This document shows, one piece after another, positions 1 through 62,271 of a DNA stretch of 62,271 bases. The position numbers and the translations under genes were made by a program. The notes beneath the pieces were generated by a model, which worked only from the letters and a program-made list of their open reading frames with translations, was not told the origin of the DNA and did no database searches. Each line of letters opens with the position of its first letter. Positions within the stretch are counted from its first letter, which is position 1. Source of the DNA: Conexibacter sp. (lineage in GTDB: Bacteria; Actinomycetota; Thermoleophilia; Solirubrobacterales; Solirubrobacteraceae); assembly GCA_025964325.1 (NCBI GenBank), contig JAOPZA010000092.1, positions 1 to 62,271 on the forward strand, in the 5' to 3' direction.

Positions 1-282
1 GGGCTCAACCTGCCCGACTGGCTCATCGTGGCCGGAACCACGAACATGCTCTTCTCGAACGGCCTGATGATCATCGTGTCGGGCATCGCGGCGTGGAAGC
101 GGTACAACTGGCGCGTGGCGATGTTCGCGCTGCTGAACCCGGCGTACTGGATCCTGCACTCCATCGCGGCCTGGCGCGCCGCCTGGCAGATCGTCTTCAG
201 CCCGCACCACTGGGAGAAGACCCCCCACGGCCTCACCGAGGACTACGAGGACTCCGCCTTCGAGGGCAACGCCGCCGCCTGA
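1..282 (+). CDS. GT2 family glycosyltransferase, C-terminal fragment
   Basis: The frame is open from the first base, so the gene begins outside the window and only about 93 C-terminal residues are seen. Two hydrophobic segments flank a short basic turn (WKRYNW), followed by an aromatic/basic segment and the motif HHWEKTPHGL. A W-x-KT-x-HG motif after the last membrane helices is typical of processive membrane GT2 enzymes of the cellulose synthase/BcsA-like superfamily, which polymerise or transfer sugars at the inner membrane. The acidic tail ends shortly before ftsZ. The substrate cannot be told from this fragment. Family call is fairly firm, specificity unknown. Confidence 0.7.
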   Translation, partial: GLNLPDWLIVAGTTNMLFSNGLMIIVSGIAAWKRYNWRVAMFALLNPAYWILHSIAAWRAAWQIVFSPHHWEKTPHGLTEDYEDSAFEGNAAA

Positions 283-362
283 CCCCCGGCCACCCTTCCC
301 CTGCGCCCGCCGCGCCCGCGCCCGCCGCGGCCGAGCCCGCGGTGCCGCACCCGTCGCTTGGC

Positions 363-1685
363 GTGACGGCGGCGTCGCGCTATCAGCTGCCGGACGACGA
401 GATCGCGATTCCGACGCCGCAGGAGCGCCTGCGCCAGGCCTTCTCCTCCGACATCCCGGAGAACATCCTCGAGCCGGTCGCGCGCGAGCCCTACGCGCAC
501 GTCGTCGAGGACCACACGAACTACGGGACCGGGCGCGCCCACGGCCCGGTGCTGCGGGTCGTCGGCGTCGGCGGCGGCGGCGTCAACGCCGTCAACCGGA
601 TGGTCGAGGCGGAGGTCGAGGGCGTCGAGTTCCTCGCCGTCAACACCGACCTGCAGTCGCTCCAGCAGTCGGCCGCGCACCTCACGCTCCACATCGGCGA
701 GCGCGTCACGCGCGGGCTCGGGTCCGGCTCGAACCCCGACCTCGGGCATCGCGCCGCGATGGAGGAGTACGACAAGATCAAGGCGCTCGTGAAGGGCTCC
801 GACATGGTCTTCATCACGGCCGGCGCCGGCGGCGGCACCGGCACGGGCGCCGCCCCCGTCGTCGCGCGGATCGCGCGCGAAGTCGGCGCGCTGACGGTCG
901 GCATCATCACGAAGCCGTTCGGCTTCGAGGGCTCCCGCCGCAAGCTGCAGGCCGACGAGGGCATCGAGGCGCTCGCAGCCGAGGTCGACACGCTGATCGT
1001 CGTGCCGAACAACCGCCTGCTGTCGGTGCTCGACCGCGGCACCTCGATGGTCGACGCCTTCCGCGTCGCCGACGACGTGCTGCGCCAGGGCGTCCAGGGC
1101 ATCTCGGACCTCGTCACGCTGCCGGGGCTGATCAACCTCGACTTCGCCGACGTGCGGACGATCATGGCGAACGCCGGCAACGCGCTGCTCGGGATCGGCA
1201 TGGGCTCGGGCGAGCGCCGCGCGATCGACGCCGCCGAGCAGGCCGTCGCCTCGCCGCTGCTCGAGACGAGCATGGAGGGCGCGCGCTCGATCCTGCTCTC
1301 GATCACGGGCGGCAGCGACCTCTCGCTGTGGGAGGTCAACGAGGCCGCCAAGGCCGTCTCCGAGGCCGCGCACCCGGACGCCAACATCATCTTCGGAGCG
1401 ATGGTCGACGAGAAGCTCGACGACCAGGTCTGGGTGACCGTCGTCGCGACCGGCTACGGCGAGCCGCGGCCGCCGCGGCCCACGCTCGACGAGTTCGGCA
1501 TCGGCACGCGTCGCGACGAGCGCCCGGGGCCGCCGCAGCGCGAGGAGCGCCCGCGCCGCGAGGAGCGAGCGGTGCTGCGCGAGCCGGCCGGCGAGCCGCG
1601 CGTCGCGCGCACGAGCGACACCCGGCGCGAGCCCGTCCGCGCGCGCGGCGAGCTCGACGTGCCGGAGTTCATGCCGCACGGGTAG
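363..1685 (+). CDS. ftsZ: Cell division GTPase FtsZ
   Basis: Tubulin-like GTPase that polymerises into the division ring. Visible elements in order: an N-terminal extension of about 60 residues, GVGGGGVNAVNRM (T1), a T3-like GLGSGSNPDLG, the GTP signature GAGGGTGTGAAP (T4; FtsZ usually has GMGGGTGTG), PNNRLL, and the T7 loop NLDFADVRTIM with the catalytic Asp pair. It ends in a basic/acidic linker and a C-terminal peptide LDVPEFM resembling the FtsA/SepF-binding tail. The start is uncertain: GTG 363 is used, GTG 342 is also possible, neither has a clear ribosome site. It lies next to a GT2 gene and a gamma-glutamyltransferase rather than mur/fts genes. Confidence 0.92.
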   Translation: MTAASRYQLPDDEIAIPTPQERLRQAFSSDIPENILEPVAREPYAHVVEDHTNYGTGRAHGPVLRVVGVGGGGVNAVNRMVEAEVEGVEFLAVNTDLQSLQQSAAHLTLHIGERVTRGLGSGSNPDLGHRAAMEEYDKIKALVKGSDMVFITAGAGGGTGTGAAPVVARIAREVGALTVGIITKPFGFEGSRRKLQADEGIEALAAEVDTLIVVPNNRLLSVLDRGTSMVDAFRVADDVLRQGVQGISDLVTLPGLINLDFADVRTIMANAGNALLGIGMGSGERRAIDAAEQAVASPLLETSMEGARSILLSITGGSDLSLWEVNEAAKAVSEAAHPDANIIFGAMVDEKLDDQVWVTVVATGYGEPRPPRPTLDEFGIGTRRDERPGPPQREERPRREERAVLREPAGEPRVARTSDTRREPVRARGELDVPEFMPHG

Positions 1686-1695
1686 GTCGACGTCG

Positions 1696-3237
1696 ATGGC
1701 CCGGCCGGGCGGTGTCGTAGCGGCGGGGCATCCGCTCAGCGCGGAGGCCGGAGCCGACGCGCTGCGGGCCGGCGGCAACGCCGTCGACGCCGCGCTCGCG
1801 GCGATGCTGACGTCGTTCGCGGCCGAGCCGCTGCTGACCGGCCTCGGGGCGGGCGGCTACATGCTCGTGGTGCCGGGCGCCGAGTGGCGCGGCGGGGGCA
1901 GGGCCGAGGGGAGCGGCGCCGGCGAGCCGGTCCTGCTCGACTTCTTCGTCGAGGTGCCGGGACGGGGCCTGGGGGGGAGAGCTCGCGCGGAGCTCGTGCC
2001 GGTCTCCGTCTCCTTCGGCGACGCCGTCCAGGTCTTCCACGCCGGCGCCGCGTCCACCGGCGCCTACGGCCTGCCCGCCGGGATCTGCGCCGCCGCCGAC
2101 CGCTTCGGGCGCGTGCCGCTCGCCGAGCTGGTCGCGCCGGCGGCGCAGCTGGCGCGCGCCGGCGTCGCGCTCAACGCCGCGCAGGCCTACATCGTCGAGA
2201 TCCTGCACGGGATCGTGACGCTGACGCCCGAGTGCGGGGCGATCTTCTCGCGACCGGGCGGCGGGGAGCCGCTGCGCGAGGGCGACCTCGTGCGCCAGCC
2301 GCAGCTCGCGGGCACGATGGAGCGGCTCGGGAGCGAGGGCGCGGAGCCGTTCTACCGCGGCGACATCGCGGTCTCGACGGCCGCGGCGATGACGGAGCGC
2401 GGCGGCCTGCTGACGCGCCAGGACCTCGCCGCCTACCGCGTCGCCGATCGCGCGCCGGTACGGGCCGCCTACCGCGGCCGCGAGGTGCTGACGAATCCGC
2501 CGCCGTCGGCCGGCGGCACGCTGATCGCCTACGCATTGGGGCTGCTGGAGCGGGACCGCGGCGCGGGCGACGCCGGCGGACCCGACGCGCTCGCGCTCGT
2601 CGCGGCGATGGAGGCGAGCCAGCGCGAGCGGACCCCCGCGTTCCTCGACGGACTGGCCGAGCCCGGCTTCGCCGAGCGCTTCATCGCCTCGCGCCTCGGC
2701 TCGACGACGCACGTTGCGGTCCTCGACGGCGAGGGCGGCGCCTGCAGCGTGACCTGCTCGAACGGCGAAGGCGCCGGGCTGCTCGTGCCCGGGACCGGCA
2801 TCCACCTCAACAACATGCTCGGCGAGCAGGACCTCAACCCGCTCGGCTTCCACCGCTTCCCGCCGGGCCGGCGGCTGCCCAGCATGATGGCGCCGACCGT
2901 GGTGATGCGCGGCGGCCGGCCGGAGCTCGTGCTCGGCAGCGCGGGCTCGAACCGGATCCGCTCCGCGATCCTGCAGACGATCGTCGCCGTCGTCGATCGG
3001 GGGATGCAGGCGGGCGCGGCGGTCGAGGCGCCCCGCGTGCACTACGAGGACGGCGTCGTCTACGTCGAGCCGGGCGTCGAGACGGCCGCGCTCGAGGCGG
3101 CCGGGCACGCGCTCGCCCGCTTCCGCGCGCGCAACCTCTTCTTCGGCGGCGTGCAGGCGGTCGAGCGCGACGCCGCGACCGGCGCCTTCTCCGGCGGCGG
3201 CGACCCGCGCCGCGGCGGCGCCGCGGTCGTCGTCTGA
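1696..3237 (+). CDS. ggt: Gamma-glutamyltransferase family protein
   Basis: N-terminal-nucleophile hydrolase of the gamma-glutamyltranspeptidase family, which cleaves gamma-glutamyl bonds such as in glutathione. About 513 residues. The N-terminal half has the AAGHPLSAEAG...GGNAVDAA pattern and GLGAGGY. The autocleavage/catalytic threonine is the first Thr of GSTTHVAVLD (about residue 337), followed by NNMLG and a GSAGSNRI oxyanion-type loop (GSPGGxRI in many relatives). No signal peptide is visible, so a cytosolic enzyme or one acting on a small amide is possible. It starts 10 bp after ftsZ and may be co-transcribed. Glutathione itself is unlikely in actinobacteria, so the true substrate is open. 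Confidence 0.88.
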   Translation: MARPGGVVAAGHPLSAEAGADALRAGGNAVDAALAAMLTSFAAEPLLTGLGAGGYMLVVPGAEWRGGGRAEGSGAGEPVLLDFFVEVPGRGLGGRARAELVPVSVSFGDAVQVFHAGAASTGAYGLPAGICAAADRFGRVPLAELVAPAAQLARAGVALNAAQAYIVEILHGIVTLTPECGAIFSRPGGGEPLREGDLVRQPQLAGTMERLGSEGAEPFYRGDIAVSTAAAMTERGGLLTRQDLAAYRVADRAPVRAAYRGREVLTNPPPSAGGTLIAYALGLLERDRGAGDAGGPDALALVAAMEASQRERTPAFLDGLAEPGFAERFIASRLGSTTHVAVLDGEGGACSVTCSNGEGAGLLVPGTGIHLNNMLGEQDLNPLGFHRFPPGRRLPSMMAPTVVMRGGRPELVLGSAGSNRIRSAILQTIVAVVDRGMQAGAAVEAPRVHYEDGVVYVEPGVETAALEAAGHALARFRARNLFFGGVQAVERDAATGAFSGGGDPRRGGAAVVV

Positions 3238-3248
3238 TCCCGCGCGTG

Positions 3249-3497
3249 TCAGCCGTCGGCGGCGGGCCGGCTCGCGGCCGGCCGACGCAGCCGCAGCTCG
3301 TGCACGCCGTCCGCGCGAGGGAGCTGGGCGAAGGCGCAGCGTTCGTCGGCCGCGAGCGCGGCGAGGTCGAGCGGCGCCTCGGGGTCGGTCGCCAGCACGA
3401 TCAGCTCCTCGCCCGGCCCGAGCGACGCCAGCTCGACCCGCGCGCGGATCAAGGGCAGCGGACAGGCGAGCCCGCGGACGTCGAGCGTCTGAGCCAC
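3249..3497 (-). CDS. TusA-family sulfurtransferase
   Basis: 82-residue protein of the TusA/SirA/YedF family. It opens with DVRGLACPLPLIRAR, containing the family CPxP motif whose cysteine carries a persulfide in sulfur relay, and has the short beta-alpha-beta layout of the family. It is transcribed away from a DsrE/DsrF-like gene whose start lies 88 bp off; TusA and DsrE-type proteins commonly act together in persulfide transfer, which supports the call. The C-terminal tail is Arg/Ala-rich and low complexity. Whether it serves tRNA thiolation, molybdenum cofactor or other sulfur transfer cannot be told. Confidence 0.85.
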   Translation of the reverse strand: MAQTLDVRGLACPLPLIRARVELASLGPGEELIVLATDPEAPLDLAALAADERCAFAQLPRADGVHELRLRRPAASRPAADG

Positions 3498-3584
3498 GCG
3501 CGCAGGGTAGCGGCGCGGGATCGGCGCAGCGATTCGCTTGACCCGGCGGCACGCGACCGGCGATGGTTGCGCCAGGATGTCGGG

Positions 3585-3986
3585 ATGATCGCCGCCGTGC
3601 TGGAGACCGACGAGCCGACGCGCCTCTACAGCGGCCTCTCCGTGCTCGTCTCGGCGGCGTCGGCCAACCGGCCCGCCCGGGCGCTCGCCGGCTTCGGCGC
3701 GCTGCCACTGCTGCTGCTCGACGCCGAGGCGCTCACCGCCCGCGCCGCGCTGCCGGAAGCGACCCCGTCGCTGGCGGCTGGGGCGCCGCGCGAGCGCTTC
3801 GCGCGCTCGCTCGTCGAGCTGCGGGACCTCGCGTTGACGCTGCCGGGCCTCGAGCTGTGGGCCTGCTCGGCGGCGTTGGAGGCGACCGGCACGACGCGCG
3901 CGGAGGCCGAGCGACGGCTCGCCGGCGTCTGCTCGATGGACGCGTTCCTGCGCGCGGCTGCGGGCGCGGAGCTGCTGTTCGTATGA
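3585..3986 (+). CDS. DsrE/DsrF-like family protein
   Basis: 133-residue protein with the layout of DsrE/DsrF/DsrH-like sulfur-relay proteins: an N-terminal strand-helix unit, SLVELRDLALTLPGLELWACSAALEATG, and a downstream GVCSMDAFL. A Cys in the W/Y-ACS-x4-G context is characteristic of the DsrE2-like branch. Start ATG 3585 was chosen because homology begins there and the upstream region is the divergent promoter space shared with the TusA-like gene. Stop and next start overlap (ATGA). Predicted to take or give sulfane sulfur with the neighbouring TusA; that partnership is inferred from context. Confidence 0.72.
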   Translation: MIAAVLETDEPTRLYSGLSVLVSAASANRPARALAGFGALPLLLLDAEALTARAALPEATPSLAAGAPRERFARSLVELRDLALTLPGLELWACSAALEATGTTRAEAERRLAGVCSMDAFLRAAAGAELLFV

Positions 3987-4411
3987 GGCGCCGGAGCACG
4001 CGTGCCGTCGCCGCCGTGTTCGCGGCCGCCGCGATCGCCGTCGCGGCCGGCGGCTGCGGCGCCGGCTATCCCGACCTCTTCGTGCTGACGCGCAGCGGCT
4101 CGATTCCCGGCGCCCAGCTGACGCTGCTCGTCAACGACGGCGGGACCGTCCGCTGCGACGGCGCGAAGGCGGTCAGACTGCCCGATCCGCAGCTGCTCGC
4201 TGCGCGCGACATCGCCACGAGACTCGCGGACGCCGCCGACAGAGGGCTCGTCCTGCCAGCCGCTCCGGGGTCGGTGCTGCGCTTCCGCCTGCGCTCGCAG
4301 AACGGCACCGTCACGTTCTCCGACACCGACGCGGGCAGACGGCCGGAGCTGGCGGCGGCGGTCGCCTTCGCGCGGACGGTGGCGCGCGACGTCTGCGGCC
4401 TCGCCCGCTGA
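3983..4411 (+). CDS. Putative lipoprotein, unknown function
   Basis: 142-residue protein starting in an ATGA overlap with the DsrE-like gene. A basic n-region (MRRRSTR) and an Ala/Val-rich hydrophobic stretch lead to an AGGC lipobox-like site near residue 27, so export and lipidation are likely. The mature part contains GTVRCDG and a C-terminal RDVCGLAR; these two cysteines could form a disulfide. No domain is recognised. Its coupling to the sulfur-relay gene may be transcriptional only. Confidence 0.65.
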   Translation: MRRRSTRAVAAVFAAAAIAVAAGGCGAGYPDLFVLTRSGSIPGAQLTLLVNDGGTVRCDGAKAVRLPDPQLLAARDIATRLADAADRGLVLPAAPGSVLRFRLRSQNGTVTFSDTDAGRRPELAAAVAFARTVARDVCGLAR

Positions 4412-4436
4412 GCGATCACCAGCGCCCGCCCTCGAG

Positions 4437-4694
4437 CTACTGCCCGGCCTGGTCGGCCGCCGGACCCTCGCCCTCCCAGTCGCCGGCGACCCCGTCCCCG
4501 CCGCCCTCCTCGGGAGCCGGCGGATTCGCCCCCGGCACCGAGGAGTCGGCCCGCTTGCGCTGCCACTCGCTCTTCGTCTCGTCGACGTGCTCGCCGAGCT
4601 CCTCGTTGCGGCGCTCGAGCTCGTCGGCCTGCCGCTCCATCTGCTCCTCGGCCTCGCGCACCTCCGCGTCGGCCTCTTCACGGTTCTCGCTCAT
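4437..4694 (-). CDS. Small acidic coiled-coil protein, unknown function
   Basis: 85-residue protein. Residues about 3-45 are strongly charged with heptad-like spacing (EEADAEVREAEEQMERQADE and on), predicting a helical coiled coil; the rest is Pro/Gly/Asp/Glu-rich and probably disordered. No membrane segment or known domain. It is convergent with the lipoprotein gene and lies downstream of the LON-domain gene on the same strand, 66 bp away. Such short hydrophilic proteins are common in actinobacteria; I do not recognise a function. Confidence 0.6.
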   Translation of the reverse strand: MSENREEADAEVREAEEQMERQADELERRNEELGEHVDETKSEWQRKRADSSVPGANPPAPEEGGGDGVAGDWEGEGPAADQAGQ

Positions 4695-4760
4695 GGAGAT
4701 GGCGCTACCCGCGCCTGCGCGCGCGCAACCGCCGTCGACCGCGGCCTCGACGCGGCTGGG

Positions 4761-5387
4761 CTAGGTGAAGCGGACCTTGCCGTTCGAGCGCGCGCGGGCC
4801 TGGGCTCGCGTGACGAACTCGATGCGCTTCATCGCGGCACGGAAGAGGCGGGAGACGAGCCGCAGGCGCGCGTTCTCGGAACGCAGGTCGAGCAGGCCCT
4901 GCTTCGCCTCGAGGCCGAAGTCGACGGTCGCCGCCATCTCGTACGCGGTCATCGTCGAGAGCTCGACCGCCTCGGGCCGGTTGTCGGTCGCGGCGTCGAC
5001 GAGATCGGCGTACAGCTCGCGCGCCAGCTCGGCGGTCGCGGCGTCGCTCTCCTCGTCGCGGTCGGGGAGGAACTCGATCGTGCCGGCCGGGTAGGGCAGC
5101 CGCTCATCGCGCTCGACGACCCGGAACGGCCGGGTGCCGCGCGTCAGCAGGTTGATGCGGCCGTCGTCCATCCGCTCGAGCACCTCGGTGATCTCGACCG
5201 CGCAGCCGACGTCGCGCAGCCCGTCGTCGGCGAGCCAGACGATCCCGAACTGGGTGTGTCGTCGCAGGCACTCCTCGATCATCAGCTTGTAGCGCTCCTC
5301 GAAGATGTGGAGCGGGACGATCTCGCTCGGCAGCGCCACGACGCCGAGCGGGAAGAGCGGGAAGTGGCGCTGGAGCCGATCGGGCAT
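4761..5387 (-). CDS. LON substrate-binding domain protein
   Basis: 208-residue protein formed by one LON N-terminal (substrate-recognition) domain. It opens with FPLFPLGVVALPSEIVPLHIFEERYK, the classic LON-N pattern, then DVGCAVEITEV and GTRPFRVV. The AAA+ and protease domains of Lon are absent, as in the stand-alone family found in many actinobacteria, so it may bind unfolded proteins or other partners rather than degrade them. The start is supported by a TACACT hexamer 7 nt upstream (5395-5400), which fits leaderless transcription. Confidence 0.85.
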   Translation of the reverse strand: MPDRLQRHFPLFPLGVVALPSEIVPLHIFEERYKLMIEECLRRHTQFGIVWLADDGLRDVGCAVEITEVLERMDDGRINLLTRGTRPFRVVERDERLPYPAGTIEFLPDRDEESDAATAELARELYADLVDAATDNRPEAVELSTMTAYEMAATVDFGLEAKQGLLDLRSENARLRLVSRLFRAAMKRIEFVTRAQARARSNGKVRFT

Positions 5388-5458
5388 GGGACGGAGTGTA
5401 TGCAGGCGTCCCGCGCGGCCGTGACGCGAACGGCGACGCGGCTCGTCCGCGACGCCGC

Positions 5459-6415
5459 TCAGGCCGGCGGCTTGCGCGCCGAGATCAGCAGGTTGTAGAA
5501 GATCGCCGGCGGGAGGCGGCCTTCGAGCAGCCGCTCGTCGAGCTTCTGCAGCAGCAGGTAGCCGCGGTAGGCGTACTGTCGCCAGCCCCACGGGATGTCG
5601 GTCGGCTCGGCGCTCGCCTCCAGCACGCGGTTGGTCCAGCCGAACCAGTTCGCGACGAGCTCCTCGCCGCGCACGTCGACGTCGACGAAGCCGGCCGCGC
5701 GGGCGCGGGCCGAGAGGTCGCTCGGGGCGAACGCATGGATGTCGACGAACGGCTCGAGCGCGTGGTCGTGCTCGTCCGCGTGGACGTGGCCGTTCGTGCG
5801 GCCGTTGCCGTTCCCGTTCCCGCTCGCGACGGCGCCGAGCGGCCGCGCGCCGATCGCGCGGCGCCAGAGCGGCGCGACCGCGAGCGCGCCGCGCTTCGGC
5901 ACGCGCGCGAGGCGGTCGCCGTAGCGCGACGGCTCACCCGCGAAGACGAGCGTCCCGCCCGGCTTCAGCACGCGCTGGAACTCGCCGAACGCGCGCTCCA
6001 GGTCGGGCAGGTGGTGGAGCACCGCGTGACCCAGCACGAGGTCGAACGAGGCGTCCTCGAACGGCAGGTCCTCGGCGTCGGTCGCGACCGTCTCGACCTC
6101 GAGGCCGAGGCGCTGGGCGTTGCCGCGCAGGGTCGCCAGCATGCCGGGCGAGATGTCGGTGCAGGTCGCATGCGCGACGACGCCGGCCTGCAGCAGGTTG
6201 AGCGAGAAGTAGCCCGTCCCGGAGCCGATCTCGAGCGAGCGTCCGTAGCCGCGCGCGAGCGCGGGGCCGAGCACCTTGCGGAGCTTCATCAGCACCTGCT
6301 CCTGGCCCGGCTGGCCGAAGTCGATGCCCCACTTCGCGTCGTAGCTCTCGGCGGCGACGTCGTGGTAGCGCGCGTTCACGTCGCGGATGTCCTCTGCGGT
6401 GCGTGGCGCCTCCAT
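5459..6415 (-). CDS. Class I SAM-dependent methyltransferase
   Basis: 318-residue methyltransferase. Motif I is LEIGSGTGYFSLNL, followed by an acidic strand end (CTDIS), DAEDLPFEDASFDLVLGHAVLHHL and VLKPGGTLVFAGEP, the typical UbiE/COQ5-like set (Methyltransf_11/25). Between about residues 175 and 215 there is a GNGNGNGRTNGHVHADEHDH linker that looks flexible and could bind metal through its histidines; this is unusual. It is divergent from another methyltransferase with only 30 bp between start codons. The substrate is unknown. Confidence 0.82.
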   Translation of the reverse strand: MEAPRTAEDIRDVNARYHDVAAESYDAKWGIDFGQPGQEQVLMKLRKVLGPALARGYGRSLEIGSGTGYFSLNLLQAGVVAHATCTDISPGMLATLRGNAQRLGLEVETVATDAEDLPFEDASFDLVLGHAVLHHLPDLERAFGEFQRVLKPGGTLVFAGEPSRYGDRLARVPKRGALAVAPLWRRAIGARPLGAVASGNGNGNGRTNGHVHADEHDHALEPFVDIHAFAPSDLSARARAAGFVDVDVRGEELVANWFGWTNRVLEASAEPTDIPWGWRQYAYRGYLLLQKLDERLLEGRLPPAIFYNLLISARKPPA

Positions 6416-6425
6416 CGGCCGCGGA

Positions 6426-6435
6426 ACTCTACTCT
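6426..6435. promoter_or_regulatory. Overlapping divergent -10 boxes
   Basis: The 30-bp gap between the divergent methyltransferase genes contains a -10-like TACTCT on the plus strand (6430-6435) and TAGAGT on the minus strand (6426-6431), overlapping by two bases. Each lies exactly 10 nt upstream of its own ATG, which fits leaderless transcription in both directions. The two promoters could not be occupied by polymerase at once. No convincing -35 boxes are visible. Confidence 0.5.
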
Positions 6436-6445
6436 GTCGTCGCTC

Positions 6446-7228
6446 ATGGAGACCGCATACGTTCAGTCGAACCAACCGGACGGCGTTCCGCCCCTCGCGC
6501 TCACCGGAGAGCGCACGCTGCCCGACGTTCCGGAGGAGAACTACTGGTACCGCCGCCACCTCGAGGTCTACGAGTGGATCGGCGCGCGCGTCGCCGGCAA
6601 GCACGTGATCGACATGGCGTGCGGCGAGGGCTACGGCTCCGAGGTGCTCTCGCGCGCGGCCGCCGGCGTCGTCGGCGTCGACGCGAACCCGGAGGCGCAC
6701 GAGCACGCCCGCCTGCGCTACCCGCGCCAGAACCTGCGCTTCGCGCGCGACCTCGTCGAGTCGTTCTCCGAGCCGTGCGACGCCGTCGTCTTCCTTCAGA
6801 CGATCGAGCACGTGCAGAACCCCGACGAGATCCTCGAGCACTTCAAGTCGATGCTGACGCCGGGCGGCGTCGCCTACGTCACGACGCCCAACCTGCTGAC
6901 GCTCGCGCCGGCCGGCGCGGAGAAGTCCGACAACCCCTGGCACGTCCGCGAGTACCGCGCGGAGGAGTTCCGCGCGCTCTGCTCCGCGCACTTCCCGCGC
7001 GTCGAGCTGCTCGGCCTCTTCCACGCGCGCAAGCTGCGCCTCCACGAGCTGGCGATCAGACGGCTGGGCTGGGACGCCGTGCACAGGCGGCTCGGCATCA
7101 CGAAGCCGTTCTACGACCGCTTCACGCCGTCGATCGCGGCGAGCGACTTCGCGCTCAGAGCGGGGCCGCCCACCGGCGGCGCGCCGCTCGAGCGGGCGCT
7201 CGACTTCCTCGCGATCTGCCGCACGTGA
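6446..7228 (+). CDS. SAM-dependent methyltransferase, Rv3030-like
   Basis: 260-residue methyltransferase. It begins PLALTGERTLPDVPEENYWYRRHLEVYEW, a signature I associate with the actinobacterial family that includes Mycobacterium Rv3030 next to the methylglucose polysaccharide genes. The SAM site is IDMACGEGYGSEVL, then GVDANPEA and LTPGGVAYVTTPN. The next two genes are a GH57 branching enzyme and a GT4 glycosyltransferase, the same order as Rv3030-Rv3031-Rv3032, so sugar O-methylation in an alpha-glucan-type polymer is the likely role. Its stop overlaps the GTG start of the next gene. Confidence 0.82.
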   Translation: METAYVQSNQPDGVPPLALTGERTLPDVPEENYWYRRHLEVYEWIGARVAGKHVIDMACGEGYGSEVLSRAAAGVVGVDANPEAHEHARLRYPRQNLRFARDLVESFSEPCDAVVFLQTIEHVQNPDEILEHFKSMLTPGGVAYVTTPNLLTLAPAGAEKSDNPWHVREYRAEEFRALCSAHFPRVELLGLFHARKLRLHELAIRRLGWDAVHRRLGITKPFYDRFTPSIAASDFALRAGPPTGGAPLERALDFLAICRT

Positions 7229-8697
7229 GCCGCGTGAGCGCCCGCGACGCGCGCGGAGAGATGGCGCTCGTCCTCCACACGCACATGCCCTACGTCGAGG
7301 GCTACGGGACCTGGCCGTTCGGCGAGGAGTGGCTGTGGGAGGCGATCGCGACCTGCTACCTGCCGCTCGCCGAGCTGCTCGACATGGTCCGCGACCGCGC
7401 CGACGGCGCGCAGCCCGTCACGCTGTCGCTCACGCCGGTGCTGTGCGACCAGCTGGCGGCGGCGGGCGTCGGCGAGCGCTTCGCCGCGTTCCTGCGCGAC
7501 GTCCGCCGCGAGACGCACCGCATCGACGTCGCCGGCTGCCGCGCGGCCGGCGAGGAGAGGATGGCGCGCGAGCTGGAGCGGGCCGCCGGCGACTACGAGC
7601 GCGCGCTGGCGCGGTTCGAGCGGCTCGACGGCGATCTGCTGGCGGCGCTCGGCGACCAGGCCGCGTGGACCTCGTCGGCGACGCACGCGGTGCTGCCGTT
7701 GCTGCTGACCGACGCCGGACTGCGCTTGCAGGTGGAGACCGGGATCGCCTCCCACCGCACGCGCTTCGGCGCCTGGAACGGCGGCTTCTGGCTGCCCGAG
7801 TGCGCCTACGCCCCCTGGCTCGACCCGCTGCTGGAGGAGGCCGGCGTGCGCGCGAGCTGCGTCGACCTGACCGACGTGCTCGGCTACGGAGACCCGCGCC
7901 AGCTCGCCCCGCTCGCCAGCGACGAAGGCCCGCTGCTGGTGCCGATCGACCGCGCGACGATCGAGCTGGTCTGGAGCGAGCGCGGCTACCCCGCACACGG
8001 CGCCTACCGCGACTACCACCGCTTCACGACCCACCACCATCGCGTCTGGCGCAACGACGGCGGCATCTACGACCACGCCGCCGCGCTCGCGCAGGCGCGC
8101 GCGCACGCCGCCGACTTCGTCGCCCGGACGATCGCGCGGCTCGACGCCGGCGCCGCCGCGCTCGGGCGCCCGGCGCTCGCCGTCTGCGCGCTCGACACCG
8201 AGCTGCTCGGCCACTGGTGGTACGAGGGCATCGCCTGGCTCGGCGCCGTGATCGAGGAGGCCGAGCGGCAAGGGCTGGCGCTCGCGCCGCTGGACGAGGC
8301 GCTGACGCGGCACGCAGCGGCCCCGGTCCCCGCCGGCGGCCTGCCGGTGACGAGCTGGGGGACGCCGCGCGACCTCTCGACCTGGGACGGCCCGCGGGTC
8401 CGCGAGCTCGCGTGGCGGGCGCGCGCGGCGGAGCTGCGCACCTTCGGCGGCGGCCTTCGTGGCGCTCGCGGGCCGGGGGCCGGCCACCGCGAACCGGGCC
8501 CCCGCGCCCTGCGAGAGCTGCTCGGGCTGCAGGCGAGCGACTGGGCGTTCCAGGTGACGCGCGAGCTCGCGGGCGACTACCCGCTCGAGCGCGCCGCCGC
8601 CCACGCCGCCGCGCTCGACGCCGCCCTCCGCGGCGCGGCGGACGGCGACGACGGCGCCGTCCGCGGCCTCGCGCCGCAGCTCGTCTACACGCGCTAG
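7225..8697 (+). CDS. GH57 glycosidase, probable 1,4-alpha-glucan branching enzyme
   Basis: 490-residue family 57 protein with the DUF1957-type C-terminus. HTHMPYVEGYG is the N-terminal His motif; the nucleophile is expected at Glu192 in GGFWLPECAY and the acid/base at Asp324 in CALDTELLGHWWYEG. It probably creates alpha-1,6 branches in an alpha-1,4-glucan made by the following GT4 enzyme. The GTG start at 7225 overlaps the upstream stop (GTGA); GTG 7234 and ATG 7261 are alternatives. A Gly/Arg-rich insert near residues 411-425 (RGARGPGAGHREPGPRALRE) is encoded by a GC palindrome-rich stretch and may be a lineage-specific insertion. Confidence 0.88.
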   Translation: MSRVSARDARGEMALVLHTHMPYVEGYGTWPFGEEWLWEAIATCYLPLAELLDMVRDRADGAQPVTLSLTPVLCDQLAAAGVGERFAAFLRDVRRETHRIDVAGCRAAGEERMARELERAAGDYERALARFERLDGDLLAALGDQAAWTSSATHAVLPLLLTDAGLRLQVETGIASHRTRFGAWNGGFWLPECAYAPWLDPLLEEAGVRASCVDLTDVLGYGDPRQLAPLASDEGPLLVPIDRATIELVWSERGYPAHGAYRDYHRFTTHHHRVWRNDGGIYDHAAALAQARAHAADFVARTIARLDAGAAALGRPALAVCALDTELLGHWWYEGIAWLGAVIEEAERQGLALAPLDEALTRHAAAPVPAGGLPVTSWGTPRDLSTWDGPRVRELAWRARAAELRTFGGGLRGARGPGAGHREPGPRALRELLGLQASDWAFQVTRELAGDYPLERAAAHAAALDAALRGAADGDDGAVRGLAPQLVYTR

Positions 8698-8764
8698 TCG
8701 GCGAGCCCTGCCCGAGCGGCGCTCTAGACTCCGCCCGGCTCGCCCTGGCCGGCGGGCCAGTCCG

Positions 8765-9952
8765 ATGGCCACCACTCGCGTCCTCATCCTCTCCTGGGAG
8801 TACCCGCCGCTGATCGAGGGCGGGCTCGCGCGGCACGTGCGCAAGCTCTCCGAGCAGCTCGTCCAGCGCGACGTCGAGGTGCACGTGCTGACGCGCGGCG
8901 ACCGCGACATGCCGGCGAGCGAGGAGCTGGAGGGCGTCCACGTCCACCGCGTGCGCGAGCCGCGCAAGCCGCGTGACCTGACCGAGTTCATCGCCTGGAT
9001 CGGGGAGATGAACGGGGACATGGTGAGCGCCGGGCGCGAGCTGGGCGAGCTCGTCGCGTTCGACCTCGTCCACGGCCACGACTGGCTCGTCGCCGCGGCC
9101 GGGGAGGAACTGGCGCGTCGCTTCGGCTGCCCGTGGGTCGTGACCGTGCACGCGACCGAGTACGGCCGCCACCAGGGCTGGGTCGACAAGCACCCGCAGT
9201 CCCACATACACGGGGTCGAGCTGGCGATGACGAACGGCGCCGACGCCGTCATCACCTGCTCGCACTACATGCGCGGCCACGTCGCCGACGTCTTCGGCCT
9301 CGACGAGGCGCGCATCGCCGTGATCCCGAACGGCATCGATCCGCTCGACCTGCAGCCGGTCGAGGACCTCGACGCGCTCCGCGCCCGCTTCGCCGCGCCC
9401 GACGAGCAGCTCGTGCTGCTCGTCGGCCGGCTCGTCTACGAGAAGGGCTTCCAGGACGTGCTGGCGGCGCTCCCGCGCCTGATCGCGCGCCGCCCGCAGG
9501 TGCGCTTCCTCGTCGCCGGCGCCGGCACGGCCGAGCCGGAGCTGCGCGCGCAGGCACGCAGACTCGGACTGCTCGAGCACGGCTCGTTCGCCGGCTGGAT
9601 CGGCGACGACGTGCTGCACTCGCTGTACCGGATCGCCGACCTGACGGTCGTGCCGAGCATCTACGAGCCGTTCGGCCTGGTCGCGCTCGAGGCGATGGCG
9701 TCCGGCTGCCCGTGCATCGTCGCCGACACCGGCGGCCTGCGCGAGGTCGTGCCGAACGACGGCGTCGGGCTGCGCTTCCGCTCGCGCGACCCGCGCTCGC
9801 TCGCCCGCCTGATGGAGCGCGTGTTGTCCGACGAGCCGCTGCGCGCGCGCCTGATCGCCGAGGCGAGCGAGCACGTGCTGCGCTTCGACTGGGGCGACAT
9901 CGCGGTGCAGACGGCGGCCGTCTACGGCGAGCTGCGCGGGCTCGCCGTCTGA
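8765..9952 (+). CDS. GT4 family glycosyltransferase, Rv3032/GlgA-like
   Basis: 395-residue GT-B fold retaining glycosyltransferase. The N-terminal domain begins LILSWEYPPLIEGGLARHV, the glucan-synthase-type loop (GGLARH), with VHGHDWL at the inter-domain region; the C-terminal domain holds LVGRLVYEKGFQ and the nucleotide-binding EPFGLVALEA pair of glutamates. In Mycobacterium the gene in this position makes the alpha-1,4-glucan backbone of methylglucose lipopolysaccharide, and that is the best guess here. A TAGACT hexamer sits at 8725-8730, 34 nt before the ATG, so it may have its own promoter besides read-through from the branching enzyme. Confidence 0.87.
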   Translation: MATTRVLILSWEYPPLIEGGLARHVRKLSEQLVQRDVEVHVLTRGDRDMPASEELEGVHVHRVREPRKPRDLTEFIAWIGEMNGDMVSAGRELGELVAFDLVHGHDWLVAAAGEELARRFGCPWVVTVHATEYGRHQGWVDKHPQSHIHGVELAMTNGADAVITCSHYMRGHVADVFGLDEARIAVIPNGIDPLDLQPVEDLDALRARFAAPDEQLVLLVGRLVYEKGFQDVLAALPRLIARRPQVRFLVAGAGTAEPELRAQARRLGLLEHGSFAGWIGDDVLHSLYRIADLTVVPSIYEPFGLVALEAMASGCPCIVADTGGLREVVPNDGVGLRFRSRDPRSLARLMERVLSDEPLRARLIAEASEHVLRFDWGDIAVQTAAVYGELRGLAV

Positions 9953-10015
9953 CGGACCGCGGCGGCCGCCTCGTCGAGCGCCCGGCCACGGCTCGGGCGC
10001 GCGATCGCGGCGCCG

Positions 10016-11146
10016 CTACCGGATCGCCGGTGCTCGGCGCGTGGCGTCCGCGGGATCGCCGTGGGGGACGCTCCGCGCGCTGACCGCCGGCGGCCCCGCG
10101 CCGCCGTAGCGGGACTCGACGGGTCGCACCCACAGCTCCTCGACGAGGATCTTGCACGTGACGATCAGCGGCACGGCGACGACGAGGCCGATGAAGCCGA
10201 AGAGCCGCTCCGAGATCAGGACCCCGACGACGACGGCGGCCGGGTGCAGATCGACCGCATGCCCCATCACGAGCGGCTCGACGATGTGGCCCTCGATCAG
10301 ATGGGCGAGCACGTAGACCGCGACGACGAGCAGCGCCTTGCTGGGCGAGATCGTCAGCGCCAGCAGGATCGGCGGGATCGCACTGACGAGCGCGCCGAAG
10401 TAGGGCACGACCATCGCGATCGCCGTCAGCGTCGCGAACACGACCGCATAGGGCAGCCCGATCAGCAGCAGCCCGAGGTACGTGGCGACCCACAACACCA
10501 GCATCCCGAGGCCCAGCCCGCGCAGCCAGCCGAGATAGCCGCGCGCGAGCCGGCGCAGGATCCGCTGGGCGTGCGAGCGCTTCGGGGGCGCGACGAGCCG
10601 CACGAGGCCGTTGACGAGCGGGTCGGGTCTGATCGCGGTGTAGAGCGCGGTCAGGACGACGGCGAGCAGCGTCGTGATGCCACCCGCCACCCCGGCGCCG
10701 ACCGCGGTCGCCGGCCCGAGCAGCTTCTGCGGATGGCTCGTGTAGCCGTCCAGGAAGTGCTGGAAGTTGCTTCCGACCGTGCTCGACGGCCTGTGCGTGA
10801 CCTGCGCGAGCTCGCGCCGCAGCTCGTGCGCGATCGACGGCAGCGAGCGCACGAGCTGGTTGCCCTCGCTGCGGAACGTCGGCACGAGCAGCGCGACGAT
10901 CGCGACGAGCACGCCGATCCCCGCCAGCAGGCACAGCGGGGCGCCGACCACGCGCGGCACGTGCAGCCGCTGCAGGCGCGTGGTCGCCGCCGCCAGCGGG
11001 ACGGAGACGATCACCGTCAGCAGCACGAGCAGCAGCAGCGTCGCGACCTGCGGGAACACGAGCACGATCACGACGAGGCCGAACGCGAGCAGGATCGCGC
11101 GATACAGCGTCGCGGCGCTGAGCCGCTCGTCCGGTCCCGTCGTCAT
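10016..11146 (-). CDS. AI-2E family (PerM/YdiK-like) membrane transporter
   Basis: 376-residue polytopic membrane protein with the AI-2E transporter layout: two N-terminal helices, a charged middle segment (RSEGNQLVRSLPSIAHELRRELAQ), then five to six helices including GLPYAVVFATLTAIAMVVPYFGALVSAIPP and the conserved HLIEGHIVEPLVMG. Family members export autoinducer-2 or act as Na+/H+ antiporters; no substrate can be assigned. ATG 11146 follows GAGGAGGG closely; ATG 11167 or GTG 11182 are alternative starts. The Pro/Ala/Arg tail looks disordered. Confidence 0.83.
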   Translation of the reverse strand: MTTGPDERLSAATLYRAILLAFGLVVIVLVFPQVATLLLLVLLTVIVSVPLAAATTRLQRLHVPRVVGAPLCLLAGIGVLVAIVALLVPTFRSEGNQLVRSLPSIAHELRRELAQVTHRPSSTVGSNFQHFLDGYTSHPQKLLGPATAVGAGVAGGITTLLAVVLTALYTAIRPDPLVNGLVRLVAPPKRSHAQRILRRLARGYLGWLRGLGLGMLVLWVATYLGLLLIGLPYAVVFATLTAIAMVVPYFGALVSAIPPILLALTISPSKALLVVAVYVLAHLIEGHIVEPLVMGHAVDLHPAAVVVGVLISERLFGFIGLVVAVPLIVTCKILVEELWVRPVESRYGGAGPPAVSARSVPHGDPADATRRAPAIR

Positions 11147-11243
11147 GCCCTCCTCAGTCGGCCGCATCCTCGCGGCGCCCACCGCCGCGTTCGTCCGATG
11201 ACGCCTCGCCGGCCGGCTCGAGCGGGCCTCGCCCGCGGTGAGC

Positions 11244-12062
11244 TCAGTCGATCAGTCGCACGCGCATCCGCCAGATCGCCAGCCGCCACATCAGCCCCGC
11301 GAACAGCAGCAGGGCGCCGAGGTGGCCGAGGTCGGCCAGCGGGTGCAGCCCGAGCACCGCGTGGCGGACGAGCTGCACGCAGTGGAAGAGCGGGTTGAAC
11401 TGGGCGAGGAGGCGGATCGCGGGGGGGAAGCTCGAGACCGGGAAGAACGTCCCCGCGATCAGGAACAGCGGGGTCAGCACGCCGCTCTGGATGTAGTTGA
11501 AGTTGTCGATCGACTTCGCGGTCGCCGCGACCGCGACGCCGAAGCCGACGAAGCCGACGCCGGTCAGGAAGCAGATCAGCGGGACCAGCAGCGCCGTCCA
11601 CCGCGGCGTCAGCCCGAACGCGATCGCGACCAGCAGCGGGGCGTTGCCGTAGACGCCGGCGCGCAGCCCGGTCCACAGCATCTCGGCCGTGACGATCTCG
11701 TCGACGTCGACCGGCGCCGCCAGGAACGCGTCGTAGGTTCGCTGGAAGCGGTACTTGATGAAGGTGCCATACATCCCCGGGAACGCGGAGGAGAAGAGGA
11801 CGGCCGTCGCGACGATCCCGGTGCCGACGTACTGCTTGTAGTCGAGGCCGCCGATGCTCGTCACGAGCGCGCCGAAGCCGAAGCCGAACGCGAGCAGGTA
11901 GATCGTCGGCTCGACGACGGCCGAGAAGGTCGTCGTGCGCCAGTAGCGCCCGAAGATCGTCGCCTCGCGGCTCATCACGCCGAGCACGGCGGGCGCCTCG
12001 ATCCGGCGCATGCGGCGCCGCGTGCGGCTGCGGACGGCGGTGACGGCCTCGGACGCGGTCAT
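11244..12062 (-). CDS. ABC-2 type transporter permease
   Basis: 272-residue permease with six predicted helices and the ABC-2 pattern of drug or polysaccharide exporters (TagG/NodJ/DrrB-like): FSAVVEPTIYLLAFGFGFGALV, YVGTGIVATAVLFSSAFPGMYGTF, TYDAFLAAPVDVDEIV (coupling helix region) and LFHCVQLVRHAVLG at the end. It is the last gene of a three-gene minus-strand operon and its start overlaps the ATPase stop (ATGA), so the two make one exporter. The cargo is unknown. Confidence 0.88.
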   Translation of the reverse strand: MTASEAVTAVRSRTRRRMRRIEAPAVLGVMSREATIFGRYWRTTTFSAVVEPTIYLLAFGFGFGALVTSIGGLDYKQYVGTGIVATAVLFSSAFPGMYGTFIKYRFQRTYDAFLAAPVDVDEIVTAEMLWTGLRAGVYGNAPLLVAIAFGLTPRWTALLVPLICFLTGVGFVGFGVAVAATAKSIDNFNYIQSGVLTPLFLIAGTFFPVSSFPPAIRLLAQFNPLFHCVQLVRHAVLGLHPLADLGHLGALLLFAGLMWRLAIWRMRVRLID

Positions 12063-12982
12063 TCGGTCTCCTCGCCGGTCAGCACGACGAAGGCGTCCTC
12101 GAGTGTCGCCGCCCGCCGGAAGCCCTCCGGCAGCGCGCCGTCGTGGCGCTCGGCGTGGAGGATCGCGAGCGCCGGGCCGGAGCGCCGCATCGTCCAGCCG
12201 GCCTCCTCGCCCTGCGCGCGCAGCGCCTCCAGGCGCGCCGGCGGGCCGTAGACCTCGTGCGTCGCCTCGCCGGCGTGCTCGCGCACGAGGTCGGTCGGGC
12301 GCCCGCGCGCGACGACGCGTCCCTTCGCCATCACGGCGACGGTGTCGGCGAGCCGCTCCGCCTCCTCGATGTAGTGGGTCGACATCAGGACGGTCGTGCC
12401 GCCGGCGCGCAGCGCGGCGATCAGCGACCACAGCTCCTGGCGCACCTGCGGGTCGAGCCCGACCGTCGGCTCGTCGAGCAGCACGACGCGCGGCTGGTGC
12501 ACCAGTCCGCGGGCGATCAGCAGGCGCCGGCGCATACCGCCGGACAGCAGGTCGACGCGCGTGTCGGCGCGCTCGCTCAGGTTCGCGATCCGCAGCGCCC
12601 GCGCCACCGCCGCCGGGCGCTCGTCGCGCGGGACGCGGTAGAGGCGCGCGAAGACGGTCAGGATCTGGCGGCAGCTCAGCTCGACGTCGAGGTTGTCGAG
12701 CTGCGGCACGACGCCACACTCGGCGCGCGCCTGCTTCGACTCCTGCGGCAGGCGGAAGCCGAGCACCTCGATCTCGCCCTCGTCGGCGATCGCCTGCGCC
12801 GTCAGCATCCGCATCGTCGTCGACTTGCCGGCGCCGTTCGGTCCGAGCAGGCCGAGGCAGATCCCAGCCGGCACCTCGAGGTCGAGGCCGTCGACCGCCG
12901 TCACGGGACCGAAGCGCTTGACGACGCCGCGCAGCGAGATCGCCGGCCGCGCCGTCGCGCCGCCCTCGTTCGCGGCGGCCAT
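12059..12982 (-). CDS. ABC transporter ATP-binding protein
   Basis: 307-residue ATPase of the NodI/DrrA class. Walker A is GPNGAGKST, Q-loop CGVVPQLDNLD, signature LSGGMRRRLLIARGL, Walker B VVLLDEPTVGLDPQ and the H-loop STHYIEEAE. The C-terminal 90 residues form the DrrA/NodI-type accessory domain. Start and stop codons overlap those of the acyltransferase upstream and the permease downstream by 4 bp each, showing tight translational coupling. Pairing with an acyltransferase suggests export of an acylated glycan or lipid, but drug export is equally consistent. Confidence 0.92.
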   Translation of the reverse strand: MAAANEGGATARPAISLRGVVKRFGPVTAVDGLDLEVPAGICLGLLGPNGAGKSTTMRMLTAQAIADEGEIEVLGFRLPQESKQARAECGVVPQLDNLDVELSCRQILTVFARLYRVPRDERPAAVARALRIANLSERADTRVDLLSGGMRRRLLIARGLVHQPRVVLLDEPTVGLDPQVRQELWSLIAALRAGGTTVLMSTHYIEEAERLADTVAVMAKGRVVARGRPTDLVREHAGEATHEVYGPPARLEALRAQGEEAGWTMRRSGPALAILHAERHDGALPEGFRRAATLEDAFVVLTGEETE

Positions 12983-13662
12983 CAGCCCCAACGCAGCGTC
13001 TGCGGCCGCTTGCGGCGCCGGATCAGCTTCGCCGGGATGCCGCCGACGACGCTGTCGGGCGCGACGTCCTTCGTCACGACGGCGCTCGTCCCGACGATCG
13101 AGTTCTCGCCGATCGTGACGCCGCGCAAGATGCAGGCGCCGTAGCCGATCCAGACGTTGTGCCCGACGCGCACGTCGCGCTTGTAGATCCCCTGCTGGCG
13201 GATCGGGCGCTCGACCTCGACGACGCCGTGGTCGAAGTCGATCAGCATGACGCGGTCGGCGACGATGCACTCGCGGCCGATCGAGACGTGCTGGAAGGCG
13301 GAGATCGTGCACTCCTGCCCGAGCACGCTCTTCGCGCCGATCAGGACCTCGCCCTCGTGCGCGCGCACCTTCGTGCCGTGGCCGAGCCACGACCAGCGCC
13401 CGATCACGACGCGCGCGTCCTTGCCGATCTCGAACGTCACGTTCGGGCAGACGAACGCGATCCCGTCGAACTGCAGCCGGCCGCGCCAGCGCAGCTTGAG
13501 CCATTGCTGGCGCAGCAGCAGCGACGCGTAGTGGCGGTTCAGCATGCGATTCGCGCGCATGAAGCGCAGGAGCGTGCGCAGTCCGCCGTGCAGCGGCGGC
13601 GGTGCGCCGCGCAGGATGACGGGTGGGACGTCGACCGGGGGTGGGGCCAGCAGCGGCTCCAT
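12982..13662 (-). CDS. Hexapeptide-repeat acyltransferase
   Basis: 226-residue left-handed beta-helix acyltransferase (maltose/galactoside O-acetyltransferase-like). About 60 N-terminal residues precede hexapeptide turns such as VTFEIGKDARVVIGRWSWLG and VRVGHNVWIGYGACILRGVTIGENSIVGTSAVVTKDV, closing with the conserved VVGGIPAKLI. It probably O-acetylates a sugar using acetyl-CoA. It leads the operon with the ABC exporter. The ATG is supported by a TACCAT hexamer 8 nt upstream (13671-13676), consistent with a leaderless mRNA. Confidence 0.85.
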   Translation of the reverse strand: MEPLLAPPPVDVPPVILRGAPPPLHGGLRTLLRFMRANRMLNRHYASLLLRQQWLKLRWRGRLQFDGIAFVCPNVTFEIGKDARVVIGRWSWLGHGTKVRAHEGEVLIGAKSVLGQECTISAFQHVSIGRECIVADRVMLIDFDHGVVEVERPIRQQGIYKRDVRVGHNVWIGYGACILRGVTIGENSIVGTSAVVTKDVAPDSVVGGIPAKLIRRRKRPQTLRWG

Positions 13663-13767
13663 GAAACCGGATGGTAATCGGGCAGCGGGCGAGGCAGCGC
13701 CCGAACGAGCTCGACCGCCCTCGCCCTGCATCGCCCGCGGCGCCTGCCTGACATCATGCGTCGCCGC

Positions 13768-14760
13768 ATGGCGCCGGACCCCACGCTTTCCCAGCGGCTG
13801 CTCGACGGAGACAAGCGCGCCCTCGCGCGCGGGATCTCGCTCGTCGAGGACGACCACCCCGACGGGTGGGCGCTCGTCAGCGAGGTCTTCCCGCAGACCG
13901 GCAAGGCCGCCGTCGTCGGCTTCACGGGTCCGCCCGGCGTCGGCAAGTCGACGCTTCTCGGCGCGCTCACGAGAGCCGAGCGGGCGCGCGACCGGACGGT
14001 CGGCGTGCTGTCGATCGATCCCTCCTCGCCGTTCACGCACGGCGCGCTGCTGGGCGACCGCATCCGGCTGACCGAGCACTTCCTCGACCCCGGCGTGTTC
14101 ATCCGCTCGATGGCCAACCGCGGCGCGCTCGGCGGCCTCTCCGAGGCGGCGCTGCAGGCGGCGCTGCTGATGGACGCGGCCGGCCGCGACGTCGTCTTCG
14201 TCGAGACCGTCGGCGTCGGCCAGGCGGAGGTCGACGTGATCGACCACGCCGACACGATCGTGCTCGTGCTGATGCCGGGCTCGGGCGACTCGATCCAGGC
14301 GCTCAAGGCGGGCGTGATGGAGATCCCCGACATCATCGTCGTCAACAAGGCCGACCATCCGCTGACCGACACGATGGTGCGCGAGATCCGCGGCGTCCTC
14401 TCGCTGGGTCCGGCAGTAGGGGTGGGGGGCGGCAAGGGATCCTGGCGGGTCCCGATCATCAAGGCGCAGGCCGCGTTCGGAATCGGCGTCGACGAGCTGG
14501 TCGAGCAGCTCGAGAAGCACCGCGACCACATCGCGAGCGAGGGGACGCTGATCGTGCGCCGCCGCCGCAACCTGATGAACGAGGTGGTCGCGATCGCGAC
14601 CGCGCGGATGCGCCGCACGCTGGAGGCGTCGATCCGCGAGGACCCCGACGTGCAGCAGATGCTCGACGAGGTCTGCGAGCGCCGGCTCGACCCGGCGACC
14701 GCGGCGACGCGGATCCTCGCGCGCGGCGCTGAACGCGCGGCCGAGCGCCGGCCGGCGTAG
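13768..14760 (+). CDS. meaB: Methylmalonyl-CoA mutase-associated GTPase MeaB
   Basis: About 330-residue G3E-class GTPase (MeaB/ArgK). P-loop GFTGPPGVGKST, switch-like SIDPSSPFTHGALLGDRIR, FVETVGVGQAEVDV, and the G4 motif VVNKADH. It guards adenosylcobalamin loading of methylmalonyl-CoA mutase or a related mutase; a stand-alone B12-binding mutase subunit is encoded about 6.5 kb downstream. ATG 13768 fits a -10-like CATCAT 10 nt upstream; ATG 13756 in the same frame would add four residues. The stop codon lies in a sequence that is then duplicated twice downstream. Confidence 0.93.
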   Translation: MAPDPTLSQRLLDGDKRALARGISLVEDDHPDGWALVSEVFPQTGKAAVVGFTGPPGVGKSTLLGALTRAERARDRTVGVLSIDPSSPFTHGALLGDRIRLTEHFLDPGVFIRSMANRGALGGLSEAALQAALLMDAAGRDVVFVETVGVGQAEVDVIDHADTIVLVLMPGSGDSIQALKAGVMEIPDIIVVNKADHPLTDTMVREIRGVLSLGPAVGVGGGKGSWRVPIIKAQAAFGIGVDELVEQLEKHRDHIASEGTLIVRRRRNLMNEVVAIATARMRRTLEASIREDPDVQQMLDEVCERRLDPATAATRILARGAERAAERRPA

Positions 14761-14870
14761 CAGACGCTGACCCGCACCGGCTCGGCCGTTCGCGGCCGAG
14801 ACCGGACCGGCGTAGCAGACGCTGACCGCACCGGCTCGGCCGTTCGCGGCCGAGACCGGACCGGCGTAGC
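14752..14870. repeat. Tandem 55-bp repeat with UUCG-loop hairpins
   Basis: Immediately at the meaB stop a 55-bp unit occurs twice (starting near 14761 and 14816) with a partial third copy of its CCGGCGTAG edge. Each copy holds a perfect hairpin with 8-bp arms CTCGGCCG and CGGCCGAG around TTCG (14781-14800 and 14835-14854), flanked by ACCGG. The UUCG tetraloop makes this an exceptionally stable RNA hairpin. It probably ends or stabilises the meaB transcript; there is no U-tract. Confidence 0.75.
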
Positions 14871-14950
14871 GGGCGCCGAACCACTGGCTCGAGAGCGCGG
14901 ATGCGGAGGTGCCCGGTCGGACGGCACCGATCTTTGACAGGCTGCTGCCT

Positions 14951-16327
14951 GTGTCCGGCACGACCGCCACAGACGAGCGCGGCCAGCGCCGCACCGCCGT
15001 CGTCTCGATCGGCGCGGCGATCGTGCTGGTCGCCCTGAAGCTCGGCACCGGGCTCGCGACGGGCTCGCTCGGCCTCGTCTCGGCCGGGATCGAGTCGAGC
15101 GGCGACGTGATCGCCGCGCTGCTGACGTTCTTCGCGATCCGCCTCGGCGCGCGCCCAGCCGACGAGGACCATCCCTTCGGCCACCGCCGCGCCGAGAACC
15201 TCGCGGCGCTCGGCGAGGCGACGATCCTCATCTTCGGCGGGATCATCGTGACGGTCGAGGCGATCCGCCGGCTCGGCGGAGGCGGCGAGGGCTTCGAGCC
15301 CGCCTGGTACGTCTTCGTCGTGATCGCCGTCGCGCTGGTGATCGACCTCAGCCGCGTGATCACCTCGGTCCGCACGGCGGCCAGATACCACAGCGCGGCG
15401 CTGCGCTCGAACTCCTTCCACTTCGCCGGCGACATGGCCGGCTCGCTCGCCGTCCTCGTCGGACTCGTGCTCGTCCGCGCCGGCTTCCACCAAGGCGACG
15501 CGCTCGCCGCGCTGCTGGTCGCGGCGATCATCTTCGCCGCCGCCACGCGCCTGATCCTCGAGAACGCCCAGGTGCTGATGGACCGCACCCCGGAGCAGGC
15601 GCGCCAGCGCGCCGAGCGGGCGATCCGCGCGCTCGACTCGCCCGCCGAGCTGCGCCGTCTCCGCGTGCGCGAGTCGGGCGGCCGCTACTTCGCCGACGTC
15701 GTCGTCTCCGTCCCCGCCGGCCAGGCGATCGTCGAGGGCCACGCGGTCGCCGACGCGGTCGAGGACGCGGTGCGCGCCGAGCTGCCCGGCAGCGACGTCG
15801 TCGTGCACGTCGAGCCGCGGCGGCGCGGCCTGGACCTGCGCGACCGCGCGCTCGCGGCCGCGCTGAGCGAGCCGCTCGTGCGCGAGGCGCACGACATCGC
15901 GATCTTCCAGACGCGCGGCCGTGCGACCGTCTCGCTCCACCTCAAGCTCGCCGAGGACCTGACGATCGCCGAGGCTCACGCCGCCGCCGAGCGCGTCAGC
16001 GCGGCGATCCGCGCCGAGCCCGACGTCGAGGACGTGCTGACGCACCTCGAGCCGCTCGAGCGGCCGGTCGCCGCCCAGCCGGTCGACGCGATCCGCGACG
16101 CCGAGGAGCGCGAGCGGATCTCCGCGACCGTCGAGCGGCTGATCGGCACGGGGCCGCGGGAGCTGCGGCTGATCCGCACGGAGGCGGGGCTCGTCGTCTT
16201 CGTCGTCGTCGGGGTAGGGGCCGAGCGGACGCTCGACGAGGCGCACCGGCTCGCGAGCGAGCTCGAGGAGGAGATCCGCCGCGACCGCGGCTACATCGCC
16301 GAGGTCGTCGTGCATACCGAGCCGTAG
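14951..16327 (+). CDS. Cation diffusion facilitator with three C-terminal repeats
   Basis: 458-residue divalent metal efflux protein. Residues about 10-205 hold the CDF membrane domain with HPFGHRRAE after helix 2, ESSGD in helix 2 and HFAGD in helix 5 (metal-site positions). After it come three successive beta-alpha-beta-beta units of about 75 residues, ending in VVHVEPRR, LTHLEPLE and VVVHTEP. A normal CDF has one such dimerisation domain, so this one is triplicated. GTG 14951 is chosen; GTG 14909 in frame is possible but starts before a TTGACA-like box. Zn, Fe or Mn specificity is not determinable. Confidence 0.87.
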   Translation: MSGTTATDERGQRRTAVVSIGAAIVLVALKLGTGLATGSLGLVSAGIESSGDVIAALLTFFAIRLGARPADEDHPFGHRRAENLAALGEATILIFGGIIVTVEAIRRLGGGGEGFEPAWYVFVVIAVALVIDLSRVITSVRTAARYHSAALRSNSFHFAGDMAGSLAVLVGLVLVRAGFHQGDALAALLVAAIIFAAATRLILENAQVLMDRTPEQARQRAERAIRALDSPAELRRLRVRESGGRYFADVVVSVPAGQAIVEGHAVADAVEDAVRAELPGSDVVVHVEPRRRGLDLRDRALAAALSEPLVREAHDIAIFQTRGRATVSLHLKLAEDLTIAEAHAAAERVSAAIRAEPDVEDVLTHLEPLERPVAAQPVDAIRDAEERERISATVERLIGTGPRELRLIRTEAGLVVFVVVGVGAERTLDEAHRLASELEEEIRRDRGYIAEVVVHTEP

Positions 16328-16431
16328 CTCGCCGGCTGCGCCGGCGAGCGACGGCTCGGTATGCATTGGGAGTTCGCGGCGACCCACTTCGTCGGTCGCC
16401 GCGAACTCCCGAATGACCGACGAAGTCGGTC
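16311..16431. terminator. Bidirectional palindromic terminator, four hairpins
   Basis: The 109 bp between the convergent CDF and aminopeptidase genes is almost wholly palindromic. Arms TGCATACCGAGCCG (16311-16324, the end of the CDF gene) and CGGCTCGGTATGCA (16352-16365) enclose a second hairpin CTCGCCGGC-TGC-GCCGGCGAG (16328-16348). Next come 17-bp arms GGGAGTTCGCGGCGACC (16368-16384) and its complement (16394-16410) around a 9-nt loop, then GACCGAC-GAA-GTCGGTC (16415-16431). There is no T-tract. It would fold on either strand and so can end both transcripts. Confidence 0.8.
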
Positions 16432-16436
16432 GCCGC

Positions 16437-17876
16437 TCAGTTGAGCCGGCGCGCCAGCTCGACCAGCAGCCGCACGCCGAAGCCCGAGCCGCCCTGCCCG
16501 GCGTAGGGGGCGCCGGTGTCGTTCGCGGTGCCGGCGATGTCGAGGTGCGCCCACGGCACGTCGCCGACGAAGCGGTGGAGGAACTCGGCCGCCGCGATCG
16601 AGCCGGCCTTGCGCGTCTCGACGACGTTGACGATGTCGGCGTAGCGGCCCTTGATGACCTCGGCGTAGGTCGGGTGCAGCGGCAGGCGCCACAGCAGCTC
16701 GCCGCTGGCCTGGGCGGCCGCCTCGAGACGCCCGTTCCACTCGTCGTCGTTCGACATCAGGCCGGCGTGGCTGGTGCCGAGCGCGGAGACGATCGCGCCC
16801 GTCAGCGTGGCCAGGTCGACGATCCGCTCGGCGCCGTGGGCGACCGCGTGCGCGAGGCAGTCGGCCAGCACGAGGCGGCCCTCGGCGTCGGTGTTGACGA
16901 TCTCGATCGTCGTGCCGTTCGAGGCGCGCACGATGTCGCCGGGCTTCATCGCGCCGCCGTCGGGCATGTTCTCGGTCGCGCCGACCACGCCGAGGACGCG
17001 GATCGGCAGCCGCAGCCGGGCGATCGCGCCGATCGCCTCGAGCACGGCGGCGCCTCCGGACATGTCGAACTTCATCTCTGACATCTTCAGCGCCGGCTTG
17101 ATCGAGATGCCGCCGGCGTCGAACGTGACCGCCTTGCCGACGAGCGCCAACAGCGGGCCGCCGGCGTCCGGGCCCTCGTAGCGCAGCTGGATCAGCTGGG
17201 CGTCCTGGACCGAGCCCTGTGCGACGGCGGCGAAAGCGCCCATCCCGAGCGCGCGGATGTCCTGCTCGCCGAGGATCTCGCAGGTCAGTCCCTCGGCCTC
17301 GGCGGCGATCTCCTGCGCGCGCCGCCCGAGCCGCTCGGGCGTCAGCTCGTTGCCGGGCGCGTTCTGCAGGTCGCGGGCGCGGTTCTGCGCCGCCGTCACG
17401 ACGGCCGCCGTCTCGACCGTCGCGGCGGTCTCGTGGTGGGCGCTGACGATCAGCCCTTCGAGCGCGGCGCCGTCGTCGTCGGGGTGGTTGCGATAGCGGT
17501 CGAAGCGGTAGCCGGCGAGCACGGTCCCCTCGACGAGCGCGGCGACGCCGGCGTCGTCGAGGTGGTGCGGGACCTCCCAGCAGAGCGTCGCCGTCCCCAG
17601 CTCGAGCGCGCGGGCGTGGACGGTCGCGGCGGCGATGCGGGCGCGCTCCGGGTCGAAGCGGCCGCGTTCGCCGAGCCCGACCACGATCCAGCGCTTCTCC
17701 TCGGCGTGCGCGACGGCGAGCCGCTTGAAGGCGCGGCGCGCCTCGCCGCGGTCGAGCAGGCGCTGCAACGTGCCGTCCGCGACATCGTGCGCGATGTCCT
17801 CCCCGTCGAAGACGCCGACGGCGATCGTGTCGGCATCGGTGGCGGCGGCGGGTTGCGTCGTGGAGGTGATCTGCAT
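16437..17876 (-). CDS. pepA: Leucyl aminopeptidase (M17)
   Basis: 479-residue cytosolic M17 metallo-aminopeptidase that releases N-terminal residues from peptides. The C-terminal catalytic domain shows GKAVTFDAGGISIKP (metal Lys/Asp), MKFDMSGGAAV and the family signature NTDAEGRLVLAD with metal-binding Asp/Glu, followed by TLTGA. The N-terminal domain is the usual macro-like fold. A TAGTCT hexamer 7 nt before the ATG (17884-17889) supports this start and a leaderless transcript. It is divergent from the thiolase. Confidence 0.94.
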   Translation of the reverse strand: MQITSTTQPAAATDADTIAVGVFDGEDIAHDVADGTLQRLLDRGEARRAFKRLAVAHAEEKRWIVVGLGERGRFDPERARIAAATVHARALELGTATLCWEVPHHLDDAGVAALVEGTVLAGYRFDRYRNHPDDDGAALEGLIVSAHHETAATVETAAVVTAAQNRARDLQNAPGNELTPERLGRRAQEIAAEAEGLTCEILGEQDIRALGMGAFAAVAQGSVQDAQLIQLRYEGPDAGGPLLALVGKAVTFDAGGISIKPALKMSEMKFDMSGGAAVLEAIGAIARLRLPIRVLGVVGATENMPDGGAMKPGDIVRASNGTTIEIVNTDAEGRLVLADCLAHAVAHGAERIVDLATLTGAIVSALGTSHAGLMSNDDEWNGRLEAAAQASGELLWRLPLHPTYAEVIKGRYADIVNVVETRKAGSIAAAEFLHRFVGDVPWAHLDIAGTANDTGAPYAGQGGSGFGVRLLVELARRLN

Positions 17877-17954
17877 CGTGGTCAGACTACCCACCGCTAC
17901 GATCCCCCGTGGTTGGTCGGCAGTCCCGAACCGTGACCGTGGAATGGAGAGTTG

Positions 17955-19135
<1,181 letters not shown>

Positions 19136-19139
<4 letters not shown>

Positions 19140-20002
19140 CGGGACCCGACGACATCGCGGTCGAGGAGGGCGCCGAGGCACGCGGCGCCGCAGCGCAGGG
19201 CGCCGAGGCACGCGGCGCCGCGTTCTTCGATCTCGATCGCACGCTGATGGCGGGGTCGAGCGCGTACGAGTTCGCGCGCGCCTCCTACCGCCAGGGCCTG
19301 CTGACCCGCCGCCAGCTCGTCGCCGGCGCGTGGGCGAACGTGCGCTTCCGCCTGCTCGGCTCGACCGACGCCGGCACCGACGCGCTCCGCGCCGGCGTCG
19401 CCGAGATGATCCGCGACGTGCGCGTCCGCGACCTCCAGCGGCTCGGCCCCGACGTGCTCGCCGGGATCTTGCCGCGCATCTACCCGCAGATGCTGCGCGT
19501 CGCCTACGAGCACCAGGACGCGGGCCGGCCCGTCTACATCGTCACCGCGGCCGCGCACGAGGTCGCCGAACTGCTCGCCCACGTCCTGACGTTCGACGGC
19601 GGCGTCGGCGCGCGCTCGGAGATCCACGACGGCATCTACACGGGGCGCCCGGAGGGACCGTTCACCTACCGGGAGGGCAAGGCGGAGGCGATCCGCGAGC
19701 TGGCGGCAGCCGAGGGCTTCGACCTCGCGGCCTCCTACGCGTACTCCGACTCGGAGTCGGACCTGCCGATGCTGCGCGCGGTCGGGAACCCCGTCGCCGT
19801 CAACCCGGACGCCGAGCTGGCGCGCGTCGCGCGCGAGGAGGGCTGGGACGTGCTGCGCTTCGAGCGCCTCGGCCGCCGGCTCAAGGTCGCGGCCACGGCT
19901 CTCGCCGGCGCGGCGATCGGCGGAGCCGGCAGCTTCGCCGTGCGCCGTGCCCGCGCGGCGAGCGAGCCGAAGCCGCCCGCGCGCACGCGCTGGCTGCGAT
20001 GA
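19136..20002 (+). CDS. HAD-IB family hydrolase
   Basis: Phosphatase-like HAD protein with motif I FFDLDRTLM, motif II YIVTAAAH, a Lys in REGKAEAI and motif III YSDSESDLPML, as in SerB-like HAD-IB enzymes of actinobacteria; a hydrophobic segment near the C-terminus (ALAGAAIGGAGSF) suggests membrane association. The start is a puzzle: no ATG, GTG or TTG lies between the thiolase stop and motif I. CTG 19136, overlapping the thiolase TGA, or ATC 19154 are the only plausible candidates. The N-terminus encodes two copies of GAEARGAAAQ from a palindromic 30-bp repeat. Substrate unknown. Confidence 0.8.
19169..19219 (+). repeat. In-frame palindromic repeat, two copies
   Basis: A 21-bp palindrome with arms GGCGCCG and CGGCGCC around AGGCACG occurs at 19169-19189 and 19199-19219, period 30 bp. 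It is in frame and adds about ten residues per copy in front of HAD motif I. It may have displaced the original start codon of that gene. Confidence 0.75.
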
Positions 20003-21186
20003 GCCTGCACGAGCTGACCGACGAGCAGCGCGAGATCCGCGCGCTCGCCCGCCGCTTCGGCGAGGAGGCGATCGCTCCCCACGCCGCCGGGTGGGACCGC
20101 GAGCACCGCTTCCCGAAGGAGGTCTTCGTCGCGCTCGGCGAGCTCGGCCTGATGGGTGCGTGCATCCCCGAGGAGCACGGCGGGGCCGGCACCGACTTCC
20201 TCTCGTACGTGCTGGCGATCGAGGAGCTCTCGCGCGCCGACGGCGGCGTCGGCGTGACGGTCGCCGTCCATACCTCGGCGGTCGAGCTGCCATTGCTCGC
20301 GCACGGCGATCCCGACCAGCTCGCGCGCCTGCTGCCACCGCTGGCCCAGGGCCACGAGCTGGGCGCCTTCGCGCTGACCGAGCCGGAGGCGGGGTCCGAC
20401 GCCGCCGCGCTGCGGACGCGCGCCGTGCCCGACGGCGCGGGCGTGCGAATCACCGGCACGAAGCAGTTCGTCACGACCGGCTCCCACGCCCACACGCTGA
20501 TCGTCTTCGCCCGCGACGAGGACGGCGGCGCGGCCGTCGAGCCGGCCGGCGCGGACGGCGCCCGCCGCGCCCCGATCTCCGCGTACTTGGTGCGGCGTCC
20601 GTCGCACGGCCTGAGGGTCGCGCGCGAGGAGGAGAAGCTCGGCCTCAACTCCTCCTCGACCGCCGAGCTGACGTTCGAGGACACGCCCGGCGAGCGGCTC
20701 GGCGCGCCCGGGGCCGGGATGCGGATCGCACTCGGCACGCTCGACGGCGGCCGCATCGGGATCGCCGCCCAAGCGGTCGGCATCGCGCAGGCCGCGCTCG
20801 ACGTCGCGACCGCCTACGCGCGCGAGCGCAACGCCTTCGGCGGGCCGATCGGCCGCCTCGGCCAGGTCCAGCACAAGCTGGCGGAGATGCAGACCGAGAT
20901 CGAGGCCGCCCGTGCGCTGACGTGGCGGGCGGCGCGGCTGAAGCAGGCCGGCCGGCCGCACACGGTCGAAGGCGCGCAGGCGAAGCTGTTCGCCTCGCGC
21001 GTCGCGCGCCACTGGACCGGCGAGGCGATCCAGATCCTCGGCGGCTACGGCTACACGCGCGAGTTCCCGGCCGAGCGCTACTACCGCGACGCGAAGGTGA
21101 CGGAGATCTACGAGGGCACGAGCGAGATCCAGCGGCTCGTGATCGCCCGCGCGCTGCTGGGCGAGGCGGCGCGGTCGGTCTCCTGA
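19999..21186 (+). CDS. Acyl-CoA dehydrogenase
   Basis: 395-residue FAD flavoprotein that makes the alpha,beta double bond in acyl-CoA and passes electrons to ETF, encoded just downstream. Family features: [26 protein letters not shown], the FAD-binding [21 protein letters not shown] and the catalytic Glu within [16 protein letters not shown]. Short/branched-chain specificity is suggested by the Glu position in the last motif but is not certain. ATGA overlap with the HAD gene. A 30-residue Gly/Ala-rich loop near residues 172-192 ([18 protein letters not shown]) is longer than usual. Confidence 0.93.
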
Positions 21187-21286
21187 GGGCGGCCCGGCGA
21201 ACCGTCACCCCCGTCGGCGGGCGTCCCGTACTATTCGGCCCGCCGCGACGCCGTCGTCCCCCGCACGAGCGCGCGGACACCCCGAG

Positions 21287-21697
21287 ATGTCCTCCTCCAC
21301 AGACCGAAAGATCCGCGTCGTCGTGGCGAAGCCTGGTCTGGACGGGCATGACCGCGGTGCGAAGATCATCGCGCGTGCGTTGCGGGATGCGGGGATGGAG
21401 GTGATCTACACCGGTTTGCATCAGACGCCGGAGCAGATCGTGGAGACGGTGATCCAGGAGGATGCGGACGCGGTCGGCCTGTCGATCCTGTCCGGCGCGC
21501 ACATGACGTTGGTGCCGCGGATCGTGGATCTGTTGCATGCGCAGGAGATCGACGACGTGGTCGTGACGGTCGGCGGCACGATCCCGGCCGACGACATCCC
21601 GGAGCTGAGACGGCTCGGCGTCGCCGCGGTCTTCACGCCCGGCGCGCCGACGCAGGAGATCATCGACTTCATCCGCGGCGCCGTCCGCGCCGATTAG
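21287..21697 (+). CDS. Cobalamin-binding methylmalonyl-CoA mutase C-terminal-like protein
   Basis: 136-residue stand-alone B12-binding domain. [14 protein letters not shown] contains the DxHxxG loop whose His ligates cobalt, then GLSILSGAH (SxL) and VGGTIPADD (GG), the three family signatures. It should form a mutase with a separately encoded large subunit not in this window; MeaB lies upstream. A -10-like TACTAT is at 21229-21234. Codon use between about 21345 and 21550 (GGT, TTG, CAT, GAT, CGT) differs from neighbours and from its own 3' part, hinting at a recombined or acquired tract. Confidence 0.9.
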
Positions 21698-21744
21698 TCG
21701 CACCCGTGCGCGGACGCCGGCGACGGGCCGGGAGCGGTACGCGA

Positions 21745-21772
21745 TTGACTGGTCAGTCAACGGCGATAGAAT
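21745..21772 (+). promoter_or_regulatory. etf promoter with TetR-type operator
   Basis: TTGACT (21745-21750) and TAGAAT (21767-21772) match sigma-70 boxes at five of six positions each with a 16-bp spacer, the best promoter in the window. The -35 box is half of a perfect inverted repeat TTGACT-GGTC-AGTCAA (21745-21760), the type of site bound by TetR/FadR-like acyl-CoA-responsive repressors. Binding would block the promoter. The repressor gene is not in the window. Confidence 0.65.
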
Positions 21773-21813
21773 CCGCGAACACTCGTTTTGCATTTTCTGA
21801 GGAGGCACCCGAA

Positions 21814-22605
21814 TTGAAGATTTGCGTCCTGGTCAAAGAGGTGCCGGACGCCGCCGTCGAGAAGCGCATCGACGCCTCGACGGGGCGGATGGACCGCAAC
21901 GGGGAGAAGAACCTCAACCCGTATGACACGCACGCCATCGAAGCGGCGATGCAGATCAAGGAGGGCGGGGTCATCCCGGTCGAGGAGATCGTCGCCGTGA
22001 CGATGGGCCCGGAGTCGGCCGTCCGCGCGCTCCACAAGGCCGTCTCGCTGGGCGCCGACCGCTCGCTCCACCTGACCGACGCCGCGCTCGCCGGCTCCGA
22101 CGTCGCCGCGACCGGCTACGCCCTCGCGAAGGCGCTCGAGAGAGAGGCGCCCGACCTCGTGCTCCTCGGACAGCAGTCCGACGACGGCGAGTGCTACACG
22201 ATCGGCGCGGTGGTCGCCGACCACCTCCGGATGCCGTCGCTCACCCAGGTGATCCAGATGGACGTCGCCGACGGCGGCCTGCGCTGCGAGCGTCAGGCCG
22301 AGTACGGCTACGACACCGTTCAGGTCGAGCTGCCCGCCGTGATCTCGGTCGGCGACGCGATCAACGAGCCTCGCTACCCGTCGCTCAAGGCGATCATGGG
22401 CGCGAAGAGAAGACCGCTCGAGACGCTCGCCTCCGGCGACGTCGGGATCGACGTCGCGCTCGTCGGCGTCGACGGCTCGCGCGTCTCCTGCGGGGAGTTC
22501 CACGCGCCGCCGGCGAAGGCGGCCGGGCAGATCATCGAGGACGAGGACACGAACGAGACGGTCGAGCAGATCGTCGCGTGGCTGGACGAAAGGAAGCTGA
22601 TCTAG
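21814..22605 (+). CDS. etfB: Electron transfer flavoprotein subunit beta
   Basis: 263-residue ETF beta (FixA-type), which with ETF alpha carries one FAD and shuttles electrons from acyl-CoA dehydrogenases to ETF-quinone oxidoreductase. It opens KICVLVKEVPD and has NPYDTHAIEAA, AVTMGP and VGDAINEPRYPSLKAIMGAK, all family signatures. The TTG start is decided by a strong GAGGAGG seven bases upstream (21800-21806) and by homology beginning there; a leadered mRNA of about 35 nt is expected from the promoter at 21745. ETF alpha follows without a gap. Confidence 0.94.
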   Translation: MKICVLVKEVPDAAVEKRIDASTGRMDRNGEKNLNPYDTHAIEAAMQIKEGGVIPVEEIVAVTMGPESAVRALHKAVSLGADRSLHLTDAALAGSDVAATGYALAKALEREAPDLVLLGQQSDDGECYTIGAVVADHLRMPSLTQVIQMDVADGGLRCERQAEYGYDTVQVELPAVISVGDAINEPRYPSLKAIMGAKRRPLETLASGDVGIDVALVGVDGSRVSCGEFHAPPAKAAGQIIEDEDTNETVEQIVAWLDERKLI

Positions 22606-23583
22606 ATGGCGGAAATTCTCGTCTACGTCCTCCACAACGAGGGCACGCTCAACAGAAACTCGCTCGGCGCCGTCTCGGAGGCGGCGAAGCTCGCGTCCGA
22701 GCTCGGCACGACGGCCGACGCCGTCGTCGTCGGCGGCAGCGACCTCACGGACGACCTGCTCGGGACGCTCGGCAGCTACGGCGCCGGCCGCGTCTTCCGC
22801 GCCGCGGGCCCGGAGGGGCTCGCGCAGCCGGTCGTCGACGTGATGGCGAAGGTGATCGACGAGCACGGCCACGGCTACGCGATCTTCGGTGGCGGCCTGC
22901 TCGGCTTCGAGATCGGCGCCGGCCTCGCCGCGCGCAAGCAGGCGGGCGTGACGATGGAGGTCACGGGCGTGTCGGTCGAGGACGGCAAGCTCGTCGCGGA
23001 GCGCCCGATCCTCGGCGACTCGCAGATCTCGCGCTCGAAGTACCGCGGCGACCTCGGCATCATCATCGGCCGCATCAACGCCTTCGAGGTCAGAGAGAGC
23101 GGCAGCGGGCCGGCGGAGGTCGTCGACGTCGAGATCGAGTACTCGCCGTGGTCGACGAAGGCGACGATGGTCCAGCGCGGCGAGCAGCGCGGCGCCGACG
23201 TCAACATCGAGGACGCGAAGATCCTCGTCGCGGGCGGTCGCGGCCTCGGCAAGGCCGAGGGCTTCGAGCTGGCCGAGGCGCTCGCCAACGCGCTCGGCGG
23301 GGCGGTCGCCGCGACCCGCGCCGTGGTCGACGCCGGCTGGTATCCCTACGCCGCTCAGATCGGGCAGACGGGCAAGACGGTCTCGCCGAAGCTGTACCTC
23401 GCGGCCGGCATCTCCGGCGCGATCCAGCACAAGGTCGGGATGCAGTCCTCGGAGAACATCGTGGCGATCAACAAGGATGCGAACGCTCCGATCTTCGAGT
23501 TCTCCGACCTCGGGATCGTCGGCGATCTGAACAAGATCCTGCCGAGACTCACCGAGGCCGTGAAGGCCAAGAAGGGGAGCTGA
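22606..23583 (+). CDS. etfA: Electron transfer flavoprotein subunit alpha
   Basis: 325-residue ETF alpha (FixB-type). The N-terminal half is the AMP/ETF-like fold; the C-terminal half carries the FAD-binding module with [36 protein letters not shown] (the diagnostic GISGAIQH) and [11 protein letters not shown]. Its ATG follows the etfB stop directly, so the two subunits are produced together. Third in line is ETF-QO, completing the path from acyl-CoA to the quinone pool. Confidence 0.95.
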
Positions 23584-23588
23584 TCGCG

Positions 23589-25331
23589 ATGGCGTCCGGC
23601 AGCAGGAACGGGAGCACGGTCCCGGCGGACTACCCGCCGCCGGTCGACTCGCCGACGGAGTTCGTCAAGCGCGGGCTCGACGGCGAGGACGAGCGGATCG
23701 ACGTCGGCGTCGCGATCGTCGGCGGCGGCACCGCCGGGTTGGCGGCCGCCAATCGCCTGCTGCAGCTGCTGGCGGACGACCCGGCGCTGATGGAGCGCCT
23801 CGGCGAGGTGCCGGTCGCCGTGCTCGAGAAGGCGAAGACGTGCGGCGGGCACAACCTGTCCGGGGCCGTCATGCGCCCGGGGCCGCTGCAGGAGCTGTTC
23901 CCACGCATCGACCGCGAGCAGTGGCGCAAGGAGGGCTTCGCCTACGGCGAGGTCACGAAGGAAGCCGTCTACCTGCTTCCGAGCCGCAAGACGAAGCTGC
24001 GGATCCCGCCGCCGCCGCCGTTCAGAAACCACGGCAACGAGGTCGTCTCGGTCGCGGCGATGGCGCGCTTCCAGCAGCGTCAGGCGGAGGAGGGCGGCGC
24101 CTACGTGCTGACCGAGACGTCCGCGACGCAGCTGATCGTCGAGGACGGCAGGGTGGTGGGCGTGCGCTCGGGCGACAAGGGTCGCGGCAGAGACGGAGAG
24201 CCGCTCGGCAACTTCGAGCCGGGCACCGACATCAGAGCCCACGCGACGGTGCTCGCGGACGGCTGCTGGGGCTCGCTGACGGGCGCCGCGATCCGCGAGT
24301 TCGACCTCTCGAAGGGCCGCGAGCCGCAGGTCTGGGAGCTCGGCGTCAAGGAGGTCTGGAAGGTCCCGAAGGCGCTCGATCGCGTGATCCACACGATCGG
24401 CCCCTGGCCGCTCAAGCTGTCCGCCAGATACGGGCAGATCGGCGGCACCTGGATCTACCCGATGAAGGACGAGAAGACGGGCGAGGACCTCGTCTCGATC
24501 GGCTTCGTCATCGACCTCGAGTACGCCGACGCGACGACCTCGGCGCACGACCTGCTGCAGCTGTTCAAGCTGCACCCGCTCGTGAGAGGGATCCTCGAGG
24601 GCGGCGAGCGCGTCGGCTGGGGCGCGAAGGCCCTCCCCGGCGGCGGGTACTGGTCGATGCCGAAGCTGACGATGCCGGGCGCGCTGCTCGTCGGCGACGC
24701 CGGCGGCCTCGTCGACACCGTCTCGCTCAAGGGCATCCACCATGCGATCCGCTCCGGCAGACTCGCCGGCGAGGCGATCTACCAGGGCCTCAAGAACGGC
24801 GACTCGTCGTTCGACTCCTACGAGGACGAGCTGCTCGCGTCGGCGACGGGCAAGGAGCTCTACGCCGTCCGCAACGGGCGCCAGCCGTTCCAGAAGGGCT
24901 TCATCAGAGGCGCGCCGATCGTCAACCTCGCGATCGCCACGAGAGGCAGACTGCCGGGCGGGCGGCTCGGCTGGCACAAGAACGACGAGCGCGCGATGTT
25001 CGTCGGCGACACCGTCAAGAGCTATCCGAAGCCGGACGGCAAGTACACGTTCGACAAGCTCTCGAGCGTCTTCATCACCGGCAACGCGACGCGCGACGAC
25101 GCGCCGAACCACATCCGCGTGCAGAAGCAGGTCCCGCGCGAGATCGCCGAGACGTGGAGATGGATGTGCCCTGCGGGTGTCTACGAGATCCCCGACGACG
25201 CCCCGGAGACGGGCGACGTCGACGTGATCGTGAACTACACGAACTGCGTGCAGTGCGGCGCGATCACGGCGAAGGGCGGGCGCCTCACGCCGCCCGAGGG
25301 CGGCGACGGGCCGCTCTACCAGCTGACCTGA
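23589..25331 (+). CDS. ETF-quinone oxidoreductase with altered Fe-S motif
   Basis: 580-residue membrane-associated flavoprotein that oxidises ETF and reduces quinone. FAD site [15 protein letters not shown] near residue 37, [12 protein letters not shown], and [22 protein letters not shown] are family hallmarks. The C-terminal ferredoxin-like region has [10 protein letters not shown] and [13 protein letters not shown] before [10 protein letters not shown]. Human-type ETF-QO has CPAGVYE plus NCVxCKTC: four cysteines. Here the last Cys is replaced by Ile (C-G-A-I), leaving three. The cluster may be changed, use another ligand, or be a clade variant. Starts 6 bp after etfA. Confidence 0.92.
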
Positions 25332-25346
25332 GCCGCAACGGGAGGA

Positions 25347-25376
25347 GCGTGGATCCGCCCGGCAGCGGATCCACGC
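25347..25376 (+). terminator. Hairpin terminator after ETF-QO
   Basis: Perfect 11-bp stem GCGTGGATCCG (25347-25357) and CGGATCCACGC (25366-25376) with an 8-nt loop, 16 bp after the stop codon of ETF-QO. No strong T-tract follows. It likely ends the etf operon. Confidence 0.7.
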
Positions 25377-25409
25377 AACTTCCGCTTCGCGCTCCGGTTT
25401 AAGGTGGCG

Positions 25410-26273
25410 ATGACGCGCCTCCGGTTCACCCGGGGCGCCTTCCTCGTCACTGCGATCGCTCTCCTCGTGTCCGCCGCCGCGGCCGGGGCGGCCGTCCCGA
25501 CCGGGCAGGCGACCCCCTACGCCGCGCAGCTGCTGAGCTGTCACAGCTCGCCGCGGGTCGCCGCGCGCTCGGTCGCGGTCGCGACCACGATGCGGCCGCT
25601 CGGCAGCGGTCGCCGGCTGCTGGTGCGGATCGACCTCCAACAGCGCTCGATCGACGGCGGTCGCTGGACGGCGCGCGGCGACGTGCCCGGGCTCGGCGTC
25701 TGGATGTCGCCGAGCGATCCCGCGATCGGCAGCCGGCCGAACGACGTCTTCAAGTACCGCCAGGCGGTCGGGCGGCTCGTCGCACCGTTCCAGTTCCGCT
25801 TCCGCGTCGGCTTCCGCTGGCTCGACGCCGACGGCGACGTGGTGCGCTCGTCGGCGACGTGGACGGCCGCCTGCAAGCAGCCCGAGCTGCGTCCGGACCT
25901 GACGATCGTCCGCACCCGACAGATGCCGGATCCGCTCGAGCCCTCCGCGATCCGCTATTCGGTCCTGGTGAGGAACCAGGGCGTCGCCTCCGCCTGGAAC
26001 TTCGACGTCGCCGCGCAGTTCCCGAGCGCCGACCGGAGCCGGACGGCGGCGCCCGCCCAGCTCCGCACGGTCACCCGGCTCGCTCCGCAACAGACCGTCT
26101 GGCTGGCGTTCACGGGCCCCCCGTGTGCGGCCGCGGCAGCCGGACCCGTCGCGCCGGCGTTCACCGCCGACCCCGCGAACGAGATCGAGGAGAGCAGCGA
26201 GACGAACAACGCCCTGACCGCGACGTGCCCGCCCACCGCACCCCCGCCCGTCGCTACACTGGGCAGACCATGA
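25410..26273 (+). CDS. Secreted protein with CARDB-like domain
   Basis: 287-residue exported protein. A signal peptide is clear: basic MTRLRFTRG, hydrophobic [18 protein letters not shown] and an AxA-type cleavage region. The middle contains CHSSP and WTAACKQ cysteines. The C-terminal third begins LRPDLTIV and runs through [14 protein letters not shown] and [14 protein letters not shown], the pattern of CARDB (cell-adhesion-related) immunoglobulin-like domains. Likely extracellular, function unknown. ATG 25410 follows AAGG; GTG 25404 is an alternative. Its stop overlaps rpmE. Confidence 0.75.
26255..26260 (+). promoter_or_regulatory. -10 box of rpmE
   Basis: TACACT lies 9 nt upstream of the rpmE ATG, inside the end of the preceding gene. 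The spacing predicts transcription starting at or next to the start codon (leaderless). No good -35 box is seen. Confidence 0.45.
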
Positions 26274-26500
26274 AGACAGCAATCCATCCCGAGTACGCCG
26301 ACACTCAAGTTCGCTGCACGTGCGGCAACGAGTTCGTGACACGCTCCACCAACGGCAGAGAGATCCGCGTCGAGATCTGCTCGAACTGCCACCCGTTCTA
26401 CACGGGCAAGCAGAAGCTCGTCGACACCGGCGGTCGCGTCGAGCGGTTCCAGCGTCGTGCCGCGAAGCGCGCACGCGACGAAGCCGCCGCGAAGGCGTAA
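26270..26500 (+). CDS. rpmE: 50S ribosomal protein L31
   Basis: 76-residue ribosomal protein bL31. [22 protein letters not shown] and [20 protein letters not shown] are highly conserved. Cysteines 16, 18, 37 and 40 form the zinc site of the C+ (zinc-containing) type, as opposed to the zinc-free paralogue used in zinc starvation. The start overlaps the previous stop (ATGA) but a -10 box 9 nt upstream suggests its own transcript. It opens the conserved rpmE-prfA block. Confidence 0.96.
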
Positions 26501-26534
26501 CCGGCCGCATGCGCCACCTCGACGGGGACGTTTC

Positions 26535-27680
26535 ATGAGCTCATCTGAGACGAACCCGCCGGGGGCGGCCCATACCTCGCTGCTAACCGCGTCCTCCCCG
26601 GCCGCGCCCGGCGGCACGGCTCCGACGCCGTCGCCGAACGCCCCGGGCGTCGCCACGCCGCCGCCGCCGGCGGCCACCGCCTCCGACCGTCCCGACGGTC
26701 AGCTGACCGCTTCGCGCGATGCGCCGGTCGGCGGTCAGGCCGTGCTCGAGGGCGTGATGATGCGCGGGATCTCGACATGGGCGGTCGCGGTCCGCAAGCC
26801 GCTGCCCGAGCAGATCGCCGACGGCCATCACCTCGCCGCCGACGAGGCCGCCGAGGGCGAGATCGAGGTCCAGAGCGGCCCGCTCGACTCGTGGCTGAGA
26901 CGCCACCGGCTGCTGCGCCTGCCGATCATCCGCGGCGTCGTCGCCCTCGTCGAGTCGATGCGGCTCGGCTTCAGAGCGCTCGGCATCTCCGCCAACGCGC
27001 AGCTGCCCGAGGACGAGCAGGAGATCTCCAACGGCGCCTGGATCGGGACGATCGTCCTCTCGGTCGTCCTCGCGATCGGCCTCTTCTTCCTCGTCCCGGT
27101 CGGGATCACCTCGCTGATCAAGGACCAGCTCGGCTCGTCGTTCCTCTTCTGGCTGATCGAGGGCCTGATCCGGACCGCGATCTTCCTCGGCTACCTGATC
27201 GCGCTGTCGAGACTGCGCGACCTGCGGCGCGTGTTCGAGTACCACGGCGCCGAGCACAAGACGATCTCGTGCTTCGAGGCCGGGATGCCGCTGACGCCGC
27301 AGAACGCGCAGCGCTTCTCCCGTCTCCATCCCCGCTGCGGCACGACCTTCCTGCTGATCGTGATGATCGTGGCGATCTTCGTCTTCGCGCCGATCGGACT
27401 GCCCGCCTGGTACTGGCTCGTCTTGACGCGGATCGTCGGCGTGCCGCTGATCGCCGGGATCTCGTTCGAGCTGATCAAGTGGTCGGGCAAGCAGCGCCGC
27501 CGGCCGTGGGTGCGGGCCGTGATGTGGCCCGGCATCCAGCTCCAGTACCTGACGACCCGCGAGCCGGATCTGAGCCAGCTGGCCGTCGCGATCGCCTCGC
27601 TCGAGGCCGTGCTGGCCGTCGAGGGCGACCTCGGCACCACGAACGCCGACGACCTCATCGGCGTCGAAGTCGTCGCGTAG
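26535..27680 (+). CDS. DUF1385 (YqhQ-like) membrane protein
   Basis: 381-residue protein. A disordered Pro/Ala/Thr-rich N-terminus of about 65 residues leads to [23 protein letters not shown], the signature of DUF1385. Four or more membrane helices follow, with [17 protein letters not shown] and [12 protein letters not shown], conserved His/Glu/Cys motifs that look metal-binding. Family members sit between rpmE and prfA in many actinobacteria and Firmicutes. The biochemical role is not known to me. ATG 26535 follows GGGGACG 35 bp after rpmE, likely co-transcribed. Confidence 0.9.
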
Positions 27681-27774
27681 CCGGCGTCTCGACACGAACA
27701 GCGCGTCCGTCGCGCGCATTGCCCTGGCACGCCGTCGGACACAGACGCCTGCGGCAGGAGGGGTACTCGCGGCT

Positions 27775-28470
27775 GTGCTGGCGGTCGGGGACCGGGCGGT
27801 GCTGAGCCACCGCGATGCAACCGCACTGCACGGTCTGGGGCCCTCGAACGGCACCCGCGTCGACGTCAGCACCAGCGACCGCAACCGCTCGTCGCTGCCG
27901 GGCGTCACCGTGCACTCCTCGTTGCTCGTCGAGGCCGACGTCACGGTCGTGAACGCGATCCCGACGACGGCCGCGCGCACGCTCGTCGATCTCGCCGGCG
28001 TCGTGCCGAGGGACCAGCTCGCCAGGGCGCTGACGGAGGCCGAGCGGATGGGGGTGCTCGACGTCGAGGCGATCGAGGCCGCACGCTCGCGCGCGAGGGG
28101 TCGGCGCGGCCGCGGCGACGCAGCGCTCCAGGCCGCGATCGCGGAGCACCGCGCCCTCCGCGCGCAACTGACCCGCTCCAAGCTCGAAGCCCGTTTCCTC
28201 GAGCTGCTGCGAAGCGCGGGACTGCCGCGCCCGAGCATCAACGCCACCATCCACGGCCACGAGGTCGACGCGCTCTGGCCGGAGCGGCGCGTGATCGTCG
28301 AACTGGACGGCTGGGCCTTCCATCACACGCGCCGAGCCTTCCGACGCGACCGCAGCAAGGCGAACGCGCTGATGCTCCGCGGCTACGCCGTCCTGCGTTC
28401 CACCCACGACGATGTGACGCGCCGGCCGGAGCGGGTCGCGGCTGAGCTGCGAGGCCTGCTGACCACCTAG
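27775..28470 (+). CDS. DUF559 endonuclease-like protein, N-terminally shortened
   Basis: 231-residue protein. The C-terminus KLEARFLELLRSAGLP...NATIHGHEVDALWPERRVIVELDGWAFHHTRRAF is a DUF559/very-short-patch-repair-like nuclease fold with D/E-x-D-type acidic residues. The central AVLSHRDATALHGL matches the segment following the winged-helix (AbiEi-type) domain in longer relatives, but the first 50-60 residues including that helix domain are missing. GTG 27775 has AGGAGGGG 10 nt upstream. Related-looking codons (GGVLAA) extend upstream without a start, suggesting an eroded 5' end. May be functional or decaying. Confidence 0.72.
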   Translation: MLAVGDRAVLSHRDATALHGLGPSNGTRVDVSTSDRNRSSLPGVTVHSSLLVEADVTVVNAIPTTAARTLVDLAGVVPRDQLARALTEAERMGVLDVEAIEAARSRARGRRGRGDAALQAAIAEHRALRAQLTRSKLEARFLELLRSAGLPRPSINATIHGHEVDALWPERRVIVELDGWAFHHTRRAFRRDRSKANALMLRGYAVLRSTHDDVTRRPERVAAELRGLLTT

Positions 28471-28473
28471 ACT
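28468..28473 (+). promoter_or_regulatory. -10 box of prfA
   Basis: TAGACT, sharing its TAG with the stop codon of the upstream gene, ends 9 nt before the prfA ATG. There is no ribosome-binding site, so prfA is probably transcribed leaderless from here. A -35 box is not obvious. Confidence 0.5.
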
Positions 28474-28482
28474 CGACCCCAG

Positions 28483-29535
28483 ATGATCGAGCAGCTCGTC
28501 AACCAGATCGACGCCCGCTTCGCGGAGCTCGAGCGCCAGATGTCCGACCCCGAGGTGATCGGGGATCGGCAGCGCTACGCCGATGCCGGGCGCGCGTACT
28601 CGGAGCTCGAGCCGGCGGCGCGGCTCGCGGCCGAATGGCGCCGCGCCGTCGACGACGAGGCCGGCGCGCGCGAGCTGCTGGCCGAGGACGGCGACGATCC
28701 CGAGCTGCGGGAGCTGCAGGCGACCGCGAGAGCGCGGATCGACGCGCTCGACGAGGAGATCCGCCTCGCGATGGTCGAGCGCGACCCGAACGACGACAAG
28801 AACGTGATCGTCGAGATCCGCCCCGGCGCCGGCGGCGACGAGGCCGGCCTCTTCGCCGGCGACCTGTACCGGATGTTCACCAGATACGCGGAGCGGCGCG
28901 GCTTCCAGATCGAGCCGATGTCGGAGGGCAACGGGCAGTACACGCTCGCGGTCAAGGGCGACGGCGCCTACTCCGTCTTCAAGTTCGAGGGCGGCACGCA
29001 CCGCGTCCAGCGCGTCCCCGAGACCGAGTCCCAGGGCCGCACCCACACCTCGACGGCGACGGTCGCGGTGCTGCCGGAGGCGGAGGACGTCGACGTCGAC
29101 GTGAACGAGAACGACCTGCAGATCGACGTCTACCGCTCCTCCGGTCCCGGCGGGCAGTCGGTCAACACGACCGACTCGGCGGTCCGCATCACGCACAGAC
29201 CGAGCGGCGTCGTCGTCTCGATGCAGGACGAGAAGTCCCAGCTGCAGAACCGCGAGAAGGCGATGCGCGTGCTGCGCGCGCGGCTCTACGAGCGCGCGCT
29301 CGCCGAGCAGCAGGCGAGACTGGCCGCGAACCGCCTCGAGCAGGTCGGCAGCGGCGAGCGCGCGGAGAAGATCCGCACCTACAACTTCCCTCAGGGCCGC
29401 GTCAGCGACCACCGCATCAAGCTGACGGTCCACAACCTCGACGCGATCCTCGGTGGCGAGCTCGACGAGCTGACCGCCGCGCTGCAGGACGATGAGAAGC
29501 GGCGCCGCCTCGAAGGGCAGGCCGACGGCCGCTGA
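28483..29535 (+). CDS. prfA: Peptide chain release factor 1
   Basis: 350-residue class I release factor that ends translation at UAA and UAG. The GGQ motif is at residues 223-225 in [20 protein letters not shown]; upstream [27 protein letters not shown] is the RF1-type region containing the stop-codon-recognition context, and the N-terminal 100 residues are helical as expected. PrmC, the methyltransferase for the GGQ glutamine, is encoded next and overlaps by 44 bp. Full length for the family. Confidence 0.97.
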
Positions 29536-30346
29536 CGTCCGCGGCGCGCTCGCCGCGGCGACCGCGGCGCTGCGGGAAGCCGGCTGCGAGAGTCCGCGGC
29601 TCGACGCCGAACTGCTGCTCGCGGCAGCCCTCGGCGTCGCGCGGACGCGGCTCCACATCGAGCCGGAGCGGTCGCTGACGCGCGAGCAGGCGGCGCGCTT
29701 CGCCGGCCTGCTGGAGCGGCGGCGCGACCGCGAGCCGGTCGCCTACATCCTCGGCACGCGCGCGTTTCGCCACATCGAGCTCGCCGTCGACCCGCGCGTG
29801 CTCGTGCCGCGGCCGGAGACCGAGCTGCTGGTCGAGCTGGCGCTGACGCTGCCGCGCGGCGCGCGCGTCGCCGACGTCGGCACCGGCAGCGGCGCGATCG
29901 CGCTGGCGCTCAAGCAGGAGCGCGCCGACCTCGACGTGATCGCGACCGACGTCAGCGCGGACGCGCTCGCGCTCGCGCGCGCCAACGCGGCGCGGCTCGG
30001 GCTCGACGTGACGTTCGCCGAGGCCGACCTGCTCGCCGGCGTGAGCGGCGAGCTCGACGCGGTCGTGTCGAATCCGCCCTACATCCGCGACGCTGACCGC
30101 CCGTGGCTCGCGCCCGAGGTCGCGCGCCACGAGCCGGCCGGCGCGCTCTTCGCCGGGGAGGACGGCCTCGACGTGCTGCGGCGGCTCGCGGTCGAGGCCG
30201 CCGCGCGGGCGCGCTGGGTCGCCTTCGAGCTCGGCGCCGGCCAGGCGCCGGCCGTCGGCGAGCTGCTGCGCGCCGCGGGGATGGCGCGCACGACCGCGCA
30301 TCGCGACCTCGCCGGCATCGAACGCGTGGTGGTGGGGGAGCGGTGA
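29492..30346 (+). CDS. prmC: Peptide release factor glutamine methyltransferase
   Basis: 284-residue N5-glutamine methyltransferase that modifies the GGQ of release factors. It has an N-terminal helical domain, then PRPETELLVELAL, SAM motif VADVGTGSGAIALAL, and catalytic NPPY at residues 194-197 (VVSNPPYIRDAD). ATG 29492 overlaps the end of prfA by 44 bp; there is no later good start before the domain. Its stop overlaps the GTG of the next gene (GTGA). Confidence 0.95.
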   Translation: MRSGAASKGRPTAADVRGALAAATAALREAGCESPRLDAELLLAAALGVARTRLHIEPERSLTREQAARFAGLLERRRDREPVAYILGTRAFRHIELAVDPRVLVPRPETELLVELALTLPRGARVADVGTGSGAIALALKQERADLDVIATDVSADALALARANAARLGLDVTFAEADLLAGVSGELDAVVSNPPYIRDADRPWLAPEVARHEPAGALFAGEDGLDVLRRLAVEAAARARWVAFELGAGQAPAVGELLRAAGMARTTAHRDLAGIERVVVGER

Positions 30347-30978
30347 AGCCGCTGAGCTCCGCCGACGGGGAGGCGTTCGCGCGCTGCATCGCCGCCGGCG
30401 GGGTCGCCGTCTTCCCCGCCGACACGGTCTACGGGCTCGCCTGCGCGCCCGACGACGCGGCCGCGGTCGCGCGCCTCTACGGGCTCAAGGGGCGGCCGCC
30501 GACGAAGCCGGCCGCGGTGCTGTTCTTCGACCGCGACCGCGCGCTTGCGACGCTCGACGAGCTCGGCCCGCGCACACGCGCCGCGCTCGCTCGGCTCCTG
30601 CCCGGCGCCGTCACGGTGCTGCTGCCGAACCCCGCCGGCCGTTTCCCGCTGGCAGGAGGGCTCGACGCAACCGATCCGGCCGCGTCCGCGCTCGGCATCC
30701 GCGTTCCCGCGCTTACCGCTGCGCTCGCCGCCCTCGCCGACGTCGACCTGGCGCTGCTGCAGTCGAGCGCGAACGTCGCGGGCGGTCCCGACGCGCGTCG
30801 CGTCGCGGACGTCCCGGCGGCGATCCGCGCCGGCGCCGACCTCGTGCTCGACGCCGGTCCGCTGCCGGGGACGCCGTCGAGCGTCGTCGACCTGCGTCGC
30901 TACGAGGATGCGGGGACGTGGGCGATCGTGCGCGAGGGCGCCGTCCCGCGCGCCGCCCTCGCGGAGGCGCTCGACTGA
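30343..30978 (+). CDS. L-threonylcarbamoyladenylate synthase (YrdC/Sua5 domain)
   Basis: 211-residue YrdC/Sua5-type enzyme that makes threonylcarbamoyl-AMP from threonine, bicarbonate and ATP for the t6A37 modification of tRNA. GGVAVFPADTVYGLAC, the KGRPPTKPAAV active-site loop and LLQSSANVAGGPDA are diagnostic. Called YwlC in Bacillus, where it sits in the same position after prmC. GTG 30343 follows GGGGGAG and overlaps the prmC stop. The end of the coding region is repeated in the following spacer. Confidence 0.93.
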   Translation: MKPLSSADGEAFARCIAAGGVAVFPADTVYGLACAPDDAAAVARLYGLKGRPPTKPAAVLFFDRDRALATLDELGPRTRAALARLLPGAVTVLLPNPAGRFPLAGGLDATDPAASALGIRVPALTAALAALADVDLALLQSSANVAGGPDARRVADVPAAIRAGADLVLDAGPLPGTPSSVVDLRRYEDAGTWAIVREGAVPRAALAEALD

Positions 30979-31102
30979 GCTTCGACACCCCGGGACGTCC
31001 GCCGGCCTCCGCCGCGCTCGACTGAGCTCCAACGCCCGGGACGTCCGCGGCCATCGACGCAGTCGATGCCCGCGGACTCCCAAGGATCGGCGTAGCCGAT
31101 CC
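30968..31102. repeat. Duplicated gene end with double hairpin
   Basis: The last codons and stop of the preceding gene (GCGCTCGACTGAGCT, 30968-) recur about 47 bp downstream with following sequence, a local duplication. Then comes a stem GGGA plus GTCCGCGG (31038-31050) pairing with CCGCGGAC plus TCCC (31070-31081), enclosing CATCGAC-GCA-GTCGATG (31052-31068). After AA a second hairpin GGATCGGC-GTA-GCCGATCC follows (31084-31102). This has the same hairpin-AA-hairpin plan as 16.3, 56.2 and 60.7 kb, just before the rpiB promoter. Confidence 0.75.
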
Positions 31103-31125
31103 CGGTATCGTGAGCCCCGCCGCCC

Positions 31126-31569
31126 ATGAAGATCGCGCTCGCCTCAGATCACGCGGGCTTCGCCCTGAAGTCCCACCTCGTGTCGCTGCTCGCCGAGCAG
31201 GGCCACGACGTCGTGGACCTCGGCACGGACGGACCCGAGTCGACCGACTACCCGCTCTACGCCGAGCCGGCGGCGCGACTCGTCGGCAGCGGCGAGGCCG
31301 ACCGCGGCGTCTTCGTCTGCGGCTCGGGCAACGGCGTCGCGATCGTCGCCAACAAGGTCCCCGGCGTCCGCGCCGTCAACGCCCACGACGCCGACGAGAT
31401 CGAGCTGAGCCGTCGCCACAACGACGCCAACGTCGTCGCGCTCTCCGGCCAGCGACTCGCCGCAGCCGATGCCGACGCGATCGTGGCGGCCTTCCTCACG
31501 ACCGACTTCGAGGGCGGGCGCCACGAGCGCCGCGTCAATCAGATCACCGCGATGGAGACGACCGCATGA
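31126..31569 (+). CDS. rpiB: Ribose-5-phosphate isomerase B
   Basis: 147-residue RpiB/LacAB-family isomerase interconverting ribose 5-phosphate and ribulose 5-phosphate in the pentose phosphate pathway. [14 protein letters not shown] opens the protein; [27 protein letters not shown] holds the catalytic Cys and anion loop; [14 protein letters not shown] carries the phosphate-binding part. A TATCGT hexamer at 31106-31111 may serve as -10. It overlaps glyA (ATGA). In Bacillus the equivalent gene (ywlF) also precedes glyA. Confidence 0.95.
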
Positions 31570-32864
31570 CCGACCTCACGCCCGATTACTTCAACAGGCC
31601 CCTGGCGGAGGTCGATCCCGAGATCGCGGAGGTCCTGCGCGGCGAGCTCGAGCGCCAGCAGCGGACGCTCGAGATGATCGCGTCGGAGAACTTCGTCCCG
31701 CAGGCCGTGCTCGAGTGCCAGGGCAGCGTGCTGACGAACAAGTACGCCGAGGGCTACCCCGGGCGCCGCTACTACGGCGGCTGCGAGTGGGTCGACATCG
31801 CCGAGCAGCTCGCGATCGACCGCGCGAAGGAGCTGTTCGGCGCCGAGCACGCGAACGTCCAGCCGCACTCCGGCGCGCAGGCCAACATCGCCGTCTACCA
31901 CGCGCTGCTGCAGCCGGGCGACACGATCATGGGACTCGAGCTCGCCCACGGCGGCCACCTCACCCACGGCATGAGAATCAACGCCTCCGGCCGCCTCTAC
32001 GACATCGCGCCCTACCAGGTCGACCGCGAGACGAGCCGGATCGACATGGACGAGGTCGCCCGCATCGCGCGCGAGCGCAAGCCGAGACTGCTGCTGGCCG
32101 GCTGGTCGGCCTATCCGCGCGAGCTCGACTTCGTGCGCTTCAAGGAGATCGCCGACGAGGTCGGCGCGTACCTGATGGTCGACATGGCGCACTTCGCCGG
32201 CCTCGTCGCCGCCGGCCTGCACCGCAGCCCGGTGCCCTACGCCGACGTCGTCACCTCGACGACGCACAAGACGATCGGCGGCGGACGCGGCGGCCTGATC
32301 CTCTGCAAGCAGGAGCACGCCAGAAAGATCGACTCGGCGATCTTCCCCGGCCAGCAGGGCGGCCCGCTCGAGCACGTGATCGCCGGCAAGGCCGTCGCCT
32401 TCAAGATCGCGCAGAGCGAGCTCTTCCGCGAGCGCCAGGAGCGCACGATCGCCGGCGCGAAGGCGCTCGCGACCGCGCTGCTCGCCGACGACGCCTCGGG
32501 CGTGAGCGTGCTGACCGGCGGCACCGACGTGCACCTCGTCCTCGTCGACCTGCGGGAGTCGGAGCTCGACGGCCAGCAGGCCGAGGACCGGCTCCATGAG
32601 ATCGGCATCACCGTCAACCGCAACGCGGTGCCGTTCGACCCGCGCCCGCCGATGGTCTCGAGCGGCCTGCGCGTCGGGTCGCCCGCGCTCGCGACGCGCG
32701 GCTTCGGGCAGGACGACTTCGTCGAGGTCGGCAAGGTCCTGGCGACCGCGCTGACGCCCGAGTTCGCGGCGCGCAAGAACGAGCTGGTCGAGCGCGTCAC
32801 CACGCTGGCCGACCGCTACCCGCTCTACGCGCAGCTCTCGACCGGCGCGCCGGCGATCGCCTAG
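31566..32864 (+). CDS. glyA: Serine hydroxymethyltransferase
   Basis: 432-residue PLP enzyme that converts serine and tetrahydrofolate to glycine and methylene-THF. [36 protein letters not shown] is the canonical N-terminus, [10 protein letters not shown] the substrate region, and the PLP lysine is K235 in [12 protein letters not shown]. Most homologues read KTLRGPRGG there, so the loop after the lysine is a slightly unusual glycine-rich form. [21 protein letters not shown] closes the active site. Translationally coupled to rpiB. Confidence 0.97.
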
Positions 32865-32939
32865 CCGGCCGCCGTCGGGCGCGTCGCAGCGGCGTCGCCC
32901 CACGGCGGTCCTGCGCGGCTGCCATCCTTCCCCGCGACG

Positions 32940-34163
32940 ATGCGCGAGCTCGACGCCGTCTACGCCTTCTTCGTGGCCCTCGGCATCGCCGCGGTGCTGA
33001 CGCCCTTCGTCGCGCGGCTGGCGGTGCGGATCGGCGCCGTCGACGAGCCGCGCGAGCGCGGCCTCGCGCATCGCGCGACGCCGCTGCTCGGCGGCCTCGC
33101 GATCTTCGCCGGCCTGCTGGCGGCCGGCGCGATCTGGCTCCCGTTCGACGCCCGCTACCACATGCGCGCGATCCTGCTGGGCGCCGCGCTGATCACGCTC
33201 GTCGGCGCGATCGACGACGCCTACGACCTGGCGCCGCAGTGGAAGCTGCTCGGCCAGATCGCGGCCGCGCTGATCCCGGTCTCGAGCGGCGTCTGGGTGC
33301 CGCACGTGACGGTCCCGTTCCTCGGCGCGCTCGCGTTCCCGCACGTCGGCCACCTGCTGACCGTGATCGGACTCGTCGGGCTGATGAACGTCGTCAACTT
33401 CTCCGACGGCGTCGACGGGCTCGCGGCCGGCGTCTGCGCGATCTCCGCGATCGCGTTCTCGATCATCGCGTTCGACCTCGGTCAGTGGCCGGCCGCGATC
33501 CTCGCCGCGGCGACGGCCGGCGCCGCGCTCGGCTTCCTCGTCCACAACTTCCATCCGGCCTCCGTCTTCATGGGCGACTGCGGCGCGCTGCTGCTCGGCT
33601 ACCTGCTGGGCTGCATCGTCGTCCAGGGCTCGCTCAAGACGGCCGCCGGGATCGCGCTCGTTGGCCCGCTCGCGATCCTCGCCGTGCCGTTCCTCGACAC
33701 CAGCTTCGTGATCGCGCGGCGGCTCAGATACCGCCGCGCGCCGTGGTCCGCGGATGCCAACCACTTCCATCACCGGATGGCGCGGATCGGCTTCAGCCAG
33801 CGCCGCACGGTCCTCTACCTCTACGCCTGGACGCTGCTGCTGGCGGCGCTCGCGCTCGCGATGCGGTTCGTGCCGTACTCCGACAACCACGGCCACTACC
33901 ACCTCGGCTGGTCGCTGGCGCTCGGCGCCTTCGGCCTGTTCGTGCTGGGCGCCAGCGTCTACCTCGTCGTCGTACTCGAGATCCTCAAGCTGAAGCGGCT
34001 GCGGGCGTGGCAGATGCGCCACGCCGACCCCGACACGACGGAGCACGAGATCGACGCGCGCGTCGGCCGCGAGCTGGAGACGGGGGAGTTCCCCGTCGTC
34101 CCCGAGACGACCCCGCCGCCGGAGCCGCCGGGCGCCGGAGCCGCGCAGCCGCGCCGTCGCTGA
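32940..34163 (+). CDS. MraY/WecA-family glycosyl-1-phosphate transferase
   Basis: 407-residue polytopic membrane enzyme (about 11 helices) that transfers a sugar-1-phosphate, usually GlcNAc-1-P, from UDP-sugar to undecaprenyl/decaprenyl phosphate. Motifs: GAIDDAYDLAPQWKLLGQ (DDxxD-like Mg site), VVNFSDGVDGLAAG, PASVFMGDCGALLLGY (FMGDSG in most; Ser to Cys here) and DANHFHHRM. It starts envelope polysaccharide or teichoic-like polymer synthesis. About 60 hydrophilic residues follow the last helix. A tagO/wecA-like gene between glyA and atp is common in actinobacteria and Firmicutes. Confidence 0.92.
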   Translation: MRELDAVYAFFVALGIAAVLTPFVARLAVRIGAVDEPRERGLAHRATPLLGGLAIFAGLLAAGAIWLPFDARYHMRAILLGAALITLVGAIDDAYDLAPQWKLLGQIAAALIPVSSGVWVPHVTVPFLGALAFPHVGHLLTVIGLVGLMNVVNFSDGVDGLAAGVCAISAIAFSIIAFDLGQWPAAILAAATAGAALGFLVHNFHPASVFMGDCGALLLGYLLGCIVVQGSLKTAAGIALVGPLAILAVPFLDTSFVIARRLRYRRAPWSADANHFHHRMARIGFSQRRTVLYLYAWTLLLAALALAMRFVPYSDNHGHYHLGWSLALGAFGLFVLGASVYLVVVLEILKLKRLRAWQMRHADPDTTEHEIDARVGRELETGEFPVVPETTPPPEPPGAGAAQPRRR

Positions 34164-34260
34164 CGGCTGCGCCGCGATCCCCATGAACACGGGGCAATGG
34201 ATGCACCTGGTTGCGGGAGGGTCGATCGGACGACACTCACCTGTAGCGGCTGTCACAATG

Positions 34261-34290
34261 TTGTTACAAGCTGCGTGAAGCTTGTAGACT
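34261..34290 (+). promoter_or_regulatory. atp operon promoter with inverted repeat
   Basis: A locally AT-rich stretch after the glycosyltransferase gene. TTGTTA (34261-34266) and TAGACT (34285-34290) are spaced 18 bp and fit a vegetative promoter. Between them lies an inverted repeat ACAAGCT (34266-34272) and AGCTTGT (34279-34285) with a 6-bp gap, which could be an operator. Transcription would start near 34297, giving an atp leader of about 125 nt. Confidence 0.5.
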
Positions 34291-34299
34291 TCTCATAAC

Positions 34300-34371
34300 G
34301 CCGCCGGAGACCACGAGAACCTCTCGTGTCCGGCGGCTCGCCCGCGTCGCAGATGCGGGCATTTGTCTGCG
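34300..34371 (+). promoter_or_regulatory. Structured atp mRNA leader with competing hairpins
   Basis: Hairpin 1: arms GCCGCCGGA and TCCGGCGGC with inner CACGAGA/TCTCGTG and loop ACC (34300-34337). Hairpin 2: GCCCGC/GCGGGC (34340-34360), followed by ATTTGT. Hairpin 3: CGCAGA (34348-34353) with TCTGCG (34366-34371), which uses bases of hairpin 2, so 2 and 3 exclude each other. The layout resembles an attenuator or translational control leader. No known riboswitch class is recognised. Confidence 0.45.
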
Positions 34372-34420
34372 GCGGCAACGCCTCCTATGCCTTCCCCACA
34401 CTCCCCCGAGCCGCAACCCG

Positions 34421-34615
34421 ATGACGAACGAGCGCCCGCCTATGCGCGGGGCCGTCGCTGGGTCCACGCTGATCGCCACGACGCTGCTGTGTGCCGCGAT
34501 CGGGCTGGGGTTGGGCGCGCTCGTCGGGGCACCCGCGCTGCTCGCGATCGTCGGCGTGTTCATCGGCTTCGCGCTCGGATTCCGTCTTGTCTACACACGC
34601 TTTAAGGACATCTGA
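34421..34615 (+). CDS. AtpZ/AtpI-like small membrane protein
   Basis: 64-residue protein with two transmembrane helices (GSTLIATTLLCAAIGLGLGAL and LLAIVGVFIGFALGFRLVY) and a basic end, as in AtpZ, the small partner of AtpI at the head of F-ATPase operons, implicated in Mg/Ca transport or c-ring assembly. ATG 34421 is used; ATG 34442 would remove the N-terminal tail only. First gene of the atp operon, after the structured leader. Confidence 0.72.
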   Translation: MTNERPPMRGAVAGSTLIATTLLCAAIGLGLGALVGAPALLAIVGVFIGFALGFRLVYTRFKDI

Positions 34616-34619
34616 CCCG

Positions 34620-34985
34620 ATGCGGTTCCTGCGCAACCTCGACCTCGTCGTCGCGGTGCTCGCGCTCGCCATCTTCATCGCTGCCAGCCTGCCGATCGTC
34701 GGCTGGATCACCGGCGCTGGGATCTACGTGCTCCAGCGCGCGATCGCGACCTTCACGGCCCGCCGCGCGCACGACTCCGAGGACGCGCGCACGATCGTCG
34801 GACTGATGGCGGGATCGATGATCGGACGCGGATGGCTCGTAGCCCTTACGATCTTCGCCGTCGGGCTGCTGGCCGGCAACGCCGCCGGCCTCTCCGCAGC
34901 CGTCCTGTTCGTCGCTCTCTTCACCGTCTACTTCACCACCCAGATGATCGTGCGTCCGTTCGAGAAGGAGGACCGTCGTCCATGA
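34620..34985 (+). CDS. AtpI-like ATP synthase membrane protein
   Basis: 121-residue protein with about four membrane helices: LVVAVLALAIFIAASL, IVGWITGAGIYVL, GWLVALTIFAVGLLAG and LSAAVLFVALFTVYFT, then a basic/acidic tail. Size, topology and position between the AtpZ-like gene and atpB identify it as the ATP synthase I-chain type, helping c-ring assembly. Sequence similarity by eye is weak, so the name rests partly on context. ATG 34620 follows AAGGA at a short distance, and its stop overlaps the atpB ATG. Confidence 0.65.
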   Translation: MRFLRNLDLVVAVLALAIFIAASLPIVGWITGAGIYVLQRAIATFTARRAHDSEDARTIVGLMAGSMIGRGWLVALTIFAVGLLAGNAAGLSAAVLFVALFTVYFTTQMIVRPFEKEDRRP

Positions 34986-35890
34986 AGGCCCGCCTGCTCG
35001 CGGCCGTCTGCGCCCCGTTCGCCCTGCTGCTGCTGAATCCCGCTGGCGCGCTCGCGCTCAACGTCAACGAGAACTACCACCCGCAGAACGAGTTCAGACT
35101 CGATCCGTGGATCAGCATCAAGATCGGCGGGATCGACCTGTCGATCAACAAGGCCGTCTTCTACATCCTCCTCACGGCGCTCTTCACGTGCGTGACGATG
35201 GTCTACATCGCGAGACGGATGCGGGACCGTCCGAACCGCGTCCAGACGGCGGTCGAGACCGCCTACACGCTGATGCGCGACAACATCACCGGCGGCAACA
35301 TGGATCGCGGGATGGCGCGCAGATGGTTCCCGTTCGTCGCCACGCTCTTCCTCTTCATCTGGTTCTCGAACATGCTCGGCTACCTGCCGCTGCCGACGAA
35401 CACCGAAGAGAAGGTCAACATCTTCGGCGCCCACATCCCGTCGCTCGCGCTCTACGCCGCGACGGCGAACATCTCGATCCCGCTCGCGCTGACGCTCGTC
35501 GTCTGGGTCAGCTACCACGTCGAGGGGATCCGCGCGAAGGGTCCGATCGGCTATCTCAAGAGCTGGGTCCCTGCCGGCGTCGAAGGACCGGCGCGCATCC
35601 CGATCTTCCTGATCGAGGTGATCTCCCACTTCGTCCGGCTCGTCTCGCTCTCCGTACGTCTCTTCGCCAACATCCTCGCCGGCCACCTGCTGATCCTCTT
35701 CATGGGCGGCGGCCTCGTGGTGCTCCTCAACCTGGCGATCGCCGGCTCCGTGGTGCTCGGCCTCCTGACCGGCACGCTCGCGGTCGCCTTCTTCCTCTTC
35801 GAAGTGGGCCTGGTCGCAACGCTCCAGGCCTTCATCTTCGCGACGCTTACCTCCATCTATCTCGGCGGCGCTGTCGCCGAGTCTCACTAA
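34982..35890 (+). CDS. atpB: ATP synthase F0 subunit a
   Basis: 302-residue membrane subunit forming the proton half-channels against the c-ring. FVRLVSLSVRLFANILAGHLLILFM contains the essential helix-4 arginine in the SLxxRLFxNxxAGH motif; LPTNTEEKVNIFGAH and QAFIFATLTSIYLGGAV are also typical. The first 26 residues look like a cleavable or anchoring signal (MKARLLAAVCAPFALLLLNP). ATGA overlap with the upstream gene. Confidence 0.96.
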   Translation: MKARLLAAVCAPFALLLLNPAGALALNVNENYHPQNEFRLDPWISIKIGGIDLSINKAVFYILLTALFTCVTMVYIARRMRDRPNRVQTAVETAYTLMRDNITGGNMDRGMARRWFPFVATLFLFIWFSNMLGYLPLPTNTEEKVNIFGAHIPSLALYAATANISIPLALTLVVWVSYHVEGIRAKGPIGYLKSWVPAGVEGPARIPIFLIEVISHFVRLVSLSVRLFANILAGHLLILFMGGGLVVLLNLAIAGSVVLGLLTGTLAVAFFLFEVGLVATLQAFIFATLTSIYLGGAVAESH

Positions 35891-35914
35891 CGACCCCCCA
35901 CGAGGAGATCTGCT

Positions 35915-36199
35915 GTGGACCTCTCCGTCATCACTCATCTGGCCGCCACGGTGGCCGAGAACGAAGCGATCGGCCGAAGAGCCGGTAGAGCTATCGCGCT
36001 CGGCGTCGGCGCTGGCCTCGGCACCATCGGCCCGGGCATCGGCGTCGGCTTCATCTTCGGCAAGGTCATCGAGTCGGTGACGCGGCAGCCCGAGATGAGA
36101 GACGAGATCACGAGCATCCAGTGGCTCGGCTTCGCGCTCACCGAGGCGATCGTCTTCTACGCCTTCATCTTCGGCCTCATCGCGTTCTTCCTCTCCTAG
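35915..36199 (+). CDS. atpE: ATP synthase F0 subunit c
   Basis: 94-residue two-helix proteolipid of the rotor ring. The first helix has the packed glycine pattern GVGAGLGTIGPGIGVGF, the loop RQPEMRDEI, and the second helix carries the ion-binding Glu77 in FALTEAIVFYAFIFGLIAFF. Ala after the Glu and no polar Na+ ligands argue for H+ coupling. The GTG start is fixed by GAGGAG at about 35901-35906. The N-terminal tail of about 20 residues before helix 1 is somewhat long. Confidence 0.96.
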   Translation: MDLSVITHLAATVAENEAIGRRAGRAIALGVGAGLGTIGPGIGVGFIFGKVIESVTRQPEMRDEITSIQWLGFALTEAIVFYAFIFGLIAFFLS

Positions 36200-36202
36200 G
36201 CC

Positions 36203-36760
36203 ATGTCGACCCTCGTCCCGTTCGCCGCGGCGGATGCCGGCAACTTCCTCGTCAAGCCCTCGGTGGGCTTGATGATCTGGTTGCTGCTGGCGTTCTTCGC
36301 GACGCTGTTCATCCTGCGCAAGTACGCCTTCCCGGCGATCGGGGAGGCGCTCGACAAGCGGCAGCGCGCGATCGAGGAGTCGATCGACGCCGCCACCCGC
36401 ACCCGCGAGGAGGCGGAGCGGCTGCTGGCCGAGTACCGCCAGCGGCTGACCGAAGCGCGCCAGCAGGCCGACGAGATCGTCGCCCGCGCGGAGCGTGCCG
36501 GTGAGGTCCACGAGCGCGAGACGCTCGAGGCCGCCAAGCGCAAGCGCGAGGAGCTGCTCGAGCAGACCCGTCGCGACATCGAGGCGGAGACGCGTCGCGC
36601 GATCCAGGAGATCCGCCACGAGGTGGCCGACCTGACCGTCGCCGCGACCGAGAAGGTCACCCGCAAGACGCTGACGGAGGAGGACCAGCGCCGTCTCGTC
36701 GAGGAGGCGCTCTCCGAGCTCGACTTCACTGCCCTCTCGGGCACCGAGCGGAGCAACTAG
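36203..36760 (+). CDS. atpF: ATP synthase F0 subunit b
   Basis: 185-residue peripheral stalk subunit. One N-terminal transmembrane helix (LMIWLLLAFFATLFILRKYAF) is followed by a long charged helix from about residue 45 to 165 that dimerises as a right-handed coiled coil, e.g. DKRQRAIEESIDAATRTREE. It links F0 to the delta subunit encoded next. Starts 3 bp after the atpE stop. Confidence 0.94.
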   Translation: MSTLVPFAAADAGNFLVKPSVGLMIWLLLAFFATLFILRKYAFPAIGEALDKRQRAIEESIDAATRTREEAERLLAEYRQRLTEARQQADEIVARAERAGEVHERETLEAAKRKREELLEQTRRDIEAETRRAIQEIRHEVADLTVAATEKVTRKTLTEEDQRRLVEEALSELDFTALSGTERSN

Positions 36761-36768
36761 GCGCCGTC

Positions 36769-37299
36769 ATGGAAGAGATCGCCCAGGTCTACTCGCGCTC
36801 GCTGTTCGAGGTTGCCAAGGAGCACGGCAGACTCGACGTCGCGCGCGAGCAGCTCGGTCAGTTCGCGGACGCGCTCAACGCGAACCGCGAGCTCGCCGTC
36901 TTCCTCTTCTCGCCCTACTTCTCCACGGAGGAGAAGAAGGACGGGCTGCGGCGGGCGGTCGTGGATGCCGACCCGACTATCCTCAACTTCTTGGAGGCGC
37001 TGCTCGAGCGCCACCGGATGCCCGCGATCTTCCGCATTCGCGCGGAGTTCGATCGGCTCTGGGACCAAGAGAACAAGCTGCTTCCGGTCGAGGTGACGAG
37101 CGCCGTCGCACTCGACGAGCAGACGGTGAAGAGCATCGGCGAGCGGATCGGAGCGCAGACCGGCGAGCACGTCCAGCTGACCAGCAGAGTCGATCCCGAC
37201 ATTCTGGGTGGAATCGTGCTCCGGGTGGGCAACTCGATCCTCGACGCCTCGATCAAGCACCGTTTGGACCAACTTCGCAAGCAGGTCGCGCAGGCGTAG
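36769..37299 (+). CDS. atpH: ATP synthase F1 subunit delta
   Basis: 176-residue peripheral stalk subunit joining the b dimer to the top of the alpha3beta3 head. [21 protein letters not shown] is the typical N-terminal helix pair, and [28 protein letters not shown] is the conserved C-terminal segment of the OSCP/delta family. Unlike mycobacteria, there is no b-delta fusion. It starts 8 bp after atpF. Confidence 0.95.
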
Positions 37300-37336
37300 G
37301 CCCGCAGCGTCCGTCAAGGAGCCAGAGAACCCCACC

Positions 37337-38971
<1,635 letters not shown>

Positions 38972-39007
38972 CGCCGCCAACGGCCCCGTCAGCGACCCCC
39001 AACGCAC

Positions 39008-39916
39008 ATGGCTCAGCAGCGAGACGTCAAGAACCGCATCGCGTCGGTCAAGAACATCCAGAAGATCACCCGCGCGATGGAGATGGTCGCCGCCGCGCGG
39101 CTGCGCCGCGCGGAGACGCGGATCGCCGCGCTGCGTCCCTACGCCGGAGCGATCCGGCGGATGACGCGGCAGGCGGCCGAGGCGGCCGGCAACGTGCCGG
39201 CGCTGCCGATCCTGAACGAGCACGACAACGAGCAGCGCGTCGCGCTGCTGCTGGTGACGGCCGACCGCGGGCTCGCGGGCGCGTTCAACTCGCAGATCAT
39301 CCGCGCGGGCGTGCGCACCGCGGCCGAGTACCAGGCCGCCGGGCGCGAGATCGTCTACTACGCGACCGGCCGGCGCGGCGTCTCGTCGCTGACGTTCCGC
39401 GGCACCGAGCCGCGGCAGGGCTTCACCGGCTTCACCGAGCGGCCCGCCTACGCGAACGCGCGCGAGATCGCGCAGGCGCTGATGACGGCCTACATCGACG
39501 GTCAGGTCGACCGCGTCGAGATCCTCTACAACGGCTACATCTCGCCGATCCAGCAGGAGGTCCGGCGCGAGACGCTGCTGCCGCTGCAGCAGGCGACGAT
39601 CCTCGAGGAGAGCGACGAGGAGCGCGAGACCGGAGGGCACGAGGCCGGGGCACCGCACGCCCTCGTCGAGTACGAGCCGGAGCCGGAGGAGATCCTCCAG
39701 CGGCTCGTGCCCGACTACGTCGAGATCTCGATCTTCCGCGCGCTGCTCGAGTCGACGGCGTCCGAGCTGGGCGCCCGCATGACCGCGATGCGCAGCGCGT
39801 CGGACAACGCCGGCGACATCATCGACGACCTCACGCTCGAGATGAACCGCGCCCGCCAGGCCGAGATCACGCAGGAGATCATGGAAGTCGTCGCCGGCGC
39901 CGAGGCGCTGAGCTAG
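39008..39916 (+). CDS. atpG: ATP synthase F1 subunit gamma
   Basis: 302-residue rotor shaft. The N-terminal helix DVKNRIASVKNIQKITRAMEMVAAARLRRAE and C-terminal ASELGARMTAMRSASDNAGDII are the conserved coiled-coil pair. A charged insert around residues 196-222 (EESDEERETGGHEAGAPHAL), longer than in E. coli, resembles the gamma loop extensions known from actinobacteria that limit ATP hydrolysis. Co-transcribed between atpA and atpD. Confidence 0.96.
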   Translation: MAQQRDVKNRIASVKNIQKITRAMEMVAAARLRRAETRIAALRPYAGAIRRMTRQAAEAAGNVPALPILNEHDNEQRVALLLVTADRGLAGAFNSQIIRAGVRTAAEYQAAGREIVYYATGRRGVSSLTFRGTEPRQGFTGFTERPAYANAREIAQALMTAYIDGQVDRVEILYNGYISPIQQEVRRETLLPLQQATILEESDEERETGGHEAGAPHALVEYEPEPEEILQRLVPDYVEISIFRALLESTASELGARMTAMRSASDNAGDIIDDLTLEMNRARQAEITQEIMEVVAGAEALS

Positions 39917-41401
<1,485 letters not shown>

Positions 41402-41407
41402 CCCGCC

Positions 41408-41821
41408 ATGGCCCGCACGAAGTTCCCGGTCGAGGTGCTCACCCCCGAGGGCGAGGTCTTCAACGACGAGGTCGAGATGATCTCGACGCGAACGGCCACG
41501 GGCTCGATCGGCATCCTCGCGAACCACACGCCGCTGCTGGCGATGCTCGATCCGACCGAGCTGCGGCTGTATCGCAGCGAGGGCGAGATCGTGCGGCTGG
41601 CGCAGGGCGAGGGCTACCTGCAGGTGGCCGACAACCACGCGCTGATCCTCGTCGAGGAGGCGCACGCCCCGGACCAGATCGACCGCGCCGACCTGCAGGA
41701 GAAGCTGCAGGCGGCGCAGGACGCCTACGCGAACGCGGAGCAGGGCTCCGAGGCGCAGCGTCAGGCGGCACGCGACCGACGCCGCTGGGAGGCGTTCACG
41801 CGCATCGCCGGCGGCGAGTAG
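41408..41821 (+). CDS. atpC: ATP synthase F1 subunit epsilon
   Basis: 137-residue regulatory subunit. The N-terminal beta-sandwich runs FPVEVLTPEGEVFNDEVEMISTRTATGSIGILANHTPLLAML, diagnostic for epsilon; the C-terminal helical pair (residues about 90-130) is present, so it can adopt the extended inhibitory state. Last gene of the atp operon and followed by a strong hairpin. Confidence 0.96.
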   Translation: MARTKFPVEVLTPEGEVFNDEVEMISTRTATGSIGILANHTPLLAMLDPTELRLYRSEGEIVRLAQGEGYLQVADNHALILVEEAHAPDQIDRADLQEKLQAAQDAYANAEQGSEAQRQAARDRRRWEAFTRIAGGE

Positions 41822-41846
41822 CGCCGCCGGCGCGCCGCGCCGGACG

Positions 41847-41870
41847 CCTGGCCGGACGGAGCCGGCCAGG
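41847..41870 (+). terminator. atp operon terminator hairpin
   Basis: Perfect 9-bp stem CCTGGCCGG (41847-41855) and CCGGCCAGG (41862-41870) with loop ACGGAG, 25 bp after atpC. It is followed by TGCTTCC rather than a T-tract, as in many actinobacterial hairpin terminators. Confidence 0.75.
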
Positions 41871-41878
41871 TGCTTCCG

Positions 41879-41884
41879 TATCCT
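41879..41884 (+). promoter_or_regulatory. -10 box of the M20 peptidase gene
   Basis: TATCCT lies 10 nt before ATG 41895, directly after the atp terminator. The spacing predicts a leaderless transcript for the peptidase-LCP genes. Confidence 0.5.
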
Positions 41885-41894
41885 GTTGCGACCG

Positions 41895-43169
41895 ATGGTC
41901 GACGAACGCACGCTGGCCGAGCGGCTGATGACGTACGACACCTCCCGCGCGGAGGAGCTCGCGGCCGCGGCCGGGTTCGTCAGAGGCTGGCTCGAGGCGC
42001 GCGAGATCGAGGTGCGCGAGCACACGCACAACGGGCTGCCGGTGATCGTCGCCGAGGTCGGGGGAGGCGGGTCCGAGGCCGGCCCGACGGTGATCTTCCA
42101 CGGCCACCTCGACGTCGTGCCCGGCTTCCAGGAGCAGTTCGAGCCCCGCGTCGACGGCGACCGTCTGATCGGGCGCGGCGCCTACGACATGAAGGGCGGG
42201 CTCGCCGCGATGATGTGCGCGGTGAAGGACTGCGCGGCACAGGACCGCGTGCGGGTGAAGTTCATCTGCGTCGCGGACGAGGAGGCCGAGGACGTCGACC
42301 GGCGCGCGACCGACGAGCTGATCGGCGCCGGACTGGCGGGCGACTTCGCGATCACGGGCGAGCCGACGAACCTCCACATCGGGATCGAGGCCAAGGGCGT
42401 CCTCGCGATGCGGATCGAGGTGACCGGTCGCTCGGCCCACGGCTCGACCCCGTGGCTCGGCGACAGCGCCGTGCTGAAGGCGATCGACATCTTCCGCAAG
42501 ATCGAGGCGCTGCCGTTCGCGCGCGAGTCCTCCGAGCTGTTCGACCGGCCGTCGATCAACCTCGGCAGAATCGAGGGCGGCGACGTCTTCAACCGCGTGC
42601 CCGACCGCTGCACGATGGTCGTCGACGTCCGCTACCTGCCGGGGCAGGACCCCGGCGCGATCCTCGCGGCCGTGAGCGCGATGGACGACGTGACCGTCGC
42701 GCGCACGCTGACGCGCCCGCCGGCGTACGTCGCGCGCAGCAACCCGTACGTCCGCGCCCTGCGCGACGCGATCGCGCGGACGCTGCAGGACGAGGCCGTC
42801 AGCGTCGGGCGCGACGGCGCCTCCGACGCCGTCTCGTTCCAGGCGGTCGGGATCCCGGCGGTCGAGTTCGGCCCGTCCGGCGGCGGCCACCACGGCCCTG
42901 ACGAATGGGTCTCGGTCGAGTCGCTGCGGCGCTACCGCCGCGCGCTCGGCGACTTCGTGGAATCGCTCGGCGTGGAATCGCTCGGCGTGGAATCGCTCGG
43001 CGTGGAATCGCTCGGCCAGAGGCCTCGGATTCCATTGGAGGAACTCGCCGTGGAATCGCTCGGCCAGAGGCCTCGGATTCCATTGGAGGAACTCGCCCGG
43101 GGGGCTCGTTCCTCCGGGCATGCCGGTGACTCCGGGCATGCCGGTGACTCCGGGAAGGGCGCCTCGTGA
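41895..43169 (+). CDS. M20 family metallopeptidase/deacylase with repeat tail
   Basis: 424-residue ArgE/DapE-type enzyme. FHGHLDVVPG holds the first metal His and catalytic Asp, RLIGRGAYDMKGGLAAM the bridging Asp, VADEEAED the catalytic Glu pair, and GPSGGGHHGPDEWVS the C-terminal metal His. The dimerisation domain begins AKGVLAMRIEVTGRSAHGS. Normal homology ends at RRALGDFVES (about residue 357). The remaining 65-70 residues come from tandem repeats: VESLG copies, two QRPRIPLEELA copies and two SGHAGD copies. The stop overlaps the next gene (GTGA). Substrate, peptide or acyl-amino acid, is unknown. Confidence 0.88.
   Translation: MVDERTLAERLMTYDTSRAEELAAAAGFVRGWLEAREIEVREHTHNGLPVIVAEVGGGGSEAGPTVIFHGHLDVVPGFQEQFEPRVDGDRLIGRGAYDMKGGLAAMMCAVKDCAAQDRVRVKFICVADEEAEDVDRRATDELIGAGLAGDFAITGEPTNLHIGIEAKGVLAMRIEVTGRSAHGSTPWLGDSAVLKAIDIFRKIEALPFARESSELFDRPSINLGRIEGGDVFNRVPDRCTMVVDVRYLPGQDPGAILAAVSAMDDVTVARTLTRPPAYVARSNPYVRALRDAIARTLQDEAVSVGRDGASDAVSFQAVGIPAVEFGPSGGGHHGPDEWVSVESLRRYRRALGDFVESLGVESLGVESLGVESLGQRPRIPLEELAVESLGQRPRIPLEELARGARSSGHAGDSGHAGDSGKGAS
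42957..43151 (+). repeat. In-frame tandem palindromic repeats at a gene end
   Basis: The unit GTGGAATCGCTCGGC occurs at 42957, 42972, 42987, 43002 and 43050. From 43002 a 48-bp unit is present twice (43002-43049, 43050-43097), containing GGCC-AGA-GGCC within GGAATC/GATTCC arms and a GGAGGAAC arm that pairs with GTTCCTCC at 43108-43115. Then an 18-bp unit GGGCATGCCGGTGACTCC is present twice (43116-43151). All are multiples of three and keep the frame of the M20 peptidase. Confidence 0.85.
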
Positions 43170-44695
43170 TCCCCGACTTCCCGCGCCGCGCGCGGCGCGG
43201 CACGATCGTCCGCTTCTTCCTCGCCGGGCTGCTGGTGGTCGGGCTGACGGCCGGCGCGACCGCGACGGCCGGGCTGCTGCAGGTCAAGAACTTCGTCAAC
43301 GACCTCAATCGCGGGCAGACGATCAAGCACCTGCAGAACGTGCTGACGCCGGCCGACTACGGCAAGGCGCAGACGCTCCTGCTGATCGGCTCCGACCATC
43401 GCTTCACCGACGTGAGAGGCGATGCCCGCTCCGACACGATGCTGCTCGTGCGGCTCGACCCGAACGCGAGCGCGATCACGATGCTGTCGATCCCGCGCGA
43501 CCTGCAGGTCTCCTACAGCCTGCCGGGCAACCGCGGCGTCCGCACCGCGGTGAAGATGAACCAGACCTACACCGACGGTGGCGAGGCGCTGACCGCGAGA
43601 GTGATCAAGCAGCTGCTGCCGCGGGTGAAGATCAACCACATCATCAACATCAACTTCGGCGGCTTCAGCGAGGCGATCAACGCGATCGGCTGCGTCTACG
43701 CCGACGTCGACCATCGCTACTACCACGTCAACCAGCCGGGCGGCGACCAGTACTCGGAGATCAACATCCCGGCGGGGTACCAGAGACTGTGCGGGACGCA
43801 AGCGCTGCAGTACGTGCGCTACCGCCACACCGACACCGACTTCGTGCGTGCGGCGCGCCAGCAGGACTTCCTGCGTCAGATCAGATCTCAGTACGGCGCC
43901 AGCGACTTCGCCAGCAACCCGCACAAGATCACGCGGATCATCGGCAAGTACTCGACGACCGACCCGAACCTGCACTCGACCGACGCGCTGCTGAAGCTCG
44001 TCAACCTCGGCATCTACACGGCCGGCAAGCCGATCCGCCAGATCCAGTTCCCGCCCGCCTACCTCAACGTCCCCGGCGGCGGCTCCTACGTGACGGCGAC
44101 GCCGGCGGTGCTCCAGCAGATGCAGAACGCGTTCCTGCAGCCGCCGCCGAAGCCGGCCGCCGCGCCGAAGGCGAAGGCGAGCCCGAAGCGGGGCCGCGGC
44201 CGCAAGGCGAGCGGCTCGAGCGCGACCGCGCTCGGCCTCGCCGACATGACGCAGGTCGGCCGCGACTACGCGATCCGGCTCGGTGGCGGCGTCGGCCTCC
44301 CGATCTACTACCCGAAGCTGCTGAGCGCCGGCAGCCAGTACATGACGCCGCTGCAGGGCCAGTACCCGCGCGCCTACCGGATCAGGGCGCCGGACGGGAA
44401 GATGCGCGGCGCCTACCGGCTCGTCGTCCGCACGACGTCGCAGGGCAACGAGGTCTACTACGGCGTCCAGGGCACCAGCTGGACCGACCCGCCGATCCTC
44501 AAGGCGCCCTCCTCCGACCACCGCACCGTCAACGGCAAGAAGCTCGACCTCTTCTACGACGGCGTCAGGCTGCGGACGGTCGCGTGGCGCTCGGGGAGAG
44601 CGGTCTACTGGGTAGAGAACACGCTCCAGGATGCGCTCACGAACGACCAGATGCTTGCGATCGCCGGGTCGATGACGCGGCTCGGCAAGGGCTGA
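43166..44695 (+). CDS. LytR-CpsA-Psr (LCP) family protein, paralogue 1
   Basis: 509-residue membrane-anchored phosphotransferase that attaches polymers such as arabinogalactan, teichoic acid or capsule to peptidoglycan. A basic N-terminus and one transmembrane helix (FFLAGLLVVGLTAGATATAGLL) are followed by the LCP domain: LLIGSDHRF, DARSDTMLLVRLDP, MLSIPRDLQVS, NFGGFSEAINAIGCV and YVRYRHTDTDFVRAARQQDFL, holding the conserved Arg/Asp pyrophosphate and Mg residues. After a Lys/Pro/Ala linker (about residue 330-350) there is a second domain of about 150 residues shared with the next gene. GTG start in a GTGA overlap. Confidence 0.92.
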   Translation: MIPDFPRRARRGTIVRFFLAGLLVVGLTAGATATAGLLQVKNFVNDLNRGQTIKHLQNVLTPADYGKAQTLLLIGSDHRFTDVRGDARSDTMLLVRLDPNASAITMLSIPRDLQVSYSLPGNRGVRTAVKMNQTYTDGGEALTARVIKQLLPRVKINHIININFGGFSEAINAIGCVYADVDHRYYHVNQPGGDQYSEINIPAGYQRLCGTQALQYVRYRHTDTDFVRAARQQDFLRQIRSQYGASDFASNPHKITRIIGKYSTTDPNLHSTDALLKLVNLGIYTAGKPIRQIQFPPAYLNVPGGGSYVTATPAVLQQMQNAFLQPPPKPAAAPKAKASPKRGRGRKASGSSATALGLADMTQVGRDYAIRLGGGVGLPIYYPKLLSAGSQYMTPLQGQYPRAYRIRAPDGKMRGAYRLVVRTTSQGNEVYYGVQGTSWTDPPILKAPSSDHRTVNGKKLDLFYDGVRLRTVAWRSGRAVYWVENTLQDALTNDQMLAIAGSMTRLGKG

Positions 44696-44698
44696 CCC

Positions 44699-46216
44699 AT
44701 GCCGCCGGAGTTCCCCGGTCGCGCTCGTCGCGGCACGTGGGTGCGCTACGTGTGCGCGGCCCTGCTCGTGATCGGCCTGACGGCCGGCGCGACGGCGACG
44801 GCCGGCCTGCTGCAGGTGAAGGGCTTCGTCGACGACCTCAAGGCCGGAACCGAGATCGGCGGCCTCGGCGGCGTCGTCGCGACCGCCGACCTCGGCAAGC
44901 CGCAGACGCTGCTGCTGCTCGGCTCCGACCACCGCTTCGCGACGGGCGCGAACGCCCGCTCGGACACGATCATGCTGATGCGCCTGGACCCGAGCGCGAA
45001 CGCGATCACCGTCCTCTCGATCCCACGCGATCTCGAGGTCAGCTACGTCAAGCCCGACGGCACGCGCGTCAAGAACGCGAAGATCAACCAGGCCTACACG
45101 GACGGCGGGGAGAAGCTGACGGCGAAGGTGATCAAGCGGCTGCTCGGCCCGATCGAGATCAACCACATCGTCAACATCAACTTCGGCGGCTTCCAGAGAG
45201 TCGTCGACGCGATCGGCTGCGTCTACGTCGACGTGGACCATCGCTACTACCACTCCAACGCCGGCCTGCCGCCCTCCCAGCAGTACGCCGAGATCGACAT
45301 CCAGCCCGGCTACCAGCGGCTGTGCGGCAGACAGGCGCTCGACTACGTGCGCTACCGCCACGGCGACAGCGACTTCGTGCGCGCCGCCCGCCAGCAGGAC
45401 TTCCTGCGCGCGATGAAGTCGCAGTACGGCATCGACGCGTTCGTGTCCGACCCCCACAGGCTGACCGCCCCGCTCGGCAAGTCGCTCTCGACCGACCCCG
45501 GACTGCGCAGCACCGACGGGCTGTTGAAGCTCGCACGGCTGGCGGGCGGGATCGCCGGCAAGCCGGTGCGCCAGATCCAGTTCCAGGCGAACGACGCGAC
45601 CGTCAACGGCGGCGCCTACCTCGTCGCGTCGCCGCAGCAGATCGCGCAGGCGCGGCACGACTTCCTGAAGCCGCCGCCGCAGCCGCCGCGCGCGCCGAAG
45701 CCGCCCCGCGCGAGCAGAGGACGCGGCCGCGCCCAGGGGGCCGCGCCGGCCGCGGCGTCACTGCATCTCGCCGACATGACCCAGACCGGCCGCGACTACG
45801 CGATCCAGCTCGGCGGCGGCGTCGGCATCCCGATCTACTACCCGAAGCTGCTGCTGAGCGGCAGCCAGTACGCCACGCGCTCTGCCGGCACCTATCCGCG
45901 CGCCTACCGCATCAAGGCGCCGGACGGCACGATGCGCGCCGCCTACCGGCTCGTCGTCTCGACCGGCGAGGCCGGCAACTACTACGGCGTCGAGGGCACG
46001 AGCTGGACCGATCCGCCGATCCTCAAGGGTCCCTCGTCGGACCACCGCACGGTCGGCGGCAAGCGGCTCGACCTGTACTACGACGGCACGAAGCTGAGAA
46101 CGGTGGGGTGGAGAGACGGCTCCGCCGCCTACTGGGTCGAGAACACGCTGCAGGACAGACTGACGAACCCGCAGATGCTCGCGATCGCCGGTTCGCTCAC
46201 CCGGCTGGGCGGCTGA
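44699..46216 (+). CDS. LytR-CpsA-Psr (LCP) family protein, paralogue 2
   Basis: 505-residue paralogue of the preceding gene with the same order: basic start, one membrane helix, LCP catalytic domain (LLGSDHRFATG, NARSDTIMLMRLDP, VLSIPRDLEVS, YVRYRHGDSDFVRAARQQDF), a Pro/Lys/Arg linker and the same C-terminal domain (GGGVGIPIYYPKLLLSGSQ ... YYGVEGTSWTDPPILKGPSS ... YWVENTLQDRLTNPQMLAIA). It starts 3 bp after paralogue 1, so both arose by tandem duplication and are co-expressed. Different acceptor or donor preference is possible. Confidence 0.92.
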   Translation: MPPEFPGRARRGTWVRYVCAALLVIGLTAGATATAGLLQVKGFVDDLKAGTEIGGLGGVVATADLGKPQTLLLLGSDHRFATGANARSDTIMLMRLDPSANAITVLSIPRDLEVSYVKPDGTRVKNAKINQAYTDGGEKLTAKVIKRLLGPIEINHIVNINFGGFQRVVDAIGCVYVDVDHRYYHSNAGLPPSQQYAEIDIQPGYQRLCGRQALDYVRYRHGDSDFVRAARQQDFLRAMKSQYGIDAFVSDPHRLTAPLGKSLSTDPGLRSTDGLLKLARLAGGIAGKPVRQIQFQANDATVNGGAYLVASPQQIAQARHDFLKPPPQPPRAPKPPRASRGRGRAQGAAPAAASLHLADMTQTGRDYAIQLGGGVGIPIYYPKLLLSGSQYATRSAGTYPRAYRIKAPDGTMRAAYRLVVSTGEAGNYYGVEGTSWTDPPILKGPSSDHRTVGGKRLDLYYDGTKLRTVGWRDGSAAYWVENTLQDRLTNPQMLAIAGSLTRLGG

Positions 46217-46253
46217 CGGGCTCCGCGGCCGGCGCGCGCTCCGGCACGGTTAG

Positions 46254-46259
46254 TAGGCT
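46254..46259 (+). promoter_or_regulatory. -10 box of the UDP-glucose dehydrogenase gene
   Basis: TAGGCT ends 10 nt upstream of ATG 46270; no ribosome site is present, pointing to a leaderless transcript that may cover the three sugar-nucleotide genes. Confidence 0.45.
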
Positions 46260-46269
46260 TCGCCGCCGC

Positions 46270-49005
46270 ATGGTCCAAGCAATCGCACGTGAGCCGGTCG
46301 CCGTGATCGGGACCGGATATGTGGGCCTCGTGACCGCGGCCGGCTTCGCCGAGCTCGGCAACGAGGTCTGGTGCGTCGACATCGACGCCGAGAAGATCGC
46401 GCGCATCGAGCGGGGCGAGATCCCGATCTACGAGCCCGGCCTCGCCGAGTCGCTCGCCGCCAACCGCGAGCGCCTGCACTTCTCGACCGACCTGGCGCCG
46501 GCGCTCGAGCACGCGCGGCTGCTGTTCGTCGCGGTCGGGACGCCGCCGACCTACTCCGGGGACGCCGACCTCTCGGCCGTCCACGCCGTCGTCGACGCGA
46601 TGCCCGCCTCGGAGGGCCATGCGCTGGTGATGAAGTCGACGGTCCCGGTCGGCACCGGCGAGAGCATCAAGCGCAGATTCGTCGAGCTCGGCAAGGCCGG
46701 CTTCCGCTACGTCTCGTGTCCGGAGTTCCTGAAGGAGGGCTCGGCGCTCGCGGACTTCCGCGCGCCCGACCGCGTCGTCGTCGGCGACGACGGCGACTGG
46801 GCCGGCGAGGCGGTCGTCGACCTCTACGCGCCGCTCGGCGCACCCGTGATGCGCACCGACATCGCGAGCGCCGAGATGGTCAAGCTCGCCTCCAACGCCT
46901 TCCTCGCGACGAAGATCTCGTTCATCAACGAGATCGCGAACGTGTGCGAGGAGACCGGCGCCGACGTCCAGGAGGTCGCGCGCGGCATGGGCCTCGACGA
47001 GCGCATCGGCCGGCACTTCCTGCGCGCCGGCATCGGCTACGGCGGAAGCTGCCTGCCGGGCGACGAGACCGTCCTCGTGCGCCAGCACGGCCGCACGACG
47101 CTGCTGCCGTTCGCGCGGCTGTGGGAGCGGCTGGCGAGCGCCGACGACCGTGGGGACGGGATCATCTGGACCGACGACGTCGAAGTCCTCGCCTGGGAGC
47201 CCGGCAGCGCCGCGCCGCGGTTCCTTCCCGTCATGGCCGCCACGCGGCGTCGCCATGCGGGCGATGTCATCGAGCTGCGGACGAAGATGGGCCGGCGCGT
47301 ACGCTGCACGCCCGATCACCCGTGGTTCGTCGCGGACGGCGTGAGCGACGAGGTCGAGGTCAAGCTCGCCGAGCAGCTCACGACCGGCGACTGGCTGCCG
47401 CTCGCGCAGGGCCTCGACGATCGCGTCGATGCGCCGGCGCTGTTGCCGACCATGGCGGCCGTCGAGGCCGCCGGATTGGATCCGTCGCAGGTGATCGTCA
47501 CGCCGGAGCCATCGCAGATCGACGCGCTCGACGCCCGCGGCCACGCGGCCCGCGCCGACGGGTTCTCCTCCCACCCACGCGGCGCCGCTGCGCGCGGGGG
47601 CAACGTGAAGCAGACCGGCACGCTGCGCCTGCACGAGACCGCGCGGCTCGACGTCTCGTTGCATGGCGCGACGCTGCGGACGGCTCGCAACGGCGCCGAG
47701 CTGCCGACCGCGCTGGCGTGCGACGAGCACTTCTGGCGCGTCGTCGGGCTGTACCTGGCGGAGGGGCACAGCACGATCGACGCCCACAACACCGGTCGCA
47801 TCGTGTGGTCGTTCCACCCGACGCGCGAGCAGCATCTCGTCGACGACGTGATGTCGTTCTGGCTGCGGCACGGCGTGCGCGTCCGGGCGAATCGTTCGCC
47901 GACGGCGCACGACGTCGTCGTCCAGTCGCGCCTGCTCGCGCAGTGGTGGACGGGCGTGCTCGGCTGCGGTCGCACCAGCTACCAGCAGCGGCTGCCGGAC
48001 CTCGTCTGGGACCAGTCGCGCGAGCGCAAGCTCGCGCTCCTCGCGGGCCTCTGGGAGGGCGACGGCTCGTGGTCGCCCCTCAACGGCGGCCCGAGCGTGA
48101 TCCTCGAGTACGGAACGGTCTCCCGCGAGCTGGCGGACGGCGTCCAGCGGCTGCTCGGTGACCTCGGACTCGTCGCCGCCCAGCGCATCGGGCGCGGGTC
48201 GAAGTCGACGCAGGACACGTACTGGCTGCGAATCGCCGGCGCCGATCAGGTCGAGCGCGCGATCGAGCTCGTGCCCGTTCGCGACCGCGCCGGCGTGCTC
48301 GCTTCGATCGCGCGCCAACGCAAGCGGATCGCGCCGACCGGCTACCGCAAGCACGGCGACGGCGAGGGGCCGGCATGGCTGCGGATCGCGGAGATCCGCC
48401 GCGAGCCCTACGACGACTGGGTCTACTCGCTCGAGGTGCCGGGCGCGCACTCCTTCGTCACCTCGATGAGCCTCATCTCCCATAACTGCTTCCCGAAGGA
48501 CGTCAGCGCGCTCAAGCAGCTGGCCGGCAACACCGGCTACCACTTCCAGCTGCTGACGGCCGTGCTCGAGGTCAACGAGCTGCAGAAGCGGCGCGTGATC
48601 GCGAAGCTGCAGAAGCACCTCGGCTCGCTCGTCGGCACGACCGTGACGCTCCTGGGGCTCGCCTTCAAGGCCGACACCGACGACATGCGCGAGGCCTCGT
48701 CGCTCGTGCTCGCCGCGCGCCTCCAGGCCGCCGGTGCGAACGTCCGCGCATACGACCCGATCGCGGAGGAGGAGGCGCGCCGGCTGATGCCGGGCGTGGA
48801 CTTCTCCGGCTCCGCGCTCGAGTCGCTCGAGGGCGCCGACGCCGTCGTGCTCGTGACGGAATGGCCCGAGTTCCGCGCGCTCGACTGGAGCGAGGCGGCC
48901 CGGCGGATGTCCGGAGCGCTCGTGATCGACGGTCGCAACTTCCTCGATTCGAGCGTGATCGAGGCGAGCGGCTTCTCCTACGAGGGCATCGGCCGCCGCT
49001 CATGA
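46270..49005 (+). CDS. UDP-glucose 6-dehydrogenase precursor with intein
   Basis: 911-residue precursor. The exteins (residues 1-260 and 740-911, about 432 together, normal family length) form a UDP-glucose/GDP-mannose dehydrogenase: NAD site VAVIGTGYVGLVTAAGFAE, FVAVGTPP, SCPEFLKEGSA, and the catalytic loop GGS-CFPKDVSALKQLA, then LGLAFKADTDDMREA. It oxidises UDP-glucose to UDP-glucuronate for envelope glycans. The intein sits between GYGGS and the catalytic Cys, so the enzyme cannot work until spliced. Followed by sugar-nucleotide genes. GDP-mannose or another UDP-sugar is a less likely substrate. Confidence 0.93.
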   Translation: MVQAIAREPVAVIGTGYVGLVTAAGFAELGNEVWCVDIDAEKIARIERGEIPIYEPGLAESLAANRERLHFSTDLAPALEHARLLFVAVGTPPTYSGDADLSAVHAVVDAMPASEGHALVMKSTVPVGTGESIKRRFVELGKAGFRYVSCPEFLKEGSALADFRAPDRVVVGDDGDWAGEAVVDLYAPLGAPVMRTDIASAEMVKLASNAFLATKISFINEIANVCEETGADVQEVARGMGLDERIGRHFLRAGIGYGGSCLPGDETVLVRQHGRTTLLPFARLWERLASADDRGDGIIWTDDVEVLAWEPGSAAPRFLPVMAATRRRHAGDVIELRTKMGRRVRCTPDHPWFVADGVSDEVEVKLAEQLTTGDWLPLAQGLDDRVDAPALLPTMAAVEAAGLDPSQVIVTPEPSQIDALDARGHAARADGFSSHPRGAAARGGNVKQTGTLRLHETARLDVSLHGATLRTARNGAELPTALACDEHFWRVVGLYLAEGHSTIDAHNTGRIVWSFHPTREQHLVDDVMSFWLRHGVRVRANRSPTAHDVVVQSRLLAQWWTGVLGCGRTSYQQRLPDLVWDQSRERKLALLAGLWEGDGSWSPLNGGPSVILEYGTVSRELADGVQRLLGDLGLVAAQRIGRGSKSTQDTYWLRIAGADQVERAIELVPVRDRAGVLASIARQRKRIAPTGYRKHGDGEGPAWLRIAEIRREPYDDWVYSLEVPGAHSFVTSMSLISHNCFPKDVSALKQLAGNTGYHFQLLTAVLEVNELQKRRVIAKLQKHLGSLVGTTVTLLGLAFKADTDDMREASSLVLAARLQAAGANVRAYDPIAEEEARRLMPGVDFSGSALESLEGADAVVLVTEWPEFRALDWSEAARRMSGALVIDGRNFLDSSVIEASGFSYEGIGRRS
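47050..48486 (+). other. Intein with LAGLIDADG endonuclease
   Basis: 479-residue in-frame protein intron. It starts with Cys1 in CLPGDETVLV (block A), has RRVRCTPDHPWFV (block B, with the T-x-x-H), two LAGLIDADG-type motifs VVGLYLAEGHS and LAGLWEGDGSW that keep their acidic residues, DDWVYSLEVPGAHSFVT (block F) and ends SLISHN (block G, His-Asn). The +1 residue is the Cys of CFPKD. All splicing residues are present, so splicing should work, and the endonuclease may be active. Codon use looks slightly less GC-biased than the exteins. Confidence 0.93.
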
Positions 49006-49030
49006 CCAGCCCCGCCACCCAGCGGATCAG

Positions 49031-50131
49031 ATGCAGGCGCTGATCCTCGCCGGCGGCGAGGGCACGCGCCTGCGGCCGCTCACCTCGACGGTGCCGAAGC
49101 CCGTCGTGCCGCTCGTCGACCGGCCCTTCATCGCCTTCATGCTCGACTGGCTGCACGGTCACGGCGTCGACGACGTCGTCATGTCGTGCGGCTTCATGGC
49201 CTCCGGTGTCCGCAACGTCCTGGGCGACGGCTCCGGCTACGGGATCCGCCTGCGCTACGTCGAGGAGCCGACGCCGCTCGGCACCGGCGGCGCGCTCAAG
49301 TTCGCCGAGCCGCTGCTCGACGAGCGCTTCCTGATGCTCAACGGCGACGTGCTGACCGACCTCGACCTGACGGCGCAGCTGGCCCAGCACGAGCGCACCG
49401 GAGCGCGCGGGACGCTCGCCCTGATCGCCGTCGACGACCCGTCGGCCTACGGGCTCGTCCGCTGCGCGGACGGTGGCCGCGTCCGCGAGTTCCTCGAGAA
49501 GCCGAGCCCCGACCAGATCGACACGAACCTCGTCAACGCCGGCGCCTACGTGCTCGAGCGCGGCGTGCTGGAGCTGATCGCGCCGGGGCGCGCGGTCTCG
49601 ATCGAGCGCGAGCTGTTCCCCCTGCTCGTCGGCGACGGCCTCTTCGGCTACACGGCCGACGGCTACTGGCTCGACATCGGCACCCCCGAGCGCTACCTGC
49701 AGGCCACCTTCGACATCCTCGACGGCGACGTCCGCTCGAGCGTCGTCGACGCCCTCGACGCCTCGCGCCTCTCGATCGGCAGCGGCGCCACGATCGACGG
49801 CCGCGTCGTCGGCCCCGCGTTCGTCGGCCCTGGCGCGACGATCGCGGCGGGCGCGACCGTCGCCGGACGCTGCGTGATCGGCCGCGGCGTCGAGATCGGC
49901 GCCGGGGCGCACATCGACCGCTCGGTGATCCTCGACGGCGCGAAGATCGGCCCGCGCAGTACCGTGATCGAGTCGATCGTGGGGCCGGGCGCCCGGATCG
50001 GCGCCCACTGCCGCATCGGCGAGCGCGTCGTGCTCGGCGAGGGCGTCGTGCTGGGCGACGACAACCAGCTCGCCGCCGGCGCCCGCCTCTTTCCCAACGT
50101 GTCCCTTCCCGACGGAGCCATCAGGTTTTGA
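49031..50131 (+). CDS. Nucleotidyltransferase, probable mannose-1-phosphate guanylyltransferase
   Basis: 366-residue sugar-phosphate nucleotidyltransferase. QALILAGGEGTRLRPLTSTVPKPVVPL is the nucleotide-binding signature, LNGDVLTDLDL the metal Asp, FLEKPSPDQIDTNLVNAGAYV the sugar site, and the C-terminal 120 residues are hexapeptide left-handed beta-helix (SIGSGATIDGRVVGPAFVGPG). Similar proteins make GDP-mannose or other NDP-hexoses. The next gene is a phosphomannose/phosphoglucose isomerase, which supports GDP-mannose. It starts 25 bp after the UDP-glucose dehydrogenase stop. Confidence 0.88.
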   Translation: MQALILAGGEGTRLRPLTSTVPKPVVPLVDRPFIAFMLDWLHGHGVDDVVMSCGFMASGVRNVLGDGSGYGIRLRYVEEPTPLGTGGALKFAEPLLDERFLMLNGDVLTDLDLTAQLAQHERTGARGTLALIAVDDPSAYGLVRCADGGRVREFLEKPSPDQIDTNLVNAGAYVLERGVLELIAPGRAVSIERELFPLLVGDGLFGYTADGYWLDIGTPERYLQATFDILDGDVRSSVVDALDASRLSIGSGATIDGRVVGPAFVGPGATIAAGATVAGRCVIGRGVEIGAGAHIDRSVILDGAKIGPRSTVIESIVGPGARIGAHCRIGERVVLGEGVVLGDDNQLAAGARLFPNVSLPDGAIRF

Positions 50132-51198
50132 GCGATCAAGTTCTCAGAAGCGATCCCCTCACCCGCCAGGCGATCGGCGCCCTCGACGACGCCAAGCAGC
50201 TCGACGACATCCTCGCCCTGCCCGAGCACCTGCGCGACGCGCTCTGGCGCGTCGAGTCCGCGAACCTCGAGCCCCACGACGCCCCGGGCGGATTCATCGT
50301 CGCCGGCATGGGCGGCTCGGCGGTCGGCGGCCTGCTTGCGCGGGCGGCGCTCGGCGACCGCGCCTCGCGGCCGATCGCGATCGCGCGCGGCTACGGCCTG
50401 CCGGCCTGGACGACGCCCGACGCGACCGTCCTCTGCGCCAGCTACTCCGGCAACACCGAGGAGACGCTGGCTGCCTACGAGGCCGCCGGTGCGCTCGGCG
50501 CGCGCCGGATCGTCGCGACGACGGGGGGCAAGCTCGCCGCCGCCGCGCGCGAGGACGGCGTGCCCGTGATCCCGCTGCCGGGCGCCTTCCAGCCCCGCGC
50601 CGCGGTCGGCTACGCGCTCGTCGTCGCGCTCGAGGTCGCCGCGCTGTGCGGCGCCGGCGAGTCGCTGCGCTCCGAGATCGACGTGGTCGCCGCCCACAGC
50701 GAGGCGCTCGTCGCCGAGTGGGGTCCCGACGGCGCCGAGGACTCGCTCGCGAAGCAGGTCGCGCGCGGCATCCACGGCACGATTCCGGTGATCGCGGGCG
50801 CCGACCTGACGACGCCGGTCGCCTACCGCTGGAAGACCCAGCTGAACGAGAACGCCAAGGTCCCGGCCTTCTGGAACGAGCTGCCGGAGCTCGACCACAA
50901 CGAGATCGTCGGCTGGTCCGGCGCCGCCGAGCTCGGCCGCTTCAGCGCGATCTTCCTCGACGACTCCGACCTCCATCCGCGCGTGCGCCAGCGGATCGAG
51001 CTGACCCGCGGCCTGATCAGCGGCAGCGCGGCGAGCACGTTCCGGATCGAGTCGCGCGGCGAGACGGCGCTCGAGCGACTCGTCTCGCTCGTGCTGCTGG
51101 GCGACCTCGTCTCGCTCTACGTCGCGATCCTGCGCGGGATCGACCCCTCGCCGGTCGAGACGATCGAGCGGCTCAAGACGACGCTCGCCGGCGGCTGA
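50128..51198 (+). CDS. Bifunctional phosphoglucose/phosphomannose isomerase
   Basis: 356-residue SIS-domain isomerase of the PGI/PMI family, interconverting fructose 6-phosphate with glucose or mannose 6-phosphate. FIVAGMGGSAVGGLLARA and LCASYSGNTEETLAAYE are SIS motifs; QLNENAKVPAFWNELPELDHNEIVGW is diagnostic of the bifunctional family and carries the catalytic Glu. The start TTG 50128 overlaps the upstream stop (TTGA); no ATG or GTG is suitably placed. It supplies mannose 6-phosphate for the preceding pyrophosphorylase. Confidence 0.88.
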   Translation: MSDQVLRSDPLTRQAIGALDDAKQLDDILALPEHLRDALWRVESANLEPHDAPGGFIVAGMGGSAVGGLLARAALGDRASRPIAIARGYGLPAWTTPDATVLCASYSGNTEETLAAYEAAGALGARRIVATTGGKLAAAAREDGVPVIPLPGAFQPRAAVGYALVVALEVAALCGAGESLRSEIDVVAAHSEALVAEWGPDGAEDSLAKQVARGIHGTIPVIAGADLTTPVAYRWKTQLNENAKVPAFWNELPELDHNEIVGWSGAAELGRFSAIFLDDSDLHPRVRQRIELTRGLISGSAASTFRIESRGETALERLVSLVLLGDLVSLYVAILRGIDPSPVETIERLKTTLAGG

Positions 51199-51235
51199 GC
51201 GGCGAACTGCCTGCTGCGGGCTCGTCCGCTTGGTG

Positions 51236-51268
51236 TTCGGCCAGGGGCCGAAACCCGCGGTTCGCGGG
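51236..51268. terminator. Two triloop hairpins between convergent genes
   Basis: TTCGGCC-AGG-GGCCGAA (51236-51252) and CCCGCG-GTT-CGCGGG (51254-51268), one base apart, lie between the isomerase stop and the end of the convergent small gene. They resemble the double hairpins at 16.3 and 60.7 kb, with a CTTGG sequence just before, and can serve as a terminator for both genes. Confidence 0.65.
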
Positions 51269-51274
51269 CCGGGC

Positions 51275-51586
51275 TCACGCACCCGTCGCGTAGCCGGCGC
51301 GGTGGCAGGCGCGCACGAGCCCGCCATCGTGGGCTTGGGCCGCCGCGCAGCGCCGCCGCGCATCGCGGCCGCAGGCACGGAAGGTCGCGCCTCCCGTCGC
51401 GCTGGCCGCCGTCACGTCGATGCAGCCCGCGCGCGGGCGAGGCCCAGAGGAGGTCAGCGCCGCGACCAGGACGACGACGGTCGCGAGCGCGATCACGGCG
51501 CCTGCGAGCAGCAGCACGCGGCGCTCGCGGGCTGGTGCGCGGCGGGGCGGCGTGTGCTGGCGCTGCCAGTGTCCTTCGAGTGGCAT
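51275..51586 (-). CDS. Small membrane-anchored protein, unknown function
   Basis: 103-residue protein. A charged, Pro/Arg-rich N-terminus (MPLEGHWQRQHTPPRRAPARERR) is followed by one hydrophobic helix VLLLAGAVIALATVVVLVAAL, then an outside segment with four cysteines (GCIDVTA, RACGRDARRRCAAA, VRACHRAG) spaced to form two disulfides. Type II anchoring with an external Cys-rich domain is likely. No family recognised. It is divergent from the ammonium transporter. Confidence 0.58.
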   Translation of the reverse strand: MPLEGHWQRQHTPPRRAPARERRVLLLAGAVIALATVVVLVAALTSSGPRPRAGCIDVTAASATGGATFRACGRDARRRCAAAQAHDGGLVRACHRAGYATGA

Positions 51587-51713
51587 GAGGAACGCTCACC
51601 GGCAGACTACATCGCTCAATAGTTCAGACCGGTTTCCGGCCTGATGGCCAAGTGAGCCGGGCGATCGATTGGCCGCGTGTCGATATCGGCGACCCCCGTT
51701 CGAGGAGGAAGCT

Positions 51714-51821
51714 GTGGTGGAGTCAGGGGTCGCGCCGGTTTTGGCGTCCCGCTCCGCGCGACCCAGGGAACGAGTGAAGGGCTTCCACCCCCCATGTGGT
51801 CAGCGTATCCGCAGTGGCTGA
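51714..51821 (+). promoter_or_regulatory. amt leader: possible upstream ORF and hairpin
   Basis: A strong GAGGAGG (51703-51709) precedes GTG codons at 51714/51717 that open a 35-codon frame ending at 51821, overlapping the amt start in another frame. Inside it lies a stem GGGTCGCGC (51727-51735) with GCGCGACCC (51756-51764). Translation of the short frame or opening of the hairpin could control amt initiation. It may also be chance. Confidence 0.35.
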
Positions 51822-53209
51822 ACCCGGGCGACAACGCCTGGCAGCTCACCGCCGCCACGCTCGTGGGCTTGATGAGCGTGCCGGGCCTCGTCGTCCTCTA
51901 CGGCGGCGTCATGCAGAAGCGATGGTCGGTCAACTCGATGATGATGGCCTTCGTAGCGTTCGCGGTCGTGCTCATCATCTGGGTGCTCTACGCCTACAAC
52001 ATGGCGTTCGGGCATCCGATCCACTTCTTCGGATCGCGCGGCTTCTTCGGCAACATCCTCGGCAAGCCGGCCGACGTCCTCGGTCATGTCGGAGAGCAGG
52101 GGCAGGCCAGCATTCCGCTGGTCACGACCGGGCCGCCGTTCCACTTCCCGCAGGCGACCCTGACGTACTTCCAGTTCGTCTTCGCGGGGATCACGCCGAT
52201 CCTGATGCTCGGCTCGGTCCTCGGCCGCTTCAACTTCAAGGCCTGGATCCCGTTCGTGCTGCTGTGGTCGAGCATCGTCTACACGATCAACGCGTTCATG
52301 ATCTGGGGCGGCGGCTGGTGGGCGCAGCACGGCGCCGTCGACTACTCCGGCGGCTACGTGATCCACCTCGCGGCCGGCGTCTCGGGTTTCGTCGCGGCCG
52401 CCGTCGTCGGACCGCGACTGCAGCGCGACCGCGAGGTCGACGCGCCGAACAACCTGCTGATGGTGGCGGTCGGCGCGGGGCTGCTGTGGCTCGGCTGGAA
52501 CGGCTTCAACGGCGGCGACCCGTACTTCGCGGGCGCCGACGCCGCGGCCGCCGTGCTGAACACGAACCTCGCGTGCGCGCTCGCGTTCCTCGGCTGGGTC
52601 GCGCTCGACTACCTGACCGGTCGCAAGCCGAGCCTGATCGGCAGCGTCAACGGCATGATCGTCGGGCTCGTCGCGATCACCCCGGCGGCCGGCTACGTGA
52701 ACGGCTGGGGCGCGGGGGCGATCGGCCTGATCGGCTGCGGGGTCGTGTACTTCGCGCTCAACTACCTCAGCCGCCTGGCGCCGTTCCGCAAGGTCGACGA
52801 CACGCTCGGCGTCGTCTACACGCACGGCTTCGCCGGCCTCACCGGCGGCCTCCTGACGGGCGTCTTCGCGGACCCGCGGATGATCGTCTACCTGGGGCTC
52901 GGGAGAACGCCGAACATCTCGGTCGCGGGTTTGATCCACGGCAACGGGACGCTGCTGAAGTGGCAGCTGATCGCCGCGGTCTCGGTGATCGTCGTCTCGA
53001 GCGTCGGCACGTTCGTGATCCTCAGAGTCGTCGGCCTGTTCGTGCCGCTGCGGATGCCGGACCGGGACCTGGAGGAGGGCGATCTGGCCGTCCACGGGCA
53101 CGAGGTCTACCCGTCCGACGTGCCGTCGCTCGGCTTCCCCTCGGGGACGGGCGCCGCCTGGACGCCGCCGCCCGCCGCGCCGACGCGCGGAGGGGCCACG
53201 ACCGGCTGA
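51794..53209 (+). CDS. amt: Ammonium transporter
   Basis: 471-residue Amt/MEP/Rh channel with eleven helices conducting ammonium. NPGDNAWQLTAATLVGLMSVPGLVVLYGG is the canonical start, and the twin pore histidines are H191 (GGYVIHLAAGVSG) and H344 (VVYTHGFAGLTGG). WWAQHGAVDYSGG and NNLLMVAVGAGLLWLGWNGFNGG are also conserved. A stretch of about 45 hydrophilic residues follows the last helix. No glnK gene is next to it, unusual for amt. ATG 51794 has only GTGAAGGG 12 nt upstream as a ribosome site. Confidence 0.94.
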   Translation: MWSAYPQWLNPGDNAWQLTAATLVGLMSVPGLVVLYGGVMQKRWSVNSMMMAFVAFAVVLIIWVLYAYNMAFGHPIHFFGSRGFFGNILGKPADVLGHVGEQGQASIPLVTTGPPFHFPQATLTYFQFVFAGITPILMLGSVLGRFNFKAWIPFVLLWSSIVYTINAFMIWGGGWWAQHGAVDYSGGYVIHLAAGVSGFVAAAVVGPRLQRDREVDAPNNLLMVAVGAGLLWLGWNGFNGGDPYFAGADAAAAVLNTNLACALAFLGWVALDYLTGRKPSLIGSVNGMIVGLVAITPAAGYVNGWGAGAIGLIGCGVVYFALNYLSRLAPFRKVDDTLGVVYTHGFAGLTGGLLTGVFADPRMIVYLGLGRTPNISVAGLIHGNGTLLKWQLIAAVSVIVVSSVGTFVILRVVGLFVPLRMPDRDLEEGDLAVHGHEVYPSDVPSLGFPSGTGAAWTPPPAAPTRGGATTG

Positions 53210-53214
53210 GCGTG

Positions 53215-53231
53215 GGCGTCGAAGCGACGCC
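53215..53231. terminator. Triloop hairpin after amt
   Basis: Perfect GGCGTCG-AAG-CGACGCC five bases after the amt stop, in the space convergent with the LysR gene. No T-tract. Confidence 0.6.
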
Positions 53232-53316
53232 TCCGACGGGCGGGGGGTGACTGTGGGCTTTCCCTCCTGGGTCGCCTCCCGCCGCTGTCGGCGTCGGCGG
53301 CGCTCCGCGCGGCGGC

Positions 53317-54264
53317 TCAGCGGGGTCGCGCCCAGCGGGGCGCGGGGGAGCGGCCGTCCGCGTGCTCCGCGCGGGCGACGCCGACGAGGATCCGCACCAT
53401 CGTCGTGGCCGGCGGAGCGATCGCCGCTCCGCGTTCGGTGGCGACGACGACGCGCCGGGCGGGTCCGGGTGGCGAGAGCGCGCGCACGACCGTTCCGTCG
53501 CGGGCGCCTGCGAGCGCGAGCCGCGGCACGAGCGCGACGCCGACGCCGGCCGCGACGAGTCCCTGCACGGTCGCGAAGTCGTCGCTCTCGAACGAGACGG
53601 CCGGCTCGAAGCCGGCGGCGTTGCAGAGCCGGACGACGTGGCGGGCGTACGGGCTCGTCGCCGACGTCTGCACCCAGGCGTCGTCGCGCAGCTGCTCGAG
53701 CCGCAGTTGGGGCTCGCCGGCGAGCGGATGCCCGCCGGGCAGGACGACGTACAGATCGTCCTCGAGCAGCGGCGTGCGCTCCAGCTCCGCGCCCAGCGCC
53801 TCGTCGAAGCCCGGCAGCTCGAACAGCAGCGCGAGGTCGAGCTCGCCGTCGCGCACGCGCGGCGCGATCGCGTCCGGCTCGCCCTCCGCGAGGCTCAGCT
53901 GGACGGCGGGGTGGGCGGCGCGGAACGCGGCGATCGCGCGCGGCATCAGCGTCGCGCCGGCAGTCGGGAACGACGCCATCCGCAGGCGTCCGCCGTGCAG
54001 CCCGAGCACCGCGGCGAGATCGCTCTCGGCCGCGTCGAGGCCGGCCAGGAGGCCGTCGGCATGGGTGACGAGCACCTCGCCCGCCGCCGTCGGACGGACG
54101 CCGCGACGGTCGCGCACGAGCAGCGTCGCACCGGTCTCCGCCTCGAGCGTCGCGATCGCCTGCGAGATCGCCGACTGCGTGTAGGCGAGCGCGTCGGCAG
54201 CGGCCGAGAAGGAGCCGCGTCGGGCGACCTCGCGGAGCACGCGCAGACGCTGGACGCTCAGCAT
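53317..54264 (-). CDS. LysR family transcriptional regulator
   Basis: 315-residue LysR-type regulator. The N-terminal winged helix LSVQRLRVLREVARRGSFSAAADALAYTQSAISQAIATLEAETG is standard; the C-terminal part is a type-2 periplasmic-binding fold with DLALLFE and DDLYVVLPGGHPLAG. It lies between amt (convergent) and a universal stress gene (divergent), so it may control the latter from the 93-bp shared region, where TTCGAT half-sites recur (54295-54320). Ligand unknown. Confidence 0.9.
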   Translation of the reverse strand: MLSVQRLRVLREVARRGSFSAAADALAYTQSAISQAIATLEAETGATLLVRDRRGVRPTAAGEVLVTHADGLLAGLDAAESDLAAVLGLHGGRLRMASFPTAGATLMPRAIAAFRAAHPAVQLSLAEGEPDAIAPRVRDGELDLALLFELPGFDEALGAELERTPLLEDDLYVVLPGGHPLAGEPQLRLEQLRDDAWVQTSATSPYARHVVRLCNAAGFEPAVSFESDDFATVQGLVAAGVGVALVPRLALAGARDGTVVRALSPPGPARRVVVATERGAAIAPPATTMVRILVGVARAEHADGRSPAPRWARPR

Positions 54265-54357
54265 CAGCGCCGCTTATTCCCAGGATCAAGAGGTTCGATG
54301 GTCCTGATCTTCGATCGGTGGCACAGTGACGGGAAAGCGAGATGAAGGAACGTCACC

Positions 54358-55032
54358 ATGGCACCGAAGATCATCGTCTCCTACGACGACACGGACAACG
54401 ACCGTGACGCGTTGGCGCTCGGTCGCGCGCTGGCCGACGCCGGTGCGACCGTCTCGCTCGCCTACGTCGAGCACCACCGCGAGGACGACCCGCGCACATC
54501 CGGCGCACGCGCGCTGCTCGACCGCGGCGCCGCCGCCATCGGTCTGCCCGCCGCGCCGCGCCACGTCGTCCTGAGCGGCTCGACCGGCGACGGTCTGCGC
54601 GCACTCGTCGAGCGCGAGCAGGCCGACGTCGTCGTGTTCGGCTCCGACTACCGCACCCCGGCGGGGGCCGTGCGGCCCGGCACGTCGGCCGAGCGGCTGC
54701 TCGACGGCGGTCCCGCCGCGATCGCGCTCGCCCCGGCCGGCCTGCGCGAGCAGGGCGCGGAGATCCGCACGGTCGGCCTGCTGGCCGACGACGGCGGCGC
54801 CGCCTACGCGACCGCGCACGCGTTGGCGCGGGCGGTCGGCGGAGAGGTGCTCGCGCCGCCCGATGGTCCCGTCGACCTGCTCGTCGTCGCCTCGCGTCCC
54901 GAGGCGCCGAGCGGCCGCGTCGCCATCAGCGCCGCGACTGCCTACGCGATCGAGACCGCTCGCAGCCCCGTCTTGATCGTCCGCGGCGACGTCGCCGTGC
55001 CGTTCGGGGCGCGGACCGCCACGCCTGCCTGA
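54358..55032 (+). CDS. Universal stress protein-like
   Basis: 224-residue protein with one clear UspA-like domain: KIIVSYDDTDNDRDALALGRALADAGATVSLAYV at the N-terminus, ADVVVFGSDYRTPAGAVRPGTSAERLL with the G-x-S/T nucleotide-binding loop, and a second, weaker half ending in TARSPVLIVRGD. Thus two Usp modules may be present, the second shortened. AAGGAA is placed about 8 nt before the ATG. Divergent from the LysR regulator, which may control it. Confidence 0.75.
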   Translation: MAPKIIVSYDDTDNDRDALALGRALADAGATVSLAYVEHHREDDPRTSGARALLDRGAAAIGLPAAPRHVVLSGSTGDGLRALVEREQADVVVFGSDYRTPAGAVRPGTSAERLLDGGPAAIALAPAGLREQGAEIRTVGLLADDGGAAYATAHALARAVGGEVLAPPDGPVDLLVVASRPEAPSGRVAISAATAYAIETARSPVLIVRGDVAVPFGARTATPA

Positions 55033-55064
55033 TCAGGGCCTGTCCCGGTCGACCGTCACACGGG

Positions 55065-55754
55065 TCACACGGAGATCCCGGCCGCGCGCAGGCGCACGCC
55101 GAGCGCAGCCGCGTGGGCGGGGTCGAGCGTCACGGCACCGGCGTCGCGCACGGCTGTCGGCGCGGCGCGGCCCGGCGCCAGCGCGACGACCGCGCGCGGT
55201 CCGAAGGCGCCGAGCGCGAGGCCGACGTCGAGCCACCAGCCGGCGTCGTCGCCACCGTCCTGCGGCTGCGCGTCGAGCGCGATCAGGACGGCGGCCGGAA
55301 GCGGACCGCCGTCGGGCGCGCGCGTGAGGATCGCGGCGCGCAGCGGCGCCCAGGCGGCGCCCTCCAGCCGCAGCGCGGCGAGCAGGGCGCACGCGCTGCG
55401 TTCGGCCGCCGGGCTCTCGGCCAGCAGCGCGACGGCGCGCGATCTCGCGGCGGCCGAACCGCCGCCGCTCGCTCCGAGCGCACCGGCCGCGGACGCGAGC
55501 AGCTCGCGCGTGACTCCTCGCGCAGAGCGCTCGGCGTTGCTCCAGCCCTGCCCGAGCGCCATCTCGGCCGGCTCCAGCCGTGGTCCCTCGAGCACCGTCA
55601 GGCTGCTGTCGGCGGGGACCCAGTGCTTGTCGCCCAGCTCGATCCGCGCGCCGGCGAGCCACGGCGCGAGGATGTCGCGACGCAGCTCGTCGGCCTCGAG
55701 GTTGAAGGCGCGGGCGACGTGGAACGATCGCCGGATCTGGACGTGGTACGGCAC
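55065..55754 (-). CDS. Hypothetical protein
   Basis: 229-residue soluble protein, mostly Ala/Leu/Gly-rich alpha-helical, with no signal peptide or membrane segment. MPYHVQIRRSFHVARAFNLEADELRRDIL at the N-terminus is the most distinctive part. No family is recognised. GTG 55754 has a -10-like TAGGAT six bases upstream (55761-55766). It is divergent from merR, sharing the palindrome at 55776. Confidence 0.65.
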   Translation of the reverse strand: MPYHVQIRRSFHVARAFNLEADELRRDILAPWLAGARIELGDKHWVPADSSLTVLEGPRLEPAEMALGQGWSNAERSARGVTRELLASAAGALGASGGGSAAARSRAVALLAESPAAERSACALLAALRLEGAAWAPLRAAILTRAPDGGPLPAAVLIALDAQPQDGGDDAGWWLDVGLALGAFGPRAVVALAPGRAAPTAVRDAGAVTLDPAHAAALGVRLRAAGISV

Positions 55755-55775
55755 ACGTCGATCCTACGCCCGCAA

Positions 55776-55801
55776 AACCTTGACACAGCTCTGGTAAGGT
55801 T
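55776..55801. promoter_or_regulatory. Palindromic operator upstream of merR
   Basis: A 26-bp imperfect palindrome with perfect outer arms AACCTT (55776-55781) and AAGGTT (55796-55801) and a symmetric AGCT centre. TTGACA at 55780-55785 overlaps the left arm, and TAAGGT (55795-55800) lies 10 nt before the merR ATG. MerR-type regulators bind such long dyads, so autoregulation and control of both divergent genes is likely. Confidence 0.55.
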
Positions 55802-55810
55802 GGAGCGCTG

Positions 55811-56304
55811 ATGGATGCGCTCACGATTCACGAGGCAGCCGAGACGACCGGCTGGTCGCCTCGCATGCTCCGCTACATCGAGCGCAGCGGGCTCGTCGTG
55901 CCGGCGCGCTCCGCGTCCGGCTATCGACTCTACGGCGCGGCCGAGCTGCAGCGCCTGCGGACGCTGCGGGAGCTGCTGCAGCGCCACGAGCTCAACCTGT
56001 CGGACCTCGGCTTCGCGCTGCGCCTGGGGCGCGAGGCGGAGCTGCGCGAGGCGATCGACGACTGGTTCGCCTCCGAGCCCCACCGGCCCGACGGCGTCGC
56101 CGCCGCCGACTGGCTCTCGTGGGAGCAGGACAAGCACGAGAAGCTCCTCGCCGCCGCCGGGGGTTCGGCGCCAGCCGAACCGCCAATGGAATCGGCGCCA
56201 GCCGCCGTTGCCGCCGTCGGGGGTTCGGCGCCAGCCGAACCCCCAATGGAATCGGCGCCAGCCGATTCCACCACCACCAACCACGTCACGGAGATGTCCC
56301 AAGC

Positions 56305-56308
<4 letters not shown>
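55811..56308 (+). CDS. MerR family regulator with palindrome-encoded tail
   Basis: 165-residue protein. Residues 1-75 are a MerR winged-helix domain: [53 protein letters not shown]. There is no effector domain with metal-binding cysteines. The C-terminal 50 residues are two copies of [15 protein letters not shown], encoded by 60-bp tandem palindromic repeats. Overlap with ahcY (ATGA) suggests it controls the methyl-cycle genes downstream; HspR-like regulators are the nearest type. Confidence 0.83.
56161..56280 (+). repeat. In-frame 60-bp tandem palindromic repeat
   Basis: Two 60-bp copies (56161-56220, 56221-56280). Copy 2 has a perfect 11-bp stem GGGGGTTCGGC with GCCGAACCCCC around GCCA (56219-56244), linker AAT, and a 9-bp stem GGAATCGGC with GCCGATTCC around GCCA (56248-56269). 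Copy 1 keeps the first hairpin with one mismatch and half of the second. In frame within the merR tail. Confidence 0.85.
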
Positions 56309-57756
<1,448 letters not shown>

Positions 57757-57787
57757 GCCACCGAGCCGGAAGGAAGAGCCGCAGGGC

Positions 57788-59161
57788 GTGAGTTCCCCGG
57801 GCGATCCGCGACACGGGCGCTCCCGTGGAACTCCCAATGCGGAGCACGAGGGCGCGAGTTCCCCGGGCGATCCGCAACACGGGCGCTCCCGTGGAACTCG
57901 CAATGCGAAGCACGACATCGCCGACCTCGGGCTCGCCGAGGTCGGTCAGGCGCGGATCGAATGGGCGGACGCGCAGATGCCGGTCCTGCGCGCGATCCGC
58001 GACCGCTTCGCCGTCGAGCGTCCGCTCGACGGCATGCGCGTCGGCCTCTGCCTGCACGTCACGAGCGAGACGGCGAACCTCGTCCGCACGCTGATCGCGG
58101 GCGGAGCGCAGGTGGCGCTGTGCGCCGCCAACCCGCTCGACACGCAGAACGACGTCGCGGCCGCGCTCGTCGACCGCTACGGCGCCGCCGTCCACGCGAT
58201 CCAGGGCGAGGACATGGCGACCTACTACGACCACATCGAGGCGGTGCTCGACACGCGGCCGCGGATCACGATGGACGACGGCGCCGACCTCATCTCCGTC
58301 GTTCACGGCCGCCGCACCGAGTTGCTCGACGAGATCCTCGGCGGCACCGAGGAGACGACGAGCGGCGTCATCCGCCTGCGGGCGCTGGAGGCCGAGGGGC
58401 GCCTCGGCGTTCCCGTCGTGGCCGTCAACGAGGCGCAGACCAAGCACCTCTTCGACAACCGCTACGGCACCGGCCAGTCGACGCTCGACGGGATCATGCG
58501 CGCGACGAACATGCTGATCGCCGGCTGCGTCGTCGCCGTCTTCGGCTACGGCTGGTGCGGCAAGGGGATCGCCATGCGGGCCCAGGGGGCGGGGGCGCAG
58601 GTGATCGTCTGCGAGGTCGAGCCGGTGCGCGCGCTCGAGGCGAAGCTCGACGGCTACGCCGTGATGCCCGGCGTCGCCGCCGCCGCGCAGGCCGACGTGC
58701 TGATCACCGCGACCGGCGGCCGCGACGTCGTCGGGGCCGCGCACTACGCGGTCATGCGCGACGGCGCCGTGCTCGCCAACGCCGGCCACTTCGACGTCGA
58801 GTGCAACCTCGAGGAGCTGCGCGCGATCGCGCCCGAGCAGCGGAACGTGCGACCGCACCTCGACCAGTACGTGACCGCCGACGGCCGCCGCATCAACCTG
58901 CTCGCCCAAGGCCGCGTCGTGAACCTGGCGGCGGCCGAGGGCAATCCGGCGGCCGTGATGGACATGTCGTTCGCGAACCAGGCGCTCGCCGCCGAGCACC
59001 TCGTGCGCAACGCGGCCTCGCTGGAGGCGCGCGTCTACGACGTGCCGCGCGAGCTCGACCGCGAGATCGCGAACCTCAAGCTCGCCTCGCTCGGCGTCGA
59101 GATCGACGCGCTCAGCGCCACGCAGCAGGCCTACCTGCACGCGTGGGAGCAGGGCACGTAG
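57788..59161 (+). CDS. Second adenosylhomocysteinase, Thermotoga/archaeal type
   Basis: 457-residue homologue lacking the long insert and the K-x4-YRY tail. ARIEWADAQMPVLRAIRDRF, LCLHVTSETANLVRTLIAGGAQVALCAANPLDTQNDVAAALV, ITMDDGADL, NRYGTGQSTLDGIMRATN and VAVFGYGWCGKGIAMRAQGAGAQVIVCEVEP match the archaeal/Thermotoga class, some of which act on S-inosylhomocysteine. Normal homology starts near residue 42; before it are two 22-residue repeats (SSPGDPRHGRSRGT...) from palindromic DNA. GTG 57788, with GGAAGGAAG about 12 nt upstream. It may handle a related nucleoside or be a redundant isozyme. Confidence 0.88.
   Translation: MSSPGDPRHGRSRGTPNAEHEGASSPGDPQHGRSRGTRNAKHDIADLGLAEVGQARIEWADAQMPVLRAIRDRFAVERPLDGMRVGLCLHVTSETANLVRTLIAGGAQVALCAANPLDTQNDVAAALVDRYGAAVHAIQGEDMATYYDHIEAVLDTRPRITMDDGADLISVVHGRRTELLDEILGGTEETTSGVIRLRALEAEGRLGVPVVAVNEAQTKHLFDNRYGTGQSTLDGIMRATNMLIAGCVVAVFGYGWCGKGIAMRAQGAGAQVIVCEVEPVRALEAKLDGYAVMPGVAAAAQADVLITATGGRDVVGAAHYAVMRDGAVLANAGHFDVECNLEELRAIAPEQRNVRPHLDQYVTADGRRINLLAQGRVVNLAAAEGNPAAVMDMSFANQALAAEHLVRNAASLEARVYDVPRELDREIANLKLASLGVEIDALSATQQAYLHAWEQGT
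57790..57921 (+). repeat. In-frame 66-bp tandem palindromic repeat
   Basis: Two 66-bp copies (from 57790 and 57856). Each contains arms GAGTTCC and GGAACTC about 30 bp apart with an inner CACGGG-CGCT-CCCGTG, then CCAAT/GCAAT. The copies encode 22-residue repeats at the N-terminus of the second adenosylhomocysteinase. Confidence 0.8.
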
Positions 59162-59206
59162 GCGACCGAGACGCGCGCCGTCGCCCGCGTACGGGATGAT
59201 CCGCAC

Positions 59207-59668
59207 GTGCGCATCTCCGCAAAGACCGACTACGCCGTCCGCGCGGTCGCCGAGCTGGCCGCCGCCTACGCGGACGAGAGACCGCTCAAGAGCGAGCGGA
59301 TCGCGAACGCGCAGCAGATCCCGCTGCGCTTCCTCGAGAACATCCTGGTGCAGCTGCGGCAGGGCGGCATCATCACCTCGCGCCGCGGGGCGGAGGGCGG
59401 CTACCGGCTCGCCGAGCCGCCCGCGGAGATCACCGTCGCGGACGTGATCCGCGCGATCGACGGGCCGCTCGCGGGCGTCAGCGGCGAACGCCCCGAGAAG
59501 CTCGAGTTCTCCGGTGCGGCGGCACCGCTGCGCGACGTCTGGGTGGCCGTCCGCGCCAGCCTCCGCGACGTGCTCGAGCACGTCACGCTGGCCGATCTCG
59601 CGAACGGCGAGCTGCCGGAGGTCGTGCGCGCGCACACGGCCGACCCGGACGCGTGGACGACGCACTGA
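59207..59668 (+). CDS. Rrf2 family transcriptional regulator
   Basis: 153-residue winged-helix regulator. MRISAKTDYAVRAVAELAAAY and QQIPLRFLENILVQLRQGGIITSRRGAEGGYRLAEPPAEITVADVIRAIDGPL are the Rrf2 signature. The three cysteines that bind [2Fe-2S] in IscR/NsrR are absent (no Cys in the protein), so it senses something else, as CymR does. GTG 59207 is the only good start. Location after the adenosylhomocysteinases may hint at sulfur amino acid control, as for CymR, but this is speculative. Confidence 0.9.
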   Translation: MRISAKTDYAVRAVAELAAAYADERPLKSERIANAQQIPLRFLENILVQLRQGGIITSRRGAEGGYRLAEPPAEITVADVIRAIDGPLAGVSGERPEKLEFSGAAAPLRDVWVAVRASLRDVLEHVTLADLANGELPEVVRAHTADPDAWTTH

Positions 59669-59769
59669 GGCGCCTCGTCGGATCCGGTCGACGAGCCGGC
59701 GCCGACCGCAACTTCGCCGCCTGCGGCCAGTTGGTGGGTGCACTGCTGTCGATCCTCCAGGGAGCTCCG

Positions 59770-60681
59770 ATGCCGTCCCACCGCCTCCAGCACCGCCGTC
59801 GCACGATCGCCATCCCGCTCGCCGGGCTGCTCGCCCTCGGCGTCGCCGCCGCGCCCGCGAGCGCCGCATACCCCGGCAGGAACGGCGTGATCGCGTTCGC
59901 GAAGGTCGCGAGCGACGAGTACGGCAACCCGCTCACGTCCGGGATCGAGACGGTCGTGCCCGACGGCAGCGGCCGCGGGCTGCTCAAGACCTGCCCGACC
60001 GGCGCCAGATGCCTCGACGGCGAGCCGGCCTTCGCGCCCGGCGGCAGGCTGCTCGCCTTCAGCTCGAACGCGCAGACCGGCAGCAGCCTCGGCGTGGTGC
60101 GCGGAACGACGTTCCTCTACGCGGCCGGCACCGCCGCGCCGAACCGCTTCAAGAAGCTCACGCGGAGCGACACGAGCCCGTCGTGGGGGCCCTCCGGTCA
60201 GCGGATCGCGTTCACCGGCACGGCGCCCAACGGCGTGCGCGACGTCTACACGATCGGCTGCTTCGTCTGCGGCGTGAAGCGCCTCACCTTCTTGGGCGGC
60301 ACGCAGCCGGCCTGGGGCTCGAACGGCCTGATCGCCTTCACCCGCAGCGGCAACGTCTACACGATGGACGAGGGCGGCAAGCGCCTGAAGCGCGTCACGG
60401 GCATGGGCGGCTCGCAGCCGAACTGGTCGCCGCACGCGTCGAAGCTCGCGTTCACGCGCAAGGGCAACGTCTACCTCGTCGGCAGCGACAGCAAGGGCCT
60501 GAAGAAGCTGACCGGCAGGGGCGGCAGCCAGCCGGCCTGGTCGCCGGACGGCAAGAAGATCGTGTTCGTCCGCGGCGCCGACGTCTACAGCGTCGCGACC
60601 AACGGCTCGGGACTCGTCAAGGTCGCGACCGCGGGCACCGGCACGACCCTCTTGCACCCCGACTGGCAGCCGACGCGGTAG
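59770..60681 (+). CDS. Secreted TolB-like beta-propeller protein
   Basis: 303-residue exported protein. Signal peptide: MPSHRLQHRRRTIAIPLAGLLALGVAAAPASAAYPG with an AxA site. The mature part contains PD40/WD40-like blades with repeated W-G/S-P-x-G/S and GG-x-QP-x-W patterns (PSWGPSGQRIAFTG, GGTQPAWGSNGLIAFTR, GGSQPNWSPHASKLAFTR, GGSQPAWSPDGKKIVFVR). The N-terminal NGVIAFAKVA blade is partial. Function unknown; such proteins bind partners at the cell surface. A short cysteine pair GCFVCG is in blade 3. Confidence 0.8.
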   Translation: MPSHRLQHRRRTIAIPLAGLLALGVAAAPASAAYPGRNGVIAFAKVASDEYGNPLTSGIETVVPDGSGRGLLKTCPTGARCLDGEPAFAPGGRLLAFSSNAQTGSSLGVVRGTTFLYAAGTAAPNRFKKLTRSDTSPSWGPSGQRIAFTGTAPNGVRDVYTIGCFVCGVKRLTFLGGTQPAWGSNGLIAFTRSGNVYTMDEGGKRLKRVTGMGGSQPNWSPHASKLAFTRKGNVYLVGSDSKGLKKLTGRGGSQPAWSPDGKKIVFVRGADVYSVATNGSGLVKVATAGTGTTLLHPDWQPTR

Positions 60682-60850
60682 GCGCTCGCCTGCGGCGGGT
60701 GCCCGCCTGGCGGCGGGCGCTTGAGAGTTCGCCTGGCGGCGGGCGCTCGCCTGCGGCGAGCACTTGGGAGTTCGCCTGGCGGCGGGCGCTCGCCTGCGGC
60801 GAGCACTTGGGAGTTCGCCTGGCGGCGAACTCCCGGCGCTGCGCCGTCTG
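60682..60850. repeat. 43-bp tandem palindromic repeats between convergent genes
   Basis: A 43-bp unit starting GAGTTCGCC occurs at 60725, 60768 and 60811. Complete hairpins: GCTCGCC-TGC-GGCGAGC (60745-60761 and 60788-60804), linker ACTT, then GGGAGTTCGCC-TGGC-GGCGAACTCCC (60809-60834). On the minus strand this reads hairpin ending GAACTCCC, AAGT, hairpin: the same plan as at 16.3 and 56.2 kb. It probably ends the TolB-like and CtaG-like transcripts. Confidence 0.85.
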
Positions 60851-60854
60851 CGCT

Positions 60855-61673
60855 TCAGACCGTGCCGTAGCGCTCGGCGCGCTCCTCGCGGCGCTCGGAC
60901 TCCGCCAGCATCGCCGTGAAGAGGATCACGAGCGCGACGCCCATCACGATCGACTGCTCCAGCGCCATGATCAGGCCGGCGACCGCTTGGTCGCTCTGCG
61001 CCGTGAGACCCCAGTACTGCGGCGCGTTCTCGTAGAAGCCGTAGAGCGCGTTCGGCGCGAAGGTGAGCGCGATCCCGAGGAAGCCGACGCTGACCTTGGT
61101 CGAGAGCATGTACGCGATCGGGCTCATGCCCGCGAGGCGCATGCGACTGCGGATCGGCGACAGCAGGTGCCACCAGTAGAGGAAGCCGACGAAGCTGAAG
61201 GTGAGGTGCTCGAGCACGTGGATGCCGGAGTGCGCGGCGGCGGCGTCGTAGAACACCGGCACGTGCCACAGCAGCATCCCGCCGGCGTAGAGCACGGCCG
61301 CGAAGACCGGGTGGGCGAGGATGCCGGCGCGCCGCTCGAGCCAGTGGACGCGTCTCGTGATCGGACGCAGCAGCACCTTCGTGAAGCCGACGATCAGCAG
61401 GATCGGCGCGACGTCGAGCAGCAGCACGTGCTGGACCATGTGCATCGCGAGGACCTGCTCGCCGAGCTTGTCGACCGGTGAGAGCAGCGCGATCGCGATC
61501 ACGAGGATCCCGGCGCTGAACGAGAGCAGGCGCCAGACGCTCGGCGGATGCGGCTCGTCCTCGACGCGGCACTGGCGCCAGCGCGCGACGTAGACGCCGA
61601 GGTAGCAGACGAGGGCGATGATCACGCCCGGGGAGAACGTCCACGATGCGTCCGGCGAAGGATGCGGCGTCAT
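60855..61673 (-). CDS. CtaG-like cytochrome c oxidase assembly protein
   Basis: 272-residue polytopic membrane protein of the caa3_CtaG family with about seven helices. Conserved histidines appear in HMVQHVLLLDVAPILLIVG, WHVPVFYDAA and HVLEHLTFSFVGFLYWWHLL, likely copper- or haem-related. Family members aid assembly of the caa3-type oxidase or copper insertion. The ATG is preceded 8 nt upstream by CACAAT (61682-61687), consistent with leaderless transcription. No oxidase genes are in view. Confidence 0.88.
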   Translation of the reverse strand: MTPHPSPDASWTFSPGVIIALVCYLGVYVARWRQCRVEDEPHPPSVWRLLSFSAGILVIAIALLSPVDKLGEQVLAMHMVQHVLLLDVAPILLIVGFTKVLLRPITRRVHWLERRAGILAHPVFAAVLYAGGMLLWHVPVFYDAAAAHSGIHVLEHLTFSFVGFLYWWHLLSPIRSRMRLAGMSPIAYMLSTKVSVGFLGIALTFAPNALYGFYENAPQYWGLTAQSDQAVAGLIMALEQSIVMGVALVILFTAMLAESERREERAERYGTV

Positions 61674-61736
61674 GTGCGTCGATTGTGGCACTCCGATGGC
61701 GTTCGCGATCAGGCGCTCGCGGGAGGCTTGCGGTCC

Positions 61737-62271
61737 ATGCCGCCGCCCGGTCAGCTTCCGAACCTCCTCGCCGACGCGTGGCTGCGTCTGCGCGCCGAGC
61801 TGGTCGCGCTCGTCGTTCCGCCCGCCTGCGTCGCCTGCCGGGCGCCGCTGCCGGCGGCGGCCGGGCTGCTGTGCGTGCCCTGCCGCCGTGCGCTGCCGTG
61901 GCTCACCGGACCGTGCTGCCCCCGCTGCGCGCTGCCGGCGCCCTGCGGCCGCTGCCCCGCCCGCGACGCCGCCTTCGCGGCCGCCTGGGCGCCGCTCGCA
62001 CACGACGGGCCGGCGCGCGCGCTGGTGGCGGCGTTGAAGTTCCGTGGCGCGCTCCCGGTCGCCGAGCTGATGGCCGCGCAGCTGGCGGCCGGCGTCCCGC
62101 GCGCGCTGCTGCGCGAGGCCGCGCTCGTGCCGGTCCCGCTGCATCCCGCGCGCCGACGGGCGCGCGGCTTCGACCAGACGCGGCGGATCGCGGTCGCGCT
62201 GGCGCGCCGCAGCGCCGCGCCGCTGGCCGACTGCCTGCGCCGCGGGGGCGCCCCGACACGGCAGCTCGGCG
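61737..62271 (+). CDS. ComF family protein, 5' part
   Basis: 178 N-terminal residues are visible; the frame runs off the window. Four-cysteine CxxC sites (PACVACRAPL, LCVPCRR, CCPRCALP, CGRCPA) form the zinc ribbon of ComF/GntX proteins, followed by LVPVPLHPARRRARGFDQTRRIA, the phosphoribosyltransferase-like segment. ComF is a DNA-uptake helper in Gram-positives, but the role in actinobacteria is uncertain. ATG 61737 overlaps no other gene; the C-terminal end, normally about 230-250 residues in total, lies outside. Confidence 0.85.
   Translation, partial: MPPPGQLPNLLADAWLRLRAELVALVVPPACVACRAPLPAAAGLLCVPCRRALPWLTGPCCPRCALPAPCGRCPARDAAFAAAWAPLAHDGPARALVAALKFRGALPVAELMAAQLAAGVPRALLREAALVPVPLHPARRRARGFDQTRRIAVALARRSAAPLADCLRRGGAPTRQLG

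What the first reader, a model, noticed from the sequence alone, without database searches (positions are those of the whole stretch)
25160..25331. ETF-quinone oxidoreductase with only three of four cluster cysteines
The conserved NCVxCxxC becomes NCVQC-G-A-I, so the last ligand of the [4Fe-4S] cluster is an isoleucine, while CPAGVYE and the C-terminal PEGG...PLY are kept. The flanking sequence is well conserved, so this is not decay. Electron transfer to quinone may use a different cluster or ligand.
Basis: partly seen in the sequence, partly recalled or inferred. Interest (0 to 1): 0.6.

Follow-up and report, generated by a model that had tools for sequence, protein, structure and literature searches.

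The report
Three-cysteine ETF-quinone oxidoreductase clade
This bacterium's enzyme for passing fat-oxidation electrons into the respiratory chain lacks one of the four cysteines that hold its iron-sulfur cluster, and a whole ancient branch of the enzyme family in several bacterial phyla has the same change, so it probably carries a three-iron cluster instead of a four-iron one.

Summary
The gene at 23589-25331 (+) encodes a 580-residue ETF-quinone oxidoreductase (ETF-QO) directly behind etfB-etfA. Three cluster cysteines are kept (C527, C553, C556). The fourth ligand position of the pig enzyme is Ile559.

It is not decay, error or a one-off. All 77 such proteins found by family search, with no selection for the motif, have the same three Cys and Ile. 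They come from most families of the window's bacterial class and from two further phyla. No other Cys is conserved. A tree built without the cluster domain puts them in one clade, apart from canonical four-Cys ETF-QO. The predicted fold matches pig ETF-QO over its whole length.

Best explanation: a working ETF-QO with a [3Fe-4S] cluster. The open corner is capped by Ile, as in the [3Fe-4S] site of succinate dehydrogenase. Cluster type is inferred; a four-iron cluster with a water or non-cysteine ligand is the main rival.

Side result: in the window's class, SdhB of the three-Cys lineages carries Cys at its own [3Fe-4S] site. A Dadabacteria genome does not, so it is not a rule.

I found no description of this subfamily in the open papers searched. 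Verdict: new variant of a known kind.

The parts
23589..25331 (+). ETF-quinone oxidoreductase gene (580 aa), three-Cys variant
   Evidence: Pfam ETFQO_UQ-bd 1.1e-20 and Fer4_ETF_QO 2.1e-13, both over the curated cut-offs; pig ETF-QO 2gmh E 6.5e-83 over residues 37-578; model mean pLDDT 89.8, Z 43.2 to 2gmh
25167..25187 (+). CPAGVYE motif with cluster ligand 1 (C527)
   Evidence: aligned with CPAGVYE of pig ETF-QO; Cys in 141 of 141 three-Cys rows, which include overlapping copies
25242..25283 (+). [14 protein letters not shown]: ligands 2 and 3 (C553, C556) and Ile559 in place of ligand 4
   Evidence: Ile in all 77 family-found proteins
25263..25265 (+). ATC codon of Ile559 where canonical ETF-QO has the fourth Cys
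25293..25319 (+). [10 protein letters not shown]-terminal motif; loop from ligand-4 position to PEGG is four residues shorter than in pig
   Evidence: alignment; conserved
22606..23583 (+). etfA (ETF alpha subunit, FAD-binding), redox partner
   Evidence: Pfam ETF_alpha 8.2e-35; 5 bases before the ETF-QO start
21814..22605 (+). etfB (ETF beta subunit); exact start codon uncertain
   Evidence: Pfam ETF 2.6e-37; solved ETF beta subunits from 1.5e-42
20000..21186 (+). acyl-CoA dehydrogenase, a likely electron donor to ETF; start approximate
   Evidence: Pfam Acyl-CoA_dh_1 4.1e-50 and N domain 7e-37

Best explanation
This is a functional ETF-quinone oxidoreductase of a distinct three-cysteine subfamily. 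It takes electrons from ETF, which is made by the two genes just upstream and loaded by acyl-CoA dehydrogenases, and passes them through an iron-sulfur cluster and FAD to the membrane quinone. Its cluster is most likely a [3Fe-4S] cluster held by C527, C553 and C556. Ile559 sits where the fourth iron and its cysteine would be and closes off that corner, as Ile or Val does at the [3Fe-4S] site of succinate dehydrogenase and fumarate reductase. Shown: gene order, homology, fold prediction, the three Cys plus Ile, their conservation and the single clade. Inferred: that a cluster is bound, that it is [3Fe-4S], and the electron path.
For: The three Cys are kept in 77 of 77 family-found proteins, while the fourth position is always Ile. 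If the cluster had been lost, the other three Cys should drift. No new conserved Cys exists. No conserved side chain of the usual ligand kinds (His, Asp, Ser) replaces it locally: residues 560 and 561 vary (T/S/N/G and A/S/D/F), and K562 and an acid at 503 also occur in canonical enzymes. The clade is single, with SH-aLRT 100, in a tree built without the cluster domain. Precedent: E. coli SdhB (1nek_B) aligns as CHSIMNC with Ile at this relative site, E. coli FrdB binds [3Fe-4S] with C158, C204 and C210 (PMC1459171), and [3Fe-4S]-to-[4Fe-4S] conversion of fumarate reductase by mutagenesis is in the literature (Manodori 1992, cited in PMC10238741). Whole-length fold match to pig ETF-QO: Z 43.2, rmsd 2.2 over 526 residues. 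It is the only Fer4_ETF_QO gene in the genome.
Against: No spectroscopy is known to me for any member. Three-Cys sites can also hold [4Fe-4S] clusters with water, hydroxide or a distant ligand (aconitase, radical SAM enzymes; general knowledge). Coordinates of the model were not available, so a non-cysteine ligand brought in from elsewhere could not be measured; N499, W344 and R431 are subfamily-specific and their distance to the site is unknown.
Confidence: 0.62

Rival explanations
1. The enzyme binds a site-differentiated [4Fe-4S] cluster: three Cys ligands and water, hydroxide, a small molecule or a non-cysteine side chain on the fourth iron.
For: Three-Cys [4Fe-4S] clusters are well known in aconitase and radical SAM enzymes (general knowledge). 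Several residues are specific to the subfamily (N499, W344, R431, W523, M526) and could mark a rebuilt pocket.
Against: The lost position is always the bulky, apolar Ile rather than a small or polar residue, which fits a closed [3Fe-4S] corner better than an open iron site. No subfamily-specific conserved His, Asp or Ser was seen.
Confidence: 0.25
2. The cluster has been lost and the enzyme works with FAD alone (or a structural metal on the three Cys); electrons go from ETF straight to FAD.
For: FixC-type and geranylgeranyl-reductase-type relatives keep the flavin fold without this domain.
Against: Complete conservation of three Cys and of CPAxVYE, NC and EGG across three phyla; Fer4_ETF_QO domain over its Pfam cut-off.
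Confidence: 0.1
3. The missing Cys is a sequencing error, frameshift or decaying pseudogene of this one genome.
For: None found.
Against: The same residues occur in 77 genomes; the open frame is intact in an etfB-etfA-ETF-QO gene order, and no second ETF-QO exists in the genome.
Confidence: 0.01

Closest known systems
Mammalian/proteobacterial ETF-ubiquinone oxidoreductase (pig 2GMH, human ETFDH; four-Cys type)
   Same: Length, FAD, quinone-binding and Fe-S domains, CPAGVYE, NC..C and PEGG motifs, whole-length fold (Z 43.2), role next to ETF genes
   Different: Fourth cluster Cys is Ile; CKTCDIKDP becomes CGAITAKGG with a four-residue shorter loop; separate clade in the tree
FixC/FixX (EtfCX) of bifurcating ETF systems
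   Same: Related flavoprotein fold (7koe_C); FixX shares Pfam PF05187 and a G after the second motif Cys (CLECGTC)
   Different: FixX is a separate small ferredoxin that keeps all four Cys; here one fused protein with three
SdhB/FrdB [3Fe-4S] centre of complex II
   Same: Works like it if the best explanation holds: three Cys with Ile or Val at the fourth ligand site of a quinone-reducing enzyme
   Different: Unrelated fold and family; an analogy, not membership
EtfD (mycobacterial ETF:menaquinone oxidoreductase)
   Same: Same physiological job, and a three-iron cluster in place of the four-iron one of its Hdr relatives, a Cys of which is replaced (PMC13083937)
   Different: Not homologous to ETF-QO; HdrD-like membrane protein with a linear [3Fe-4S] cluster (PMC13083937)

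Membership tests
ETF-quinone oxidoreductase (canonical, four-Cys) | FAD-binding and quinone-binding domains | tested here: met
   Pfam ETFQO_UQ-bd 1.1e-20 over cut-off; alignment to pig 2gmh residues 33-581; whole-length fold match
ETF-quinone oxidoreductase (canonical, four-Cys) | C-terminal Fe-S domain (PF05187) | tested here: met
   50.7 bits against a cut-off of 24
ETF-quinone oxidoreductase (canonical, four-Cys) | Four Cys ligands of the [4Fe-4S] cluster | tested here: not met
   fourth ligand is Ile559 in this and all 77 family-found subfamily proteins
ETF-quinone oxidoreductase (canonical, four-Cys) | Falls inside the clade of canonical proteins | tested here: not met
   other side of a branch with SH-aLRT 100, cluster domain left out
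ETF-quinone oxidoreductase (canonical, four-Cys) | Oxidises ETF and reduces quinone | not testable with these tools
   only gene order with etfB-etfA supports it
[3Fe-4S] cluster proteins of the SdhB/FrdB ligand type | Three Cys with an aliphatic residue at the fourth ligand site | tested here: met
   I559; compare CHSIMNC of 1nek_B
[3Fe-4S] cluster proteins of the SdhB/FrdB ligand type | Three-iron cluster by EPR, Moessbauer or structure | not testable with these tools
   needs purified protein
FixX / EtfX ferredoxin | Separate small protein with four Cys (CLECGTC) | tested here: not met
   fused 580-aa protein with three Cys

The most novel reading that the evidence does not exclude
An ancient branch of ETF-QO replaced its four-iron cluster by a natural [3Fe-4S] cluster. 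In the window's class the same lineages did the reverse in complex II (SdhB gained a Cys at its [3Fe-4S] site), so the two main electron entries into the quinone pool exchanged cluster types, perhaps to retune potentials for the quinone used.
Probability: 0.15. Interest if true: 0.72.

Novelty: new variant of a known kind. Interest (0 to 1): 0.5.

Why it matters
ETF-QO is taught as a [4Fe-4S] flavoprotein. A clade found in several phyla that lacks one ligand by descent would show that this cluster can be exchanged for another type in a working respiratory enzyme. It offers a natural test of what the cluster does in electron transfer from ETF to quinone, which is hard to study in the human enzyme whose defects cause glutaric aciduria type II. 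It also means that annotation as '4Fe-4S ETF-QO' in these lineages is probably wrong in cofactor.

Tried and rejected
Substitute Cys elsewhere in the protein: rejected. C85 and C226 of the window are not conserved; only 527, 553 and 556 are. Local non-cysteine ligand: positions 560-561 vary, K562 is shared with canonical proteins. Plasmid-borne copies: the listed hits are proteobacterial, and the five fetched are canonical four-Cys types. Variant across Actinomycetota: the motif was found only in the window's class among 396 genomes. Chloroflexota: 1 of 301 genomes, possibly a misbinned contig. A rule linking three-Cys ETF-QO to Cys-type SdhB: refuted as general by a Dadabacteria genome whose SdhB-like protein reads CTFVGEC (about half of that genome had been fetched, so a second copy is not excluded). 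Quinone type as the cause was not tested. Paper searches gave no description of a three-Cys ETF-QO; subscription journals are mostly missing from the library. The PNAS 2006 pig structure paper is not held.

Full report
What is there. The reading frame at 23589-25331 on the + strand encodes a 580-residue protein that matches the ubiquinone-binding and Fe-S domains of ETF-quinone oxidoreductase (ETF-QO) over their Pfam cut-offs. It aligns with pig ETF-QO (2gmh) from end to end, E 6.5e-83. It follows etfB (about 21814-22605) and etfA (22606-23583) with a five-base gap. An acyl-CoA dehydrogenase and a B12-binding domain protein lie further upstream. It is the only gene in its genome with the Fer4_ETF_QO domain. 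It therefore looks like the normal route from ETF to quinone.

The missing ligand. Pig ETF-QO reads CPAGVYE...NCVHCKTC. The window reads CPAGVYE...NCVQCGAI. C527, C553 and C556 keep their places and the fourth ligand site is Ile559. The loop from that site to the PEGG motif is four residues shorter than in pig. No Cys follows, and no upstream Cys is conserved among relatives.

How widespread it is, inside the class. A family search in 149 genomes of the same class found Fer4_ETF_QO matches in 124. I read 53 of the ETF-QO proteins of the window's type from that search, in class families f1, f2, f3, f4, f5, f7 and f10. All 53 have the three Cys and Ile. Class family f8 has ordinary four-Cys ETF-QO in seven genomes. 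Families f6 and f9 have FixX-type ferredoxins with CLECGTC. Across 396 genomes of the phylum the exact motif was found only in the window's class.

How widespread it is, outside the class. A scan of 84,980 species genomes used a codon restriction to hold back the GC-rich class. It found the same motif in Dadabacteria, a 'Deltaproteobacteria' MAG, Wallbacteria, a Chloroflexi MAG and a Bacteroidota MAG. Unselected family searches then gave 11 of 11 three-Cys proteins in the phylum of the Dadabacteria genome and 13 of 14 in the phylum of the 'Deltaproteobacteria' genome; the fourteenth is canonical. In the phylum of the Wallbacteria genome 3 of 40 genomes carry the motif, in the Chloroflexi sample 1 of 301. 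In total 77 family-found proteins from 77 genomes, chosen without reference to the motif, all have Ile at the fourth site. No intermediate was seen; L167 (CIHCNAISFKGG) still has Ile.

One clade. I built a maximum-likelihood tree from everything upstream of CPA, so that the trait itself was left out. It puts 39 three-Cys proteins on one side of a branch (SH-aLRT 100) and 10 canonical ones on the other, with one change of state. Within the three-Cys side, the window's class and the other phyla form two groups. Because both canonical ETF-QO and FixX have four Cys, loss of the fourth in the ancestor of this clade is the simplest reading (inference).

Structure. AlphaFold2 with 53 class sequences gave mean pLDDT 89.8. 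The model matches pig ETF-QO over residues 19-580: Z 43.2, rmsd 2.2 over 526 residues (Foldseek rank 1). The fold is that of a complete ETF-QO. Coordinates could not be read, so distances around the cluster were not measured.

What it most likely does. Shown: homology, gene order, conservation, single clade, fold prediction. Inferred: three Cys that never vary mean that a cluster is still bound, and an apolar residue that never varies at the fourth site means that no iron ligand is needed there. This is the arrangement at the [3Fe-4S] site of complex II: E. coli SdhB aligns as CHSIMNC (1nek_B), and FrdB binds its three-iron cluster with C158, C204 and C210 (PMC1459171). A [3Fe-4S]-to-[4Fe-4S] conversion of fumarate reductase by mutagenesis is on record (Manodori 1992, cited in PMC10238741). 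I put [3Fe-4S] at about 0.62 and a three-Cys [4Fe-4S] with water or a distant ligand at 0.25. Subfamily-specific residues that might mark a rebuilt pocket are N499, W344, R431, W523 and M526; none is an obvious ligand.

A side observation on complex II. In this genome the main SdhB (G000:C38:6098-6778) reads CTHCFNCIEACP, with Cys where E. coli SdhB has Ile. Within the class, all 30 main SdhB proteins read from three-Cys ETF-QO families have Cys there. The 15 main SdhB proteins read from families f6 and f8, including four genomes with canonical ETF-QO, have Ile. So the two quinone-reducing enzymes show opposite changes at their cluster sites. This may be one evolutionary split rather than a functional link. 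A Dadabacteria genome with three-Cys ETF-QO has CTFVGEC in its SdhB-like protein, so the pairing is not a rule.

Relation to known systems. M. tuberculosis and M. smegmatis use the unrelated EtfD, which carries a linear [3Fe-4S] cluster where its Hdr relatives have a four-iron one, a Thr replacing a Cys (PMC13083937). That parallel makes a three-iron ETF-QO plausible but is no evidence for it. No description of a three-Cys ETF-QO turned up in the open papers searched; that library lacks most subscription journals.

Verdict. By the membership test it is not a canonical four-Cys ETF-QO. It is a separate subfamily that most likely works like one, with cluster type still to be measured.

Noticed in passing
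L189 (G000:C38:6098-6778 -); related genomes L203, L206-L209, L211-L234: SdhB of lineages with three-Cys ETF-QO has Cys at the residue that is Ile in the [3Fe-4S] site of E. coli SdhB (CTHCFNC or CTRCMFC), predicting a second [4Fe-4S]; class families f6 and f8 keep Ile (CHTIxNC). Reciprocal to the ETF-QO change, but not seen in a Dadabacteria genome (L259, CTFVGEC).
   Followed up: partly
L102, L105 (records titled Bifidobacterium breve), L115 (Burkholderiales), L123 (Eremiobacterota): MAG records whose three-Cys ETF-QO looks like that of the window's class, so the names or the binning are probably wrong. The genome of L123 also has a canonical four-Cys copy (L125).
   Followed up: no
L235 (G056:C48:56308-57236): A genome of class family f6 carries a second SdhB of the Cys type (CTHCYVC) beside its ordinary Ile type (L204).
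   Followed up: no
L190 (G000:C240:20350-20949 -): A second SdhB/FrdB-like protein in the window's genome has CTNHGEC, with His at the fourth-ligand position.
   Followed up: no
window 26270-30346 +: Downstream of the ETF-QO lie a ribosomal protein L31-like reading frame (by eye), a DUF1385 protein, and a release factor 1 gene followed by a prmC-like methyltransferase gene (the last three).
   Followed up: no
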